From an uncultured Endomicrobiia bacterium (GTDB taxonomy: Bacteria > Elusimicrobiota > Endomicrobiia > DTEH01): a DNA stretch of 51,949 nucleotides. A model generated the notes under the pieces. That model was not told the DNA's origin and ran no database searches. It saw only the letters and a list, made by a program, of their open reading frames with translations. A program made the position numbers and the translations under genes. Position 1 is the stretch's first letter. Each line of letters begins with the position of its first letter. This document shows, in pieces, positions 1-51,949 of the stretch. The stretch covers positions 1 through 51,949 of the forward strand of contig CALFVX010000018.1 in assembly GCA_937928765.1 (NCBI GenBank), written 5' to 3'.

Positions 1-67
1 AAAGTTTAAAATAAATATTTTAAAAATTAAACTCTAAATTTAAAAAAATTCTAAAAAGGAGAAAAAT

Positions 68-1123
68 ATGACAAAAAAAATAAATAATTTTATATTAGTT
101 CTATGTTTTATTTTTTTAACATCATTATTTGCAGCTGTTGATAAGGTAATTGTAAAAGTTAATAATGAAAATATTTTACAATCTGACTTTGACAAACTAT
201 TTAAATCTGCTTTAGAGCAATATAAATTATTTTCTCAAAAAGAATTATCTGAAGAAGAACTGAAAAATCTAAAGCAAAAAATTTTAGAACAACTTATAAA
301 TGATAAATTAATTCTCCAAGAAGCAAAAAAACAAAATATAAAAGTTACAAAAAGAGAAATTGAAGAAGGAATAAAAACAGTAAAGTCGCGTTTCCCATCA
401 GATTCTGCCTTCCTACAAGAGTTAAGAAAAGAAAATCTAACAGAGAAACAATTTGAAAAACGAATAGAGGAACAGATTATGGTATTGAAACTTATTGATG
501 AAAAGATTAGAAAAAATATCAAACAACCAACAGAAACAGAAGCAAAAGAACTTTTTAATCAAATACTAAAAAATATAGAATACAAAAAAAGTTCTAAAAA
601 GACTACAAATTTAGAAACTCAAGATGATTTTACACTTCTAACACAGTTGGTAGAACGATTTTTTGATGAACAAGTAAGAGTAAGACATATCTTAATAAGA
701 GTTCCAGAAAATGCTACTCTACAACAAAAAGAAGAAACTAAGAAAAAAATTATGGAGATAAAATTAAAGCTTGATAAGGGAGAAGATTTTTCAACTTTAG
801 CACAAAAATATTCTGAAGATCCAGGAAGTAAAGATCGTGGCGGAGACATAGGATTTATAGCCAGAGGTGACACTGTAGAAGAGTTTGAAAAAGTAGCGTT
901 TTCTTTAAAAGAAGGACAGACAAGCAATATAGTAGAAACAATATATGGATTTCATATAATAAAAGTAATAGAGAAAAGAAACAAAAGAAAACCTGATTTC
1001 GAAACAATAAAGGAGGATTTACTACAATATCTTGCAAGAAAAAATGCTGAAAAATATTACGAAGATTATGTTGAAAATTTAAAAAAATCAGCAAAGATTG
1101 AGTATCTTGAAAATATAAAATAA
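68..1123 (+). CDS. SurA-like periplasmic peptidyl-prolyl isomerase (SurA_N plus one PpiC domain)
   Basis: This 351-residue protein is probably a chaperone and prolyl isomerase that helps exported or outer-membrane proteins fold in the periplasm. Residues 1-23 form a signal peptide: a Lys-rich start, a hydrophobic core, then LFAA. Residues about 25-170 are helical and charged, like the SurA N-terminal chaperone region. Residues about 203-303 form one parvulin (PpiC) domain, recognisable by VRHILI, the run FSTLAQKYSEDPGSKDRGGD, and GFHIIKV. E. coli SurA has two parvulin domains, so this is the shorter one-domain form. The ATG at 68 has a good Shine-Dalgarno (AAAGGAG, 55-61). The adjacent pdxA echoes the surA-pdxA order of E. 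coli. PrsA or a SurA-like name would also fit; the fold is secure and the exact orthology is not. Confidence 0.88.
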   Translation: MTKKINNFILVLCFIFLTSLFAAVDKVIVKVNNENILQSDFDKLFKSALEQYKLFSQKELSEEELKNLKQKILEQLINDKLILQEAKKQNIKVTKREIEEGIKTVKSRFPSDSAFLQELRKENLTEKQFEKRIEEQIMVLKLIDEKIRKNIKQPTETEAKELFNQILKNIEYKKSSKKTTNLETQDDFTLLTQLVERFFDEQVRVRHILIRVPENATLQQKEETKKKIMEIKLKLDKGEDFSTLAQKYSEDPGSKDRGGDIGFIARGDTVEEFEKVAFSLKEGQTSNIVETIYGFHIIKVIEKRNKRKPDFETIKEDLLQYLARKNAEKYYEDYVENLKKSAKIEYLENIK

Positions 1124-1127
1124 TGAT

Positions 1128-2171
1128 ATGTTTAAAAAATGCATTATTACTTGTGGTGAACCTATAGGTGTAGGATATGAGATAATTTTAAAAATTATAA
1201 AATCTATAAAAGAAAAAAATATCTTGCCAATAGTAATAGGAAATATATTTTGGTTAAGTTATGTAGCAAAAAAAATTAAAATAGATATTTCATATCTTGC
1301 TATAGATAAAGAAGAAATATCTCAATCATTAAGTATTAGCTTACCTTCAAATAAGTTTTTAGCAATTAATGTATTAGAAGATACAAAAACTGTAAAGCAA
1401 ATTAAAAGTTATTCTGGTTTAATTTCTTTTTTAAGCTTAGAGTTCGCTTCAGATTTAATAAAAAATTTTATAAAAAACAAAGAAACTTTTGGTATTTTAA
1501 CAATGCCAGTTTCAAAAAATAAAATACAAAAACAAACTAAAAAAAATTTTTTAGGACATACAGAATATTTTGCTGAAAAATTTAATATTCCAAAGGATAA
1601 TATTTCAATGTTAATGTTAGCAAAAGATAAAAATAATCATAATACGATTTATAAAGTTTTACTTCTAACAAGACACATACCATTAAAAAAAGTAATAAGT
1701 GAACTTAAAGTAAAAAATGTTACCTCACAGCTAAAAAATGTAATAAATTTTTTAGCAAAATACGAAAATATAAAAAATTTAGAAGTTTTATTTTGTGGGT
1801 TAAACCCACATTTAGGCGAAAATGGCAAAATTGGTACTGAAGAAAAAACAAAACTTTCTTTTGTAGTCAAAAAATTAAGAAGTTATTTTGTTAAAAAAAA
1901 CATAAAAATAGTTTTTCCGATATTAACTGAACAAGCTTTTAAATATGCTAAAAGTAAAAATAATGTACTTATTGTATGTAATTATCATGATCAAGCAATG
2001 ATACCATTAAAAATATTATGTGAGCATAATATAGTAAATATAACTGTAGGATTGCCATTTATAAGAATATCTCCAGGTCATGGTACAGCAGAAGATATAA
2101 TGTTGAAAAACAAAGTTGATATTTCACCGAGTATTTTTTGTATAGAAAAACTTATCTCATACTTATCTTAA
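1128..2171 (+). CDS. pdxA: 4-hydroxythreonine-4-phosphate dehydrogenase PdxA
   Basis: PdxA oxidises 4-phosphohydroxy-L-threonine in the DXP-dependent pathway to pyridoxal 5'-phosphate, the cofactor of several enzymes in this window (DapL, ArgD, the decarboxylases). At 347 residues the length is normal. Visible motifs are GEPIGVGYE (residues 10-18, replacing the usual GDPxGIGPE), the metal ligands His144 (GHTEYF), His183 (TRHIPL) and His287 (NYHDQA), and GLNPHLGENG (about 224-233). The C-terminal block reads PGHGTAED where most family members have DHGTAFD, a small deviation. It starts 4 bases after the surA-like stop with no Shine-Dalgarno, so it probably depends on translation or transcription of the upstream gene. 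A PdxA2-type kinase-linked paralogue is less likely because of the surA context. Confidence 0.9.
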   Translation: MFKKCIITCGEPIGVGYEIILKIIKSIKEKNILPIVIGNIFWLSYVAKKIKIDISYLAIDKEEISQSLSISLPSNKFLAINVLEDTKTVKQIKSYSGLISFLSLEFASDLIKNFIKNKETFGILTMPVSKNKIQKQTKKNFLGHTEYFAEKFNIPKDNISMLMLAKDKNNHNTIYKVLLLTRHIPLKKVISELKVKNVTSQLKNVINFLAKYENIKNLEVLFCGLNPHLGENGKIGTEEKTKLSFVVKKLRSYFVKKNIKIVFPILTEQAFKYAKSKNNVLIVCNYHDQAMIPLKILCEHNIVNITVGLPFIRISPGHGTAEDIMLKNKVDISPSIFCIEKLISYLS

Positions 2172-2176
2172 ATTAA

Positions 2177-2635
2177 ATGATTTCAAATGTAGATAATATA
2201 GTAATTACAGAAGCTAAAGAAGAAAATTTACAACAAATTTATCAAATAGAAAAAGAAAATTTTAATTATTGTTGGAGTAAAGATTTTATTCTTTTTAATA
2301 TAAAACTACCAAAAAATTTAAAAAAATTTTTTGTTGCAAAAATAGATGAAAATGTTGTAGGATACATTGTTTGTTTAATCTCAGAAAAAACATCCCATAT
2401 TACTAATATCTCTGTAAAAAAAGAGTTTCAAAATTTAGGTATTGGTAGTAAATTAATGGATTTTATAATAAAAAATTTAAAAATAGAAAATTTCAAAAGT
2501 ATAATTTTAGAAGCCCGTGTAAGTAATTTAGCTGCTATATCTCTATACAAAAAATTTGGTTTTAAAGAAGTTCGTATAAAGAAAAAATTTTATCCTGATG
2601 GTGAAGATGCTATTTTTATGCAAAAAGAATTATGA
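2177..2635 (+). CDS. rimI: GNAT N-acetyltransferase, RimI-like (ribosomal protein S18 alanine acetyltransferase)
   Basis: This is a 152-residue single-domain GNAT acetyltransferase. RimI acetylates the N-terminal alanine of ribosomal protein S18 using acetyl-CoA. The sequence has the early IYQIEKENF stretch typical of RimI, the strand VGYIVCLI, the acetyl-CoA-binding loop QNLGIGSKL (the Q/R-x-x-G-x-G/A pattern, about residues 86-94), and the ending AAISLYKKFGFKEVRIKKKFYP with DGEDAIFM, which matches the RimI C-terminus. It starts 5 bases after pdxA with no Shine-Dalgarno. No tsaB or tsaD gene is nearby, although rimI often sits with them. Family membership is secure; the S18 substrate is inferred. 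Confidence 0.8.
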   Translation: MISNVDNIVITEAKEENLQQIYQIEKENFNYCWSKDFILFNIKLPKNLKKFFVAKIDENVVGYIVCLISEKTSHITNISVKKEFQNLGIGSKLMDFIIKNLKIENFKSIILEARVSNLAAISLYKKFGFKEVRIKKKFYPDGEDAIFMQKEL

Positions 2636-2729
2636 GTTATATTAAAAAGAGATAAATTTTTCTTTAATCAAACAGTCAGTTGAGAATTATTATTACAAAA
2701 AATTGAAAAGTTGAAAGGAGAAGTAATCT

Positions 2730-3908
2730 ATGGATATAAAATACAGTGAAAAACTTTTATCTTTACCTCCTTATCTGTTTATAGAACTAGATAAAAAGAA
2801 AAAAGAAATTCAACAAAAAGGTATTGATATAATTTCTTTAGGCGTAGGAGATCCTGATTTACCAACACCTAAACATATAATAGAATCAATGAAAAAAGCA
2901 ATTGAAGATCCAAAAAATCATCAATATCCTTTTGGCAGAGGAATAAAAGAGTTTTGTGTTGCTGTATCAAATTGGTACAAAAAAAGATTTAATGTTGAAC
3001 TAAATCCTGACACTGAAGTCTATTCTTTAATCGGTTCTAAAGAAGGTATTGCTCATCTACCATTAGCATTTATAAATCCTGGTGATTATGTATTAGTTCC
3101 TGAACCGGGTTATCCTGTGTATCAATCATCTGTTATATTTGCTGGAGGTAACATTTACTATATGCCTTTAAGAAAAGAAAATAAATTTTTTCCTGTTTTA
3201 GAAGATATACCTGAGTATATTTTGAAAAAAACAAAATTAATGTTTATAAATTATCCTAACAACCCTACTTCACAAGTTGCAGATAAAAAGTTTTTCCAAA
3301 AAGTGATATCTTTTGCAAAAGAACACAATATTATTGTTGTACATGATTGTGCATATTCTGAAATATATTTTAAAGATAATGAAAATGATAATACAATACC
3401 ACCAATAAGTTTTCTATCTTTAGAAGGAGCAAAAGATGTTGCTGTAGAATTCCATTCTTTATCAAAAACATATAATATGACAGGATGGCGTATTGGTTTT
3501 GTCTGTGGTAATAAAGAAATAATTTCTGGTTTAGCAAAAGTAAAAGATAATTATGATTCTGGCGTATTTACTGCAATACAATATGCTGCTATAACTGCTT
3601 TAGAAAGTTCGCAAGATTGTGTTGAAGAATCAAGAAAAATTTATAAAAAAAGAAGAGATGTTTTAATTGAAGGATTAAAAAAATTGGGTTTAAACTTTTT
3701 TTTTCCAAAAGCAACATTTTATGTTTGGTGTGAAGTTCCAAAGAATGAAACTTCAATGTCTTTTGCTGAAAAGTTAATATATTTAGGCGTTGTTTGCACT
3801 CCTGGTGTAGGTATGGGAAAAAGTGCTGAAGGATATGTAAGGTTTGCGTTGACTGTTTCTGAAGAGAGAATTAAAGAAGCAATTGAAAGAATTAAAAAAG
3901 TTTTATGA
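2730..3908 (+). CDS. dapL: LL-diaminopimelate aminotransferase DapL (class I/II PLP aminotransferase)
   Basis: DapL converts tetrahydrodipicolinate directly to LL-diaminopimelate with glutamate as amino donor, bypassing the succinylase or acetylase branch of the lysine and peptidoglycan pathway. The 392-residue protein is a fold-type I aminotransferase: SLGVGDPDLPTP near residues 36-47, NYPNNPTS (174-181), HDCAYSEIYF, and the PLP lysine Lys246 in SLSKTYNMTGWRIGF. The N-terminal KLLSLPPYLFIELDKKK block resembles the DapL group more than aspartate aminotransferases. The start has a strong Shine-Dalgarno (AAAGGAGA) after a 94-base gap, so it probably begins a transcription unit. Another class I aminotransferase specificity is possible. 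Confidence 0.82.
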   Translation: MDIKYSEKLLSLPPYLFIELDKKKKEIQQKGIDIISLGVGDPDLPTPKHIIESMKKAIEDPKNHQYPFGRGIKEFCVAVSNWYKKRFNVELNPDTEVYSLIGSKEGIAHLPLAFINPGDYVLVPEPGYPVYQSSVIFAGGNIYYMPLRKENKFFPVLEDIPEYILKKTKLMFINYPNNPTSQVADKKFFQKVISFAKEHNIIVVHDCAYSEIYFKDNENDNTIPPISFLSLEGAKDVAVEFHSLSKTYNMTGWRIGFVCGNKEIISGLAKVKDNYDSGVFTAIQYAAITALESSQDCVEESRKIYKKRRDVLIEGLKKLGLNFFFPKATFYVWCEVPKNETSMSFAEKLIYLGVVCTPGVGMGKSAEGYVRFALTVSEERIKEAIERIKKVL

Positions 3909-3933
3909 AGTTTTTTAAAATAAAATTTATTTT

Positions 3934-4443
3934 ATGGCTACTGTATACATTTCTGTTGGCAGTAATCTTGGAAATAGATATAAAAACATAAAAAAAGCTT
4001 TAGTAAAAATTAAAGATATTGGAAAGATAATAAAAACTTCTTCAATTTATTTAACCTCGCCTATTGAAAATTTTAATCAACCAAATTTCTACAATTGTGT
4101 AATAAAAATTAATACAAAATTAAAACCAAAAGAGTTGTTAAAAAAATTAAAAAGAATTGAAGAAATGTTAGGAAGAGACTTTTCTAAAAAAAGATACCAA
4201 CCAAGAGTTATAGATCTTGATATTTTATTTTATGGAAAAAGTATTATTAAAGAAAAAAATTTGGTTATCCCTCACAAAAAATTACATAAACGTAAATTTG
4301 TTTTATGGCCATTAAATGAAATTGCAAATAATTTTATTCATCCTAAATTTAAAAAGAAAATTTTTAATATAAAAAAATCGCTAGAATTTGATAAAGAGCA
4401 AAAAATTAAATTGTTAACACCTGCTTACAAAATTAAATTTTAA
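3934..4443 (+). CDS. folK: 2-amino-4-hydroxy-6-hydroxymethyldihydropteridine pyrophosphokinase FolK
   Basis: FolK (HPPK) transfers pyrophosphate from ATP to 6-hydroxymethyl-dihydropterin in folate synthesis. The 169-residue protein shows the family signatures: SVGSNLGNRYKNIKKAL at residues 7-23, the GRDFSKKRYQPRVIDLDILFY block with magnesium ligands Asp94 and Asp96, and VIPHKKLHKRKFVLWPLNEI near 111-130. It is cytoplasmic and slightly longer than the usual 155-165 residues because of a Lys-rich C-terminus. There is no clear Shine-Dalgarno. Its stop lies 9 bases from the end of the convergent carboxynorspermidine dehydrogenase gene. A second folate gene, fau, lies about 20 kb away. Confidence 0.93.
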   Translation: MATVYISVGSNLGNRYKNIKKALVKIKDIGKIIKTSSIYLTSPIENFNQPNFYNCVIKINTKLKPKELLKKLKRIEEMLGRDFSKKRYQPRVIDLDILFYGKSIIKEKNLVIPHKKLHKRKFVLWPLNEIANNFIHPKFKKKIFNIKKSLEFDKEQKIKLLTPAYKIKF

Positions 4444-4452
4444 AATAATCTA

Positions 4453-5694
4453 TTAAATTTCTTTTCTTTCGATTTCTTTTACTTCAATATATGTTTTTAA
4501 ACCATTTTTTGACAAAAGTTCTAAGAACGGATCAGGATCAAGTTCTTCAACATTTACCATCTTTTTAACATCCCATATGCCTTTTGCAACAAGTATACTA
4601 GCAACTACAGGTGGCACTCCTGCGGTATAACAAATTGCATGTGATTCAACCTCCTGCCAAACTTTTTGATGATCACATATTAAATATATTACCATCTCAC
4701 GATCTTTAGAATTTTTCTTACCAATAATAAAATTACCAATCCATTCAACACCAGTATAATTTGGTCCTGCTAATGAAGCTGGATCTGGTAATAATGCTTT
4801 TAATAATCTTAAAGGCACAACTTCTCTACCATCATGAGTTTTCACAACTTGGTGTGAAGTAAGTCCTAAATTTTTTAATACATTAAATACATTAAGATAA
4901 TGATCAGAAAAACCCATCCAAAACCTTATAGTATTTATATCAATGTTTTGTGATAAAGAATGTATTTCATCATGACCATTAAGATATGCAACATATTTAC
5001 CTAAACCTGGAAGATAAAATTCTTTCTTTATAGTGTGTATAGGTTCTGAAACCCATTTTTTATCTATCCAAACCCATGCTTTTATAAATTCTCTAAAATT
5101 TATTTCTGGATCAAAATTGGTAGCAAAAAATTTGCCATGATTGCCAGCATTAACATCTACAATATCTAATGTATCAATTTTATCAAAATAATGCTTTTGT
5201 GCATATGCTGTATATGCATTAACAACTCCTGGATCTGCGCCTACAGACAAAATTGCAGTAATACCTTTCTGTTTACAAATATCTTTTCTTTTCCATTCAT
5301 AATTTGCATACCATGGTGGATTTTCGCAAACTTTATCTACTTCTTCATGAATTGCTGTATCAAAATAAGCAGCATTTGTTTCTATACATGCTTGCAAAAC
5401 TGACATATTAAGATAAGATTGGCCAAGATTAATAACCATTTCCGATTCTGTTTCTTTTATTAGATTAACAACTGCGGGAATATCTAACGCGTTAATCTGC
5501 CGAGAATAAATTTTTTTTGAATAATCTTTTATATTTCCTTTTCTTTTAATACTTTCAATAATTCTATCGCACTTTTCTTTAGTCCTCGATGCAATACAAA
5601 GATTACCTAAAATATCGTTATTCATTGCAATTTTATGTGCTGCAACATGTGCAACACCTCCTGCTCCTATTAACAAAACATTTTTTCTTACCAT
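4453..5694 (-). CDS. Carboxynorspermidine dehydrogenase (saccharopine dehydrogenase family)
   Basis: This enzyme reductively condenses putrescine (or 1,3-diaminopropane) with aspartate beta-semialdehyde, giving carboxyspermidine (or carboxynorspermidine). The 413-residue protein starts with a Rossmann motif, VLLIGAGGVAHVAAHKIA (residues 6-23). It continues with the saccharopine-dehydrogenase-like core (SVGADPGVVNAYTAYAQKHY) and the block DVNAGNHGKFFATNFDPEIN, which is characteristic of the carboxynorspermidine group. On the minus strand the ATG is preceded by a strong Shine-Dalgarno, AAGGAGG. It lies 59 bases downstream of the decarboxylase gene, so the pair forms a two-gene operon read leftwards. 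The immediate neighbour, carboxynorspermidine decarboxylase, makes this role much more likely than true saccharopine dehydrogenase. Confidence 0.88.
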   Translation of the reverse strand: MVRKNVLLIGAGGVAHVAAHKIAMNNDILGNLCIASRTKEKCDRIIESIKRKGNIKDYSKKIYSRQINALDIPAVVNLIKETESEMVINLGQSYLNMSVLQACIETNAAYFDTAIHEEVDKVCENPPWYANYEWKRKDICKQKGITAILSVGADPGVVNAYTAYAQKHYFDKIDTLDIVDVNAGNHGKFFATNFDPEINFREFIKAWVWIDKKWVSEPIHTIKKEFYLPGLGKYVAYLNGHDEIHSLSQNIDINTIRFWMGFSDHYLNVFNVLKNLGLTSHQVVKTHDGREVVPLRLLKALLPDPASLAGPNYTGVEWIGNFIIGKKNSKDREMVIYLICDHQKVWQEVESHAICYTAGVPPVVASILVAKGIWDVKKMVNVEELDPDPFLELLSKNGLKTYIEVKEIERKEI

Positions 5695-5753
5695 ATATTT
5701 ACCTCCTTCTTCACTAAGTATTGCTAGTTATTAGAAACATTTTATTTTTCTTA

Positions 5754-6857
5754 CTATGACAAACTATAAAGATAATCTTCATATGTAAATTTTCTGACCA
5801 CTTCTATATTACCATTCAATCTTTTAACAACTATTGATGGCATCTGTAAACCATTAAACCAATTTTTCTTAACCATTGTATATCCAGCAGCATCCTGGAT
5901 TTTTATAATATCACCTACTTTTAGCTTTTTATTAAAATTATAAACACCGAATATATCTCCTGCAAGACAAGATCTACCTGCTATCATATATTTATACTTA
6001 GCATTTATAGAAGTATTAATTTTTGCTGGTGTTCTATAAATCAATAAATCAAGCATATGTGCTTCAGTAGAAGCATCTACAATAGCAATATCTATTTGAT
6101 TATGTGTAATATCAACTACCTTGGTTACTAACTCAGCAGTTTCTGTTATCACTGACTCACCAGGTTCAAGATATACCTGTAATTTAAATTGTTTAGAAAA
6201 CAACTTTAATTTTTTTGCAAAATCTTTCAAAGGATAATTTTTTTTAGTAAAATATATACCTCCACCTAAACTTACCCAATCAAGTGAAGAAATTATATCT
6301 TTGTATTCTTCAGATATATAATCCAAATTTTTAGAGAAATTTTCAAAATCGTCATTTTCACAATTAAAATGAAACATTGCACCTTTGATTAAATTTATAA
6401 CTTCTTTTAACTTCTCTTTATCTATCACCCCTAATCTTGAAAATTTTCTTGCAGGATCTGCTAAATCATAATGAGAATAGCTCACTTTAGGATTAATCCT
6501 TATACCTAACTCTTTATCCTTTATTTCATTAAAAAATCTTTTAAGTTGAGAAATAGAATTGAAAATTATTTTTGTTGCATATTTTTTAATTTCTTTAATT
6601 TCTTCTTTTTTATAACCAACACAATATGCATGTGTTTCTTTACCAAATTTTTCATAACCTAACCTTGTTTCATACAAAGAGCTGCTAGTGGTACCATCTA
6701 AATATTCTCGGATAAGTGGAAACACACTCCAGGTAGAAAAACATTTTAATGCTAGAACTACTTTAACATTTGCAAATCTTTTTAAATAATCTATTTTCTT
6801 TAAATTTTTTAATATCTTTTTTTCATCAATCAAATAATATGGTGTTTCTATTTTCAT
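5754..6857 (-). CDS. nspC: Carboxynorspermidine/carboxyspermidine decarboxylase NspC
   Basis: NspC is a PLP enzyme of the alanine-racemase-like fold type III. It decarboxylates carboxyspermidine to spermidine, or carboxynorspermidine to norspermidine. Residues 5-12 read TPYYLIDE, and the PLP lysine is Lys38 in LALKCFSTWSVFPLI, followed by GTTSSSLYE. The glycine-rich phosphate-binding segment is LGGGIYFTK, then LEPGESVI, and the C-terminal active-site block is RSCLAGDIFGVY. The length (367) is normal. The ATG is preceded by an AT-rich leader with no Shine-Dalgarno. A good promoter candidate lies only 11 bases before the ATG, so the transcript may be almost leaderless. It diverges from the arginine-decarboxylase-like gene. 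Confidence 0.92.
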   Translation of the reverse strand: MKIETPYYLIDEKKILKNLKKIDYLKRFANVKVVLALKCFSTWSVFPLIREYLDGTTSSSLYETRLGYEKFGKETHAYCVGYKKEEIKEIKKYATKIIFNSISQLKRFFNEIKDKELGIRINPKVSYSHYDLADPARKFSRLGVIDKEKLKEVINLIKGAMFHFNCENDDFENFSKNLDYISEEYKDIISSLDWVSLGGGIYFTKKNYPLKDFAKKLKLFSKQFKLQVYLEPGESVITETAELVTKVVDITHNQIDIAIVDASTEAHMLDLLIYRTPAKINTSINAKYKYMIAGRSCLAGDIFGVYNFNKKLKVGDIIKIQDAAGYTMVKKNWFNGLQMPSIVVKRLNGNIEVVRKFTYEDYLYSLS

Positions 6858-6868
6858 AGTTTAAAAAG

Positions 6869-6896
6869 TTTATAAAATTCTAAATTTTATTTTCAA
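6869..6896 (-). promoter_or_regulatory. Putative sigma-70-type promoter for nspC and the dehydrogenase
   Basis: On the minus strand, TTGAAA (6896-6891) and TATAAA (6874-6869) are separated by 16 bases. Each hexamer matches five of six consensus positions. Only 11 bases separate the -10 box from the nspC ATG, so the leader would be just a few bases long, which agrees with the missing Shine-Dalgarno. AT-rich DNA gives such boxes by chance, so this is moderate evidence. Confidence 0.5.
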
Positions 6897-6954
6897 CATT
6901 TTTTCAAAATTTTATTCTACTAAAGAATTTAGCATACTAATTTTTTTAAAAATA

Positions 6955-6983
6955 TTGACAAAATAAACTTAAAAATATATTTT
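6955..6983 (+). promoter_or_regulatory. Putative sigma-70-type promoter for the arginine decarboxylase gene
   Basis: A perfect -35 hexamer TTGACA (6955-6960) is followed after 17 bases by TATTTT (6978-6983). The predicted start near 6990 gives a leader of about 30 bases before the ATG at 7020. It lies back to back with the nspC promoter, about 60 bases away. The GC-containing perfect -35 in this AT-rich DNA makes it one of the better promoter candidates of the window. Confidence 0.55.
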
Positions 6984-7019
6984 AAATAGAAATTTTATTT
7001 AAAAAATAAACTAACTCAA

Positions 7020-8474
7020 ATGAAAAACAAACAAAATTCTACTCCATTATTAGATGTTTTGTTGTCCCGTGCAAATAGAAAAGTAATTTCTTTTCATACA
7101 CCTGGACATAAAAATGGCGCTGGAATTTTACAAAAATTACGAAATTTTACAAAAAGAAATGTCTACTATTTAGATGTAACAGTTTTTCCAGAAGTAGACT
7201 CTTTACATGATCCTATAAGTTGTATAAAATTATCGCAAGAACTTGCTGCAAAAGCTTATGGTAGCGAATACGCGTTCTTTTTAGTCAACGGTTCTACTGT
7301 TGGAAATATTGTAATGTTGATGTCAGCATGTGATCCCGGAGATTCTATAATACTTTCAAGAACATGTCATAAGTCTGTTTTATCAGGCATAATAATTGCA
7401 GGTTTATGGCCAATATGGGCACAACCAAAAGTTGATCAAGAAAGAGATGTAATCTATGATATTTCCTCTGAAGAAGTTAAAAAATATATTGAAAACTATC
7501 CAGAAACAAAAGCTGTTTTTATAACATCACCAAATTATAATGGTATTTGTCCAAACTTAAGAGAAATTGCAGATATATGTAATAAGAATAACAAAATTTT
7601 GTTAGTTGATGAGGCGCACGGACCTCATTTAAGGTTCCACCCAGAATTGCCAGTTTCCGCTTCTGAAACTTCGGCTGATATGTATGTAAACTCAATACAT
7701 AAAGTTTTATCTGCTTTAAGTCAAGCATCTATATTAAATTTTAACTCAAAAAAGATAGATCTAAAACGTGTAAAAAATGTTGTTTCAATGTTGCAGACTA
7801 CAAGTCCAAATTATTTTATCTTAGCATCTATTGATGCTGCAAGAATGCAGGTTGTAAAATACGGATATAAAGTATTTAATAAATTAATCAAATATTGCGA
7901 TGAAGCAAGAAATGAAATCAACAAATTACCAAATATGTTCGCTATGACAAGAAAAGAAATAAAGTCAAAATTTTACGATCTCGACTCTACAAAAATTACT
8001 ATAAATGTTACTAAAACAGGACTTACTGGTTACGAAATTGAAGATATTTTAGCAAAAGAATATAATATCCAAGTTGATTGTGCGGATATGTTCAATTTAA
8101 TAGCTATCACAGGTTTTGGTACATCAAAAGAAGATATTGAAAAATTAGTAGAAGCAACTATAGATATATCTAAAAAATATTCCGGTGAGAAAGAAACCTA
8201 TAAATTAGAATTACCACCTTTAGCTACTGAAGTTGTGATGTTACCAAGAGATGCTTTTTTCTCTTCAAACACAAAAAGAATAGAGTTAAACAATGCTATA
8301 GGCTATATCTCAGCACAAACATTAACACCATATCCTCCAGGATTGCCTATTTTGACTCCAGGAGAAAGAATCACAAAAGACACTGTAGAATATTTAAAAA
8401 GTTTAGCAGCTTATACTGTAAGAATTTCTGGTCAAGAAAGTAATGTTTTAAAAACAATCAAGGTTATAAAATAG
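7020..8474 (+). CDS. speA: Orn/Lys/Arg decarboxylase, arginine-decarboxylase (SpeA, Bacillus type)-like
   Basis: This is a PLP fold-type I decarboxylase of 484 residues, similar in length to Bacillus SpeA. It probably makes agmatine from arginine, the first step toward putrescine. The start holds FHTPGHKNG (25-33). DEAHG lies at 197-201, and the PLP lysine is Lys228 in SIHKVLSALSQASIL. The C-terminal domain ends with the family signature PYPPGLPILTPGERI. Lysine or ornithine specificity cannot be excluded from sequence alone. The arginine guess rests on the short Bacillus-like architecture without an N-terminal wing domain and on the divergent spermidine genes. No agmatinase or agmatine deiminase is seen in the window. 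No Shine-Dalgarno is visible before the ATG. Confidence 0.82.
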   Translation: MKNKQNSTPLLDVLLSRANRKVISFHTPGHKNGAGILQKLRNFTKRNVYYLDVTVFPEVDSLHDPISCIKLSQELAAKAYGSEYAFFLVNGSTVGNIVMLMSACDPGDSIILSRTCHKSVLSGIIIAGLWPIWAQPKVDQERDVIYDISSEEVKKYIENYPETKAVFITSPNYNGICPNLREIADICNKNNKILLVDEAHGPHLRFHPELPVSASETSADMYVNSIHKVLSALSQASILNFNSKKIDLKRVKNVVSMLQTTSPNYFILASIDAARMQVVKYGYKVFNKLIKYCDEARNEINKLPNMFAMTRKEIKSKFYDLDSTKITINVTKTGLTGYEIEDILAKEYNIQVDCADMFNLIAITGFGTSKEDIEKLVEATIDISKKYSGEKETYKLELPPLATEVVMLPRDAFFSSNTKRIELNNAIGYISAQTLTPYPPGLPILTPGERITKDTVEYLKSLAAYTVRISGQESNVLKTIKVIK

Positions 8475-8492
8475 GAAGGACAAGTATATTTT

Positions 8493-8915
8493 ATGAAAAA
8501 GAAAAAAAATATAAAAAAAATATTTAAGAAAAATAAACAGAAAAAAGACAAAAAAATTATAAAAATGGGGAAAATAGATAAAAATTTTATAGAATTATGT
8601 AAAAAAAGTTTATTAGAAAAATGCAATGAATTAAAAAACATAAATTATCAAAATGAGATTAACACCATACTTGATGTAGGCGATGAAGCTGACTTAGCAG
8701 GTAATGATTTAGGAAAAGAAATTTTTCATGAATTAAGTGATACACAAAAAAATCTGCTAGAACTTGTTATTTCAGCATTAGAAAAAATAGATAAAGGTAT
8801 TTATGGTATATGTGAGAGTTGTGGAGATATAATAGACAAAAAAAGGTTAAAGGCACTTCCTTGGGCAAGATATTGTCTTAAGTGTCAAAACAATTTTGAT
8901 AAATATAAAAAGTAA
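8493..8915 (+). CDS. DksA/TraR-family zinc-finger protein
   Basis: This 140-residue protein is a likely RNA polymerase secondary-channel regulator of the DksA/TraR family. Residues 1-30 are almost all Lys, Asn and Ile, unlike the rest. Next come a helical stretch with DVGDEADLAGNDLGKEI and a C4 zinc finger, GICESCGDIIDKKRLKALP continuing to CLKC, with exact C-x2-C-x17-C-x2-C spacing. This matches the general DksA-like proteins found in many anaerobes. The acidic tip of the coiled coil needed for ppGpp synergy cannot be judged here. The ATG at 8493 has an AGGA-type Shine-Dalgarno, and an internal Met at 8565 is an alternative. It ends 11 bases before the hydrogenase beta-like gene and may be co-transcribed with it. 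Confidence 0.8.
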   Translation: MKKKKNIKKIFKKNKQKKDKKIIKMGKIDKNFIELCKKSLLEKCNELKNINYQNEINTILDVGDEADLAGNDLGKEIFHELSDTQKNLLELVISALEKIDKGIYGICESCGDIIDKKRLKALPWARYCLKCQNNFDKYKK

Positions 8916-8926
8916 ATTTTTATAAA

Positions 8927-9967
8927 ATGAAAATTCATATTAATTATAAAGAATTTATAGATAAATTAAAAGAAATGTTTGACAAAGGAGACTGGATATC
9001 ATGTTCTAATTCACATTTTTTTAAACTACAATCAATAAACGATTTTGACAAAGTAGAATTAACTACTATAAGACCAACAGAACCTATAAAAATTTTTTTA
9101 TTTCAATATAGATCTAATATAATAGAAAATATTAAAAAAAATAAAACACTATTTTTGCTTGGGGTAAAAAATTGTGATTTACAAGCTATAAAAGTTTTAG
9201 ATAAGATGTTTATTTCAGAATATATTGACGAAAACTATAAAAATCTTAGAGAATCGATAATTATATTTTCTTCTGATTGTCCAAAACCTAATCAAACATG
9301 TTTTTGTGCTATTTTAAACAGTAAACCATACATTGACAATGAAAGTTATTCTACTGATATTAATATTTCTTTTATAGATGAAAAAAATTTAATTTTAGAA
9401 TCGTTTTCTGAAAAAGGTGAAGAAATTTTAAAAAATTATTTTTCAAATTTTGCTCAACCTACTAAAACTGACTTTGAAAAAAGAGATAGTATAAGAGATT
9501 TTGCTTTAAAAAAAATTTTAGAGTTTAATAATGAATTTTTAAAAGAAGAAAAAAAAGAAAAATATTATAAAACACTAAAAAATACATACGAATTAGATAA
9601 TGTATGGCAGAAAGAATCTGAGAAATGTGTTCAATGCGGCGGTTGCAATTTTATATGTCCGAGCTGCTACTGTTTTTTAATAAGAGAATATTCAAAATCA
9701 TATAATGAAAAAAATAGAGACAGGGTATGGGATGTATGTCATTTTACTGGATATTCAAGAGTAGCTGGTGGTGCTAACCCTAGAAAGTATAAATATCAGA
9801 GATTTAGAAATAGATATCAATGTAAATTTGTCTACAGATACGAAAATTTTAACTTTTATGCATGTACAGGTTGTGGTAGATGTATTGAAGTTTGTCCTGC
9901 AAAAATTGATATAAGAAAAGTTATAAGAAATCTATTGTTAGCTAAAGGTGAAGAAATTTTGGTATAA
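8927..9967 (+). CDS. Sulfhydrogenase beta-subunit-like / anaerobic sulfite reductase A-like iron-sulfur protein
   Basis: This 346-residue cytoplasmic electron-transfer protein has two C-terminal [4Fe-4S] sites. The first is CVQCGGCNFIC (Cys234, 237, 240, 244), followed by a further Cys-rich PSCYCF. The second is CTGCGRCIEVCP (Cys313, 316, 319, 323). The N-terminal half contains FLLGVKNCDLQAIKVLDKMF and SDCPKPNQTCFC, as in the beta subunit of archaeal soluble sulfhydrogenase and in AsrA. It would pass electrons between clusters and the flavoprotein encoded next. The hydrogenase alpha and delta partners of sulfhydrogenase are not seen. Instead a membrane-bound hydrogenase follows, so its partner is probably that complex or the adjacent ferredoxin. 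It starts 11 bases after the DksA-like gene without a Shine-Dalgarno. Confidence 0.85.
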   Translation: MKIHINYKEFIDKLKEMFDKGDWISCSNSHFFKLQSINDFDKVELTTIRPTEPIKIFLFQYRSNIIENIKKNKTLFLLGVKNCDLQAIKVLDKMFISEYIDENYKNLRESIIIFSSDCPKPNQTCFCAILNSKPYIDNESYSTDINISFIDEKNLILESFSEKGEEILKNYFSNFAQPTKTDFEKRDSIRDFALKKILEFNNEFLKEEKKEKYYKTLKNTYELDNVWQKESEKCVQCGGCNFICPSCYCFLIREYSKSYNEKNRDRVWDVCHFTGYSRVAGGANPRKYKYQRFRNRYQCKFVYRYENFNFYACTGCGRCIEVCPAKIDIRKVIRNLLLAKGEEILV

Positions 9968-9970
9968 AAA

Positions 9971-10792
9971 ATGAGTACTTATAAACCTAAAAATTTTAAA
10001 ATTTTAAAAATAATAGAAGAGACACCTAATATCAAAACATTTACACTTAAACCATTAGACGAAACTAAATTTAATTTTCATACAGGACAATTTATAGAAC
10101 TAACTGTATATGGTATTGGTGAAGCACCATTTACTCCATCATCTTCACCTTATGAAACAGAAACTATAGATTTAACTATCATGCGTGTAGGTAGGATGAC
10201 AGAAGTTCTTCATTCAATGAAAGAAGGTGATATTGTAGGCGTTCGCGGTCCTTATGGTAAAGGCTATCCAGTGGAAGAATTTAAAAATAAAGAAGTGTTG
10301 ATCATAGGAGGTGGAGTTGGTCTTGCCCCGTTAAGATCTTTAATTTTAACATTGATTGAACGAATTTCAGAGTTTAAAAAAATTATTTTATGCTATGGTG
10401 CAAGAACACCACAAGATGTAGTATACAAATATATTTTCCCCAAATGGAAAAAAATTAAAGGTTTAGAAATACTTCGTTCTGTAGATAGATGTCAAGTAGA
10501 CGAATGGGACGAAACTATAGGAGTAGTTACTTGTTTGCTTGACAAAATCAATGTTGATGTAAAAAATACAGTAGCAATTGTATGTGGTCCTCCTATAATG
10601 ATGAAATTTACAACTTTAAAATTGGTTGAAAAAAAATTTAAACCACAACAAATTTATCTTTCAATGGAAAGAAATATGAGCTGCGGTTTAGGAAAATGTG
10701 GTCATTGTCAAATTGGTAGTTACTTTATCTGCAAAGATGGTCCTGTATTTAGTTGGGAACAATTAAAAGATATTCCTGAACCATTTGAATAA
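9971..10792 (+). CDS. Sulfhydrogenase gamma-subunit-like FAD/NAD(P)-binding oxidoreductase
   Basis: This 273-residue flavoprotein of the ferredoxin-NADP reductase/DHOD-K type resembles the gamma subunit of sulfhydrogenase and AsrB. The FAD-binding barrel contains FHTGQFIELTVYG and APFTPSSSPYE. The nucleotide-binding domain begins at EVLIIGGGVGLAPLRSLI and has VCGPPIMM near its end. A C-terminal [2Fe-2S] loop is visible in MSCGLGKCGHCQIGSYFIC. It would exchange electrons between NAD(P)H and the beta subunit or ferredoxin. It begins 3 bases after the beta-like gene and clearly belongs to the same operon. NADH versus NADPH preference cannot be read from the sequence. Confidence 0.88.
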   Translation: MSTYKPKNFKILKIIEETPNIKTFTLKPLDETKFNFHTGQFIELTVYGIGEAPFTPSSSPYETETIDLTIMRVGRMTEVLHSMKEGDIVGVRGPYGKGYPVEEFKNKEVLIIGGGVGLAPLRSLILTLIERISEFKKIILCYGARTPQDVVYKYIFPKWKKIKGLEILRSVDRCQVDEWDETIGVVTCLLDKINVDVKNTVAIVCGPPIMMKFTTLKLVEKKFKPQQIYLSMERNMSCGLGKCGHCQIGSYFICKDGPVFSWEQLKDIPEPFE

Positions 10793-10806
10793 TTATTAAA
10801 ACTTTT

Positions 10807-11319
10807 ATGAAAAGGATTTTTATTGATATAGAAAAATGTTATAGTTGTAAAGAATGTAAAGCCGAATGTTCATATTTTTACAAACATTCACATAGCTATA
10901 AAGATTTGCCTAAAGAAAAATCGTTAAACAAAGGGTTTGAAAAATTTTTTTCTAAAGTGTTACAATATTTTATTTGTCGCAGGTGCGAAGATGCATTTTG
11001 CATAGAAAGTTGTCCAAATGAAGCTTTGTTTAAAGACAAAGATGGTATATTACAACGAAGCTTATTTAAGTGTACTTCCTGCAAAAGTTGTTTAGTGGCA
11101 TGTCCTTTTGGCACTATATATAAAGATGTTTTAGAATATAAAAGTTCACAGTGCGATTTTTGTTTATCTCGTGCTACAGATAAAAATCCGCCACTTTGTA
11201 GTATAACTTGTCCTGAAGAAGCAATAAAATATATAGAAATAGAGCCAAACGAAAAAGAAAATATTTTTGAGATAAACAAAAATTTAGTAGCATATGTTGT
11301 TAAATGGATACAAAAATAA
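10807..11319 (+). CDS. Poly-[4Fe-4S] ferredoxin (CooF/HycB-like electron-transfer subunit)
   Basis: This 170-residue protein carries enough cysteines for four [4Fe-4S] clusters in the arrangement of CooF, HycB and DmsB relatives: CYSCKECKAEC near the N-terminus, then CRRCEDAFCIESCP, CTSCKSCLVACPFG, and CDFCLSRATDKNPPLCSITCP. Such proteins shuttle electrons between a dehydrogenase and a group 4 hydrogenase. Here it sits between the beta/gamma pair and the hydrogenase core, which suggests it wires the two together. It has no signal peptide and should be cytoplasmic. The start lies 14 bases after the gamma-like gene without a clear Shine-Dalgarno. Confidence 0.87.
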   Translation: MKRIFIDIEKCYSCKECKAECSYFYKHSHSYKDLPKEKSLNKGFEKFFSKVLQYFICRRCEDAFCIESCPNEALFKDKDGILQRSLFKCTSCKSCLVACPFGTIYKDVLEYKSSQCDFCLSRATDKNPPLCSITCPEEAIKYIEIEPNEKENIFEINKNLVAYVVKWIQK

Positions 11320-11321
11320 TA

Positions 11322-11339
11322 GGGATTTATAAAAATCCC
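11322..11339 (+). promoter_or_regulatory. Perfect 7-bp intra-operon hairpin before the CBS gene
   Basis: GGGATTT (11322-11328) pairs perfectly with AAATCCC (11333-11339) around the 4-base loop ATAA. The strongest Shine-Dalgarno in the operon, AAGGAGG, follows directly at 11340-11346, and a run of six T begins at 11350. It could be an mRNA-stability or processing element or a weak attenuator. The ten bases between stem and T-run make a standard terminator unlikely. Confidence 0.5.
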
Positions 11340-11357
11340 AAGGAGGTGCTTTTTTAA

Positions 11358-11735
11358 ATGTTAAAAGCTAAAGATTTAATGACAAAAAATGTTATAACTA
11401 TAAAAAAAGACATTTCTATATTAGAATTAGCAAAAATTTTATACGAACATAAAATAAGCGGTGTGCCAGTAGTAGACAACCAAAGTAAAGTTGTAGGCGT
11501 AGTTACTGAGAAAGATATTTTAAATGTTATATTTAGTGGTAATATACAAAATACAAATGTAGGTGATATTATGACAAAGAATGTTATAAAATTTTCTCCT
11601 GATACAGATATTGATAAAGTTGCACTAGCAATTTCTGAACATAATATAAGAAGAGTAATTATTGTGGATAAAGATGATAAAGTTGTTGGTATTGTAAGTA
11701 GAAGAGATATTATAAAAATGATTTTAGAAAAATGA
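11358..11735 (+). CDS. Two-CBS-domain protein within the hydrogenase operon
   Basis: This 125-residue protein consists only of two CBS domains: AKDLMTKNVITIKKDISILE through GVVTEKDILNV, then VGDIMTKNVIKFSPDTDIDK through VGIVSRRDIIKM. Tandem CBS domains bind adenosine nucleotides such as AMP, ATP or S-adenosylmethionine and report energy state to a partner protein. There is no attached catalytic domain, so it may act in trans, perhaps on the hydrogenase encoded around it (inference). It has the best Shine-Dalgarno of the operon, preceded by a hairpin, so it may be translated at a different level from its neighbours. Confidence 0.88.
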   Translation: MLKAKDLMTKNVITIKKDISILELAKILYEHKISGVPVVDNQSKVVGVVTEKDILNVIFSGNIQNTNVGDIMTKNVIKFSPDTDIDKVALAISEHNIRRVIIVDKDDKVVGIVSRRDIIKMILEK

Positions 11736-11765
11736 TAAATAATAGATAGTGAAAGGATTTTTAAT

Positions 11766-12671
11766 ATGCTTGAAGTTGGATTGTTAAATTCTTTGTTTTT
11801 ATATTTAATTTTTCCAGGATTGTTTTTTTCTTTTATTTTATCAATCTTAGTTGGATATATTGACAGAAAACTTACTGCAAGATTACAATATAGAGAAGGT
11901 CCTCCTCTATTGCAAAATCTATACGATTTCTTTAAACTTTTAAACAAAGAAGTTATTTTACCTGAAAATGCTAATGTTTTATTCATACTTAGTCCATTTA
12001 TAGGTTTTGCATCTATAATATTAGCATCAACAATTCTCTGGACTGCTATATTTTTTAAGAAGGGATTTGTCGGAGATATTATCGTTTTAATTTATCTTTT
12101 AACTATTCCTTCTTTGATGTTAATCTTAGGTGCTTCATCTTCAGGAAATATTATTGCTTCAATTGGTGTTTCAAGAGAAATAAAAATGTTGTTATCATAT
12201 GAATTGCCATTTTTTACTGCTTTATTAGTTCCAATACTGCAGACAAAAAGTTTTAAGTTATTAGATATAATACAGAACAATGTAGTTTCTTTAGCAAATA
12301 TTATTTCAGCTATAATAGTTATAATTTCTTTGCAGGCAAAAACTGGTATTGTACCATTTGATGCTCCAGAAGCAGAAACTGAAATTGCAAGCGGAATTTT
12401 GATAGAATATTCTGGTTTTCTTTTAGGATTAATAAAATTAACAAAACAAATTTTGTTTTCTTTAATTCCCGCTTTTGTCGTATCAATTTTCTTTTTTGGA
12501 GATAGAAATTTGATTTTATTTATTATAAAATACTTAACTATACTTGTTCTTATTACAATAATTCGCAATACAAATCCGAGACTGAAAATAAATCAAACAT
12601 TAAAATTTTTCTGGTATGGGATGTTTCCATTGAGTTTAATATCCGTAATTTTATGTGTCATTTCTAAATAA
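11766..12671 (+). CDS. Hydrogenase membrane subunit, NuoH/MbhM-like
   Basis: This 301-residue polytopic membrane protein of the NuoH/HyfC/EchB/MbhM family anchors the hydrophilic hydrogenase arm to the ion-pumping subunits. Family signatures are DRKLTARLQYREGPPLLQNL early in the protein, and the acidic loop FDAPEAETEIASGILIEYSG, which corresponds to the conserved complex I loop. Several hydrophobic segments span the length. It starts 30 bases after the CBS gene with an AAAGGA Shine-Dalgarno. Position and the downstream NiFe large subunit favour an Mbh-type hydrogenase over complex I. Confidence 0.9.
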   Translation: MLEVGLLNSLFLYLIFPGLFFSFILSILVGYIDRKLTARLQYREGPPLLQNLYDFFKLLNKEVILPENANVLFILSPFIGFASIILASTILWTAIFFKKGFVGDIIVLIYLLTIPSLMLILGASSSGNIIASIGVSREIKMLLSYELPFFTALLVPILQTKSFKLLDIIQNNVVSLANIISAIIVIISLQAKTGIVPFDAPEAETEIASGILIEYSGFLLGLIKLTKQILFSLIPAFVVSIFFFGDRNLILFIIKYLTILVLITIIRNTNPRLKINQTLKFFWYGMFPLSLISVILCVISK

Positions 12672-12682
12672 TAGGGATATAT

Positions 12683-13111
12683 ATGGGTTTAATAAAAAAA
12701 TCATTACTTAAATCTTTATGGGTATTTCATTTACCATTATCACCATGTAATAATTGTGATATAGAAATCCTGGATACTTTAACTCCAAAATATGATTTAG
12801 AACGTTTTGGTATACAACTTGTGGGTTCAATAAGACATGCAGATATTTTGTTAGTCACAGGAGTTCCAAACTATAAAAATTGGCAAAAACTAAAATACTT
12901 ATATGAACAAGCACCAAAACCATGTTTTGTAGTAGCAGTAGGTACTTGTGCTTGTGGCAGAGGTGTTTTTAAAGATTCTTACAACAGTCCAGCTAATGTA
13001 GACGAGATAGCTCCTGTGTCAGCGTATATTCCCGGATGCCCTCCAAAACCCGAAGCTATAATAGATGGAATAGTAAAATTAATAAATATACTAAAAAATG
13101 CTAAAAAATAA
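12683..13111 (+). CDS. [NiFe] hydrogenase small subunit, NuoB/MbhJ-like
   Basis: This 142-residue protein carries the proximal [4Fe-4S] cluster that passes electrons to the NiFe site. Ligands are visible as Cys22 and Cys25 (SPCNNCDIE), Cys89 (GTCACG) and Cys119 (PGCPPKPE). The CxxC spacing at the start is the form typical of group 4 hydrogenases, whereas NuoB has adjacent cysteines. Cys91 is an extra cysteine in the GTCACG segment, common in the family. It lies 11 bases after the NuoH-like gene. Confidence 0.92.
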   Translation: MGLIKKSLLKSLWVFHLPLSPCNNCDIEILDTLTPKYDLERFGIQLVGSIRHADILLVTGVPNYKNWQKLKYLYEQAPKPCFVVAVGTCACGRGVFKDSYNSPANVDEIAPVSAYIPGCPPKPEAIIDGIVKLINILKNAKK

Positions 13112-13117
13112 AATATT

Positions 13118-13549
13118 ATGAAAGAAACTATTATAGAAAAAGTTAGAGAAAAATTTGGAAACAAAATCCAAGAATTTTTTAAAAAGAACGATAAAAAATA
13201 TTATATTGAAATTGAACCAAAAGATATTTTTGAATGCGCAAAAATTTTGTTTGAAGATTTAAACTTTAGATTTTGCACAGCAAGTGGTGTTGATTGTGAA
13301 AAAAATTTTGAAATTTTATATCATTTCAGTTATGACAAAACAGGTGAAATTATATCTTTAAGAGTAAAACTTGATAAAACTAATCCAGAAATAGATTCTT
13401 TAACAAAAATTTTTGTTGCTGCAGAATGGATTGAACGCGAAATTTGGGAAATGTTAGGAATAAATTTTAAAGGTCATCCTAATTTAAAACATTTATTACT
13501 ATCTGATGATTGGCCAAAAGATAATTATCCTTTAAGAGAAAAAGATTAA
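13118..13549 (+). CDS. Hydrogenase subunit, NuoC/MbhK-like
   Basis: This 143-residue protein of the 30-kDa complex I subunit family (NuoC, MbhK, EchD) is a structural partner of the large and small subunits with no cofactor. Recognisable parts are CTASGVDCEKNFEILYHFSYD, the segment AAEWIEREIWEMLGINFKGH, and the ending LLSDDWPKDNYPLREKD, which corresponds to the conserved end of NuoC. It starts 6 bases after the small-subunit gene. Confidence 0.88.
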   Translation: MKETIIEKVREKFGNKIQEFFKKNDKKYYIEIEPKDIFECAKILFEDLNFRFCTASGVDCEKNFEILYHFSYDKTGEIISLRVKLDKTNPEIDSLTKIFVAAEWIEREIWEMLGINFKGHPNLKHLLLSDDWPKDNYPLREKD

Positions 13550-13558
13550 TATAAAACT

Positions 13559-14749
13559 ATGAAAAAAATAATACCAATAGGTCCATATCATCCATTACAG
13601 GAAGAACCAGAATTTTTTAAGCTTTATGTTGATGGTGAAACTGTTGTAGATATTGAAATAGAAATAGGATATAATCACAGAGGAATTGAACAAATATCTA
13701 CAACTAAACACTATGATCAAGTAACTTTTGCAGTTGAGAGGATATGTGGTATATGTTCAACAAGCCATCCATTTGCATATGTCAATGCAGTAGAAGATCT
13801 GCTTGGTATCGATATTCCTATTCGTGCAAAATATATTAGAAGTATAATAGGCGAACTTGAAAGGTTACATTCACACCTTTTATGGCTAGGTCTTGCAGGA
13901 CATTTTATTGGATACAACACTGTTTGGATGTGGTCATGGAAGTATAGAGAAAGTGTGTGTGATATATTAGAGCTTATTTCTGGAAACCGTCAACATTATT
14001 CTATGTTTAAAATTGGCGGTGTGAGAAAAGATATTACTAAAGAATTAATTCCGCAGGTTGAAAAAATGTGCAACGATTTAGTAGCTATTTTTGATATGTT
14101 TAAAGGTGCAGTGATGGACGATCCTGTAATTCATGCACGACTTAAAGGTGTAGGAGTGTTAACTAAAGAAGATGCAATAAAATATTGTGTAGTAGGACCT
14201 ACTGCAAGAGCAAGCGGGATAGATATAGATGTTCGTAGAGACGATCCTTATGCTGCATACGGAATGGTAGAATTTAATATTCCTGTGCTTAACAACGGAG
14301 ATGTTTTTGACAAAGCAGTAGTTCGTATATTAGAGATGTATGAATCAATAAAAATAATAAACCAATGTTTGTCTGGTTTAAAAAAGGAGCCTGAAGGAAA
14401 TATTGAAACAAAAGTTGATTTTATCCAACCAGGTGAAGGAATAGGAAGACACGAAGCGCCACGTGGTGAAGTTTTTCATTATATTCGTTCTGACGGATCT
14501 AACCGTCCTGTGAGACACAAAATTCGTGCTCCATCGTATATGAATGTAGCATCAAACAAAGTTGCAGCCGTAGGACAGACAATATCTGATGCTGCGATAA
14601 CTTTAGCTGCTGTAGATCCTTGTTATTGTTGTACTGAAAGAACCACAGTAATAAATTTGAATAACAAAAAATCGATTTTATGCTGGAATGATTTAATAAA
14701 ATTATCACAAGAAAAAACAGAAAAATTAAAAAACAATTATGCAAAATAG
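13559..14749 (+). CDS. Group 4 [NiFe] hydrogenase large (catalytic) subunit, MbhL-like
   Basis: This 396-residue catalytic subunit reduces protons to H2 (or the reverse). Both nickel-binding CxxC motifs are kept: ERICGICSTSH (Cys63, Cys66) and DPCYCCTER (Cys355, Cys358). This separates it from NuoD of complex I, which has lost them. The second motif carries an additional cysteine, Cys357, between the two ligands. About 38 residues follow the last ligand, as in other group 4 subunits; whether the tail is cleaved is unknown, and no maturation protease is seen nearby. HypC and HypD genes near 51 kb would serve its Fe(CN)2CO assembly. Its stop overlaps the next gene by 11 bases. Confidence 0.94.
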   Translation: MKKIIPIGPYHPLQEEPEFFKLYVDGETVVDIEIEIGYNHRGIEQISTTKHYDQVTFAVERICGICSTSHPFAYVNAVEDLLGIDIPIRAKYIRSIIGELERLHSHLLWLGLAGHFIGYNTVWMWSWKYRESVCDILELISGNRQHYSMFKIGGVRKDITKELIPQVEKMCNDLVAIFDMFKGAVMDDPVIHARLKGVGVLTKEDAIKYCVVGPTARASGIDIDVRRDDPYAAYGMVEFNIPVLNNGDVFDKAVVRILEMYESIKIINQCLSGLKKEPEGNIETKVDFIQPGEGIGRHEAPRGEVFHYIRSDGSNRPVRHKIRAPSYMNVASNKVAAVGQTISDAAITLAAVDPCYCCTERTTVINLNNKKSILCWNDLIKLSQEKTEKLKNNYAK

Positions 14750-16130
14750 TACTATAATTTTCTTCACATATATAATCTTATTTATAGGAGCAATTTTAAG
14801 CAAATTTTCTAAAAATGATAAACTAACGCGAACTTTTTCAATTTCAAGTTTAATATTAAGTTTTTTTGCAATTTTAGATTTAACATTTAGATATTACAGA
14901 AATATTGAGACAAATTTTTTGTCATTTATTTTCAAAAGTTGGAGTATAATAATAGTTGATAGTTATGCTTTAATAATGGCTTTAACTTCTGTTTTTGTAG
15001 GGTTATTAATAACTATTTATTCTTTTGATTATATGTCTTACTATGAAAGACAAAATGATTACTATTTTTATTTAACACTATTTATAGCATCAATGTTAGG
15101 ACTTATATTTAGTGGGAATCTTTTAATAACTTATATTTTTTGGGAAATTACATCAATTTGTTCTTGGCAGTTGATTGCTTTTTATAGAAAGGATATTCAT
15201 TTGTCAAAAGCGAACAAAGCTTTTCTTGTAACTTTTCTTGGTTCAACTTTAATGTTGCTTGGTATTGCAATGATATATTTTGAAAAAGGTAGTGTAAATT
15301 TAGTTGATTTAAAAGGAAAACAAATTTCCGACATTTTAGCAATATTTTTAATATTTGGTATGATAGCAAAATCAGCTCAATTACCTTTTCATGTATGGTT
15401 ACCTGACGCAGGTGTTGCTCCAACACCTGTCACAGCATTGCTACATGCTGCTATACTTGTTAAAATAGGTGTTTACACATTTGGTAGAATATTTGATTTT
15501 ACTTTTAAAGTTTTGCCAGAAATACAACAATTTGAAATTTTTATTTCTATATTAACAATTTTAATAGCAGGATTTATGGCCTTTGTTGAAACTGATATAA
15601 AAAGAATTTTAGCTTATTCTACTATTTCTCAAATTGGTTATATATTTTTAGGATTTGCAACAAATATAGCAAGTAGTATAATAGGTTCTGTTTTTTATAT
15701 CGTATCTCATGCTTTAGCAAAAGCAGGCCTTTTTTTATCTGCTGGGATAGTTGAGCAAAATACTAAAGAAAAAAATATAAAAAATTTAGGTGGGCTAGCA
15801 AAAACTATGCCTTTGACTTCAGTATGTTTTTTACTCTGTGGTTTTTCAATAATAGGTTTTCCATTATTTGGTGGTTTTTGGGGTAAATTTTTTATTATAA
15901 AAGGAACTGTTGAAACAAATAGGTTGACTACAACTTTATTTGCAATGTTAGGTACTGTACTTACTTTGCTATACATTATGCGAGTGTATAATCATGTATT
16001 TTTAGGAGAAAAAAAGTTTGAGATAAAAGAAAAAACTTCATCTATGATAACTGTGGTTTTTATACTTACTCTACTCTCATTAATTGTTGGCATTTTGCCA
16101 AATATAGTTTTAAATTTCATAAAAATATAA
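14739..16130 (+). CDS. Antiporter-like membrane subunit 1 (NuoM/NuoN/MrpD family)
   Basis: This 463-residue polytopic protein is one of three antiporter-like subunits in the operon. The ion-path residues are in place: Glu136 in the TM5 motif FWEITSICSW, Lys211 in the TM7 motif AKSAQLPFHVWLPDAGVAPTP, His236 in LLHAAIL, and a second lysine in KRILAYSTISQIGYIFLG. It should translocate H+ or Na+ when the hydrogenase turns over. The PTPVTALLHAA version is nearer to NuoL/M than to MrpD. The start overlaps the hydrogenase large-subunit gene by 11 bases, suggesting translational coupling. Confidence 0.9.
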   Translation: MQNSTIIFFTYIILFIGAILSKFSKNDKLTRTFSISSLILSFFAILDLTFRYYRNIETNFLSFIFKSWSIIIVDSYALIMALTSVFVGLLITIYSFDYMSYYERQNDYYFYLTLFIASMLGLIFSGNLLITYIFWEITSICSWQLIAFYRKDIHLSKANKAFLVTFLGSTLMLLGIAMIYFEKGSVNLVDLKGKQISDILAIFLIFGMIAKSAQLPFHVWLPDAGVAPTPVTALLHAAILVKIGVYTFGRIFDFTFKVLPEIQQFEIFISILTILIAGFMAFVETDIKRILAYSTISQIGYIFLGFATNIASSIIGSVFYIVSHALAKAGLFLSAGIVEQNTKEKNIKNLGGLAKTMPLTSVCFLLCGFSIIGFPLFGGFWGKFFIIKGTVETNRLTTTLFAMLGTVLTLLYIMRVYNHVFLGEKKFEIKEKTSSMITVVFILTLLSLIVGILPNIVLNFIKI

Positions 16131-16135
16131 AAAAT

Positions 16136-18022
16136 ATGATAATTATAAACATCTTATTACCATTGGCTGTAGGATTAATTTTCATCTTTTATAAAAAAAT
16201 AAAGTATTACTCATTCAGCGTAATAACTTCAACCTTGTGTTTGATAAATAGCATTTTGTTATTTTTTTCAAAATATGAAAAATATGAAATAAAAATTAGA
16301 TGGGTTGATTTGTTGAATTTAGACATAGTTTTGTCTAACACTATAATTTCCTCAATAAATATTTTTTTGGCTAGTTTTTTTACATTTATAATTGTAGTTT
16401 TTTCAGGCAAAGTTTTAGAAAATGTTAAAAACAACACTTATTTCTCTTTTATATTTTTTATTCTATCATTTACAAATCTATTGTTCTTATCGAGAAATCT
16501 TATTTTGGTATTAATTTGTTGGGGAATTTTAGGTATAATTGTTTATTTTATGATAAGATTCACTACACAAAAAGATGAATTTACTACGGCAACAAAAACT
16601 ATTACAATATTAGGTATTACAGATTTTTGTCTATTTGTTGGGATAATAATGTTTATTATTTCTATAAAAAATTATGAAATTAAAAATTTAGCTCTTAATC
16701 CAGAAAACTATTCAATAATTTATACATTACTAATAGTTGGCACCTTAGGAAAAATAGGTATAATTCCTTTCCATAACTGGATACCGGATACTTCGGAAAA
16801 ACTTCCATCATCAATTAATGCTTATCTTATAGCTGCTATAGATAAAATAGTTGGATTTTATTTGTTGTTAATAATAGTAAAGGACATTTTTGTTTTTAAA
16901 CAAAATATATTACTGATGACATTAGGAAGTTTTACAGTTATTGTTGGAGTTTTTATGGCTTTGCAACAACATAATTTAAAAAAGTTACTCTCTTATCATT
17001 CTATATCTCAGGTTGGATATATTATTGTAAGTATTTTTACAGGAACAACATTAGGATTAATAGGTGCCATTTTTCATATGATTAATAATACAATTTACAA
17101 AACATTACTTTTTCTATCTTCAGATATGATAGAAAAGACTACAAAAAATACTGAACTTTCACAACCCAAAGGTTTGGTAAAATTTCTTCCTTATAGTTTT
17201 GTATTTACATTTGTTGCTGCTTTATCTATTTCTGGAATTCCTCCATTCAACGGATTTTTTTCAAAATGGATTATATATCAATCTGTAATAGATATTCTTA
17301 TAAACACTAAATCTTTATTAATAGTTTTTGTTCTAATTAGTCTAATTTTTGGCAGTGCTTTAACATTAGCATCTTTTGTAAAAGTTATATATTCTTTGTT
17401 TTTGTCAAAATCTCAACAAAGCGAAATTTTACAAAATAACAAATATGAAAAATTTTACTCTATTTTCCCTATGTCAATTTTAACATTGTTGTGTTTAATT
17501 TTTGGTATATTATCTTATGAAATACCAATATCTAAAATAATTAAACCTATGCTAAATATTAAAGATATATCTTCAATAGGTCTGTGGAATGCTAAAATCG
17601 CATTTTATCTTTTAGTTGTGGGATTTATCTTTGGTTCTATAATATATTTAATAACTGTAAATAAACCAAGAAAAGTTAAAAATTATCTTTTAGCAGAAGA
17701 TGAAAAACTAAAAGATTCAGTAATACCAGCAACAGATTTCTATCTTACAATTAAAGAAACTTATCCTTTTAGTGTCATATACCATTTTGCTGAACAAAAA
17801 TTGTTAGATTTTTATAATTGGTTTTTAGGTATTATATCGTTGCTATCAATTATAATTAAAAAAATTGTTGAACTTGAAATTTTTGATATGTATATTTTTG
17901 GGAAAAAAGTTGTATTTTACTTTGCAGAAAAACTTTCTAAATTACACAACGGAAATTTACATTTTTATTTATCTTTTGTTTTCATAGGCATCCTAATTAT
18001 TTTTTTAATTTTTATTTTATAA
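16136..18022 (+). CDS. Antiporter-like membrane subunit 2 (NuoL/MrpA-like, degenerate ion path)
   Basis: This 628-residue polytopic protein has NuoL-like length, with a long C-terminal extension from about residue 490 onward that ends in further hydrophobic helices. It keeps Lys206 in LGKIGIIPFHNWIPD and the lysines of LKKLLSYHSISQVGY. The TM5 glutamate, however, is replaced: the usual WE reads WG (Gly130 in LICWGILG). The usual HAA after TM7 reads IAA (Ile232). It may therefore be a structural spacer or use an altered ion route. It sits 5 bases after antiporter subunit 1. The C-terminal segment could correspond to the lateral helix of NuoL (inference). Confidence 0.87.
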   Translation: MIIINILLPLAVGLIFIFYKKIKYYSFSVITSTLCLINSILLFFSKYEKYEIKIRWVDLLNLDIVLSNTIISSINIFLASFFTFIIVVFSGKVLENVKNNTYFSFIFFILSFTNLLFLSRNLILVLICWGILGIIVYFMIRFTTQKDEFTTATKTITILGITDFCLFVGIIMFIISIKNYEIKNLALNPENYSIIYTLLIVGTLGKIGIIPFHNWIPDTSEKLPSSINAYLIAAIDKIVGFYLLLIIVKDIFVFKQNILLMTLGSFTVIVGVFMALQQHNLKKLLSYHSISQVGYIIVSIFTGTTLGLIGAIFHMINNTIYKTLLFLSSDMIEKTTKNTELSQPKGLVKFLPYSFVFTFVAALSISGIPPFNGFFSKWIIYQSVIDILINTKSLLIVFVLISLIFGSALTLASFVKVIYSLFLSKSQQSEILQNNKYEKFYSIFPMSILTLLCLIFGILSYEIPISKIIKPMLNIKDISSIGLWNAKIAFYLLVVGFIFGSIIYLITVNKPRKVKNYLLAEDEKLKDSVIPATDFYLTIKETYPFSVIYHFAEQKLLDFYNWFLGIISLLSIIIKKIVELEIFDMYIFGKKVVFYFAEKLSKLHNGNLHFYLSFVFIGILIIFLIFIL

Positions 18023-18028
18023 AATACC

Positions 18029-18571
18029 ATGGAAATATTGATCTCAATACTTATATTTATAATGATAATTGCTGCTTTAATTTCGTTAGAAATTAAAGAT
18101 TTATTATCCTCAGTTGTAAGTTTAGCTGCGGTTGGTCTAATTTTGACACTTTTGTTTTTACTACTTCAAGCACCTGATGTTGCAATTGTACAGTTTGTAG
18201 TTGAAATTTTGTCTTTAGTAATATTAATTAGAGCAACGATAATAAGAGATGATTCAGTATATGATAGAAAATATGATAGAAAAAGTTTTATTTATAGAAT
18301 CTCTGCATTATTTTGTGTTATTATATTTTTAATTTTTGTAATAATTTCGTTAAAAAATTTACCACCTTTTGGTACTAAAATATATAACAAATTAGCAGAC
18401 TATTATATAAAAAATACAATTAATGACACAGGTGCAGTAGATATAGTTGCAGCAATAATTCTTAACTACAGAGCATATGATACTTTAGGTGAAGCAACTG
18501 TGCTTTTTACTGCTATATTAGGTGCTGTATTAGTTTTAAGAAAGATAGGTAGATTGAGAAATGAAAGATAA
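18029..18571 (+). CDS. Fused MbhD-MbhE-like (MrpA C-terminal) membrane subunit
   Basis: This 180-residue membrane protein matches the C-terminal part of MrpA, which is split into MbhD and MbhE in archaeal Mbh complexes. The first half, with LEIKDLLSSVVSLAAVGLIL and LQAPDVAIVQFVVEI, is MbhD-like (DUF4040). The second half, with ILNYRAYDTLGEATVLFTAI, is MbhE-like. Here both are in one chain, as in bacterial MrpA. It overlaps the following MrpB-like gene by 11 bases. Confidence 0.88.
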   Translation: MEILISILIFIMIIAALISLEIKDLLSSVVSLAAVGLILTLLFLLLQAPDVAIVQFVVEILSLVILIRATIIRDDSVYDRKYDRKSFIYRISALFCVIIFLIFVIISLKNLPPFGTKIYNKLADYYIKNTINDTGAVDIVAAIILNYRAYDTLGEATVLFTAILGAVLVLRKIGRLRNER

Positions 18572-19019
18572 AAATTCAGGTATGACTTTAATAGTAAAAA
18601 CTGTAACTCGATGGACTGTATTGTTAATTATGTTATATGGATTTTATATAACATTTTTTGGACATTTAGGACCAGGAGGAGGATTTGCTGGAGGTATAAT
18701 TGTAGTTTTATCTTTTATACACATAATTCTTGCTTATGGTAAAGATTTTGTTGTAAAAAAAATAAATGAAAATATAGCAGGAATTTTAGAAACAACTGGC
18801 GGATTGTTGTTTTTGACAATAGCAATATTAGGTCTTTTTACAGGAATATTTTTTAAAGATTTTTTAGGAAAAGGCAAAGTTTTTAGTATCTTTTCTGCAG
18901 GCATAATTCTGCCAGCAAATATAGCAATAATGATAAAAGTAGGATTTGGTATGCTTAGTGCATTTTTGTGTTTGATTTTATTTTCTTCACAACAAGAAGA
19001 AAATAAAAAAAAGGAGTAA
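18561..19019 (+). CDS. MrpB/MbhF-like subunit
   Basis: This 152-residue protein has four hydrophobic helices and belongs to the MnhB/MrpB family. The hallmark segment FFGHLGPGGGFAGGIIVV lies in the N-terminal third. In Mbh and Mrp complexes this subunit helps form the sodium-translocation part. It overlaps the MbhD/E-like gene by 11 bases, and its charged tail QQEENKKKE ends just before an AAGGAG Shine-Dalgarno for the next gene. Confidence 0.9.
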   Translation: MKDKNSGMTLIVKTVTRWTVLLIMLYGFYITFFGHLGPGGGFAGGIIVVLSFIHIILAYGKDFVVKKINENIAGILETTGGLLFLTIAILGLFTGIFFKDFLGKGKVFSIFSAGIILPANIAIMIKVGFGMLSAFLCLILFSSQQEENKKKE

Positions 19020-19026
19020 AAAAGAA

Positions 19027-19374
19027 ATGTTTAAATATTTAGCATACATTTTATGTTTAACATTATTTTTTGTAGGACTTTATGGAATAATAGTAAAAAA
19101 AAATTTGTTTAAAATTATAATCTCATTTATCATAATGGAAAATGCCTTGAATTTATTTTTTATACTTTTGGGTTATAGAAAATCTGCAACTTTTCCTATA
19201 TTTTTAAAAAATATTGAACAAACAAATATTGTAGATCCTGTTCCTCAAGCATTGGTTTTAACATCTATAGTAATAGGTCTTTCAGTGACAATTCTTATGG
19301 TTGCAATAGCTTTACGTATATATGAAAAATATAAAACTTTTGATATTACAGAAATCAAAAATTTAAAAGGATAA
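19027..19374 (+). CDS. MrpC/MbhG-like (NuoK-like) subunit
   Basis: This 115-residue, three-helix membrane protein belongs to the MnhC/MrpC/NuoK family. Conserved features are the helix containing IIMENALNLFFILLGY and the block DPVPQALVLTSIVIGLSVTI. The glutamate in the IIMEN helix corresponds to the proton-path residue of NuoK. It begins 7 bases after the MrpB-like gene. Confidence 0.9.
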   Translation: MFKYLAYILCLTLFFVGLYGIIVKKNLFKIIISFIIMENALNLFFILLGYRKSATFPIFLKNIEQTNIVDPVPQALVLTSIVIGLSVTILMVAIALRIYEKYKTFDITEIKNLKG

Positions 19375-19380
19375 TAAAAA

Positions 19381-20892
19381 ATGATTGTTACTTTTTTTAT
19401 AATTTTACCATTATTTGCAGCATTTGTTAATGCAATCTTTGGAAGAATTTTTAGACTTTTTTCTGATATTTTCATAAATATTATAAATTTTATTCTTTTA
19501 ATTTTGAGTTTTGTAATTTTATATCAAATAAATACAAACCAAAACAATATCTTTGTTTATAAGATTGGTGGGTGGGAAATACCATATGGAATTTCCCTAG
19601 TTGTGGATTTTTATAGTGTGTTTATGTTATTAATTGTAAATATTATTACTTTTTTTGTTGGCATTTATTCTATTTCTTATATGCAAAAATATACTGAAAA
19701 ATGGGGTTTCTATTCTTTATTCGAACTTATGCTTGCTGGTATGAATGGAGTAATAATCAGTGGAGATTTGTTTAACATTTTTGTATTTTTAGAAGTTGCA
19801 TCTATTGCTTCTTATGCTTTGGTAGCTTTTGGCACAGAAAAAGATGAATTAGAAGCAGCGTTTAAATATATAGTTTTAGGTTCAATCTCTACATCTTTTA
19901 TACTTTTAGCAATAATTTTAAGTTATGGTTATACATCAACATTAAACCTTGCTGATATATCAAATGTAGCAAAAATGTCAAATAATTATATTGTTAAAAT
20001 AACACTTTTTCTTTTCTTAATTGGTTTTGGGATAAAATCAGCAATTGTGCCATTGCACTGGTGGTTACCAGATGCACATCCTTCAGCACCAGCACCAATA
20101 TCTGCTATGTTATCTGGATTACTTATAAAAACCCTTGGGATATACTTGATAGTAAGATTTGTTTTCAATATTTTTTTAGTAGATATAAAGATATTAAACA
20201 TACTTTCTTATCTAGGTATATTTTCGATGATAGTTGGTGTAATTTTAGCGTTATATCAATGGGATTATAAACGACTTCTTGCATACCATTCTATAAGTCA
20301 AGTTGGATATATTTTTTTAGGAATTGGCTTAGCTACACCTTTGGGATTACTTGGAGGATTGTTTCATTTATTAAACCATTCTGTATTTAAATCTCTGTTA
20401 TTTTTGACAAGCGGTGCTTTAGAATATAATTTTTCTACACGTAATTTAAAAAACTATTATTATGTAAGTAAAACAATGCCAAAAACAACTTTTTCCGCTG
20501 TCATTGGCAGTTTTTCAATTGCTGGTATTCCACCATTTAACGGATTTTGGTCAAAATTAATTATTCTTTTTGCTTGTATTCAATCGAAAAATATTATTTT
20601 TGGATTAGTTGTAATATTAGTAAGTGTTTTAACATTAGCAAGTTTCTTAAAAGTTCTAAAATATGGTTTTTATAGAGAAAATAATTACAGTGAGAAAGAA
20701 AATAATCTATTTTTGGTTAAAAAAAATATAAAAGAAGTACCTTTTTTTATGCAATTTTCAATGATATCATTAGCAATTTTGTGTATAATTTTAGGAATAA
20801 TAATATATCCAGAAGTAAAACAAATTTTAATTTCAAAAACAGTTGAGATTATATACAATGGCGATTTATATCGCAATTTGGTTATAAAATGA
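19381..20892 (+). CDS. Antiporter-like membrane subunit 3 (MrpD/MbhH-like)
   Basis: This 503-residue polytopic protein is the true MrpD-type antiporter subunit, shown by the TM7-8 block GIKSAIVPLHWWLPDAHPSA continuing to APAPISAMLSG. It keeps Glu138 in VFLEVASIASYALVAFG and Lys219, together with KRLLAYHSISQVGYIFLG. It sits exactly where MrpD belongs, between the MrpC- and MrpE-like genes, whereas the other two antiporter-like genes lie before the Mrp set. Its last four bases overlap the MrpE-like start. Confidence 0.91.
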   Translation: MIVTFFIILPLFAAFVNAIFGRIFRLFSDIFINIINFILLILSFVILYQINTNQNNIFVYKIGGWEIPYGISLVVDFYSVFMLLIVNIITFFVGIYSISYMQKYTEKWGFYSLFELMLAGMNGVIISGDLFNIFVFLEVASIASYALVAFGTEKDELEAAFKYIVLGSISTSFILLAIILSYGYTSTLNLADISNVAKMSNNYIVKITLFLFLIGFGIKSAIVPLHWWLPDAHPSAPAPISAMLSGLLIKTLGIYLIVRFVFNIFLVDIKILNILSYLGIFSMIVGVILALYQWDYKRLLAYHSISQVGYIFLGIGLATPLGLLGGLFHLLNHSVFKSLLFLTSGALEYNFSTRNLKNYYYVSKTMPKTTFSAVIGSFSIAGIPPFNGFWSKLIILFACIQSKNIIFGLVVILVSVLTLASFLKVLKYGFYRENNYSEKENNLFLVKKNIKEVPFFMQFSMISLAILCIILGIIIYPEVKQILISKTVEIIYNGDLYRNLVIK

Positions 20893-21392
20893 AATCTATA
20901 ATAAAAAGAAAAATATTTCTTACATTAGTAGTTTTTTTAATTTGGTTAATGCTTGCAGGATTAGAAGCTTATATTATATTAATTGGCATTTTATGTAGCA
21001 TATTAATAGTTTTTATATTTGGCGATATAAATATTCAAAATGAATGGACTTTTAAAAAACCATTAAGATACTTATGGTTTATACCATACGCTTTTTTGTT
21101 TACATATGAGGTAATAAAAGCCAACTTAGATGTTGCCTATAGAATTCTTATGCCTAACTTACCTATAAGGCCAGGAATAGTAAAAATAAAAACAAATCTT
21201 AAATCAGATGCTGCTTTAACCATTCTTGCAAATTCAATAACTTTAACTCCAGGAACTTTAAGTGTAGATGTTGATAAAGATAATGGATATATTTATGTTC
21301 ATTGGATATATGTAAGAAGTGTTGAAATAGAGGAAACAACTAAAAAAATATCAGCAAAATTTGAAAAAATTTTAGAAAAAATATTTAACTAA
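20889..21392 (+). CDS. MrpE/MbhA-like subunit
   Basis: This 167-residue protein has two N-terminal hydrophobic helices and a cytoplasmic C-terminal domain, as in MrpE. The conserved block is ILANSITLTPGTLSVDVD followed by YIYVHWIYV. The N-terminus includes FLIWLMLAGLEAYIILIGIL. It overlaps the MrpD-like gene by 4 bases (ATGA), so translation is probably coupled. It is a structural part of the ion-translocating module. Confidence 0.9.
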   Translation: MKSIIKRKIFLTLVVFLIWLMLAGLEAYIILIGILCSILIVFIFGDINIQNEWTFKKPLRYLWFIPYAFLFTYEVIKANLDVAYRILMPNLPIRPGIVKIKTNLKSDAALTILANSITLTPGTLSVDVDKDNGYIYVHWIYVRSVEIEETTKKISAKFEKILEKIFN

Positions 21393-21398
21393 AAAAGT

Positions 21399-21734
21399 AT
21401 GAAGTATTTAAAGTATATATTTGGTTTGACTTTAATTTCTTTACTTATAATTTTAAATTTTTTTATAAGAACAGATTTAATATTTAGATTTATTAATCCT
21501 CTGATTTTAAGTTTAATTTTTTGTATTTACAGAATTTTTTTAGGACCTACTGCAGCAGATAGAGCTGTAGCAGTAGATATTTTAGGACTTTTGGTTGTAG
21601 GAATTTGTGGTATTATGACAATATTTACAAAAGCAGGTTTTTTTATAGATATAGCCATAGCTTGGGCATTACAATCTTTTATTGGGAACTTAGCATTAGC
21701 AAAATATTTAGAAGGGAAAAAATTTGATGAATGA
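21399..21734 (+). CDS. MrpF/MbhB-like subunit
   Basis: This is a 111-residue, three-helix membrane protein of the MnhF/MrpF family. The motif YRIFLGPTAADRAVAVDILG, with its conserved D-R pair, is diagnostic, followed by LQSFIGNLALAKYLEG. It starts 6 bases after the MrpE-like gene and overlaps the MrpG-like gene by 11 bases. Confidence 0.91.
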   Translation: MKYLKYIFGLTLISLLIILNFFIRTDLIFRFINPLILSLIFCIYRIFLGPTAADRAVAVDILGLLVVGICGIMTIFTKAGFFIDIAIAWALQSFIGNLALAKYLEGKKFDE

Positions 21735-22053
21735 ATTAATCAGTTTTATAATAATATCTATTGGTATATTAGCTGATATTATTGGGTGTATTGGATTAGT
21801 AAGATTCCCAGATGTTTATACAAGGTTACAAGCATCTACTAAATGTGTCACACTTGGAACTTGTGGCATATTTTTTGGAGTATTTTTTTATTACGGTTTT
21901 ACATCTATAGGAATTAAAGCATTGTTAGTTATGATATTTATTTTTTTAACATCACCAGTATCATCACATGCACTAGCTCGTGCTGCATATAAATCAAATA
22001 TAAAACTATCTGAGAAATCAATCTGTGACGAATATAAAAAAGAAAAAAAATAA
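21724..22053 (+). CDS. MrpG/MbhC-like subunit
   Basis: This 109-residue, three-helix membrane protein belongs to the MnhG/MrpG family. The signature GCIGLVRFPDVYTRLQASTK is intact, followed by TLGTCGIFFGVFFYYG and TSPVSSHALARAAY. It completes a full set from the MrpA C-terminal part to MrpG. The tail is Lys/Glu-rich. The next gene follows after 26 bases. Confidence 0.92.
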   Translation: MMNELISFIIISIGILADIIGCIGLVRFPDVYTRLQASTKCVTLGTCGIFFGVFFYYGFTSIGIKALLVMIFIFLTSPVSSHALARAAYKSNIKLSEKSICDEYKKEKK

Positions 22054-22079
22054 AATTTTTTATTATTTTATTATAACTT

Positions 22080-22709
22080 ATGAAATATCCAAAATTAAGA
22101 GAACTTAAAGAAGCAATAAAAGCACTTATTAAAGGACCTTTTACTACAAAATATCCTTATGAAAAACATATCCCACCAGAAAGTTTTCGTGGTAAACCAC
22201 AACCGTCACAGGAAGGATGTATAGGTTGTGGTGCATGTGCTGAAGTATGTCCTGCAGAAGCAATTGAGTTAAAAGATATAAAATCTGTTAATTCTGCTGA
22301 ACGGGTTTTAGTTTGGCATTACGACGAATGCATTTTTTGTGGCCAATGCGCAAGAATTTGCACTACAAGAAACGAAAAGATCCCAGGCGTAGTTATGTCA
22401 AAAGAGTTTGAATTAGCAAATACTGACAGAAAAAAAATAAGGTCTGAAAAAATTAAACATGATTTATTTTTATGTTCGTATTGTGCTAATATAATTTCTA
22501 CTAAAAAACATCTTGTATATGTTTCAGAAAAACTTCAACATAAAACTTTTGGTAATATAAATTTGACACAAGTATTATTAGAAAAATTTGGCTTAAACAT
22601 TGAACCTGTGAAATTTAAACAATTCAATCAAAGAGAATATCTATACGAGATACTTTGTCCAAAATGTAGAAGAAAAACATTATTGTTTGATGAATATGGC
22701 AAAGTTTAA
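22080..22709 (+). CDS. NuoI/MbhN-like 2[4Fe-4S] hydrogenase subunit with extra C-terminal cysteine pairs
   Basis: This 209-residue iron-sulfur protein probably accepts electrons from ferredoxin and passes them to the small subunit. Two classic clusters are visible: CIGCGACAEVCP (Cys47, 50, 53, 57) and CIFCGQCARIC (Cys84, 87, 90, 94). The C-terminal third adds two CxxC pairs, LCSYC (Cys132, 135) and LCPKC (Cys193, 196), which could bind zinc or another cluster. This extension makes it longer than a minimal NuoI-type subunit. It is the last recognisable gene of the hydrogenase operon and ends 6 bases before a coiled-coil gene. Confidence 0.88.
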   Translation: MKYPKLRELKEAIKALIKGPFTTKYPYEKHIPPESFRGKPQPSQEGCIGCGACAEVCPAEAIELKDIKSVNSAERVLVWHYDECIFCGQCARICTTRNEKIPGVVMSKEFELANTDRKKIRSEKIKHDLFLCSYCANIISTKKHLVYVSEKLQHKTFGNINLTQVLLEKFGLNIEPVKFKQFNQREYLYEILCPKCRRKTLLFDEYGKV

Positions 22710-22715
22710 AAATTT

Positions 22716-22988
22716 ATGGTTCTACAAAAAGAAATATTTTTAATAGAAAAAATTGAAAATTTAGAAAGCCAAATTGAAAATTTAGAAAAAAAAATTGAAG
22801 AATGTGTAAATTATATAGAATTTTTAAAAGCAGAAAACAAAAAACTTCAGACAGATATAAAACTTTTAGAAGAAGAAAATAAAAGGTTACAAGGATTATA
22901 CAAAAATTATCTTCAGCTACAATCAAAGACAGAAATCGTTAAACACAAACTTAAAAAAGTTGTTGAAAAAATTACTGACATTGTTTAA
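22716..22988 (+). CDS. Short coiled-coil protein, possibly ZapB-like
   Basis: This 90-residue protein is almost entirely predicted coiled coil, with heptads such as IENLESQIENLEKKIEE and LEEENKRLQGLYKNYL. There is no signal peptide or membrane segment. Its size and heptad pattern resemble ZapB, a cell-division coiled-coil protein that contacts ZapA, and a ZapA-like gene follows after 96 bases. Coiled coils match many families, so the ZapB call rests mainly on context. It starts 6 bases after the hydrogenase ferredoxin gene and may be transcribed with that operon. Confidence 0.5.
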   Translation: MVLQKEIFLIEKIENLESQIENLEKKIEECVNYIEFLKAENKKLQTDIKLLEEENKRLQGLYKNYLQLQSKTEIVKHKLKKVVEKITDIV

Positions 22989-22993
22989 ATCAT

Positions 22994-23040
22994 AAAATTT
23001 TGTATTTCCAAACATTGATTTTAATATTAAAATTTTGTAT
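22994..23040 (+). repeat. Two direct copies of a 12-base AT-rich repeat upstream of zapA
   Basis: AAAATTTTGTAT occurs at 22994-23005 and again at 23029-23040, 35 bases apart start to start. The second copy overlaps the spacer and -10 region of the predicted zapA promoter, so the pair could be a regulator-binding site. With this base composition a chance pair is quite possible. Confidence 0.3.
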
Positions 23041-23043
23041 ATT
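23015..23043 (+). promoter_or_regulatory. Putative sigma-70-type promoter for zapA
   Basis: TTGATT (23015-23020) and TATATT (23038-23043) are separated by exactly 17 bases; they match four and five of six consensus positions. The expected transcription start is about 23050. That coincides with the first base of the left arm of the inverted repeat enclosing zapA (23049), and this agreement raises confidence in both features. Confidence 0.5.
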
Positions 23044-23048
23044 TTTGT

Positions 23049-23418
23049 AAAGTTATAAAAGGAAAAGATTAGGAAATTTTTAAAATGAAACAAAATGATG
23101 TTTTAGAAGAAATTTTTATAAAAGTAGGACCTAGAGAATTAAATTTTAAACCAAACTCAGCTATAGAAAAGATGTTTATTGAACTTGTAGCTGATTATGT
23201 TAATAAAAGGTTTACAGAAATACAAAAAGAACAAGTTGATACAATGAAGACATACGCTTATGCATTATTAGAAATCGCAAAAGAAAAAATTGGTTTAGAA
23301 AAAAAAGTAGAAGAAAAAGTCAATAATTTAGAATTAAAAATTTCTTCATTAATAGACAAAATTGATTCTTCTTTAAAACAATAATTACCTTCCTAATCAT
23401 CACTCCTTTTATAACTTT
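23049..23418 (+). repeat. Inverted repeat enclosing the zapA gene
   Basis: The left arm (23049-23075) and right arm (23390-23418) can pair as a 15-bp outer helix (23049-23063 with 23404-23418) and a 9-bp inner helix (23067-23075 with 23390-23398). An internal loop of 3 and 5 bases separates them. All 24 pairs are Watson-Crick. The whole zapA coding region lies between. The likely zapA Shine-Dalgarno, AGGAA at 23071-23075, is inside the inner helix, so pairing would hide it. The right arm ends with CTTTTT. In transcripts this would be a structured RNA of about 370 bases with paired ends; in DNA it could be a protein-binding site. Confidence 0.65.
23085..23384 (+). CDS. zapA: Cell division protein ZapA-like
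   Basis: This 99-residue protein fits the ZapA family, which bundles FtsZ filaments at the division site. Family-like parts are the N-terminal strands IFIKVGPRELNF, the helix VADYVNKRFTEIQKE, the following TYAYALLEIAKEKI (equivalent to the LAALNIADEL region), and a C-terminal coiled coil to the end. ZapA proteins are poorly conserved, so confidence is moderate. The context agrees: a coiled-coil ZapB-like gene lies before it, and fau lies two genes after it; in E. coli zapA and fau flank the 6S RNA gene. It is enclosed by an inverted repeat and has its own predicted promoter. Confidence 0.68.
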   Translation: MKQNDVLEEIFIKVGPRELNFKPNSAIEKMFIELVADYVNKRFTEIQKEQVDTMKTYAYALLEIAKEKIGLEKKVEEKVNNLELKISSLIDKIDSSLKQ

Positions 23419-23453
23419 TTAAAATAACAAATTATTAATTAAATTTATAACAT

Positions 23454-24743
23454 ATGGAACTCTTTACAAAAAATAAATCTTTACCTTTACCAGCAAGATT
23501 TTTGCCTAAAGATTTTGACGAATTTGTCGGTCAACAACATATTTTAGCAAAAAATTCAGTATTAAGAATTTTAATAGAAAACAACAAATTGTTCTCTTTA
23601 ATTTTGTTTGGTCCTTCAGGAACTGGAAAATCTGCTTTAGCAAAACTTATTGCTAAAAAAGTTGATGCTGAAGTTTTTGAAACAAACGCTACTACAGTTG
23701 GGATAAACGAATTAAAAAAAATCATAAACACAAAGAAATATTCTCAAAAAAAAGTCTTAGTAATTTTAGATGAAATACATCATTTTAATAAATATCAACA
23801 AGATGTTTTATTACCTGAAGTAGAAAATGGAAATATTATACTTATAGGTATAACAACTGAAAATCCATATTATTATGTAAACCAGGCATTGTTGTCAAGA
23901 TCATTTGTAGCTGAATTTAAAAAACTTTCTTATGAAGATCTAAATATAATTCTTAACCGAGTTTTAGAAGATAAGAAAAACGGTTTAAAAGATTATGAAT
24001 TAAAAATATCTAAAGAAACACTTGATTATATCATACATTATTCTGATGGAGATGCAAGAAAAATGTTAAATGCAATAGATATTATAAGCAGTTATGCAAT
24101 AACAAAAAATATTAAAGAAATTAATTTAGATATTGTAAAACAAATTATACCACAAGTCTCTTTTAAATATGACAAATCATCCGATTATCATTATGACCAT
24201 ATTTCAGCATTTATAAAATCAGTTCGTGGTTCTGATCCCGACGCTTCTTTATACTGGATGGAAAAAATGTTGATTTCAGGTGAAGACCCAAGATATATAT
24301 TAAGAAGATTAATAATCCTTGCTTCAGAAGATATCGGCAATGCAGACCCTTTTGCTTTAGTTTTAGCAACTTCTGCATTACAAGCAGTAGAGTTTGTTGG
24401 TATGCCTGAAGCTGAGATTATTTTAGCACAGGTTGTATGTTATTTTGCATGTACTGAAAAATCAAATGCTAGTTATGAAGCTTTAAAAAATGTTAAAGAA
24501 GAAATACAAAAAATACCACTTAAAGAAGTTCCTGACCATCTAAAAGATCCTCATAGAGACAAAGAAACTTTAGGTCATGCTAAAGGATATCTTTATCCTC
24601 ATAATTTTAAAGATGGTTTTGTTGTACAAAAATATATTGATTTAGACAAACATTTTTATTTCCCAAAAGACATAGGAAAAGAAAAAGAATTAAAACAAAG
24701 ATTAGAAAAAATTAGAGAAAAAATAAAAAATGAAACTACCTAA
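23454..24743 (+). CDS. rarA: Replication-associated recombination protein RarA (MgsA), AAA+ ATPase
   Basis: This 429-residue protein is an AAA+ clamp-loader-like ATPase that acts at stalled replication forks with single-strand-binding protein. It starts with the family block LPARFLPKDFDEFVGQQHIL. The Walker A is GPSGTGKS (residues 53-60), the Walker B region is LVILDEIHHFNKYQQD, and sensor 1 is ITTENPYYYVNQALLSR. The C-terminal half carries IRRL-type tetramerisation features (LRRLIILASEDIGNADP) and the typical ending HAKGYLYPHNFKDGFVVQKY. It starts 35 bases after the right arm of the zapA inverted repeat. Confidence 0.94.
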   Translation: MELFTKNKSLPLPARFLPKDFDEFVGQQHILAKNSVLRILIENNKLFSLILFGPSGTGKSALAKLIAKKVDAEVFETNATTVGINELKKIINTKKYSQKKVLVILDEIHHFNKYQQDVLLPEVENGNIILIGITTENPYYYVNQALLSRSFVAEFKKLSYEDLNIILNRVLEDKKNGLKDYELKISKETLDYIIHYSDGDARKMLNAIDIISSYAITKNIKEINLDIVKQIIPQVSFKYDKSSDYHYDHISAFIKSVRGSDPDASLYWMEKMLISGEDPRYILRRLIILASEDIGNADPFALVLATSALQAVEFVGMPEAEIILAQVVCYFACTEKSNASYEALKNVKEEIQKIPLKEVPDHLKDPHRDKETLGHAKGYLYPHNFKDGFVVQKYIDLDKHFYFPKDIGKEKELKQRLEKIREKIKNETT

Positions 24744-24755
24744 AAAAATTAATGT

Positions 24756-25322
24756 ATGATAACTTCTATGCTAAACAAAAAACAAATTTTAAGAAAAAAA
24801 ATTTTACAACAAAGGCTTTCTTTAAACAATGATGAAGTAAAAATAAGAAGTGAAAAAGTCATAAAGAATTTGTTGTCTTTAAAAGAATTTCAAATTTCAA
24901 AAAATGTAATGATATACTATCCGTTTAAAAATGAAGTTGATGTTTTAATTTTGATTAAACTTTTTAAGGAAAAAAATTTTTATTTCCCAGCAGTAAATTT
25001 TGAAAAAAAAGAAATTGAAATTAAAAAATATGACAAAAAATTTACAAAAAATAAATTTGGAATATATGAACCTTTAGGAGAAGTTATATTAAATAGAGAA
25101 ATTATTGATTTAGTAATAGTTCCTGGAATTGTATTTGATTTAAAATGTCACAGATTAGGTTATGGTGGCGGATATTATGATAGATTTTTAAAGTCATCTA
25201 AAAAAATTAGTTGTGGAGTAGGTTATGATTTCCAAACAGTAGATTCTTTGCCTACTGAAGAAAATGATGTGAAATTAAATTATGTTGTTTTAGAAAACAA
25301 AATTATAAAAGGAGATTTTTAG
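24756..25322 (+). CDS. fau: 5-formyltetrahydrofolate cyclo-ligase
   Basis: This enzyme uses ATP to convert 5-formyl-THF to 5,10-methenyl-THF, recycling folate. It has 188 residues from the first ATG, or 184 from the ATG at 24768 (MLNKKQILRKK), which fits the usual N-terminus better. Signatures are the Lys/Arg-rich start KKQILRKKILQQRLSL, the FGIYEPLG block, VPGIVFDLKCHRLGYGGGYY with the glycine-rich substrate loop, and CGVGYDFQ. No Shine-Dalgarno is seen before either start. It belongs with folK in folate metabolism. Confidence 0.92.
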   Translation: MITSMLNKKQILRKKILQQRLSLNNDEVKIRSEKVIKNLLSLKEFQISKNVMIYYPFKNEVDVLILIKLFKEKNFYFPAVNFEKKEIEIKKYDKKFTKNKFGIYEPLGEVILNREIIDLVIVPGIVFDLKCHRLGYGGGYYDRFLKSSKKISCGVGYDFQTVDSLPTEENDVKLNYVVLENKIIKGDF

Positions 25323-25410
25323 GAGATTTTTTTAATTTTTATGATTTTTTTAAAGCTTTAAAATAATAAATAAATCTAACAGAACTCAAAAAGAAAGGAG
25401 TAGCAATTAT

Positions 25411-26955
25411 ATGATAATGTTAATCTTAGGTATAGTGATTGGTTTAATAATAGGTTATCTAATAAGATTTTTTTATGGAAAAAAACTTTTAACTTCTGCT
25501 GAAATACAAGCAAAGAAATTAATTGAAGAATCTAAAAAAACTGCTGAAGAAGAGATTAAAAAAGCAAAACAAGAAGCAAAATATATAATAGATAAAGAAA
25601 AACTAGAGTTTGAAAAATCTACAAGAGAACAAAGACAAGAATTACTCTCTTGGGAAAAAAGACTAAGATATAAAGAAGAGAATATCGACAAAAAATATGA
25701 AATATTAGATAAAAAAGAAAAAGAATTATATGATAAAGATAATAGACTAAAACAAGAAAAAATTAAAGTAGAAGAAGAAAGAAAATTTCTTCTACAACAA
25801 CAAGAAAAACAAAGACAAATGTTAGAAAAAATTTCTGGATTAACACAAGAAGAAGCGAAAAAAATTTTGTTACAAAGTTTAGAAGAAGAAGTAAAAACAG
25901 ATTTTGCTATAAAACTTAAAAAATACGAAGAAGAACTAAAAGAAACCGCCGATAAAAAAGCAAAAGAAATTTTAGCTATTGCAATACAAAGAGTTGCATC
26001 TGATGTTGCAGTAGATAATACAACAACAATAATTTCTATACCAGACGAACTAAAAGGAAGGATAATTGGTAGAGAAGGAAGAAACATCCGTGTATTTGAA
26101 CAACTTACAGGCGTAGATGTTATAGTAGATGATACTCCAGAAAGTTTAGTAATCTCATCATTCGATTCTGTAAGAAGAGAAATAGCAAAAATAGCAATGG
26201 AAAAACTTATTCAAGATAGTAGAATTCATCCAGCAAGAATTGAAGAAATTGTTAATAAAACAAAAACAGAGTTTGAAGAATATGTAAAAAAAATAGGTGA
26301 AGATTTAGCCATAGAAGTTGGAGTTTTGGGTTTACATCCTGAAATACTTAAACTTTTAGGTAAATTAAAGTTTAGGACATCTTATGGACAAAACCAACTA
26401 CAACATACAAAAGAAGTAGCAATTATAGCGGCAGCAATTGCAAGCGAATTTAATGCAGATGTTGCTTTTTGTAAAAAAGCAGGATTGCTACACGACATCG
26501 GTAAAGCTGTAAGTCATGAAGTTGAAGGCACCCATCATCAGATTTCTGCTGAAATTGCAAAAAAATATGGAGAATCAGATAAGATGTTAAATGCAATTCT
26601 CTCCCACCATGAAGGCATTGTAGAACCACAAAGTATTGAAGCGTTTATATTATCAGCAGCAGATGCTATTTCTGCATCAAGACCAGGAGCAAGACAGGAT
26701 ACTGTAGAACATTATATAAAAAGAGTAGAAAAAATTGAAGAAATTGCAAAATCCTTTCGTGGAGTTGAAAATGCATATGCTATATATGCAGGAAGAGAGG
26801 TTCGTGTGATGGTTGAATCTGATAAAATAAATGATGCACAGACAGCTGTCCTTGCAAGAGATATAGCTAAAAAAATTGAAAAAGAACTTGATTACCCTGG
26901 ACAGATAAAAGTTGTTGTTATAAGAGAAGTTAGAGTTGAAGATTATGCAAAATAA
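25411..26955 (+). CDS. rny: Ribonuclease Y
   Basis: This membrane-anchored endoribonuclease initiates mRNA decay. The 514-residue protein shows the full architecture: one N-terminal transmembrane helix (3-20), a long charged coiled coil (about 25-190), a KH RNA-binding domain around 206-270 with [20 protein letters not shown], and an HD domain with the metal-binding His361-Asp362 in [14 protein letters not shown]. The start has a strong Shine-Dalgarno (AAAGGAG) after an 88-base gap, so it probably begins a new transcription unit. A 16-base palindrome (25348-25363) lies in that gap. Confidence 0.96.
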
Positions 26956-26975
26956 AATTTTTACTATTTTTAATT

Positions 26976-27731
26976 ATGAAAAAGTATAAAATATTAATTA
27001 CAAACGATGATGGTTTGTTTACTGAAGGATTGTTTCCTTTAATTGATGAAATAAAAGAAATTGCTGAAGTATCTGTAGTCATTCCTGAAAAAGAAATGTC
27101 TGCTGTAAGTCACTCTCTTACTTTACTCTCGCCAGTAAGAGTAAAAGATGTAAAAATTAACAATTACAAAATAAAACTTGTCTCAGGAACACCTGCAGAT
27201 TGTGTAAGATTAGGTATTATAGAATTTCAAAAAAAGAAAACTGATATTGTAATCTCAGGTATCAACCAAGGAGCCAATTTAGGACAAGATGTAATTTATT
27301 CAGGAACAGTTGCTGCTGCAACAGAAGCAATATTTCTTAACACTTCTGCAATAGCTGTATCTTCTTATGGAAAAAATAATTATTCATATATTGCTAAAAT
27401 TATAAAAAATATTGTTGAATTAATTTTGAAAACAAAAAATAAATTTTTGTTGAACATAAACTTTCCTGCTAAAAAACCTAAAGGTATAAAAATTACTACA
27501 TTGGGAATAAGAAAATATGAAGATATCGTACACAAAAAAATAGATCCACTAGGTATACCGTATTATTGGTTAAAAAGTAGTTTAATAAAAAATGTTACGC
27601 AAAAAAGTCATTATACTGATATTTCATCTTTAAAAGAAGGTTTTATATCCATAACACCATTAACTTATGATATTACAAATTATCAACAAATTGATGAAAT
27701 AAAAGAGTTGTTTAAAGATTTCAGTATATGA
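26976..27731 (+). CDS. surE: 5'/3'-nucleotidase SurE
   Basis: SurE is a metal-dependent phosphatase acting on nucleoside monophosphates and short polyphosphates. The 251-residue protein starts with ITNDDG (Asn10, Asp11, Asp12 region, metal ligands) and carries SHSLTLLSPVRV, SGTPADCVRLG and SGINQGANLGQDVIYSGTVA, all diagnostic. The start is 20 bases after rny without a clear Shine-Dalgarno. It overlaps uvrB by 4 bases (ATGA). Confidence 0.95.
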   Translation: MKKYKILITNDDGLFTEGLFPLIDEIKEIAEVSVVIPEKEMSAVSHSLTLLSPVRVKDVKINNYKIKLVSGTPADCVRLGIIEFQKKKTDIVISGINQGANLGQDVIYSGTVAAATEAIFLNTSAIAVSSYGKNNYSYIAKIIKNIVELILKTKNKFLLNINFPAKKPKGIKITTLGIRKYEDIVHKKIDPLGIPYYWLKSSLIKNVTQKSHYTDISSLKEGFISITPLTYDITNYQQIDEIKELFKDFSI

Positions 27732-29719
27732 AATTCAAACTTATCTCTAAATTTAACCCTTCAGGAGACCAACCTAAAGCTATAAACCAACTTGTAGAAG
27801 GAATAAAAAAAGGATATAAGCACCAAGTTCTTTTAGGAGTTACAGGTTCAGGTAAAACTTTTACTTTAGCTAATGTTATCAAAGAAGTCCAAAAACCAAC
27901 ATTAGTTATTTCTCATAATAAAACTTTAGCAGCACAACTTTATTCTGAATTTAAAGAATTTTTTGCACACAATGCTGTAGAATATTTTATATCTTACTAT
28001 GATTATTACCAACCAGAAGCATACATTCCTTCAACTGATACTTACATAGAAAAAGATGCTTCTATAAATGAACAAATTGATAGGTTGAGATTAAAAGCTA
28101 CAACAAGTTTGTTATCTCGTGATGATGTTATAGTAGTAGCATCGGTATCTTGTATTTATAATATTGGTTCTCCAGAAGATTTTAAAGATCTTTGTATATA
28201 TATTGAGGTTGCTAAAAGATGTTCTATTGATTTTTTAACTTCTGAACTTGTGAAAATAAGATATGAAAGAAATAATATCAATTTTTCAAGAAACAAATTT
28301 AGATATCAAGGCAACATAATAGACATCTGGCCTTCATATTTAGAAAGTTTTATAAGAATAAAAATTGAAGATGACGAAATAAAATATATTAAAGAATATA
28401 AACCACTTACTAATGAACTTTTATATGAACATAAAAAATTTTATATTTATCCTGCAAGTCATTTTGTAACAACACCACCAAAGTTTGAAGAAGCATTAAA
28501 AAATATAAAACTGGAGTTAGAAGAAAGGGTTGAGTATTTTAAATCGCAAAACAATCTTATAGAAGCAGAAAGAATTTACAGGCGAACAATGAATGACTTA
28601 GAACTTTTAAAAACTACAGGATTTTGTCATGGGATAGAAAATTATTCACGCCATTTTTCAGGAAGAAACCCTAATGAAAGACCGTTTTGCCTTTTGGATT
28701 ATTTTCCAAAAGATTTTTTATGTATAATAGACGAATCACATGTAACTATTCCACAAATCTATGGTATGTACGAAGGAGATAGGTCAAGAAAACAAAATTT
28801 AGTAGATTACGGTTTTAGATTACCCTCTGCATTAGATAATAGACCTTTAAAATTTGATGAATTTTTAGGACTTTTAAATTATGTAATATATTCATCAGCA
28901 ACACCTGCCGAGTTTGAAATAAAAATTTCAAAAAACAGAGTTGTAGAACAAATTGTAAGACCAACAGGATTAGTTGATCCAGAAGTAGAAATTCGGCCTG
29001 CTTATAAACAAATCGAAAATGTAAAAAAAGAGATAAACACAGTAATAAAAAATAAAGAACGAGTTTTGATAAACACATTAACAAAACGTACTGCTGAAGA
29101 TTTAACTGATTATTTAGCTTCAAAAAATTATAAAGTTAAATATATTCATTCTGATATAGATGCTCTAACAAGAATTAATATAATAAAAGATCTAAGGAAA
29201 GGTGAATTTGATATTTTAGTAGGAGTGAATTTGTTAAGAGAAGGTTTAGATTTACCTGAAGTATCGCTTGTATGTATTCTTGACGCAGACAAAGAAGGAT
29301 TTCTAAGAAACGAAACTACATTGATCCAACTTGCAGGTCGTGCTGCAAGAAATATTAACGGAAAAATAATACTTTATGCAGATAAAATAACAAATTCTAT
29401 AAAACAAGCAGTAAAAGAAATGAAACGCAGAAGAGAAATTCAAGTTGAATACAACAAAAAATATAAAATTAAACCTAGAAGTATTATAAAAGCAGTAAAA
29501 GAACTTGAAGAATTTCAGTATAATGCAAGAAATAAACATTTTTCAGAAATAAAAGATATTAATATTGAATATGTAAACAAAGATAATATTGATGAAACAA
29601 TAAAAATACTTGAACAAGAAATGAAGAAATCTGCAGAATTACTTGATTTTGAAACTGCAATTATGTATAGAGAAAAAATAAAAATTTTAAAAGAAATGAA
29701 AGTTAAGATAAAAAAATGA
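27728..29719 (+). CDS. uvrB: Excinuclease ABC subunit UvrB
   Basis: UvrB is the damage-verifying helicase-like subunit of nucleotide excision repair. The 663-residue protein has the Walker A GVTGSGKT (37-44), the beta-hairpin region YYDYYQPEAYIPSTDTYIEK, the DEAD-like IDESHVTIPQIYGMY, the domain 3 motif DILVGVNLLREGLDLPEVSL with QLAGRAARN, and a C-terminal UVR domain that contacts UvrC (EMKKSAELLDFETAIMYREK). The length is normal. It overlaps surE by 4 bases, suggesting coupled translation. Confidence 0.97.
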   Translation: MKFKLISKFNPSGDQPKAINQLVEGIKKGYKHQVLLGVTGSGKTFTLANVIKEVQKPTLVISHNKTLAAQLYSEFKEFFAHNAVEYFISYYDYYQPEAYIPSTDTYIEKDASINEQIDRLRLKATTSLLSRDDVIVVASVSCIYNIGSPEDFKDLCIYIEVAKRCSIDFLTSELVKIRYERNNINFSRNKFRYQGNIIDIWPSYLESFIRIKIEDDEIKYIKEYKPLTNELLYEHKKFYIYPASHFVTTPPKFEEALKNIKLELEERVEYFKSQNNLIEAERIYRRTMNDLELLKTTGFCHGIENYSRHFSGRNPNERPFCLLDYFPKDFLCIIDESHVTIPQIYGMYEGDRSRKQNLVDYGFRLPSALDNRPLKFDEFLGLLNYVIYSSATPAEFEIKISKNRVVEQIVRPTGLVDPEVEIRPAYKQIENVKKEINTVIKNKERVLINTLTKRTAEDLTDYLASKNYKVKYIHSDIDALTRINIIKDLRKGEFDILVGVNLLREGLDLPEVSLVCILDADKEGFLRNETTLIQLAGRAARNINGKIILYADKITNSIKQAVKEMKRRREIQVEYNKKYKIKPRSIIKAVKELEEFQYNARNKHFSEIKDINIEYVNKDNIDETIKILEQEMKKSAELLDFETAIMYREKIKILKEMKVKIKK

Positions 29720-29726
29720 TTAATCA

Positions 29727-30590
29727 ATGAGAATAAAATTAAATCGAAGAATAGTTATTCCCATAATAAAACTTGCCTTACAAGAAGATATCGGTGAAGG
29801 TGATATAACTACAGAAAATATAATCCCTCCAACATTAAAAGCAAAAGCTAAGATTATTGCAAAAGAAAAAGGAATTATTTGTGGACTTTCTATAGCGAAA
29901 GATGTATTTAAAATGTTAGACAAAAAATCTATCTGGAGAGCAAAAGTTTCTGATGGAGATTTAGTAAAGCCTAACAAAGAAGTTGCAAGAATTTATGGTT
30001 CTGCAAGAGCAATACTTACTGCTGAACGTGTAGCTTTGAACTTTCTTCAACATTTAAGTGGAATAGCAACTGCTACTAACAAATTAGTAAAAATTGCAAA
30101 AGATAAATTTTATATATATGACACAAGAAAAACACATCCAGGTTTAAGATATCTAGAAAGATATGCAGTTATTTGTGGTGGTGGTAAAAATCATAGACTT
30201 CAACTTGACGACATGGTTTTAATAAAAGATAACCACATAAAAATTTGTGAACTTAACAAATTGCCAACAGAAGAGATTTTTTATCGTATGAGACAACGTC
30301 TTGATTATACTACAGATGTTGAGATTGAATGTTGTAATTTTAAAGAATTAAAACTTGCATTAAAGATGAAACCAGATGTAATAATGTTAGACAATATGAC
30401 ATACAATCAACTTAAGAAAGCAATAAAAATTATTCGTAAAAATTTACCAAAAACAAAGATTGAAGTTTCAGGTAAAATTGATGAAAGAAAATTAAATAAA
30501 TTAAAAAGATTAAACATTGACTATGTTTCTGTAGGAAGTATTACACATTCAGCAAAAGATTTAGATTTTTCGTTAGAAATTATTGGTTAA
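29727..30590 (+). CDS. nadC: Nicotinate-nucleotide pyrophosphorylase (quinolinate phosphoribosyltransferase) NadC
   Basis: NadC makes nicotinate mononucleotide from quinolinate and PRPP in de novo NAD synthesis. The 287-residue protein shows LALQEDIGEGDITTENI near the N-terminus, the substrate-binding TRKTHPGLRYLERYAVICGG, HRLQLDDMVLIKDNHI, and EIEC with DVIMLDNM and VSGKIDERKL in the phosphoribosyl-binding barrel. The length and all main motifs are normal. It starts 7 bases after uvrB. No nadA or nadB is seen in the window. Confidence 0.95.
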   Translation: MRIKLNRRIVIPIIKLALQEDIGEGDITTENIIPPTLKAKAKIIAKEKGIICGLSIAKDVFKMLDKKSIWRAKVSDGDLVKPNKEVARIYGSARAILTAERVALNFLQHLSGIATATNKLVKIAKDKFYIYDTRKTHPGLRYLERYAVICGGGKNHRLQLDDMVLIKDNHIKICELNKLPTEEIFYRMRQRLDYTTDVEIECCNFKELKLALKMKPDVIMLDNMTYNQLKKAIKIIRKNLPKTKIEVSGKIDERKLNKLKRLNIDYVSVGSITHSAKDLDFSLEIIG

Positions 30591-30595
30591 TTTTT

Positions 30596-31282
30596 ATGGA
30601 TAGAAAACAATCAGTTTTATATGTGGTTTCAACACCTATAGGTAATCTTGAAGATATAACTTATAGAGCAGTAAAAATTTTATCTTCAGTAGATTTAATA
30701 CTTTGTGAAGACACAAGAAGAACAAAAATATTATGTTCTCATTATAATATCAATAAACCATTAAAGAGTTATTATAGTTATATAGAAGAAAAAAGAATAA
30801 AACAAATTATACCTTATATAAAAGAAGGTCATAAGGTAGCGCTAGTTTCTGACAGTGGAACACCTGGAATATCAGATCCAGGATTTTTAATAATAAAAGA
30901 ATGCATAGAAGAAAATGTTAATGTTGTAGCCATACCCGGAGCAACTGCATTTATTTCTGCAGCGGTATCTTCAGGTTTACCTTTAGAAAAAATTCTGTTT
31001 TTAGGTTTTATACCAAAAAAATATAGTAAAGTTAAAAAATTGTTTGAAGAAATAAAAAATATAAATAATATAACTGTTGCTTTTTACGAATCTCCGCAAA
31101 GAATAAAAAATACTCTAGAAATTTTAGCTTCTATTTTTGAAGATGATACACGATGTGTTATAGCAAGAGAAATTACTAAAATATACGAAGAATTTATTCG
31201 TGGGAACATTAAAAGTGTTTATGAAAAAATCTATCAAAGACAAATCAAAGGAGAGTGCACAGTAGTTTTATATAAAAAGTAA
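30596..31282 (+). CDS. rsmI: 16S rRNA (cytidine1402-2'-O)-methyltransferase RsmI
   Basis: RsmI methylates the ribose of C1402 in 16S rRNA using S-adenosylmethionine. The 228-residue protein has the tetrapyrrole-methylase fold with VVSTPIGNLEDITYRAVKIL at the start, LCEDTRRTKILCSHY, LVSDSGTPGISDPGFLI and PGATAFISAAVSSGLP. It lacks the extra C-terminal helical domain of longer RsmI proteins such as that of E. coli (286 residues), ending at GECTVVLYKK. It starts 5 bases after nadC. Confidence 0.93.
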   Translation: MDRKQSVLYVVSTPIGNLEDITYRAVKILSSVDLILCEDTRRTKILCSHYNINKPLKSYYSYIEEKRIKQIIPYIKEGHKVALVSDSGTPGISDPGFLIIKECIEENVNVVAIPGATAFISAAVSSGLPLEKILFLGFIPKKYSKVKKLFEEIKNINNITVAFYESPQRIKNTLEILASIFEDDTRCVIAREITKIYEEFIRGNIKSVYEKIYQRQIKGECTVVLYKK

Positions 31283-31287
31283 TAATT

Positions 31288-32346
31288 ATGCAAAAAAAAG
31301 TAGCAATAATAGGAATTTCTGGTATTACTGCTAAAGAATTAATAAGAATTCTTAGAAACCACAAAAAAGTTAGTATCACACATCTTTTGAGCTCTTCTAA
31401 ATCAGAAGAAGAACTTGAATTTTTAAAAGAAAAATTTAATCTCAAAGAAATTATTTTTTTATCAACATCAGATATAAATTCTTATAATAAACTTAATAGA
31501 AACAATTTAGATTTACTTTTTTTATGTCTTCCACACAAGATATCAATGGAATTTGTAAAAAATTTAACAGATGTCATACACATTAACTTATTGCCAAAAA
31601 TAGTTGATCTTAGTGCTGATTTTAGAATTAAAAATGTAAAATTATATGAAAAATTTTATGAATGTAAACATCTACTACCTCAATTGTTAAAAAAATTTAT
31701 CTATGGACTGCCAGAAATTAATAAAGAACAAAAAAAACTAATTTCTTGTTTTAATTTTATAGCAAATCCTGGATGTTATCCTACTACTGTAGTTTTAGGT
31801 TTAGCACCAATAATATCAAAATATCAAATTGAAGAAATTATAATAGATGCCAAAAGCGGATATTCAGGTGGTGGCAAAAAACTAGTAGAGGAATACGAAA
31901 GTTACGGTAAAAACAATACATATCCATATAGTGTTGCAGGCAAACATAGGCATATACCTGAAATTAAAGAACAGCTTTCATCTCTTGCCAAAAAAGAAAT
32001 TAATTTTTTATTTACTCCATATGTTGTTCCACAATATCAAGGTATGATTACTACTATTTATTTAAAAATTAAAAAAAATAAAATACACCTCAATGATTTA
32101 TATGAAGAGTATAAAAATTATTATGAAAACTGTTATTTTATAAGAATTTTACCTTTAGATAAACTTGCACAAACAAAAAATGTAATAAGAACAAATTTTT
32201 GTGATATTTCTTTTGCTCAAGAAGAAAATTCTAACTGGATAAAAATTTTTGTTGCCATAGATAATTTAATAAAAGGTGCTGTAGGACAAGCTGTTCAAAA
32301 TATGAATTTAATGTTTGGTTTTGATGAAAAAGAAGGACTTATATAG
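31288..32346 (+). CDS. argC: N-acetyl-gamma-glutamyl-phosphate reductase ArgC
   Basis: ArgC reduces N-acetylglutamyl phosphate with NADPH in arginine synthesis. The 352-residue protein begins with the nucleotide-binding IIGISGITAKELIRIL and has the catalytic Cys163 in ANPGCYPTTVVLGL. Further signatures are DAKSGYSGGGKK and HRHIPEIKEQL with the expected histidine. It starts 5 bases after rsmI and its stop abuts the argJ start with no gap, so the two are translationally linked. argD lies about 14 kb away and argB is not in the window. Confidence 0.95.
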   Translation: MQKKVAIIGISGITAKELIRILRNHKKVSITHLLSSSKSEEELEFLKEKFNLKEIIFLSTSDINSYNKLNRNNLDLLFLCLPHKISMEFVKNLTDVIHINLLPKIVDLSADFRIKNVKLYEKFYECKHLLPQLLKKFIYGLPEINKEQKKLISCFNFIANPGCYPTTVVLGLAPIISKYQIEEIIIDAKSGYSGGGKKLVEEYESYGKNNTYPYSVAGKHRHIPEIKEQLSSLAKKEINFLFTPYVVPQYQGMITTIYLKIKKNKIHLNDLYEEYKNYYENCYFIRILPLDKLAQTKNVIRTNFCDISFAQEENSNWIKIFVAIDNLIKGAVGQAVQNMNLMFGFDEKEGLI

Positions 32347-33540
32347 ATGATAAATGGATATAAATTTTCTGCTATAAAATCTGGAATTAAGAAAAATAAA
32401 TTAGATTTAGGGTTAATCTACTCATTATATCCATCATTATGTATATCTGCATTTACAAAAAATTTACTAAAATCAAACTCAATCATTGTTTCACAAAAAC
32501 ATTTAAATAAAACAAACTATATAAGATGTATAATTGTAAACTCTGGTTGTGCAAATACTGCATGTGGTAAAGAAGGAATAAAAATTACTGAAAAAATTTG
32601 TGCTGAGGTTGCTAAAAGATTAAAAATAAATAAAGAAGAAGTTTTAATTGCATCAACTGGAGTTATTGGTGAACCATTACCTCAAGATAAAATTTTGTCA
32701 AATTTAAACAGTTTAATTAAATCTTTATATTACGATAAGAAATCAGTTTTAAACTTTGCAAAATCTATAATGACAACTGATACAAAACCAAAAGTTGTCC
32801 ACAAAAATATAATTTTAAAAAATCAAAGATATAACATTTTATGTTTTGCAAAAGGTGCTGGAATGATTTTTCCTGATTTAGAATTATCAGAACAACATGC
32901 TACAATGCTAATATTTTTGCTTACAGATATAAAACTAAAAAAATTGCAAATAAAAAAAATAATGAAAAATATCGTAATACCTATTTTTAACTCTTTTTCT
33001 ATAGATAATGATACATCACCTAATGATACTATATTTTTTGTTTCTAATGGAATAAATGATATTGAAATTGATAAAAATGAAATCAAAAAAATATCAGATA
33101 CTATTTATAATGTTTGTAATGAAATAATTTTAAAATTACTTTTTGATGGCGAAGGTATAACAAGAGTTGTAAAATTAATAATAAAAAATTCAACAAAAAA
33201 AGATGCTTTGTTAGTGTTTAAAACAATATCAAATTCTATGTTAGTAAAAACAGCAATACATGGTGCTGATCCCAACTGGGGAAGAATTTTATCTGCTTTA
33301 GGAAACAGTAGTGCTAAAATCGATATTTCAAAAGTTAACATTTTTATTGGCAACTACCAAGTTGTAAAAAATGGTACAAGTAATTTTCTAAAAGATAGAT
33401 TAGTAAGAAATGTAATGTTAAAAAAGTTTTATGATATAACAATTGATTTAGGCAAAAAACAAAATAAAAAAGAATATGTATTTTACACAACAGATTTGTC
33501 AAAAAAATATGTTGATATAAACTCAAAATATAAAACATAA
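32347..33540 (+). CDS. argJ: Glutamate N-acetyltransferase / amino-acid acetyltransferase ArgJ
   Basis: ArgJ transfers the acetyl group from N-acetylornithine to glutamate, and in bifunctional forms also uses acetyl-CoA. It self-cleaves at an Ala-Thr bond, and the new N-terminal Thr is the nucleophile. In this 397-residue protein the site is HATML, Ala185-Thr186, preceded by FAKGAGMIFPD where most members have KGxGMIAPN, a local deviation. Other signatures are NSGCANTACGKEG, STGVIGEPLP and AIHGADPNWGRILSALGNS. The ATG directly follows the argC stop. Confidence 0.94.
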   Translation: MINGYKFSAIKSGIKKNKLDLGLIYSLYPSLCISAFTKNLLKSNSIIVSQKHLNKTNYIRCIIVNSGCANTACGKEGIKITEKICAEVAKRLKINKEEVLIASTGVIGEPLPQDKILSNLNSLIKSLYYDKKSVLNFAKSIMTTDTKPKVVHKNIILKNQRYNILCFAKGAGMIFPDLELSEQHATMLIFLLTDIKLKKLQIKKIMKNIVIPIFNSFSIDNDTSPNDTIFFVSNGINDIEIDKNEIKKISDTIYNVCNEIILKLLFDGEGITRVVKLIIKNSTKKDALLVFKTISNSMLVKTAIHGADPNWGRILSALGNSSAKIDISKVNIFIGNYQVVKNGTSNFLKDRLVRNVMLKKFYDITIDLGKKQNKKEYVFYTTDLSKKYVDINSKYKT

Positions 33541-33543
33541 ATT

Positions 33544-34023
33544 ATGAATATAAATATTTTATTTGTATGTTCTGGCAATGTATTTAGAAGTGTATTTGCA
33601 GAAGGATACATGAAACATTTACTTAGAAAAAATAACATTAATAATAAAATAAATGTGTACTCCTGTGGTATATTTGCAGAAGAAAAATTTAAACTTCCTG
33701 ATAGCATAAAAAAATTGTTTCAATTATATGATATTAAGGAAAAGGATTTATCAAAACATATACCAACAAGAATTAACGAAAAGTTGCTTTCTGATGCTTA
33801 CCTTATACTTGTGATGGATAAAACTCATATTGAATTTATAAAACAAAATTTTAGTAATTATTTTAACAAAACATTTTTATTAAAAGAATATGTAGGATTT
33901 TACTTGCAACCAGAAATTTTTGATCCTATAGGTCAACCTGAAAATGTATATCTCTCCACAGCAGAAGAAATTAAAATATGTATTGAAATTTTAACAAAAA
34001 AATTGTATAAAAATTTGTTTTAA
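33544..34023 (+). CDS. Low-molecular-weight protein-tyrosine phosphatase-like protein
   Basis: This 159-residue protein starts with the LMW-PTP P-loop: LFVCSGNVFRSVFAE, with Cys9 as nucleophile and Arg15 closing the C-x5-R loop. The later FDPIGQPENVYLSTAEEI contains the DP general-acid motif. The fold also covers arsenate reductase, but the SGNxxRS loop and DP favour tyrosine phosphatase. It lies between argJ (3 bases) and the giant exported protein gene, so it may regulate surface polysaccharide or export in this organism, but that is inference. No partner BY-kinase is seen in the window. Confidence 0.85.
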   Translation: MNINILFVCSGNVFRSVFAEGYMKHLLRKNNINNKINVYSCGIFAEEKFKLPDSIKKLFQLYDIKEKDLSKHIPTRINEKLLSDAYLILVMDKTHIEFIKQNFSNYFNKTFLLKEYVGFYLQPEIFDPIGQPENVYLSTAEEIKICIEILTKKLYKNLF

Positions 34024-34043
34024 ACTAAAAAAATTAAAATTTT

Positions 34044-37000
34044 ATGCCTTCTGTAGCAATTTTGATAATTTTTATTTCCTTATTTAATTTTACAAATTTA
34101 TTTTCTCAAATTAACCAAATTACAGATTTAACTGCCATATCTGGATTATCTGATATAGAAGAAGCTAAAACAAAACTTACCTGGACATATCTAGGAGCAG
34201 ATATTCTACCTCAAGGAAGTACTTATTGGATATATTACTCAACTTATGAAATTATAAATAATTGGGATACAGAAGCATATAAAATAGAATTACCAACAGG
34301 TCCAGTAAATCCTGGTAATAACGAAGTGTATGTTGTAAATTTTTCTACTTCTTTTTTTGTAGAGAATAATCTTTCAAAAGACACTACTTTTTATTTTAAG
34401 ATAAAAATCTCTTCAAGCGAGTATTCATCTGAATTATCAAACACAGCAACTGGATGGATAACTTTATGGCCTCCGTATGCTGAATTAATTGATGCACAAC
34501 AAGGTTTTTATGAGGGTGAAATAATACTACTGTTTAAAGGCAAAGATGACTATGGGTATCAATTTGAAACTTCTTTGAATGGTTTTTGGTATATTCAATA
34601 TTCTTCAGATGAATATTTTAACCAATGGTCAACAAACTCTGCTCAGATAAAAATTTCAACACATACCTATCCTTCATATCAAAGTAATGCTGTAGAGTCA
34701 ATAACAGGTTTAATAAGCGGTATAACTTATTATTTTCGTCTTTGGGCAGAAGATAAATGGTGGAATTTTTCAGAAATTTCAAACGCTTTAACAACATGGG
34801 CACAAGTAGACATATCACCTCCACAAAAAGTTTCAGATATAAGTTGTTCTTCAGGATACAAACATGTAAAATTAAATTGGATTATTCCATATGAAGATTC
34901 TTATGAAAATGGTTTTGTATATAACCAAGGAAGTTTCATAGGAAATATTGATATTAGATACAGAAATGACCAGGAAATTTTAGATGAATCATTGTGGTTT
35001 TCTTCAACACAATGTTTTTTTATAAGTGGTGTTGAACTTACACCTCTAACTTCTACAACTACTATTATCACTGCTTTGACTAATGGTGTTTCATATTATT
35101 TTTCAATAAAAGTTTCCGATGAAAAAAATAACTGGTCAGCTATTTCTTCAACATCACCTTTTACTAAACCTAAAAACACTCCTGTAGGATGTAGCAATAT
35201 AGATAATCATTTCTCTTATGATCCAGTAAGACAAACAATCTCAACTTTAATCTCATCTACAACTGTGATACTTAAATGGAACGAAGCTGGATGGTCTTTT
35301 GGAAGTGATGATTTCCAATATGGTGATACTTTTTATTATGAAATAAGAATTTCAACTTATACATTAGGAAACAACCTAGGTGCAACTTCTTATTTTTTAA
35401 AAATAGAAGATATTGAGATAACTTCATCTACAATTTATAATCTAAATGAAGATACAACATACTATTGGCAACTTACTGCTTATGATTCTGAGACATCGTC
35501 AAAAACTCATATATTAAAATTTATAATCAATTCAGAAAATTCACCACCAAATTTTCCTTCACAACCATTAATCTCTCCTACAACTGTCTGGCACACAAAT
35601 AATTTTAAAATAACATTTGATTGGAAAGATGCAACAGATCCTGACCCAGGAGATTATATTTTAGGATATAAAATTTTTATTTCTTCATATGAAAATTTTT
35701 CATCTTCAATTACAATACCACAAGATGGTTTTATAACAAATTCTTACTATATAATGAATTCTTCTATTGAACCAACAAATTTATTACCATACGAAAATAA
35801 ACAACTTTATTGGTTTGTAGTAGCATACGACTCAGCTACAACTTTAGGATATAAACAAATGTATACTCAGACATCAACTGCATCTTTCTGGTTAAATCAA
35901 AAAGATGAACTTCCTTATGAGTTTAAAATCACATCACCAACAATAGGAACTGTTTTTACACAACTTCCAATAAAACTTCAATGGGAAGCAACTTCTGATC
36001 CTGACCCTGAAGATGGTATACAAGAATATGGCATATTTATTTCTTCATATTCTGAAGAACCTCATAATTTAAATGATGGTTTATGGAGAGCAGAAACAAA
36101 TCCGTTAGGTTCGCCTCCATATCAGATATACTTTTCATCGTGGGATTTTTTTGTTTCAACTGAAATAACAAAAATGATAGAAGAAGCAACTGCTGGAGGT
36201 AAAGATTTAAAACTTATAGAAAACGCAACTTATTGGTGGTGTGTAAGAGCAATAAGACCGTATAATTTAGATTTTGGTCCTCCGTGGAATGATTCTGTAT
36301 TATATTCTTCTGTTTCTTATTTTAGAATAAATTTTTCTTCTGATCCGCCTTTTGGATATTCAGTAATAAAACCCACTACATCTGTAAATCCTCAAACACT
36401 TAAAGGTCCTGTAACATTTTATTGGGAATCTGCATTCGACCCGGATCCGCTAGATTATACTACTTACTATCTTTTGATCGTTTCCTCTTACTTACCAAAC
36501 TCTATTGAAGAATGGTTCACAATAAAGCTAAACCAAAAAGCAACAATATGGATTTCTACAGAATTTACTTCTTATACTATAAATTTTAATGATTTTAATT
36601 GGGAAGATATGTCTCCAGGTGCAACCTATTATTGGCAAGTATTTAGTTGGGGTAAAGATGAATGGGAAAAAGCAGGAAATCCTTCTTTAGATATAGAAAT
36701 TGCAAAAGAGATCAAACCTTATGGAATTTCTACAACCACAGGAAGTTTTTACATTTCAAACCAACCACCAAACGAGTTTTTATTATATTATCCAACAGGA
36801 ACCGTCAATATACAGACATATAATCCTACATTTTATTGGCAATTGTCTACAGATCCTGATCTTTACGATCCTATAATTTCAAGTTATACTTTAGTTATAA
36901 GCACATCTTCAAATTTTCAACAAGAATTCACAACTTTTCTATGGACAAGCAATACATATTATTATTTAAACTTCGACTTTTTAAAACCAAGAACTACACA

Positions 37001-39749
37001 TTTCTGGTATGTAATAGCTTATGATAAATATGACAACTCTCGACAATCTAGCATAGAAGATTTTTATTTACAAAATCTACCACCGTATGAATTTAAATTA
37101 GTTAGTCCTATTAACGGAGATGTAATATTTTCTTCACAACCTATTTTTCAATGGGAATATCAATATGATCCAGATGCTGATGAATTAACTTTTGATATAG
37201 AAATTTCAACTTATCAAAATTTTTATATTAAACTTTCAAGTGGGGGTTTTATTTTTAATAATATCTCTTCTGGGAGTACTGTTACAATAAATTATCCTTT
37301 TTTTTCACCTCTTGAAGACAACTTATTATATTACTGGCGAGTGAAAGCAAAAGATCCTTGGCAAGAAGAAACTTACTCTACTTCAACATTTTATGTAAAT
37401 TATTCTTCAGAACCTCCCAATAGTTTTGATATCCACACAACCTCAGGAATAATTAAACAAAAAAATATAATATTTAGTTGGAATTCAACTACTGATCCTG
37501 ACCCTTATGATTATGTCCACTCTTATAAACTTTGTATTTCTACAAAAGAAGGATATGTTGTTGGTGTTTCAACCTATACTATTATAGTTGATAGTAACAC
37601 TATAAGTTATATATTTGATGTCTCTAATCTACAAGAAAACGCAGAATATTGTTGGTGGGTAGAAGCATATGATAAAACTGGACTTTTTAGAAAAAGTTCA
37701 TCAAGTTATAATTTTATAGTTGATCTTACAACAGAAGCTCCTGATGATATAGAACTTCTGTGGCCTACAAATGAAAATAAATTTGTTAGAGTTTCATCAT
37801 ATCCACAAGTAGAATTCATATGGAGCTCTGCAAATAAAACAGAATGGTGGAAAAGTTTAGACTATACAATATATCTTGCTTCTACATCAAATAATATTTA
37901 TTCTTTTAGCTTTTCTTCAGGACCTTACGATAATTTCTATGAAGCAAAAGATAAAAAAATTTATTACTCAACATTTTCATTACAAGAAAATACAACATAT
38001 TTCTGGTGGGTTGAAGTTAAAAATTCTTCAGGAATAAAAACATCAACCACATATTATTTCTTCTATGATCAAACAAACGATCCACCATACGGAGTTAATT
38101 TGAGTTCGCCTACAAATATGAGTTGGGTATTTTCAAGAAAACCAAAACTTGAATGGACACAAGCAAAAGATGATGATGATGATATAAACAGATATGAAAT
38201 TATAATTTCTTCTTATTCAAATTTCTCTTCTTCAATTACAATAACAGTTTACCATCCACAAACATATTATACATTGGATACAAAATTAGCAATGTTAACT
38301 ACTTATTATTGGAAAGTAATCGCATATGATACTCGTGATAAAGGTTCATCTACATATGCTTCACAATTTTATATTCCTTATTTTACACCAAAACCTGTAA
38401 AAATTATTTCACCAGAATCAGATGAATATAGATTCAATACAAGAACACCAAAAATAAAATGGCAACATCAGGGACATCAAGATGAAAACGGAATTATAGA
38501 AAAATATAAAATACAAATTTCACAAAATGATATAATATTATATTCGACTGGAACATTTCAACAAACAGATCTTATATTGGATAAAATTGTTGCAACAAAC
38601 TATTACCAAATTGAAACAAAACTTATACAGAATATTACCTATTATTTAAAAATTATAGCAATTGATGATGACAATGTTGAAGGTTACCCAACATTTAACA
38701 AATTTATTATATCTAAAATTGACATACCTCAAAAAGTTGAAATCAAAAAATTTGATATTGACGATTATAAAATTTTTATATCTTGGACACCAGTTTTTAC
38801 CTACACCGATGGAACTTTAGCAAACGATATTCTTGGCTACAACATATACCGCTCAACAAATTATGAAGAAGTGTTCAACAGTTTATCAAAATATGACTTC
38901 AAAACTTCTTCAATAAATTATTTCATAGATTACTTCGAAGATAAATCTACTACTTATTATTATATAATTAAAACAGTAGCTTTAGGAGGAATAGAAAGTG
39001 CACCTTGTGATGAAGTTATAACAACATATAATAAAGGTAGTAGAATAATTTACACCCAAGAATTAAAACTAACAGTTCCCAAAAATACTTATGACGAAAT
39101 CAAAAATTTAAATGCTAAAATTAACATTTCTACTCTAAATGTTTCAGATATAGAATTTGAAAGGCTTAATATGTTAAGTAAATATAAAATAAGTGTTATA
39201 AAAGAACAAAAAGAAATAAAATATAAATTTTCTGAACCTATAATCTTTGAAATAAATATTGAAAAAACAATTAATTCTTATTCGCCTTCGAAGAAAACTT
39301 CTATTCAATCGCTTATATCACAAACAAATAATTACTTAAAACCTACATTGTTTTTATATAACAACATAGAATATATTTTTGTGAATACTGAATATAACAT
39401 AAATTATATAAATTCAAAAATAACCACACCTGCAATATATGCGGTACGTATTATAAGTTTACCAACAGATATAGAAATAATAAATATCTATCCTAAAAAA
39501 ATTTTTACACCAACAGCTACTGTAGATAAAAAAATTAATTTTGTACTCTATAATCCCACAGCATATCAACCAGAAGGAGAAGTTTATGATTTAAATTTAA
39601 GATTTGTTGCAAAACTTAAGTGTGAAAATAATGTTTTAAGTTGGGATGGGAAATATGAATCAGGAGAGTTTGTTCCTAAAGGAATTTATATTTATAAAAT
39701 CAAAATAAAAGATAAAGTTTTTAGTGGAAGTATAATTGTTGCAAAATAA
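34044..39749 (+). CDS. Giant exported Fn3/Ig-like repeat protein with C-terminal FlgD-like domain
   Basis: This 1901-residue protein is predicted to be exported. Residues 1-21 are a hydrophobic signal peptide ending at LFSQ. It is built from about a dozen tandem fibronectin-III-like or Ig-like units. Many repeat the pattern PP-x-x-F, then W plus DPDP, then IS(S/T)Y and TTYYWxVxAYD; the acidic DPDP stretches may bind calcium. A more standard Fn3 follows at about 1540-1640 (PQKVEIKKFDIDDYKIFISW), then a region with no recognised domain. The last ~80 residues (WDGKYESGEFVPKGIYIYKI) resemble the FlgD Ig-like domain found at the C-termini of many secreted proteins, where it can serve as a sorting signal. 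No enzymatic domain is seen. It is probably a surface or sheath component. Confidence 0.85.
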   Translation: MPSVAILIIFISLFNFTNLFSQINQITDLTAISGLSDIEEAKTKLTWTYLGADILPQGSTYWIYYSTYEIINNWDTEAYKIELPTGPVNPGNNEVYVVNFSTSFFVENNLSKDTTFYFKIKISSSEYSSELSNTATGWITLWPPYAELIDAQQGFYEGEIILLFKGKDDYGYQFETSLNGFWYIQYSSDEYFNQWSTNSAQIKISTHTYPSYQSNAVESITGLISGITYYFRLWAEDKWWNFSEISNALTTWAQVDISPPQKVSDISCSSGYKHVKLNWIIPYEDSYENGFVYNQGSFIGNIDIRYRNDQEILDESLWFSSTQCFFISGVELTPLTSTTTIITALTNGVSYYFSIKVSDEKNNWSAISSTSPFTKPKNTPVGCSNIDNHFSYDPVRQTISTLISSTTVILKWNEAGWSFGSDDFQYGDTFYYEIRISTYTLGNNLGATSYFLKIEDIEITSSTIYNLNEDTTYYWQLTAYDSETSSKTHILKFIINSENSPPNFPSQPLISPTTVWHTNNFKITFDWKDATDPDPGDYILGYKIFISSYENFSSSITIPQDGFITNSYYIMNSSIEPTNLLPYENKQLYWFVVAYDSATTLGYKQMYTQTSTASFWLNQKDELPYEFKITSPTIGTVFTQLPIKLQWEATSDPDPEDGIQEYGIFISSYSEEPHNLNDGLWRAETNPLGSPPYQIYFSSWDFFVSTEITKMIEEATAGGKDLKLIENATYWWCVRAIRPYNLDFGPPWNDSVLYSSVSYFRINFSSDPPFGYSVIKPTTSVNPQTLKGPVTFYWESAFDPDPLDYTTYYLLIVSSYLPNSIEEWFTIKLNQKATIWISTEFTSYTINFNDFNWEDMSPGATYYWQVFSWGKDEWEKAGNPSLDIEIAKEIKPYGISTTTGSFYISNQPPNEFLLYYPTGTVNIQTYNPTFYWQLSTDPDLYDPIISSYTLVISTSSNFQQEFTTFLWTSNTYYYLNFDFLKPRTTHFWYVIAYDKYDNSRQSSIEDFYLQNLPPYEFKLVSPINGDVIFSSQPIFQWEYQYDPDADELTFDIEISTYQNFYIKLSSGGFIFNNISSGSTVTINYPFFSPLEDNLLYYWRVKAKDPWQEETYSTSTFYVNYSSEPPNSFDIHTTSGIIKQKNIIFSWNSTTDPDPYDYVHSYKLCISTKEGYVVGVSTYTIIVDSNTISYIFDVSNLQENAEYCWWVEAYDKTGLFRKSSSSYNFIVDLTTEAPDDIELLWPTNENKFVRVSSYPQVEFIWSSANKTEWWKSLDYTIYLASTSNNIYSFSFSSGPYDNFYEAKDKKIYYSTFSLQENTTYFWWVEVKNSSGIKTSTTYYFFYDQTNDPPYGVNLSSPTNMSWVFSRKPKLEWTQAKDDDDDINRYEIIISSYSNFSSSITITVYHPQTYYTLDTKLAMLTTYYWKVIAYDTRDKGSSTYASQFYIPYFTPKPVKIISPESDEYRFNTRTPKIKWQHQGHQDENGIIEKYKIQISQNDIILYSTGTFQQTDLILDKIVATNYYQIETKLIQNITYYLKIIAIDDDNVEGYPTFNKFIISKIDIPQKVEIKKFDIDDYKIFISWTPVFTYTDGTLANDILGYNIYRSTNYEEVFNSLSKYDFKTSSINYFIDYFEDKSTTYYYIIKTVALGGIESAPCDEVITTYNKGSRIIYTQELKLTVPKNTYDEIKNLNAKINISTLNVSDIEFERLNMLSKYKISVIKEQKEIKYKFSEPIIFEINIEKTINSYSPSKKTSIQSLISQTNNYLKPTLFLYNNIEYIFVNTEYNINYINSKITTPAIYAVRIISLPTDIEIINIYPKKIFTPTATVDKKINFVLYNPTAYQPEGEVYDLNLRFVAKLKCENNVLSWDGKYESGEFVPKGIYIYKIKIKDKVFSGSIIVAK

Positions 39750-39757
39750 TTTAAAAT

Positions 39758-41134
39758 ATGAAAAACAAAAATTTTATAATTTTTTTTACAGTATTATGGA
39801 TATCAAAATGTGCTTTCTCATATGATGAATTAAGCTTTACAGCAGAAAATTTTAGATTAGGTGATAATCCAGCAAAAGATTCTTCTATATATACTTTAAC
39901 TACAAATCCAGCAGGATTGTGGAATATAAAAGTTACAGAAATTTTTATAAGTTATCATATATTATATCCTAATCTTACTGATAAAACAAAATTTTTAAAC
40001 AACACAGCTGGCTTAAGTTTTAAATTTCTAAATAGCGGTATTGGATTTTCTTTTAATCAATTCGGTATTGAAGAATGGTATATAAGAGACAAAATTATAA
40101 TTTCCTATGGTCGCATATTAAAAGAAAAATCAAAATATGCTTTTGGAATTAAATTTTTTTATGACAAAGAAAAATATTATTTAGATGAATATATGATACA
40201 AAATCCTGTATTTTTAAGCGGAAACGAAAAAGGATATTTTAGTCTTTCATTAGGTGGACTTTATATTTTTGATCAACAAAATTATTTTGGTTTAACAATA
40301 GAAAACATAAACCAACCAGATACAGGATTTTACACAAAAGAATTATTGCCTTTAGTATTAAATTTTGGTTATAGATATAAAAATGAAAGATTGAAAATTT
40401 ATCCTTCAGTAAAATTTGATTTATCAACAAAAAAAGACTATATTACAAATTTAGCATTTGAATATGATTTTATTGTATTTGATAAAATAAAACTTTCGCC
40501 ATCATTTTGTGGCAGTTATGGTAGTAGGGACTTAATCCGTGCAGTTTTAGGTTTTAGCATTCAAACAAAATTAGTAGATATAAGTTATTGTTTCGGTTTA
40601 GATTTAATGAACAAACTTGATTTTGGTGGCCAACATTATATTTCTTTAAATTACAGATTTGTTCCAATAGATATAAAAGAAGAAAAAGTCTCTAAAGAAG
40701 AATACGATTTTTTAATGAAAGAAAAATTAAAATTAGAACAACAAATAGAAGAACTTAAAAAACAAATAGAAGAACAAAAAGTATTAAAAGAAAAAATTTT
40801 AGAAAAACCACAACCCACTGAAACACAAATTCTTCCTACATCAGGCTATTTAGAAGAATTATTAGAAAGATTAAAAAAGCTAGAGGACAAACTAAAAGAA
40901 AAAACTAATATGCAACAACAACCAACAAAAACACAACAATCTTTATCTGTACCTTCACTACAAAATACTACACCTAAAAAACGATATCATAAAGTTTTAG
41001 AGGGTGACACATTACCAAAACTTGCAGAAAAATATTATGGTGATCCATCTTTATGGAAAAAAATTTATAATGTTAACAAAGATAAAATTATAAGAGGGCA
41101 GCTTATTCCTGGAGTCGAACTTGAAATACCATAA
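39758..41134 (+). CDS. PorV-like outer-membrane barrel with coiled coil and C-terminal LysM domain
   Basis: This 458-residue protein starts with a signal peptide (IIFFTVLWISKCAFS). Next comes a beta-rich region of about 290 residues with the PorV/UPF0164-type opening DNPAKDSSIYTLTTNPAGLW, in which a predicted active repeated structure unit precedes an NPAG motif. Residues about 310-390 are a charged coiled coil plus a Gln/Thr/Pro-rich linker. Residues 407-458 form a LysM domain (KVLEGDTLPKLAEKYYGDPS) ending at VELEIP. This would place a barrel in the outer membrane with a peptidoglycan-binding arm in the periplasm. It follows the giant exported gene by 8 bases, so the barrel could be its export or anchoring partner. 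Confidence 0.82.
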   Translation: MKNKNFIIFFTVLWISKCAFSYDELSFTAENFRLGDNPAKDSSIYTLTTNPAGLWNIKVTEIFISYHILYPNLTDKTKFLNNTAGLSFKFLNSGIGFSFNQFGIEEWYIRDKIIISYGRILKEKSKYAFGIKFFYDKEKYYLDEYMIQNPVFLSGNEKGYFSLSLGGLYIFDQQNYFGLTIENINQPDTGFYTKELLPLVLNFGYRYKNERLKIYPSVKFDLSTKKDYITNLAFEYDFIVFDKIKLSPSFCGSYGSRDLIRAVLGFSIQTKLVDISYCFGLDLMNKLDFGGQHYISLNYRFVPIDIKEEKVSKEEYDFLMKEKLKLEQQIEELKKQIEEQKVLKEKILEKPQPTETQILPTSGYLEELLERLKKLEDKLKEKTNMQQQPTKTQQSLSVPSLQNTTPKKRYHKVLEGDTLPKLAEKYYGDPSLWKKIYNVNKDKIIRGQLIPGVELEIP

Positions 41135-41187
41135 AAAAATTGTTAAATTGTTGTATTATTGAATTTTTAATTATTTAGGAAAAATAT

Positions 41188-42363
41188 ATGACAAAAAACG
41201 AAGAATTAGAAAAATTAGTTGAACAAGAAAAATTAAGAATTGAAAAAATTAGACAAAAAATAAAGAATTTAACTGAAGAAATACAACAAAAAAAATCAAA
41301 TGTTTCTGCACAGTTGTTAAATATAGAAAATCAAACATTTACTAACAATATCTCACCATCTATTTTTTCTGAAATACAAAATATGTTGTTAGAAACAATT
41401 ACTAAAGGTTATGAAACAATTATACATGAAAAAGAAAAAGTTATACAAAAATTACAAGATGAAATTAATAATTTATTCAATAAATATGAAGAATTGAAAA
41501 CTACACAAAACCAACAAATATCTCGTATTTCAAGTTTGTCATTAGAACGAGATAAATCAGTAGTTGAAATGTTAAAAAAAATTGCAGAACTTGAAACAGA
41601 AAACAAATCTTTAAAAGAAAAAATAAATTTCTTAACTTCAGAAGAACAAAAACAATCTAAAACATTAAAAGATAACATAGATTGTATAATTTCGCATATT
41701 AACCTTCTTAAAGAAGTTCTCATAGAAACAGTTAGATATTTTCGTACATCTATAGGAGTAATAAATGAAGCGTTTGAACTTGTAAAAGAAAATATAAATG
41801 GTCATCCTGCAAATAAAAAAATTATTATTATACAAAAAGAATTTTTAAGAATAAGAGATGCTATAAGTACTACTATTGAAAAATTAAAAATTTCTTCTGT
41901 TAATATTCAAAAAGTTGAAATAAAAGCAGTAGTTTCTTCATTAATAACAAAATTTTATTCAGATTTAGTATCTAAAAATATAACAATTGATCAGTCTCAA
42001 CTAAAAGATAATATTTTTATTTTAGCTGACACACAAATTTTATCTGATGTTATCGAAGAAATAATCTTAAATGCTATAGAAGCGTTTTTAGAACCTAACC
42101 CAAATAACATAATTGCTATAAAACTTAGACAAGAAGAAACAAAAATTGTTTTGACTATACAAGACAATGGTGTTGGTATACCAGAACATTTAATTTCAAA
42201 AGTTTTTAATTTGTTTTTTACTACAAAAATAGAAACAGAAAAACATTTCGGTATAGGATTATTTAAAGCATTTTGGTTTTTAAAAATGTTTAATGCTAAA
42301 ATAATAATTAATTCTATCTTCAATGAAGGAACAAATGTTGATATAGAATTTTCAACACAATAA
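41188..42363 (+). CDS. Coiled-coil histidine-kinase-like ATPase without the canonical acceptor histidine
   Basis: This 391-residue protein has no signal peptide or membrane segment. Residues 1-160 are coiled coil. Residues about 165-240 look like a dimerisation/phosphoacceptor (HisKA) helix pair, but the expected H-E-x-R-x-P reads RYFRTS (183-188), so the phospho-accepting His and the Pro are absent. Residues 275-391 are an intact HATPase domain: EIILNAIEAF (N box, Asn294), DNGVGIP (326-332), and HFGIGL (353-358). It may be a signalling ATPase, a pseudo-kinase, or a kinase that uses another residue (His170 is nearby). A Shine-Dalgarno AGGAA precedes the ATG. Confidence 0.8.
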   Translation: MTKNEELEKLVEQEKLRIEKIRQKIKNLTEEIQQKKSNVSAQLLNIENQTFTNNISPSIFSEIQNMLLETITKGYETIIHEKEKVIQKLQDEINNLFNKYEELKTTQNQQISRISSLSLERDKSVVEMLKKIAELETENKSLKEKINFLTSEEQKQSKTLKDNIDCIISHINLLKEVLIETVRYFRTSIGVINEAFELVKENINGHPANKKIIIIQKEFLRIRDAISTTIEKLKISSVNIQKVEIKAVVSSLITKFYSDLVSKNITIDQSQLKDNIFILADTQILSDVIEEIILNAIEAFLEPNPNNIIAIKLRQEETKIVLTIQDNGVGIPEHLISKVFNLFFTTKIETEKHFGIGLFKAFWFLKMFNAKIIINSIFNEGTNVDIEFSTQ

Positions 42364-42368
42364 AAAAT

Positions 42369-43544
42369 ATGGGAAAAAACGATATAAATGTAGAAGCAAT
42401 AAAACATTATTATCGTGGACGAGTATTTGAGTCTACTGGCGAACTAGATATTGCTATTGAAGAATACAAAAAAGCTATAGAATACGGGGCTGATTATTCA
42501 GATGTACACAACGCTTTAGGTAAAGCTTTAGCAAAGAAAGGTTATTTAAACGAAGCAAGAATAGAATTTGAAACAGCATTAAGATTAAACCCTAAATATT
42601 TAGAAGCTAAAAAAAATTTAAATGAATTAATAAAAAAAAATGATTTTTCACAACAAAAATTTAAACAAATTACAGAAGAAAAAAGCCTATACAATAATAA
42701 ATTTTATACAGTAGGAAGTATACCTATTTATAATGAACAATCAAAATTAAAAGGATCAGTCGCAGCAACAATTTTTGAAAAATATAAAATATCAAAATCT
42801 ATATTAAAGTATTTTTTAATTCTCTCTTCTATCTTAACGCTGATTATTTTATTAACTGTAGAATATAAAAGAATTTATAACTTAAACCAACAAATTAAAA
42901 TGATATTAGAAACACAACAAGAATCTATTTCTAGTATAACTAAATTTAAAGATAAATTAGTTTTAAGTTGTTGGATTTCACAAGAAATTTTGTTTTATAA
43001 AAAAATAAAAAATAAAATAAGTGTTACAAATATAATAAAATTTCACAAAGACAATATAATTCCTACTTCAGTATGTTTTATAAAAAAAAATCTATTTGTT
43101 TTAGATGGATGGAACAAAAAAATTTATAAGTTTAGCACAACGCAAACAAAACCCATTTTAGTAAAATCAATTGATTTGTCTAAAACAAATCCATTAGGTA
43201 TAGTTAATTATAAAAATTTTATTCTATTACTGGATGCAAAAGAACAGCAAATTATTTTGTATAATAGCGAGCTAAAAGAAATAGAATCTGTTAACATTGC
43301 TGTAAAAAAAGATTTAATATGTATTTCTTCTTATAAAAACAAAGTTTGGTTATTAGATAAAGAGGGAACTTTTTATGAATTAAAAAATTATTCAGAAATA
43401 AAAAATTCATATAAAACAAATTTCGTTTTAGAAAAAACGATATCTTCATTTTTAATAGATGAAAAATATCTATGGTTATCAGAAGAAGGTTCTAAAGAGT
43501 TATATTTATTTCCTAAAAAAGATTTAATAAAACAAATTTTATGA
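42369..43544 (+). CDS. TPR protein with one membrane helix and a C-terminal propeller-like domain
   Basis: This 391-residue protein has at least two TPR motifs in residues 10-90 (AIEEYKKAIEYGADYSDVHN and the following GYLNEARIEFETALRLNPKY). A linker follows, then a single hydrophobic helix at about 147-165, then about 220 residues of short beta strands (for example LFVLDGWNKKIYKFS and FILLLDAKEQQIILYN), like a six-bladed or NHL-type propeller. The TPR end should be cytoplasmic and the propeller periplasmic, because of the single central helix. It overlaps the PilB-like gene by 4 bases, so it may be an assembly factor of the pilus or secretion system. No named family is recognised. Confidence 0.7.
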   Translation: MGKNDINVEAIKHYYRGRVFESTGELDIAIEEYKKAIEYGADYSDVHNALGKALAKKGYLNEARIEFETALRLNPKYLEAKKNLNELIKKNDFSQQKFKQITEEKSLYNNKFYTVGSIPIYNEQSKLKGSVAATIFEKYKISKSILKYFLILSSILTLIILLTVEYKRIYNLNQQIKMILETQQESISSITKFKDKLVLSCWISQEILFYKKIKNKISVTNIIKFHKDNIIPTSVCFIKKNLFVLDGWNKKIYKFSTTQTKPILVKSIDLSKTNPLGIVNYKNFILLLDAKEQQIILYNSELKEIESVNIAVKKDLICISSYKNKVWLLDKEGTFYELKNYSEIKNSYKTNFVLEKTISSFLIDEKYLWLSEEGSKELYLFPKKDLIKQIL

Positions 43545-45331
43545 GAAAAAAAACTGTAGGCGAGATTTTAGTAGAACATTTTGGTTTTAATAAACAAGAA
43601 GTAGAACAAATACTAAAAGAAGCAGAGAAAGTTGGGGTGATGCTTCAACAATATGTTGTAAACAATAAAAAAGTAGATAAAAATAAGCTACTTAAAATTT
43701 TATCTGTTGAATGGAATATAAAAGTTGTTGATTTACAAAATTTAGAAATTGATAAAGATATAACAAAAATTGTTCCTGTTGAAACATGTAAAAGAAATAA
43801 ATTAATACCTTTTTCAAAAGAAGAAGAATTTTTGTTTATAGCAATGGCTGATCCAAGAAATCTTTTTGCAATAGAAGATATAGAGTTTAGAACAGGATTA
43901 AAAGTTATTCCTTATTTAGCACTTTATGACGATATAAAAGAAAAAATAGAAGAACTATATGGCAAAGAAGAAAACAAAGAATTACAAGAAGATATTACAC
44001 AAATATCAACTATTTCAAAAGAAGAAATAATAGAAGACGCACAAGAACTTACTCAAGAGTTGCTTGCAAGTTTAGATGTTTCAGGAGAAATATCTATTGA
44101 ACAACAAAAACAGCAAGAAGTTGCTGATATAATGCAGGTAGATGCCTCAGCTCCAGAAGTTGAAAAACTTGTTAATGCACTTATCCTTGAAGCTGTGAGA
44201 TTAAAAGCTTCTGATATTCATATAGAACCTTTTGATAAAAAAATTATTGTTAGATATAGAGTTGACGGACTACTAAGAAAGGCTTCTTTTAAAATACCAA
44301 TAACTTTTAAAAATGCTTTGATATCAAAAATTAAAATAATGTGTAATATGAACATAGTTGAAAGAAGAATACCACAAGATGGCAGATTACAAGTTAAAGC
44401 AAAAGGTATGCCATTAGAGTTCAGAGTAAATATTGTGCCTACAATATATGGTGAAAGTGTTGTAATGCGTATGTTAGACAGGTCAGGCGCTAATATGCCA
44501 CTAGAATCTTTGGGATTTCTGCCTGATACTTTAGAAAAATTTATTCAACTACTTCATCGTCCTTATGGATTAATACTTGTTTGTGGACCTACAGGTTCTG
44601 GAAAATCTTTTACTTTAACTGCAGCATTACAAAAAGTTAAAGATCCTACTGAAAAAATTCTTACTGCAGAAAATCCTGTAGAATACGAACTTGATGGTGT
44701 TGTTCAAGTACCAATTAATCCTGATTTAAAAATGGGTGATAAAAAATTTGATTTTGCTACTGCATTAAGAGCATTTTTAAGACAAGATCCTGATATTATA
44801 ATGGTGGGAGAAATCCGCGATCAAGAAACATCACAGGTTGCAATGGAGGCAGCGTTAACAGGACATTTAGTACTTTCTACAATACATACAAACGATGCAC
44901 CATCTGCAGTAGCGAGATTATACGAAATGGGTACACCTACTTATCTTATAGCAAACACTCTAGAATGTGTTTTAGCACAAAGGTTAATCCGCACACTTTG
45001 TAATGAATGTAAACAACAAGACAAAAATCCTGCGCAAGAATTGCTAGAAATTTTAGATGAACACAAAATTGATTATTCTAATGCAACATTTATGAAATCT
45101 ATAGGATGTAGGAAATGCGGAAACACTGGAATGAAAGGAAGAACTGCTATACATGAATTACTAGTGATGAGCGAAGAATTAAGAGAGCTTTGTTTAAAAG
45201 AAGTTTCTGCAAAAAGGATTCGTGATGTTGCTGTAAAAAATGGTATGAGAACACTTTTAGAAGATGGTTTAATAAAAGTTACAAAAGGTATAACTACATA
45301 TGCAGAAATACTTAATGTATGCCAAAGATAA
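43541..45331 (+). CDS. Type IV pilus / type II secretion assembly ATPase (PilB/GspE family)
   Basis: This 596-residue hexameric ATPase powers pilus or pseudopilus polymerisation at the inner membrane. The N-terminal MshEN-like domain covers about 1-140. A linker with acidic and Gln-rich stretches follows (about 145-200). The N2 domain has LKASDIHIEPF and VRYRVDGLLR. The Walker A is GPTGSGKS (349-356), the Asp box and Walker B lie in LRQDPDIIMVGEIRD, and the His box is LTGHLVLSTIHTNDAPSAV. The C-terminal zinc site is CNECK and CRKCG. No pilC, pilT or pilin genes are in the window, so PilB versus GspE is undecided. It overlaps the TPR gene by 4 bases. Confidence 0.92.
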   Translation: MRKKTVGEILVEHFGFNKQEVEQILKEAEKVGVMLQQYVVNNKKVDKNKLLKILSVEWNIKVVDLQNLEIDKDITKIVPVETCKRNKLIPFSKEEEFLFIAMADPRNLFAIEDIEFRTGLKVIPYLALYDDIKEKIEELYGKEENKELQEDITQISTISKEEIIEDAQELTQELLASLDVSGEISIEQQKQQEVADIMQVDASAPEVEKLVNALILEAVRLKASDIHIEPFDKKIIVRYRVDGLLRKASFKIPITFKNALISKIKIMCNMNIVERRIPQDGRLQVKAKGMPLEFRVNIVPTIYGESVVMRMLDRSGANMPLESLGFLPDTLEKFIQLLHRPYGLILVCGPTGSGKSFTLTAALQKVKDPTEKILTAENPVEYELDGVVQVPINPDLKMGDKKFDFATALRAFLRQDPDIIMVGEIRDQETSQVAMEAALTGHLVLSTIHTNDAPSAVARLYEMGTPTYLIANTLECVLAQRLIRTLCNECKQQDKNPAQELLEILDEHKIDYSNATFMKSIGCRKCGNTGMKGRTAIHELLVMSEELRELCLKEVSAKRIRDVAVKNGMRTLLEDGLIKVTKGITTYAEILNVCQR

Positions 45332-45364
45332 ATAAATTATAAATTTATAATTTTGGAGAGATTT

Positions 45365-46441
45365 ATGATTGATTCAAAAAATAGTTTTGAAGAAATATTT
45401 GAAATTGTAAAAAATTTATCTTCTACTTTAGATCTCGATACTCTTTTAAAACGTATTGCAGAAACAGCAGAAAAACTAACCAATTCTGAAGCAAGCTCTA
45501 TTATGCTTATAGATGAAGATAAACAACATTTATATTTCAAAACAGCCGGTGGAGAAAAAGGTACTGTAGTTAAAAAAATAAAGATAAAACTTAATGAAGG
45601 TATTGCTGGAAATGTTGTTTTAACAAAAAAAACAGAAATAATAAATGATGTTTCAAAAGATCCAAGATTTACTGGTAAAGTTGATATACAAAGTGGATTT
45701 AAAACAAAATCAATATTAGCTGCTCCTATGCTAACAACTTCACAAGAAAAAAATATTGAAGTAATCGGTGTTTTAGAAGTGTTGAATAAAAAAAATAATC
45801 AAGAATATAATGAAGAAGATAAAAAATTGATAGAAAGCCTAGCAGGACTTGCTTCTGTAACAATTTCAAATGCTAAGTTCTCAGAAAACCAAAGAAATTT
45901 TTTTACTAATATTACTGAGATATTAGTTTCTGCTATAGAAAATTTCAAATCAAAACCTATTGGAATGTATTGGAAAATAACACAAACTGCCACAATGATA
46001 GCAAAAATGTTAAATATAGATGCTAAATCGGAAGAATATAAAAATATTTATTTTGGCTCTTTATTACATGATATTGGATATTTATCTTCAAAATTTAGAT
46101 TAGAAATTGACAATGCTGATATTATTGAAAGAAACAAAATAGAACAAAAGCATACTTTAATAGGAAAAGAAATTGTTGATAAAATCAACCTGTTGAAAAA
46201 TATATCTTCTATAATAAAATATCATCATGAAAACTATGATGGAACTGGCTACCCAGAAGGATTAAAAGCAGAACAAATTCCTTTAGGAGCAAGAATTCTT
46301 GCTGTCGCAGAATATGTTGAAGAATTAAAGATTAATAATACTTCAAAAGATGAAATAATAAAATTACTACAACAATTAACTGCTAGCAAATTTGATCCTG
46401 AAATTGTAAAAATTGTTATCCAAATTTTATCTTATGAATAA
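45365..46441 (+). CDS. GAF domain plus HD-GYP-like domain protein
   Basis: The ATG at 45365 is chosen because GGAGAG (45355-45360) precedes it at proper distance; a longer start at TTG 45353 would place the Shine-Dalgarno inside the coding region. This gives 358 residues. A GAF domain covers about 17-170 (SEASSIMLID, LNEGIAGNVVLTKK, SILAAPML, VIGVLEVLNKK). An HD-GYP-like domain follows: LLHDIGYLSS (His235-Asp236), KHTLIGKEI (His263), and KYHHENYDGTGYPEGL (His287-His288). HD-GYP enzymes usually cleave cyclic di-GMP. Here the usual first motif GHSxRV reads GMYWKI (200-205), and the later VAD reads VAE (Glu316), so metal ligands differ. It may be a degenerate or altered phosphodiesterase. It follows the PilB-like gene. 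Confidence 0.82.
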   Translation: MIDSKNSFEEIFEIVKNLSSTLDLDTLLKRIAETAEKLTNSEASSIMLIDEDKQHLYFKTAGGEKGTVVKKIKIKLNEGIAGNVVLTKKTEIINDVSKDPRFTGKVDIQSGFKTKSILAAPMLTTSQEKNIEVIGVLEVLNKKNNQEYNEEDKKLIESLAGLASVTISNAKFSENQRNFFTNITEILVSAIENFKSKPIGMYWKITQTATMIAKMLNIDAKSEEYKNIYFGSLLHDIGYLSSKFRLEIDNADIIERNKIEQKHTLIGKEIVDKINLLKNISSIIKYHHENYDGTGYPEGLKAEQIPLGARILAVAEYVEELKINNTSKDEIIKLLQQLTASKFDPEIVKIVIQILSYE

Positions 46442-46456
46442 AATTTAAATCATATC

Positions 46457-46485
46457 TTGTATTTATAACTCACAATTTGTATTAC
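46457..46485 (+). promoter_or_regulatory. Weak promoter candidate for the tRNA gene
   Basis: TTGTAT (46457-46462) and TATTAC (46480-46485) are 17 bases apart, and the tRNA starts 10 bases after the -10 box. Each hexamer matches consensus only partly (three and four of six), so the call rests mainly on spacing and position. Confidence 0.25.
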
Positions 46486-46494
46486 ATTAAAAAT

Positions 46495-46567
46495 GGGGAT
46501 GTAGTTCAGCTGGGAGAACATCCGCTTCGCACGCGGAAGGTCGCCGGTTCAAATCCGGCCATCTCCA
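46495..46567 (+). tRNA. tRNA-Ala (anticodon CGC)
   Basis: All four arms fold cleanly: the acceptor stem GGGGATG pairs with CATCTCC, the D stem GTTC with GAAC, the anticodon stem TCCGC with GCGGA around the loop TTCGCAC, and the T stem GCCGG with CCGGC around TTCAAAT. The anticodon is CGC, reading GCG (alanine). The G3:U70 acceptor pair, the alanine identity element, is present. The gene is 73 bases with discriminator A; the 3' CCA is not encoded. It is an island of high G+C in very AT-rich DNA, as expected for structural RNA. Confidence 0.95.
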
Positions 46568-46604
46568 TTTTATCTTAATTTTAAAATCATAATAAATTCA
46601 AACA

Positions 46605-47771
46605 ATGAATTATAAGAGATTTGAAAAATATTTCTTAAAAACATACAAAAGATATAATGTTTTGTTTGTCAAAGGTAAAGGTAAGTACTTGTATGACAAT
46701 AACAAAAAAAAATATCTCGATTTTTTTTCAGGACTAAGTGTTTGTAATTTAGGACATTGTGATAAAGAATTAATTAAGATTGTTAACAACCAAATAAAAA
46801 CATTATGGCATTGTTCCAACCTTTACTATACAACACCACAATTAACTCTTGCAAAAGAACTTATAAAAAAAACATTTCCTTCAAAAGTATTTTTTTCAAA
46901 TTCAGGAGCTGAAGCAAACGAATGTGCAATAAAATTGGCAAGAAAATATGGCATCAAAGATAAAAGATACGAAATTATAACTTTTAAAAATTCCTTCCAT
47001 GGAAGGACAATTGCAACAATTACTGCTACCGGACAAGACAAGTTCCATAAAGGATTTCAACCATTATTAGAAGGATTTAAATATGCTGAATTTAATAATA
47101 TAAATTCAGTAAAAAAACTATTAAATAAAAAAACAATAGCAATAATGCTAGAACCTATACAAGGTGAAGGAGGAATTATCCCTGCAGAAAAAAGTTTTTT
47201 AAAAGAATTAAGATTTTTATGTGAAAGAAACAAATTATTATTAATTTTTGATGAAATACAAACAGGTTTTGGTAGAACCGGTGAACTTTTTGCATATCAA
47301 TATTATGATACAAAACCAGACATTATAACTTTAGCAAAAAGTATTGCAAACGGTTTACCTTTAGCTGCAACTATTGTAGATAAAAAATATTCTGAAATTT
47401 TTGATTATAGCGATCATGGTTCAACATTTGGTGGTAATTTAATTGCTTGTTCAGCTGCACTTTATGTGCTAAAAAAATTAAATAAAAATTTATTAAACCA
47501 AGTAAAGGTTGTAGGTGAATATTTTTATAAAAATCTTTTAGAATTAAAAAATAAATATAATTTTATAACATTAGTTCGTGGAGTTGGTCTTATGCTAGGA
47601 ATGGAACTAAATTTCCCAGCAAGAAAAATTGTTGAAGAATGTTTAAAAAATGGTCTTGTAATAAATGTAACCCAAGATAAAGTTTTAAGATTTTTACCCC
47701 CACTAATAATAACAAAAAAAGATATTGATTTTGTAATAAAAACATTAGACGAAATTTTTAAAAATTTATGA
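46605..47771 (+). CDS. argD: Acetylornithine aminotransferase ArgD
   Basis: ArgD converts N-acetylglutamate semialdehyde to N-acetylornithine with glutamate as donor. The 388-residue class III aminotransferase has LDFFSGLSVCNLGH, FFSNSGAEANECAIKLARKY, SFHGRTIATITATGQ, MLEPIQGEGGI, DEIQTGFGRTG and the PLP lysine Lys245 in TLAKSIANGLPL. Close relatives such as succinylornithine or GABA aminotransferases share this fold, but argC and argJ in the same region support ArgD. It starts 37 bases after the tRNA and overlaps the next gene by 4 bases. Confidence 0.9.
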   Translation: MNYKRFEKYFLKTYKRYNVLFVKGKGKYLYDNNKKKYLDFFSGLSVCNLGHCDKELIKIVNNQIKTLWHCSNLYYTTPQLTLAKELIKKTFPSKVFFSNSGAEANECAIKLARKYGIKDKRYEIITFKNSFHGRTIATITATGQDKFHKGFQPLLEGFKYAEFNNINSVKKLLNKKTIAIMLEPIQGEGGIIPAEKSFLKELRFLCERNKLLLIFDEIQTGFGRTGELFAYQYYDTKPDIITLAKSIANGLPLAATIVDKKYSEIFDYSDHGSTFGGNLIACSAALYVLKKLNKNLLNQVKVVGEYFYKNLLELKNKYNFITLVRGVGLMLGMELNFPARKIVEECLKNGLVINVTQDKVLRFLPPLIITKKDIDFVIKTLDEIFKNL

Positions 47772-48412
47772 ATAACAAACAAATATTTTCTTTTGTAGTA
47801 AACGAATTTGCTACAAATTGTTATATTTATAAAGATTCTGAATCAAACAATGCTATTATTATAGATCCCGGTGGAGAAACTAAAGAAATTTTTAATTTTA
47901 TAGAAAGAAATAAATTAAATATAGAAAAAGTTGTGTTAACTCATTCCCATTATGACCACATTAAAGGTTTAGAAGATATTATAAGATTTTTTCCTGTAGA
48001 AGTGATCATTCATCAAGAAGAATATCCACTTGTAGTTGATAACCAAAAAAATTTGTCATTATTTTTAGGTGAAAAATGTATAAAAAATCTTGATATTATA
48101 AAATGGAAGAAGGTTAAAGACCAAGAAACTTTTTATTGCGGAAAACAGAAAATAAAAATTCTTCATACACCAGGACATACTATTGGCAGTATTTGTATTT
48201 ATTTAGAAAACAACAACATTTTATTTAGTGGAGATACACTTTTTTGCGGTTCTGTAGGAAGAACCGATTTTCCTACCGGCAATATAGATATGTTAGATGA
48301 ATCGTTGAAAAAAATTTTTTCTTTACCAGAAGAAACTATGTTTTTACCCGGACATAATAATTATTGCTATCTAAAAAAAGAAAAACAACATAACCCTTTT
48401 GTAAAATTTTAA
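47768..48412 (+). CDS. Metallo-beta-lactamase-fold hydrolase (glyoxalase II-like)
   Basis: This 214-residue cytoplasmic hydrolase has a binuclear metal site. Metal motifs are THSHYDH (His59, His61, Asp63, His64), HTPGHTIGSICIY, FSGDTLFCGSVGRTDFP and the final LPGHNN. This set matches the short YcbL-type glyoxalase II-like group, which lacks the C-terminal helical substrate domain of true glyoxalase II. The substrate is unknown; thioesters such as S-lactoylglutathione analogues are possible. It overlaps argD by 4 bases, suggesting coupling, although no link with arginine synthesis is known. Confidence 0.88.
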   Translation: MNNKQIFSFVVNEFATNCYIYKDSESNNAIIIDPGGETKEIFNFIERNKLNIEKVVLTHSHYDHIKGLEDIIRFFPVEVIIHQEEYPLVVDNQKNLSLFLGEKCIKNLDIIKWKKVKDQETFYCGKQKIKILHTPGHTIGSICIYLENNNILFSGDTLFCGSVGRTDFPTGNIDMLDESLKKIFSLPEETMFLPGHNNYCYLKKEKQHNPFVKF

Positions 48413-48440
48413 AAAACAATTTTGGAGGATTTCTAAAATT

Positions 48441-49109
48441 ATGAAAATAAAAATTCCATTTAATCTATTTAAAAAAATAGATAAAATCAAAATAGGTAAT
48501 GAACAACAAATATCTTGCTCTACACCAAATATAGCAAAACAAACAATTGTAGAATTGTCATTAAAAAGTGTTGATGCATTAATAAAATCTTTATCTGACA
48601 AAGATCCTTTTGTAAGAGCAATAAGTTGTGAAGTTTTAGGTAAAATGAGAGAAAAAAAAGCGTTAAAACAAATAATGCTTTTAATTAGCGATCCATCAAA
48701 ATATGTAAGAGAAAAAGCAGCAATTGCGTTAGGACAAATTGGTGACAAAAAAGCGGTTCCGGTTTTAGTAGAAGCATTAAATGATGAATCAGAAGAAGTA
48801 AGGGTTACAGTAGCAGGTGTGTTAGGCCACCTAAGAGACAAATTAGCAGTTCCTGCGTTGATAAAAGCTTTAGAAGATCCTTCAGCTACTGCAAGAATGA
48901 AAGCAGCAATTTCTTTAGGACTTATAGGAGATCCAAAGGCTATACCTGCATTGTTTAAAACTTTAAAAGATCCGCATGAATTAGTAAGACGTTATGCATG
49001 TGAAGCGTTAGGAAATATAGGAAGACCTGCAATACCAGCTTTGCTTTTAGCTTTAAAAGATGAAAATGTTCGTGCACATGTAGCACAGGTTATTGTAAAA
49101 ATTAAATAA
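48441..49109 (+). CDS. HEAT-repeat (PBS lyase-type) protein
   Basis: This 222-residue protein consists, after a short start, of about five tandem HEAT repeats of about 31 residues. Each follows the pattern A-x-P-x-L-x-x-A-L-x-D-x-x-x-x-V-R-x-x-A-x-x-A-L-G-x-I-G-D, for example AVPVLVEALNDESEEVRVTV and AIPALFKTLKDPHELVRRYA. These make a protein-binding solenoid. No catalytic residue or signal peptide is seen; the N-terminal 35 residues are Lys/Ile-rich. The gene has a good Shine-Dalgarno (TGGAGGA) and is followed by the TraF-like barrel gene after 19 bases. Function is unknown. Confidence 0.85.
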   Translation: MKIKIPFNLFKKIDKIKIGNEQQISCSTPNIAKQTIVELSLKSVDALIKSLSDKDPFVRAISCEVLGKMREKKALKQIMLLISDPSKYVREKAAIALGQIGDKKAVPVLVEALNDESEEVRVTVAGVLGHLRDKLAVPALIKALEDPSATARMKAAISLGLIGDPKAIPALFKTLKDPHELVRRYACEALGNIGRPAIPALLLALKDENVRAHVAQVIVKIK

Positions 49110-49128
49110 AAAGGAGAAATAAAAACTT

Positions 49129-50700
49129 ATGATAAAAAATATACAATTAAAAATAATTATATTTTTCTTATTTTTTATTATAACAAAAATTTTTGCTACA
49201 CAACTTGATTTGGGAAACAAAACTCTTGCATTAGGTTCTGCTTATACAGCAATAAATGGTGATTTATACTCTATTTATTCCAACCCTGCTGGATTATATG
49301 GGGGCAACAATTTTGATTTAAAATTAGACTTACTAGCTAGTTTAAATTTTACAGGAGACATACTTTATAATGCAAACCAAATCATTGAAACAAAAGAGAA
49401 ATATGACCAAATTATACAAGCACAACAACAAGCTAGAAGTATAGATATAACCCAAATTGCTGCTTTTTTTAACGGAATAAAAAATTTAGTAGAAATAAAT
49501 CAACCAGGAAAAGGTTTATTAGGACAACTAAACGGATCTTTAGGAATTAAAATAAAAAATTTTGCTTTCAGTGTTAGGAATGTTACAAATATAGGATTAA
49601 AACCTTCTATAGATCCGGGTTTTAGTTTGAGTACAAACACAGCATTATCTTCTGCTATTAGTCCTATTTCAAAAACTTTAAAATTTGCAAACGTAAGTAA
49701 TGAAGGTATTATTATAACAACAAACACACTAAACTATCCAGAATTAGAAGATACAAGAAACGAACTTATAAATGTAACTGATTGGTTAATATACACATTA
49801 GAATATTTGGGGGTAGAAATACCAAATGATATAAAAAACAACAAAGAAGGCATAGCAAATGCATTAATAAATTTAGCGAAAGATAATGGTGTATCTGATA
49901 GTGAAATTAGAAGTGCTGTATCGCAATTAAATGACCCTTATTTGCAGAACTTAATAAATAATTTTATAAACAATATTTACAATTCTCAAAATTCATTTAA
50001 CAACAATAACAGTGCAATTAAATTTAAAGGAATAAATTATACTGAAATTGCATTAGGTTATTCACAAAAAGTTATAGAAAATTTAATAGTTGGCGCTAAA
50101 CTAAAATATCTTTTTGGAAAAACAATATATTATGATTTTAAAGTATTTCAACAACAAGAAGAAATTGATTTCAAAGATTTACAAAATATAGAAAACAAAC
50201 TTATTAAAAATGTTTCTTCTATAGGATTAGATGTAGGTGCAATTTACAAGTTGCCAATACCTATAATTGATACAAATTTAGCTTTAGCAATAAAAAATCT
50301 AATAGAACCACAATTTGATTTTGATGTTTCTGAAGAAAAACTAACTTTTCAAAGACAACTAACTTTAGGTTTTGCAATAAAACCTTCTAAGATATTTACT
50401 TTAGGAATAGATTGTGATTTAAATAAAGTCAAAACTTTAGTTGAAGGATACGATATAAAAAATTTCTCTTTAGGATTAGAAATTAATCCGCCAATACTTC
50501 CTATTTTGAGATTAGGATATTTAAAAAATTTAGAAATGAACAATGATCAACTTTATACATTTGGTTTAGGAATAAAAATTCTTACTTTAAATTTTGACTT
50601 AGTTTGTGCATTTAATACCCAAGAAACAAAAATAAACAAAGATATCACATTGCCTACAAACAACTTATCTTTAGGAATAACTTTGGGAATGAAATTTTAG
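49129..50700 (+). CDS. TraF-like / PorV-related outer-membrane protein
   Basis: This 523-residue protein has a signal peptide (LKIIIFFLFFIITKIFA) followed directly by the family opening LDLGNKTLALGSAYTAINGD, then YSIYSNPAGLYGG. This opening matches the conjugal-transfer-TraF-like barrel family (TraF_2), which in most genomes is not linked to conjugation and is related to PorV/FadL-type barrels. A mixed helical insert with many Asn and Gln (about residues 190-300, ending in NSQNSFNNNNSAIKF) precedes beta strands that continue to the terminal LSLGITLGMKF, a typical barrel end. The start has an AAGGAGA Shine-Dalgarno. It could transport a hydrophobic or small substrate; none can be named. Confidence 0.8.
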   Translation: MIKNIQLKIIIFFLFFIITKIFATQLDLGNKTLALGSAYTAINGDLYSIYSNPAGLYGGNNFDLKLDLLASLNFTGDILYNANQIIETKEKYDQIIQAQQQARSIDITQIAAFFNGIKNLVEINQPGKGLLGQLNGSLGIKIKNFAFSVRNVTNIGLKPSIDPGFSLSTNTALSSAISPISKTLKFANVSNEGIIITTNTLNYPELEDTRNELINVTDWLIYTLEYLGVEIPNDIKNNKEGIANALINLAKDNGVSDSEIRSAVSQLNDPYLQNLINNFINNIYNSQNSFNNNNSAIKFKGINYTEIALGYSQKVIENLIVGAKLKYLFGKTIYYDFKVFQQQEEIDFKDLQNIENKLIKNVSSIGLDVGAIYKLPIPIIDTNLALAIKNLIEPQFDFDVSEEKLTFQRQLTLGFAIKPSKIFTLGIDCDLNKVKTLVEGYDIKNFSLGLEINPPILPILRLGYLKNLEMNNDQLYTFGLGIKILTLNFDLVCAFNTQETKINKDITLPTNNLSLGITLGMKF

Positions 50701-50739
50701 TATTAAATTTTTTAAAAATTTATGGAGGAGAAAAAAATC

Positions 50740-50964
50740 ATGTGTGTAGCAATACCAATGAAAGTTGTGGAAATAAAAGATAATATTGCAATTTGTGAAT
50801 ATGAAAATGTAAAATACAAAGCAAGAATTGATTTAGTAAAAGATTTAATTAAAGTTGGAGATTATGTAATAATCCATACTGGTTTTGTATTACAAAAATT
50901 AGACATTCAAGATGCTTTAGAAACAATAAAAATATACAAAGAGATGAAAAACTTAATCTCATAG
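50740..50964 (+). CDS. hypC: Hydrogenase maturation chaperone HypC
   Basis: HypC binds HypD and the hydrogenase large-subunit precursor and helps deliver the Fe(CN)2CO group. The start is placed at the ATG at 50740, giving MCVAIPMKVVEI, because Cys2 is essential in the family and GGAGGAG (50724-50730) is a good Shine-Dalgarno for it. A start at 50722 would read through that site. The 74-residue length is normal, with the family segment GDYVIIHTGFVLQKLD near the middle. hypD follows after 43 bases. They would mature the hydrogenase encoded about 28 kb upstream. Confidence 0.94.
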   Translation: MCVAIPMKVVEIKDNIAICEYENVKYKARIDLVKDLIKVGDYVIIHTGFVLQKLDIQDALETIKIYKEMKNLIS

Positions 50965-51007
50965 TAAATATAAACACTCACCAAATAAAAATTATTATTA
51001 AGTTTTT

Positions 51008-51949
51008 ATGAAAAATCCGTTAAAAGAATTTAAAAATTTAAATATTGTTAAGAAAGAACTAGAATTAATAAATTCTTTAGCAAAAGATATCAAAAAAAAT
51101 CTATATTTTATGGAAGTTTGTGGAACCCATACAATGCAAATATCTAAATATGGCATAAGGAAGATTATACCTGAAAATATAAAACTTCTTTCTGGACCAG
51201 GCTGTCCTGTATGTGTAACACCACAAACATATATTGAGAAAGCACTCTATATTATAAGAAACTATAAAAATGTAATTATGACAACTTTTGGAGATTTATT
51301 TCGTGTTCCATCAGATACAGGAACACTAGAAGAAGAAAAATCTCTGGGTAAAGAAATAAAAATCATATATTCTGCACAAGAATTAATTAATATTGCAGAA
51401 AACAATAAAAATAAAAAAATTGTTTTTTTATCAATAGGTTTTGAAACAACAATGCCTACAATTGCCTGTATTATAAAAGAAGCAAAAGAAAAAAATATAA
51501 AAAATTTATTTTTTCTTTTAGGAAATAAATTTTTCTTACCAGAAGCTTTAGAAGCTGTTATTATGATAAGCAAAAAACAAAAAGAAAATTTTTCTGTTGA
51601 CGGATTTATCCTTCCAGGACATTTAAGTAGTATTACAGGGGTGAAACCATATTATTTCATAAAAGAAAAATATAATTTGTCAGGAGTAATTACAGGATTT
51701 GAACCTGTAGATATTGTAATTTCAATAAGAACTCTGCTTGAAATCATAAAAAATAAAAAACCTCAAATAAAAAATGAATATACACGAGTAGTAAAAGATG
51801 ACGGTAATATTTATGCACAAAAATTAATAAGCGAAGTTTTTGACAAAGAAGATGGAGAATGGCGTGGTATGGGAATTATAAAAAATTCTTCTGCTAAATT
51901 TAAAAAAGAATATGAAAATTTTGATATAAACAAAATTTTTAAAATACCA
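51008..51949 (+). CDS. hypD: Hydrogenase maturation protein HypD (3' end cut by the window)
   Basis: HypD is the iron-sulfur scaffold on which the Fe(CN)2CO group of [NiFe] hydrogenases is assembled with HypC. The reading frame from ATG 51008 stays open for 314 codons to the last base, so the gene continues beyond the window; HypD is normally about 360-380 residues. Signatures are FMEVCGTHTMQISKYGI, LLSGPGCPVCVTPQ with the catalytic CxxC region, FLSIGFETTMPT, and the later LPGHLSSITG and GVITGFEPVDI. It probably forms an operon with hypC, and hypE may follow outside the window. Confidence 0.95.
   Translation, partial: MKNPLKEFKNLNIVKKELELINSLAKDIKKNLYFMEVCGTHTMQISKYGIRKIIPENIKLLSGPGCPVCVTPQTYIEKALYIIRNYKNVIMTTFGDLFRVPSDTGTLEEEKSLGKEIKIIYSAQELINIAENNKNKKIVFLSIGFETTMPTIACIIKEAKEKNIKNLFFLLGNKFFLPEALEAVIMISKKQKENFSVDGFILPGHLSSITGVKPYYFIKEKYNLSGVITGFEPVDIVISIRTLLEIIKNKKPQIKNEYTRVVKDDGNIYAQKLISEVFDKEDGEWRGMGIIKNSSAKFKKEYENFDINKIFKIP

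Follow-up and report, generated by a model that had tools for sequence, protein, structure and literature searches.

Complementarity between the start region and the 3' UTR of zapA suggests a fold-back mRNA in a family of Endomicrobia

Few bacterial mRNAs are known to fold back by base pairing between their 5' and 3' ends, and we know of no RNA biology of this sort in the phylum Elusimicrobiota. In Staphylococcus aureus, a 7-nt motif in the icaR 3' UTR, 260 nt after the stop codon, base-pairs with the Shine-Dalgarno region on its own mRNA; the pairing keeps ribosomes from loading and generates a site for RNase III. In the other staphylococci examined, the icaR 3' UTRs lack the motif (PMC3868564). 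An interaction between the 5' and 3' UTRs of Bacillus subtilis hbs controls RNase Y cleavage, as summarized in later accounts (Braun et al. 2017, via PMC9093591 and PMC11780869), and long-range RNase III duplexes were reported to be common in the mRNAs of this species (PMC11780869). In the hok and AapA mRNAs, 5'-3' pairing locks the full-length message and hides the Shine-Dalgarno sequence, and translation needs 3' trimming (PMC6733600).

The window analyzed here is a stretch of 51,949 nt from an uncultured Endomicrobiia bacterium, in which an inverted repeat encloses the whole zapA gene. The initial annotation knew of no described RNA with such a layout, which is too strong a statement given the icaR, hbs, hok and AapA mRNAs. 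The locus is organized as follows (all features on the forward strand).

22716..22988, +, zapB-like coiled-coil gene upstream of zapA (Pfam ZapB, E 3.7e-6, below the cut-off)
23015..23043, +, predicted promoter TTGATT-N17-TATATT with the start expected at ~23050 (pattern match and same-genus relatives)
23049..23063, +, 5' arm, outer helix of 15 bp, AAAGTTATAAAAGGA, pairs with 23404-23418
23067..23075, +, 5' arm, inner helix of 9 bp, GATTAGGAA, pairs with 23390-23398 and includes the likely Shine-Dalgarno sequence AGGAA
23085..23384, +, zapA, 99 aa, enclosed by the arms (Pfam ZapA below the cut-off, and orthologs)
23390..23398, +, 3' arm, inner helix, TTCCTAATC, 6-14 nt 3' of the zapA stop codon
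23404..23418, +, 3' arm, outer helix, TCCTTTTATAACTTT, followed by TTTTT
23454..24743, +, rarA, 69 nt 3' of zapA

The repeat of 15 and 9 Watson-Crick pairs with a 3x5 internal loop, as originally described, was recovered at exactly the same coordinates, with AAA facing ATCAC in the loop, and an extra 6-bp helix adjoins the base of the stem. The Shine-Dalgarno sequence claimed for the left arm and the T-run claimed for the end of the right arm are likewise in place, the latter directly 3' of the outer helix. Folding of positions 23040-23425, the check proposed with the original description, gave a minimum free energy of -69.3 kcal/mol compared with -51.2 +/- 3.9 kcal/mol in 100 dinucleotide shuffles (z -4.6, 0/100 as good), and the long-range stem was contained in both the minimum-energy and the centroid fold. 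The complementarity of the zapA arms is not a product of chance. Two Rfam matches near the locus, SpF56 and mir-8303, were both far below the cut-off.

The enclosed protein matches Pfam ZapA with an E-value of 2.5e-4, just below the curated cut-off. Its identity is supported by an ortholog from the same family (genome G003, see below) that exceeds this cut-off, together with the zapB-zapA-rarA gene order. A profile of the five ZapA proteins of the family showed no significant match to solved structures. Apart from this locus, a weak second ZapA-like match (E 9e-4) was seen within a 232-aa open frame of a related genome (G002:C74:82-288), and is probably a chance coiled-coil match. Approximately 2 kb downstream of zapA and in the same direction lies an open frame (25411-26955) that, from its sequence as read, we take to be a homolog of rny (RNase Y).

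Five genomes of the searched set make up the family, all of them metagenome-assembled and five being a small number: the window's genome (G000) and four relatives (G001-G004). Close relatives of the window's genome are Endomicrobia bacterium SKYB98 and SKYB53, of the same genus, and uncultured Endomicrobia bacterium S1_Bin 312 and N1_Bin 092, of other genera of the family. zapA is present in all five, and in each its start region is complementary to a segment just 3' of the stop codon. The core duplexes comprise 18-31 bp (24 in the window) and set in 3-35 nt 3' of the stop codon, with perfect runs of 14-24 bp within the genus. The duplex energies of a genome's own arms (RNAduplex) were -32.1 (G000), -34.9 (G002), -46.1 (G001), -27.0 (G004) and -37.0 (G003) kcal/mol, corresponding to z-scores against shuffles of -5.9, -5.0, -8.9, -4.2 and -5.8. 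When arms were swapped between genomes, the energies were only -11 to -26 kcal/mol, and a genome's own pair was the best in every row and column of the 5x5 matrix; the true assignment was also the best of 120 permutations (sum of -177.1 versus an average of about -90 kcal/mol for derangements).

The arms themselves have diverged. In gapped alignments between genomes, identity is ~52-65% for the 5' arm and 43-62% for the 3' arm, values that by our estimate lie near the expectation for AT-rich random sequence. Within the genus, length changes occur in pairs: ATTAGGAA/TTCCTAAT in G000 and G002 versus ATTAAGGAA/TTCCTTAAT in G001, and AAAAGGA/TCCTTTT in G000 versus AAAAAGGA/TCCTTTTT in G001; beside ATTA, a G-C pair in one member is replaced by A-T in another. 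The initial annotation had named a lack of compensatory change or of arm conservation in relatives as what would refute it, and compensatory change was found across all five family genomes. The comparison shows that the ability of the zapA start region to pair with the 3' UTR has been maintained in a selection-like manner. The arms as a repeated element or a regulator site were rejected, since their sequences differ between genomes. Inverted repeats on both sides of a gene also recall an invertible DNA element, with the arms as recombination sites that flip zapA. The arms carry mismatches and loops, however, their sequence varies between close relatives and no consistent antisense frame exists; with zapA in identical orientation in 5/5 genomes, we rejected this explanation as next to impossible.

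The pairing of the ends was then compared with that of other genes, a ranking that covered every long open reading frame in sampled stretches of each genome. By complementarity of the 5' and 3' regions, zapA ranked 1/317 in G000, where it was first by both stem score and longest perfect run, 1/110 in G001, 1/81 in G002, 1/74 in G004 and 3/85 in G003. These AT-rich genomes do not show such end complementarity in general. As a separate observation, one gene of the window's genome (L123 4650-5225, G000:C3) is flanked on both sides by palindromes of the GAGCC-TTTAGG-CTC type, which look like dispersed hairpin repeats unrelated to zapA.

These rankings bear on whether the repeat is a DNA-level oddity without RNA function, its 3' arm having been made and refreshed by inverted copying of the gene start through template switching or conversion. 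G-U pairs are indeed rare, with 3 among 159 stem pairs over the family, which is fewer than we would expect from single-step compensatory drift and leaves room for such copying, and in G002 the similarity extends into codons 1-10 and the end of the coding region, as in an inverted duplication. Against it, zapA alone carries the repeat, at an equivalent site in each of five diverged lineages, while hundreds of other genes are without it; the arms also contain internal loops and have changed length in pairs. Inverted copying may contribute to the origin or renewal of the arms but would not explain their restriction to zapA, and as a full explanation we regard it as quite unlikely.

Outside the family, 54 of 55 zapA loci from other families of the class were without such pairing. 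The exception is the zapA of G075, a reduced genome that by size and kinship is probably of an Endomicrobium (L054; G075:C1 ~53716-54100), in which a 25-bp duplex with 2 G-U pairs joins the start region and the 3' UTR over the likely start codon (z -4.7). This gene was joint first of 202 by score and first by perfect run, and no 6S RNA was seen 3' of zapA or detected elsewhere in that genome. Given that 55 loci were tested, we treat it as a lead for an independent origin, not as proof. Among 23 further zapA loci of the phylum, that of G008 reached a score z of 3.6 but an energy z of only -2.3, with a shuffle as good, and was not counted.

The part of the message covered by the duplex differs among the family members. 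Relative to the A of the ATG (position 0), the helices span -36..-22 and -18..-10 in G000, -16..-3 and -1..10 in G002, -28..-5 and -3..3 in G001, -7..10 in G004, and -18..-4 and -1..5 in G003. The start codon itself is thus paired in 4/5 genomes, and the G000 duplex ends at the Shine-Dalgarno sequence (-10). In partition-function calculations, the predicted unpaired fraction of bases -15..+6 in the full mRNA versus the mRNA cut at the stop codon was 0.07 versus 0.67 in G002, 0.14 versus 0.43 in G001, 0.30 versus 0.50 in G004 and 0.12 versus 0.53 in G003. The effect was small in the window (0.31 versus 0.38, with 0.27 paired with the 3' UTR), and the predicted occlusion is weaker in its genome because the duplex ends at -10 and only this 0.27 pairs with the 3' UTR. 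At 60 C, the 3' arm lowered accessibility well below that obtained with shuffled 3' UTRs in G002, G001 and G003, with a smaller drop in G004. All of these values come from programs that ignore ribosomes, which could hold the arms apart.

The original description had raised the idea that paired ends could block translation of zapA, and with the icaR precedent this is the reading best supported by the folding models and the family comparison. With moderate confidence, we propose that the zapA mRNA acts as a cis-acting fold-back that would occlude ribosome entry and limit ZapA output. The sequence just 3' of the stop codon would pair with the leader and start, with the finished transcript forming a long stem and the coding region its loop. 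This closed form would hide the site of ribosome entry, at the start codon in four genomes and at the Shine-Dalgarno sequence in the window's genome. Most translation of zapA would then take place before synthesis of the 3' arm or under continued occupation of the start by ribosomes, and an idle, closed mRNA would be silenced and probably cut by RNase III, for which a gene is present, setting a ceiling on the ZapA made per transcript. More speculatively, termination of a ribosome at the stop codon, which in 4/5 genomes is 3-15 nt away from the 3' arm, might open that arm, and busy messages would stay open.

The zapA mRNA carries the defining sequence feature of fold-back mRNAs, with a regulatory effect that is predicted. 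As in icaR, its 3' UTR is complementary to its own ribosome-binding region, in 5/5 genomes (in the window to the Shine-Dalgarno sequence only), and within the genus the 3' arm also has a CCTTCC/ACTCC anti-Shine-Dalgarno motif. Unlike icaR, the duplexes are 18-31 bp long, start 3-35 nt after the stop codon, are kept over three genera and belong to a cell-division gene. The hbs message, as far as the accounts cited above describe it, resembles that of zapA in being small, in serving a housekeeping gene and in an interaction between its 3' and 5' UTRs that ties stability to translation; hbs, however, is a Firmicute gene with a reported role in the control of RNase Y cleavage, whereas the role of the zapA stem is predicted. 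As in hok and AapA, long-distance pairing between the 5' and 3' parts would close the message and hide the Shine-Dalgarno sequence. Those messages encode toxins, have antisense RNAs as antitoxins and form metastable hairpins in their leaders, whereas the zapA product is ZapA-like and not a toxin.

Both arms have to lie on one transcript for the fold-back to form. The promoter originally claimed, TTGATT-N17-TATATT, is present in the window. Pattern matches of this kind were no commoner in the zapA region than in shuffles (5 versus 3.8 expected), but the match gains weight because both same-genus relatives have one at the equivalent position (TTGACT-N17-TATTAC and TTGACT-N17-TATTAT). Members of the genus have 64-100 nt between zapB and zapA, and in all three transcription is expected to start no more than a few bases from the base of the stem. 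The other two genera have 20-23 nt between these genes and show no evident separate promoter, and the start-region pairing is still present. The claim that the repeat begins at the predicted transcription start therefore holds within the genus and not beyond it: the start-region pairing is the shared element and the coincidence with the transcription start a genus-level addition. A local intrinsic terminator (a short-loop, G+C-rich hairpin with a T-run) was sought at the zapA locus and none was found. The predicted promoter position and this negative result fit a single transcript carrying both arms.

The same data weigh on a reading that puts decay or processing first, with the duplex serving chiefly for RNase III cleavage, or as a clamp that shields the 5' end against RNase Y or end-dependent decay, and with effects on translation secondary. 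Perfect runs as long as those of the genus are good RNase III substrates, and both RNase III and the rny homolog are encoded; in addition, the predicted 5' end lies at the stem base in 3/3 genus members, and icaR and hbs offer precedents. The other two genera, however, have no promoter there, which rules out protection of the end as the role common to the family, and we consider it rather unlikely that decay comes first. Alternatively, the newly made 3' arm might capture a free 5' arm when ribosomes are scarce and halt transcription before rarA, as a translation-sensitive terminator. The sequence after the 3' arm is T-rich in the window and G001, and rarA begins 56-86 nt 3' of zapA. We hold this to be very improbable: G002 and G004 are without a U-run, no standard terminator was found and a loop of ~340 nt would be slow for termination.

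The initial annotation had also hinted at 6S RNA, and linkage of zapA and 6S has been described in Proteobacteria (PMC7641849). The covariance-model search suggested at the time gave no match at the inverted repeat, and a 6S identity was rejected with no Rfam or covariance match. Part of the hint stands, as other Endomicrobia do have 6S exactly between zapA and rarA. A class-wide Rfam search found 6S in 51 of 96 Endomicrobia genomes, and in these other Endomicrobia it lies ~20-65 nt 3' of the end of the ZapA match and is followed by rarA. In the window's family, the gap between the two genes carries the 3' arm and, at 56-86 nt, is too short for a 6S RNA of ~155 nt. The arm thus stands where 6S does in other Endomicrobia, but shares with it neither sequence nor structure, and the loop of the zapA stem is the zapA coding region.

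Searches with RF00013 and Rfam over the window, its genome and the class found no 6S in the five family genomes, nor did a model derived from 22 6S sequences of Endomicrobia, or a 6S end-motif pattern, give any significant 6S there. In this family, 6S is either lost or too diverged; we take its absence as provisional, since one 6S-like hairpin, in a different family, escaped the search. That hairpin, of ~88 nt (z -6.2), lies directly after zapA in G005 (L200 1353-1442, minus strand; CCCTGTACTGTTGG...TACGGCATCACGGGG-TTTTTTT), is about half the normal 6S length and is absent from the Rfam 6S results; it is possibly a mini-6S RNA. In G008, a relative of G005, only a trace (CTGAAAGTGTTGG) was seen.

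A broader scenario can be drawn from these observations, although as a whole we rate it as doubtful. The zapA mRNA may have acquired its closing stem when the lineage lost the 6S RNA after zapA, becoming a self-limiting, ribosome-gated switch in which the terminating ribosome would pry the 3' arm open and re-expose the start, leaving busy messages open and idle ones locked; the same might have arisen independently in G075.

In comparison with the known cases, the zapA fold-back would concern a housekeeping division gene and a longer duplex. It comes with comparative evidence over three genera, whereas the icaR motif is not kept even among related staphylococci, and it would tie in with the apparent loss of 6S at the same spot. 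For this family of Endomicrobia, zapA may serve as a ready test case for the control of protein output by 3' UTRs in cis.
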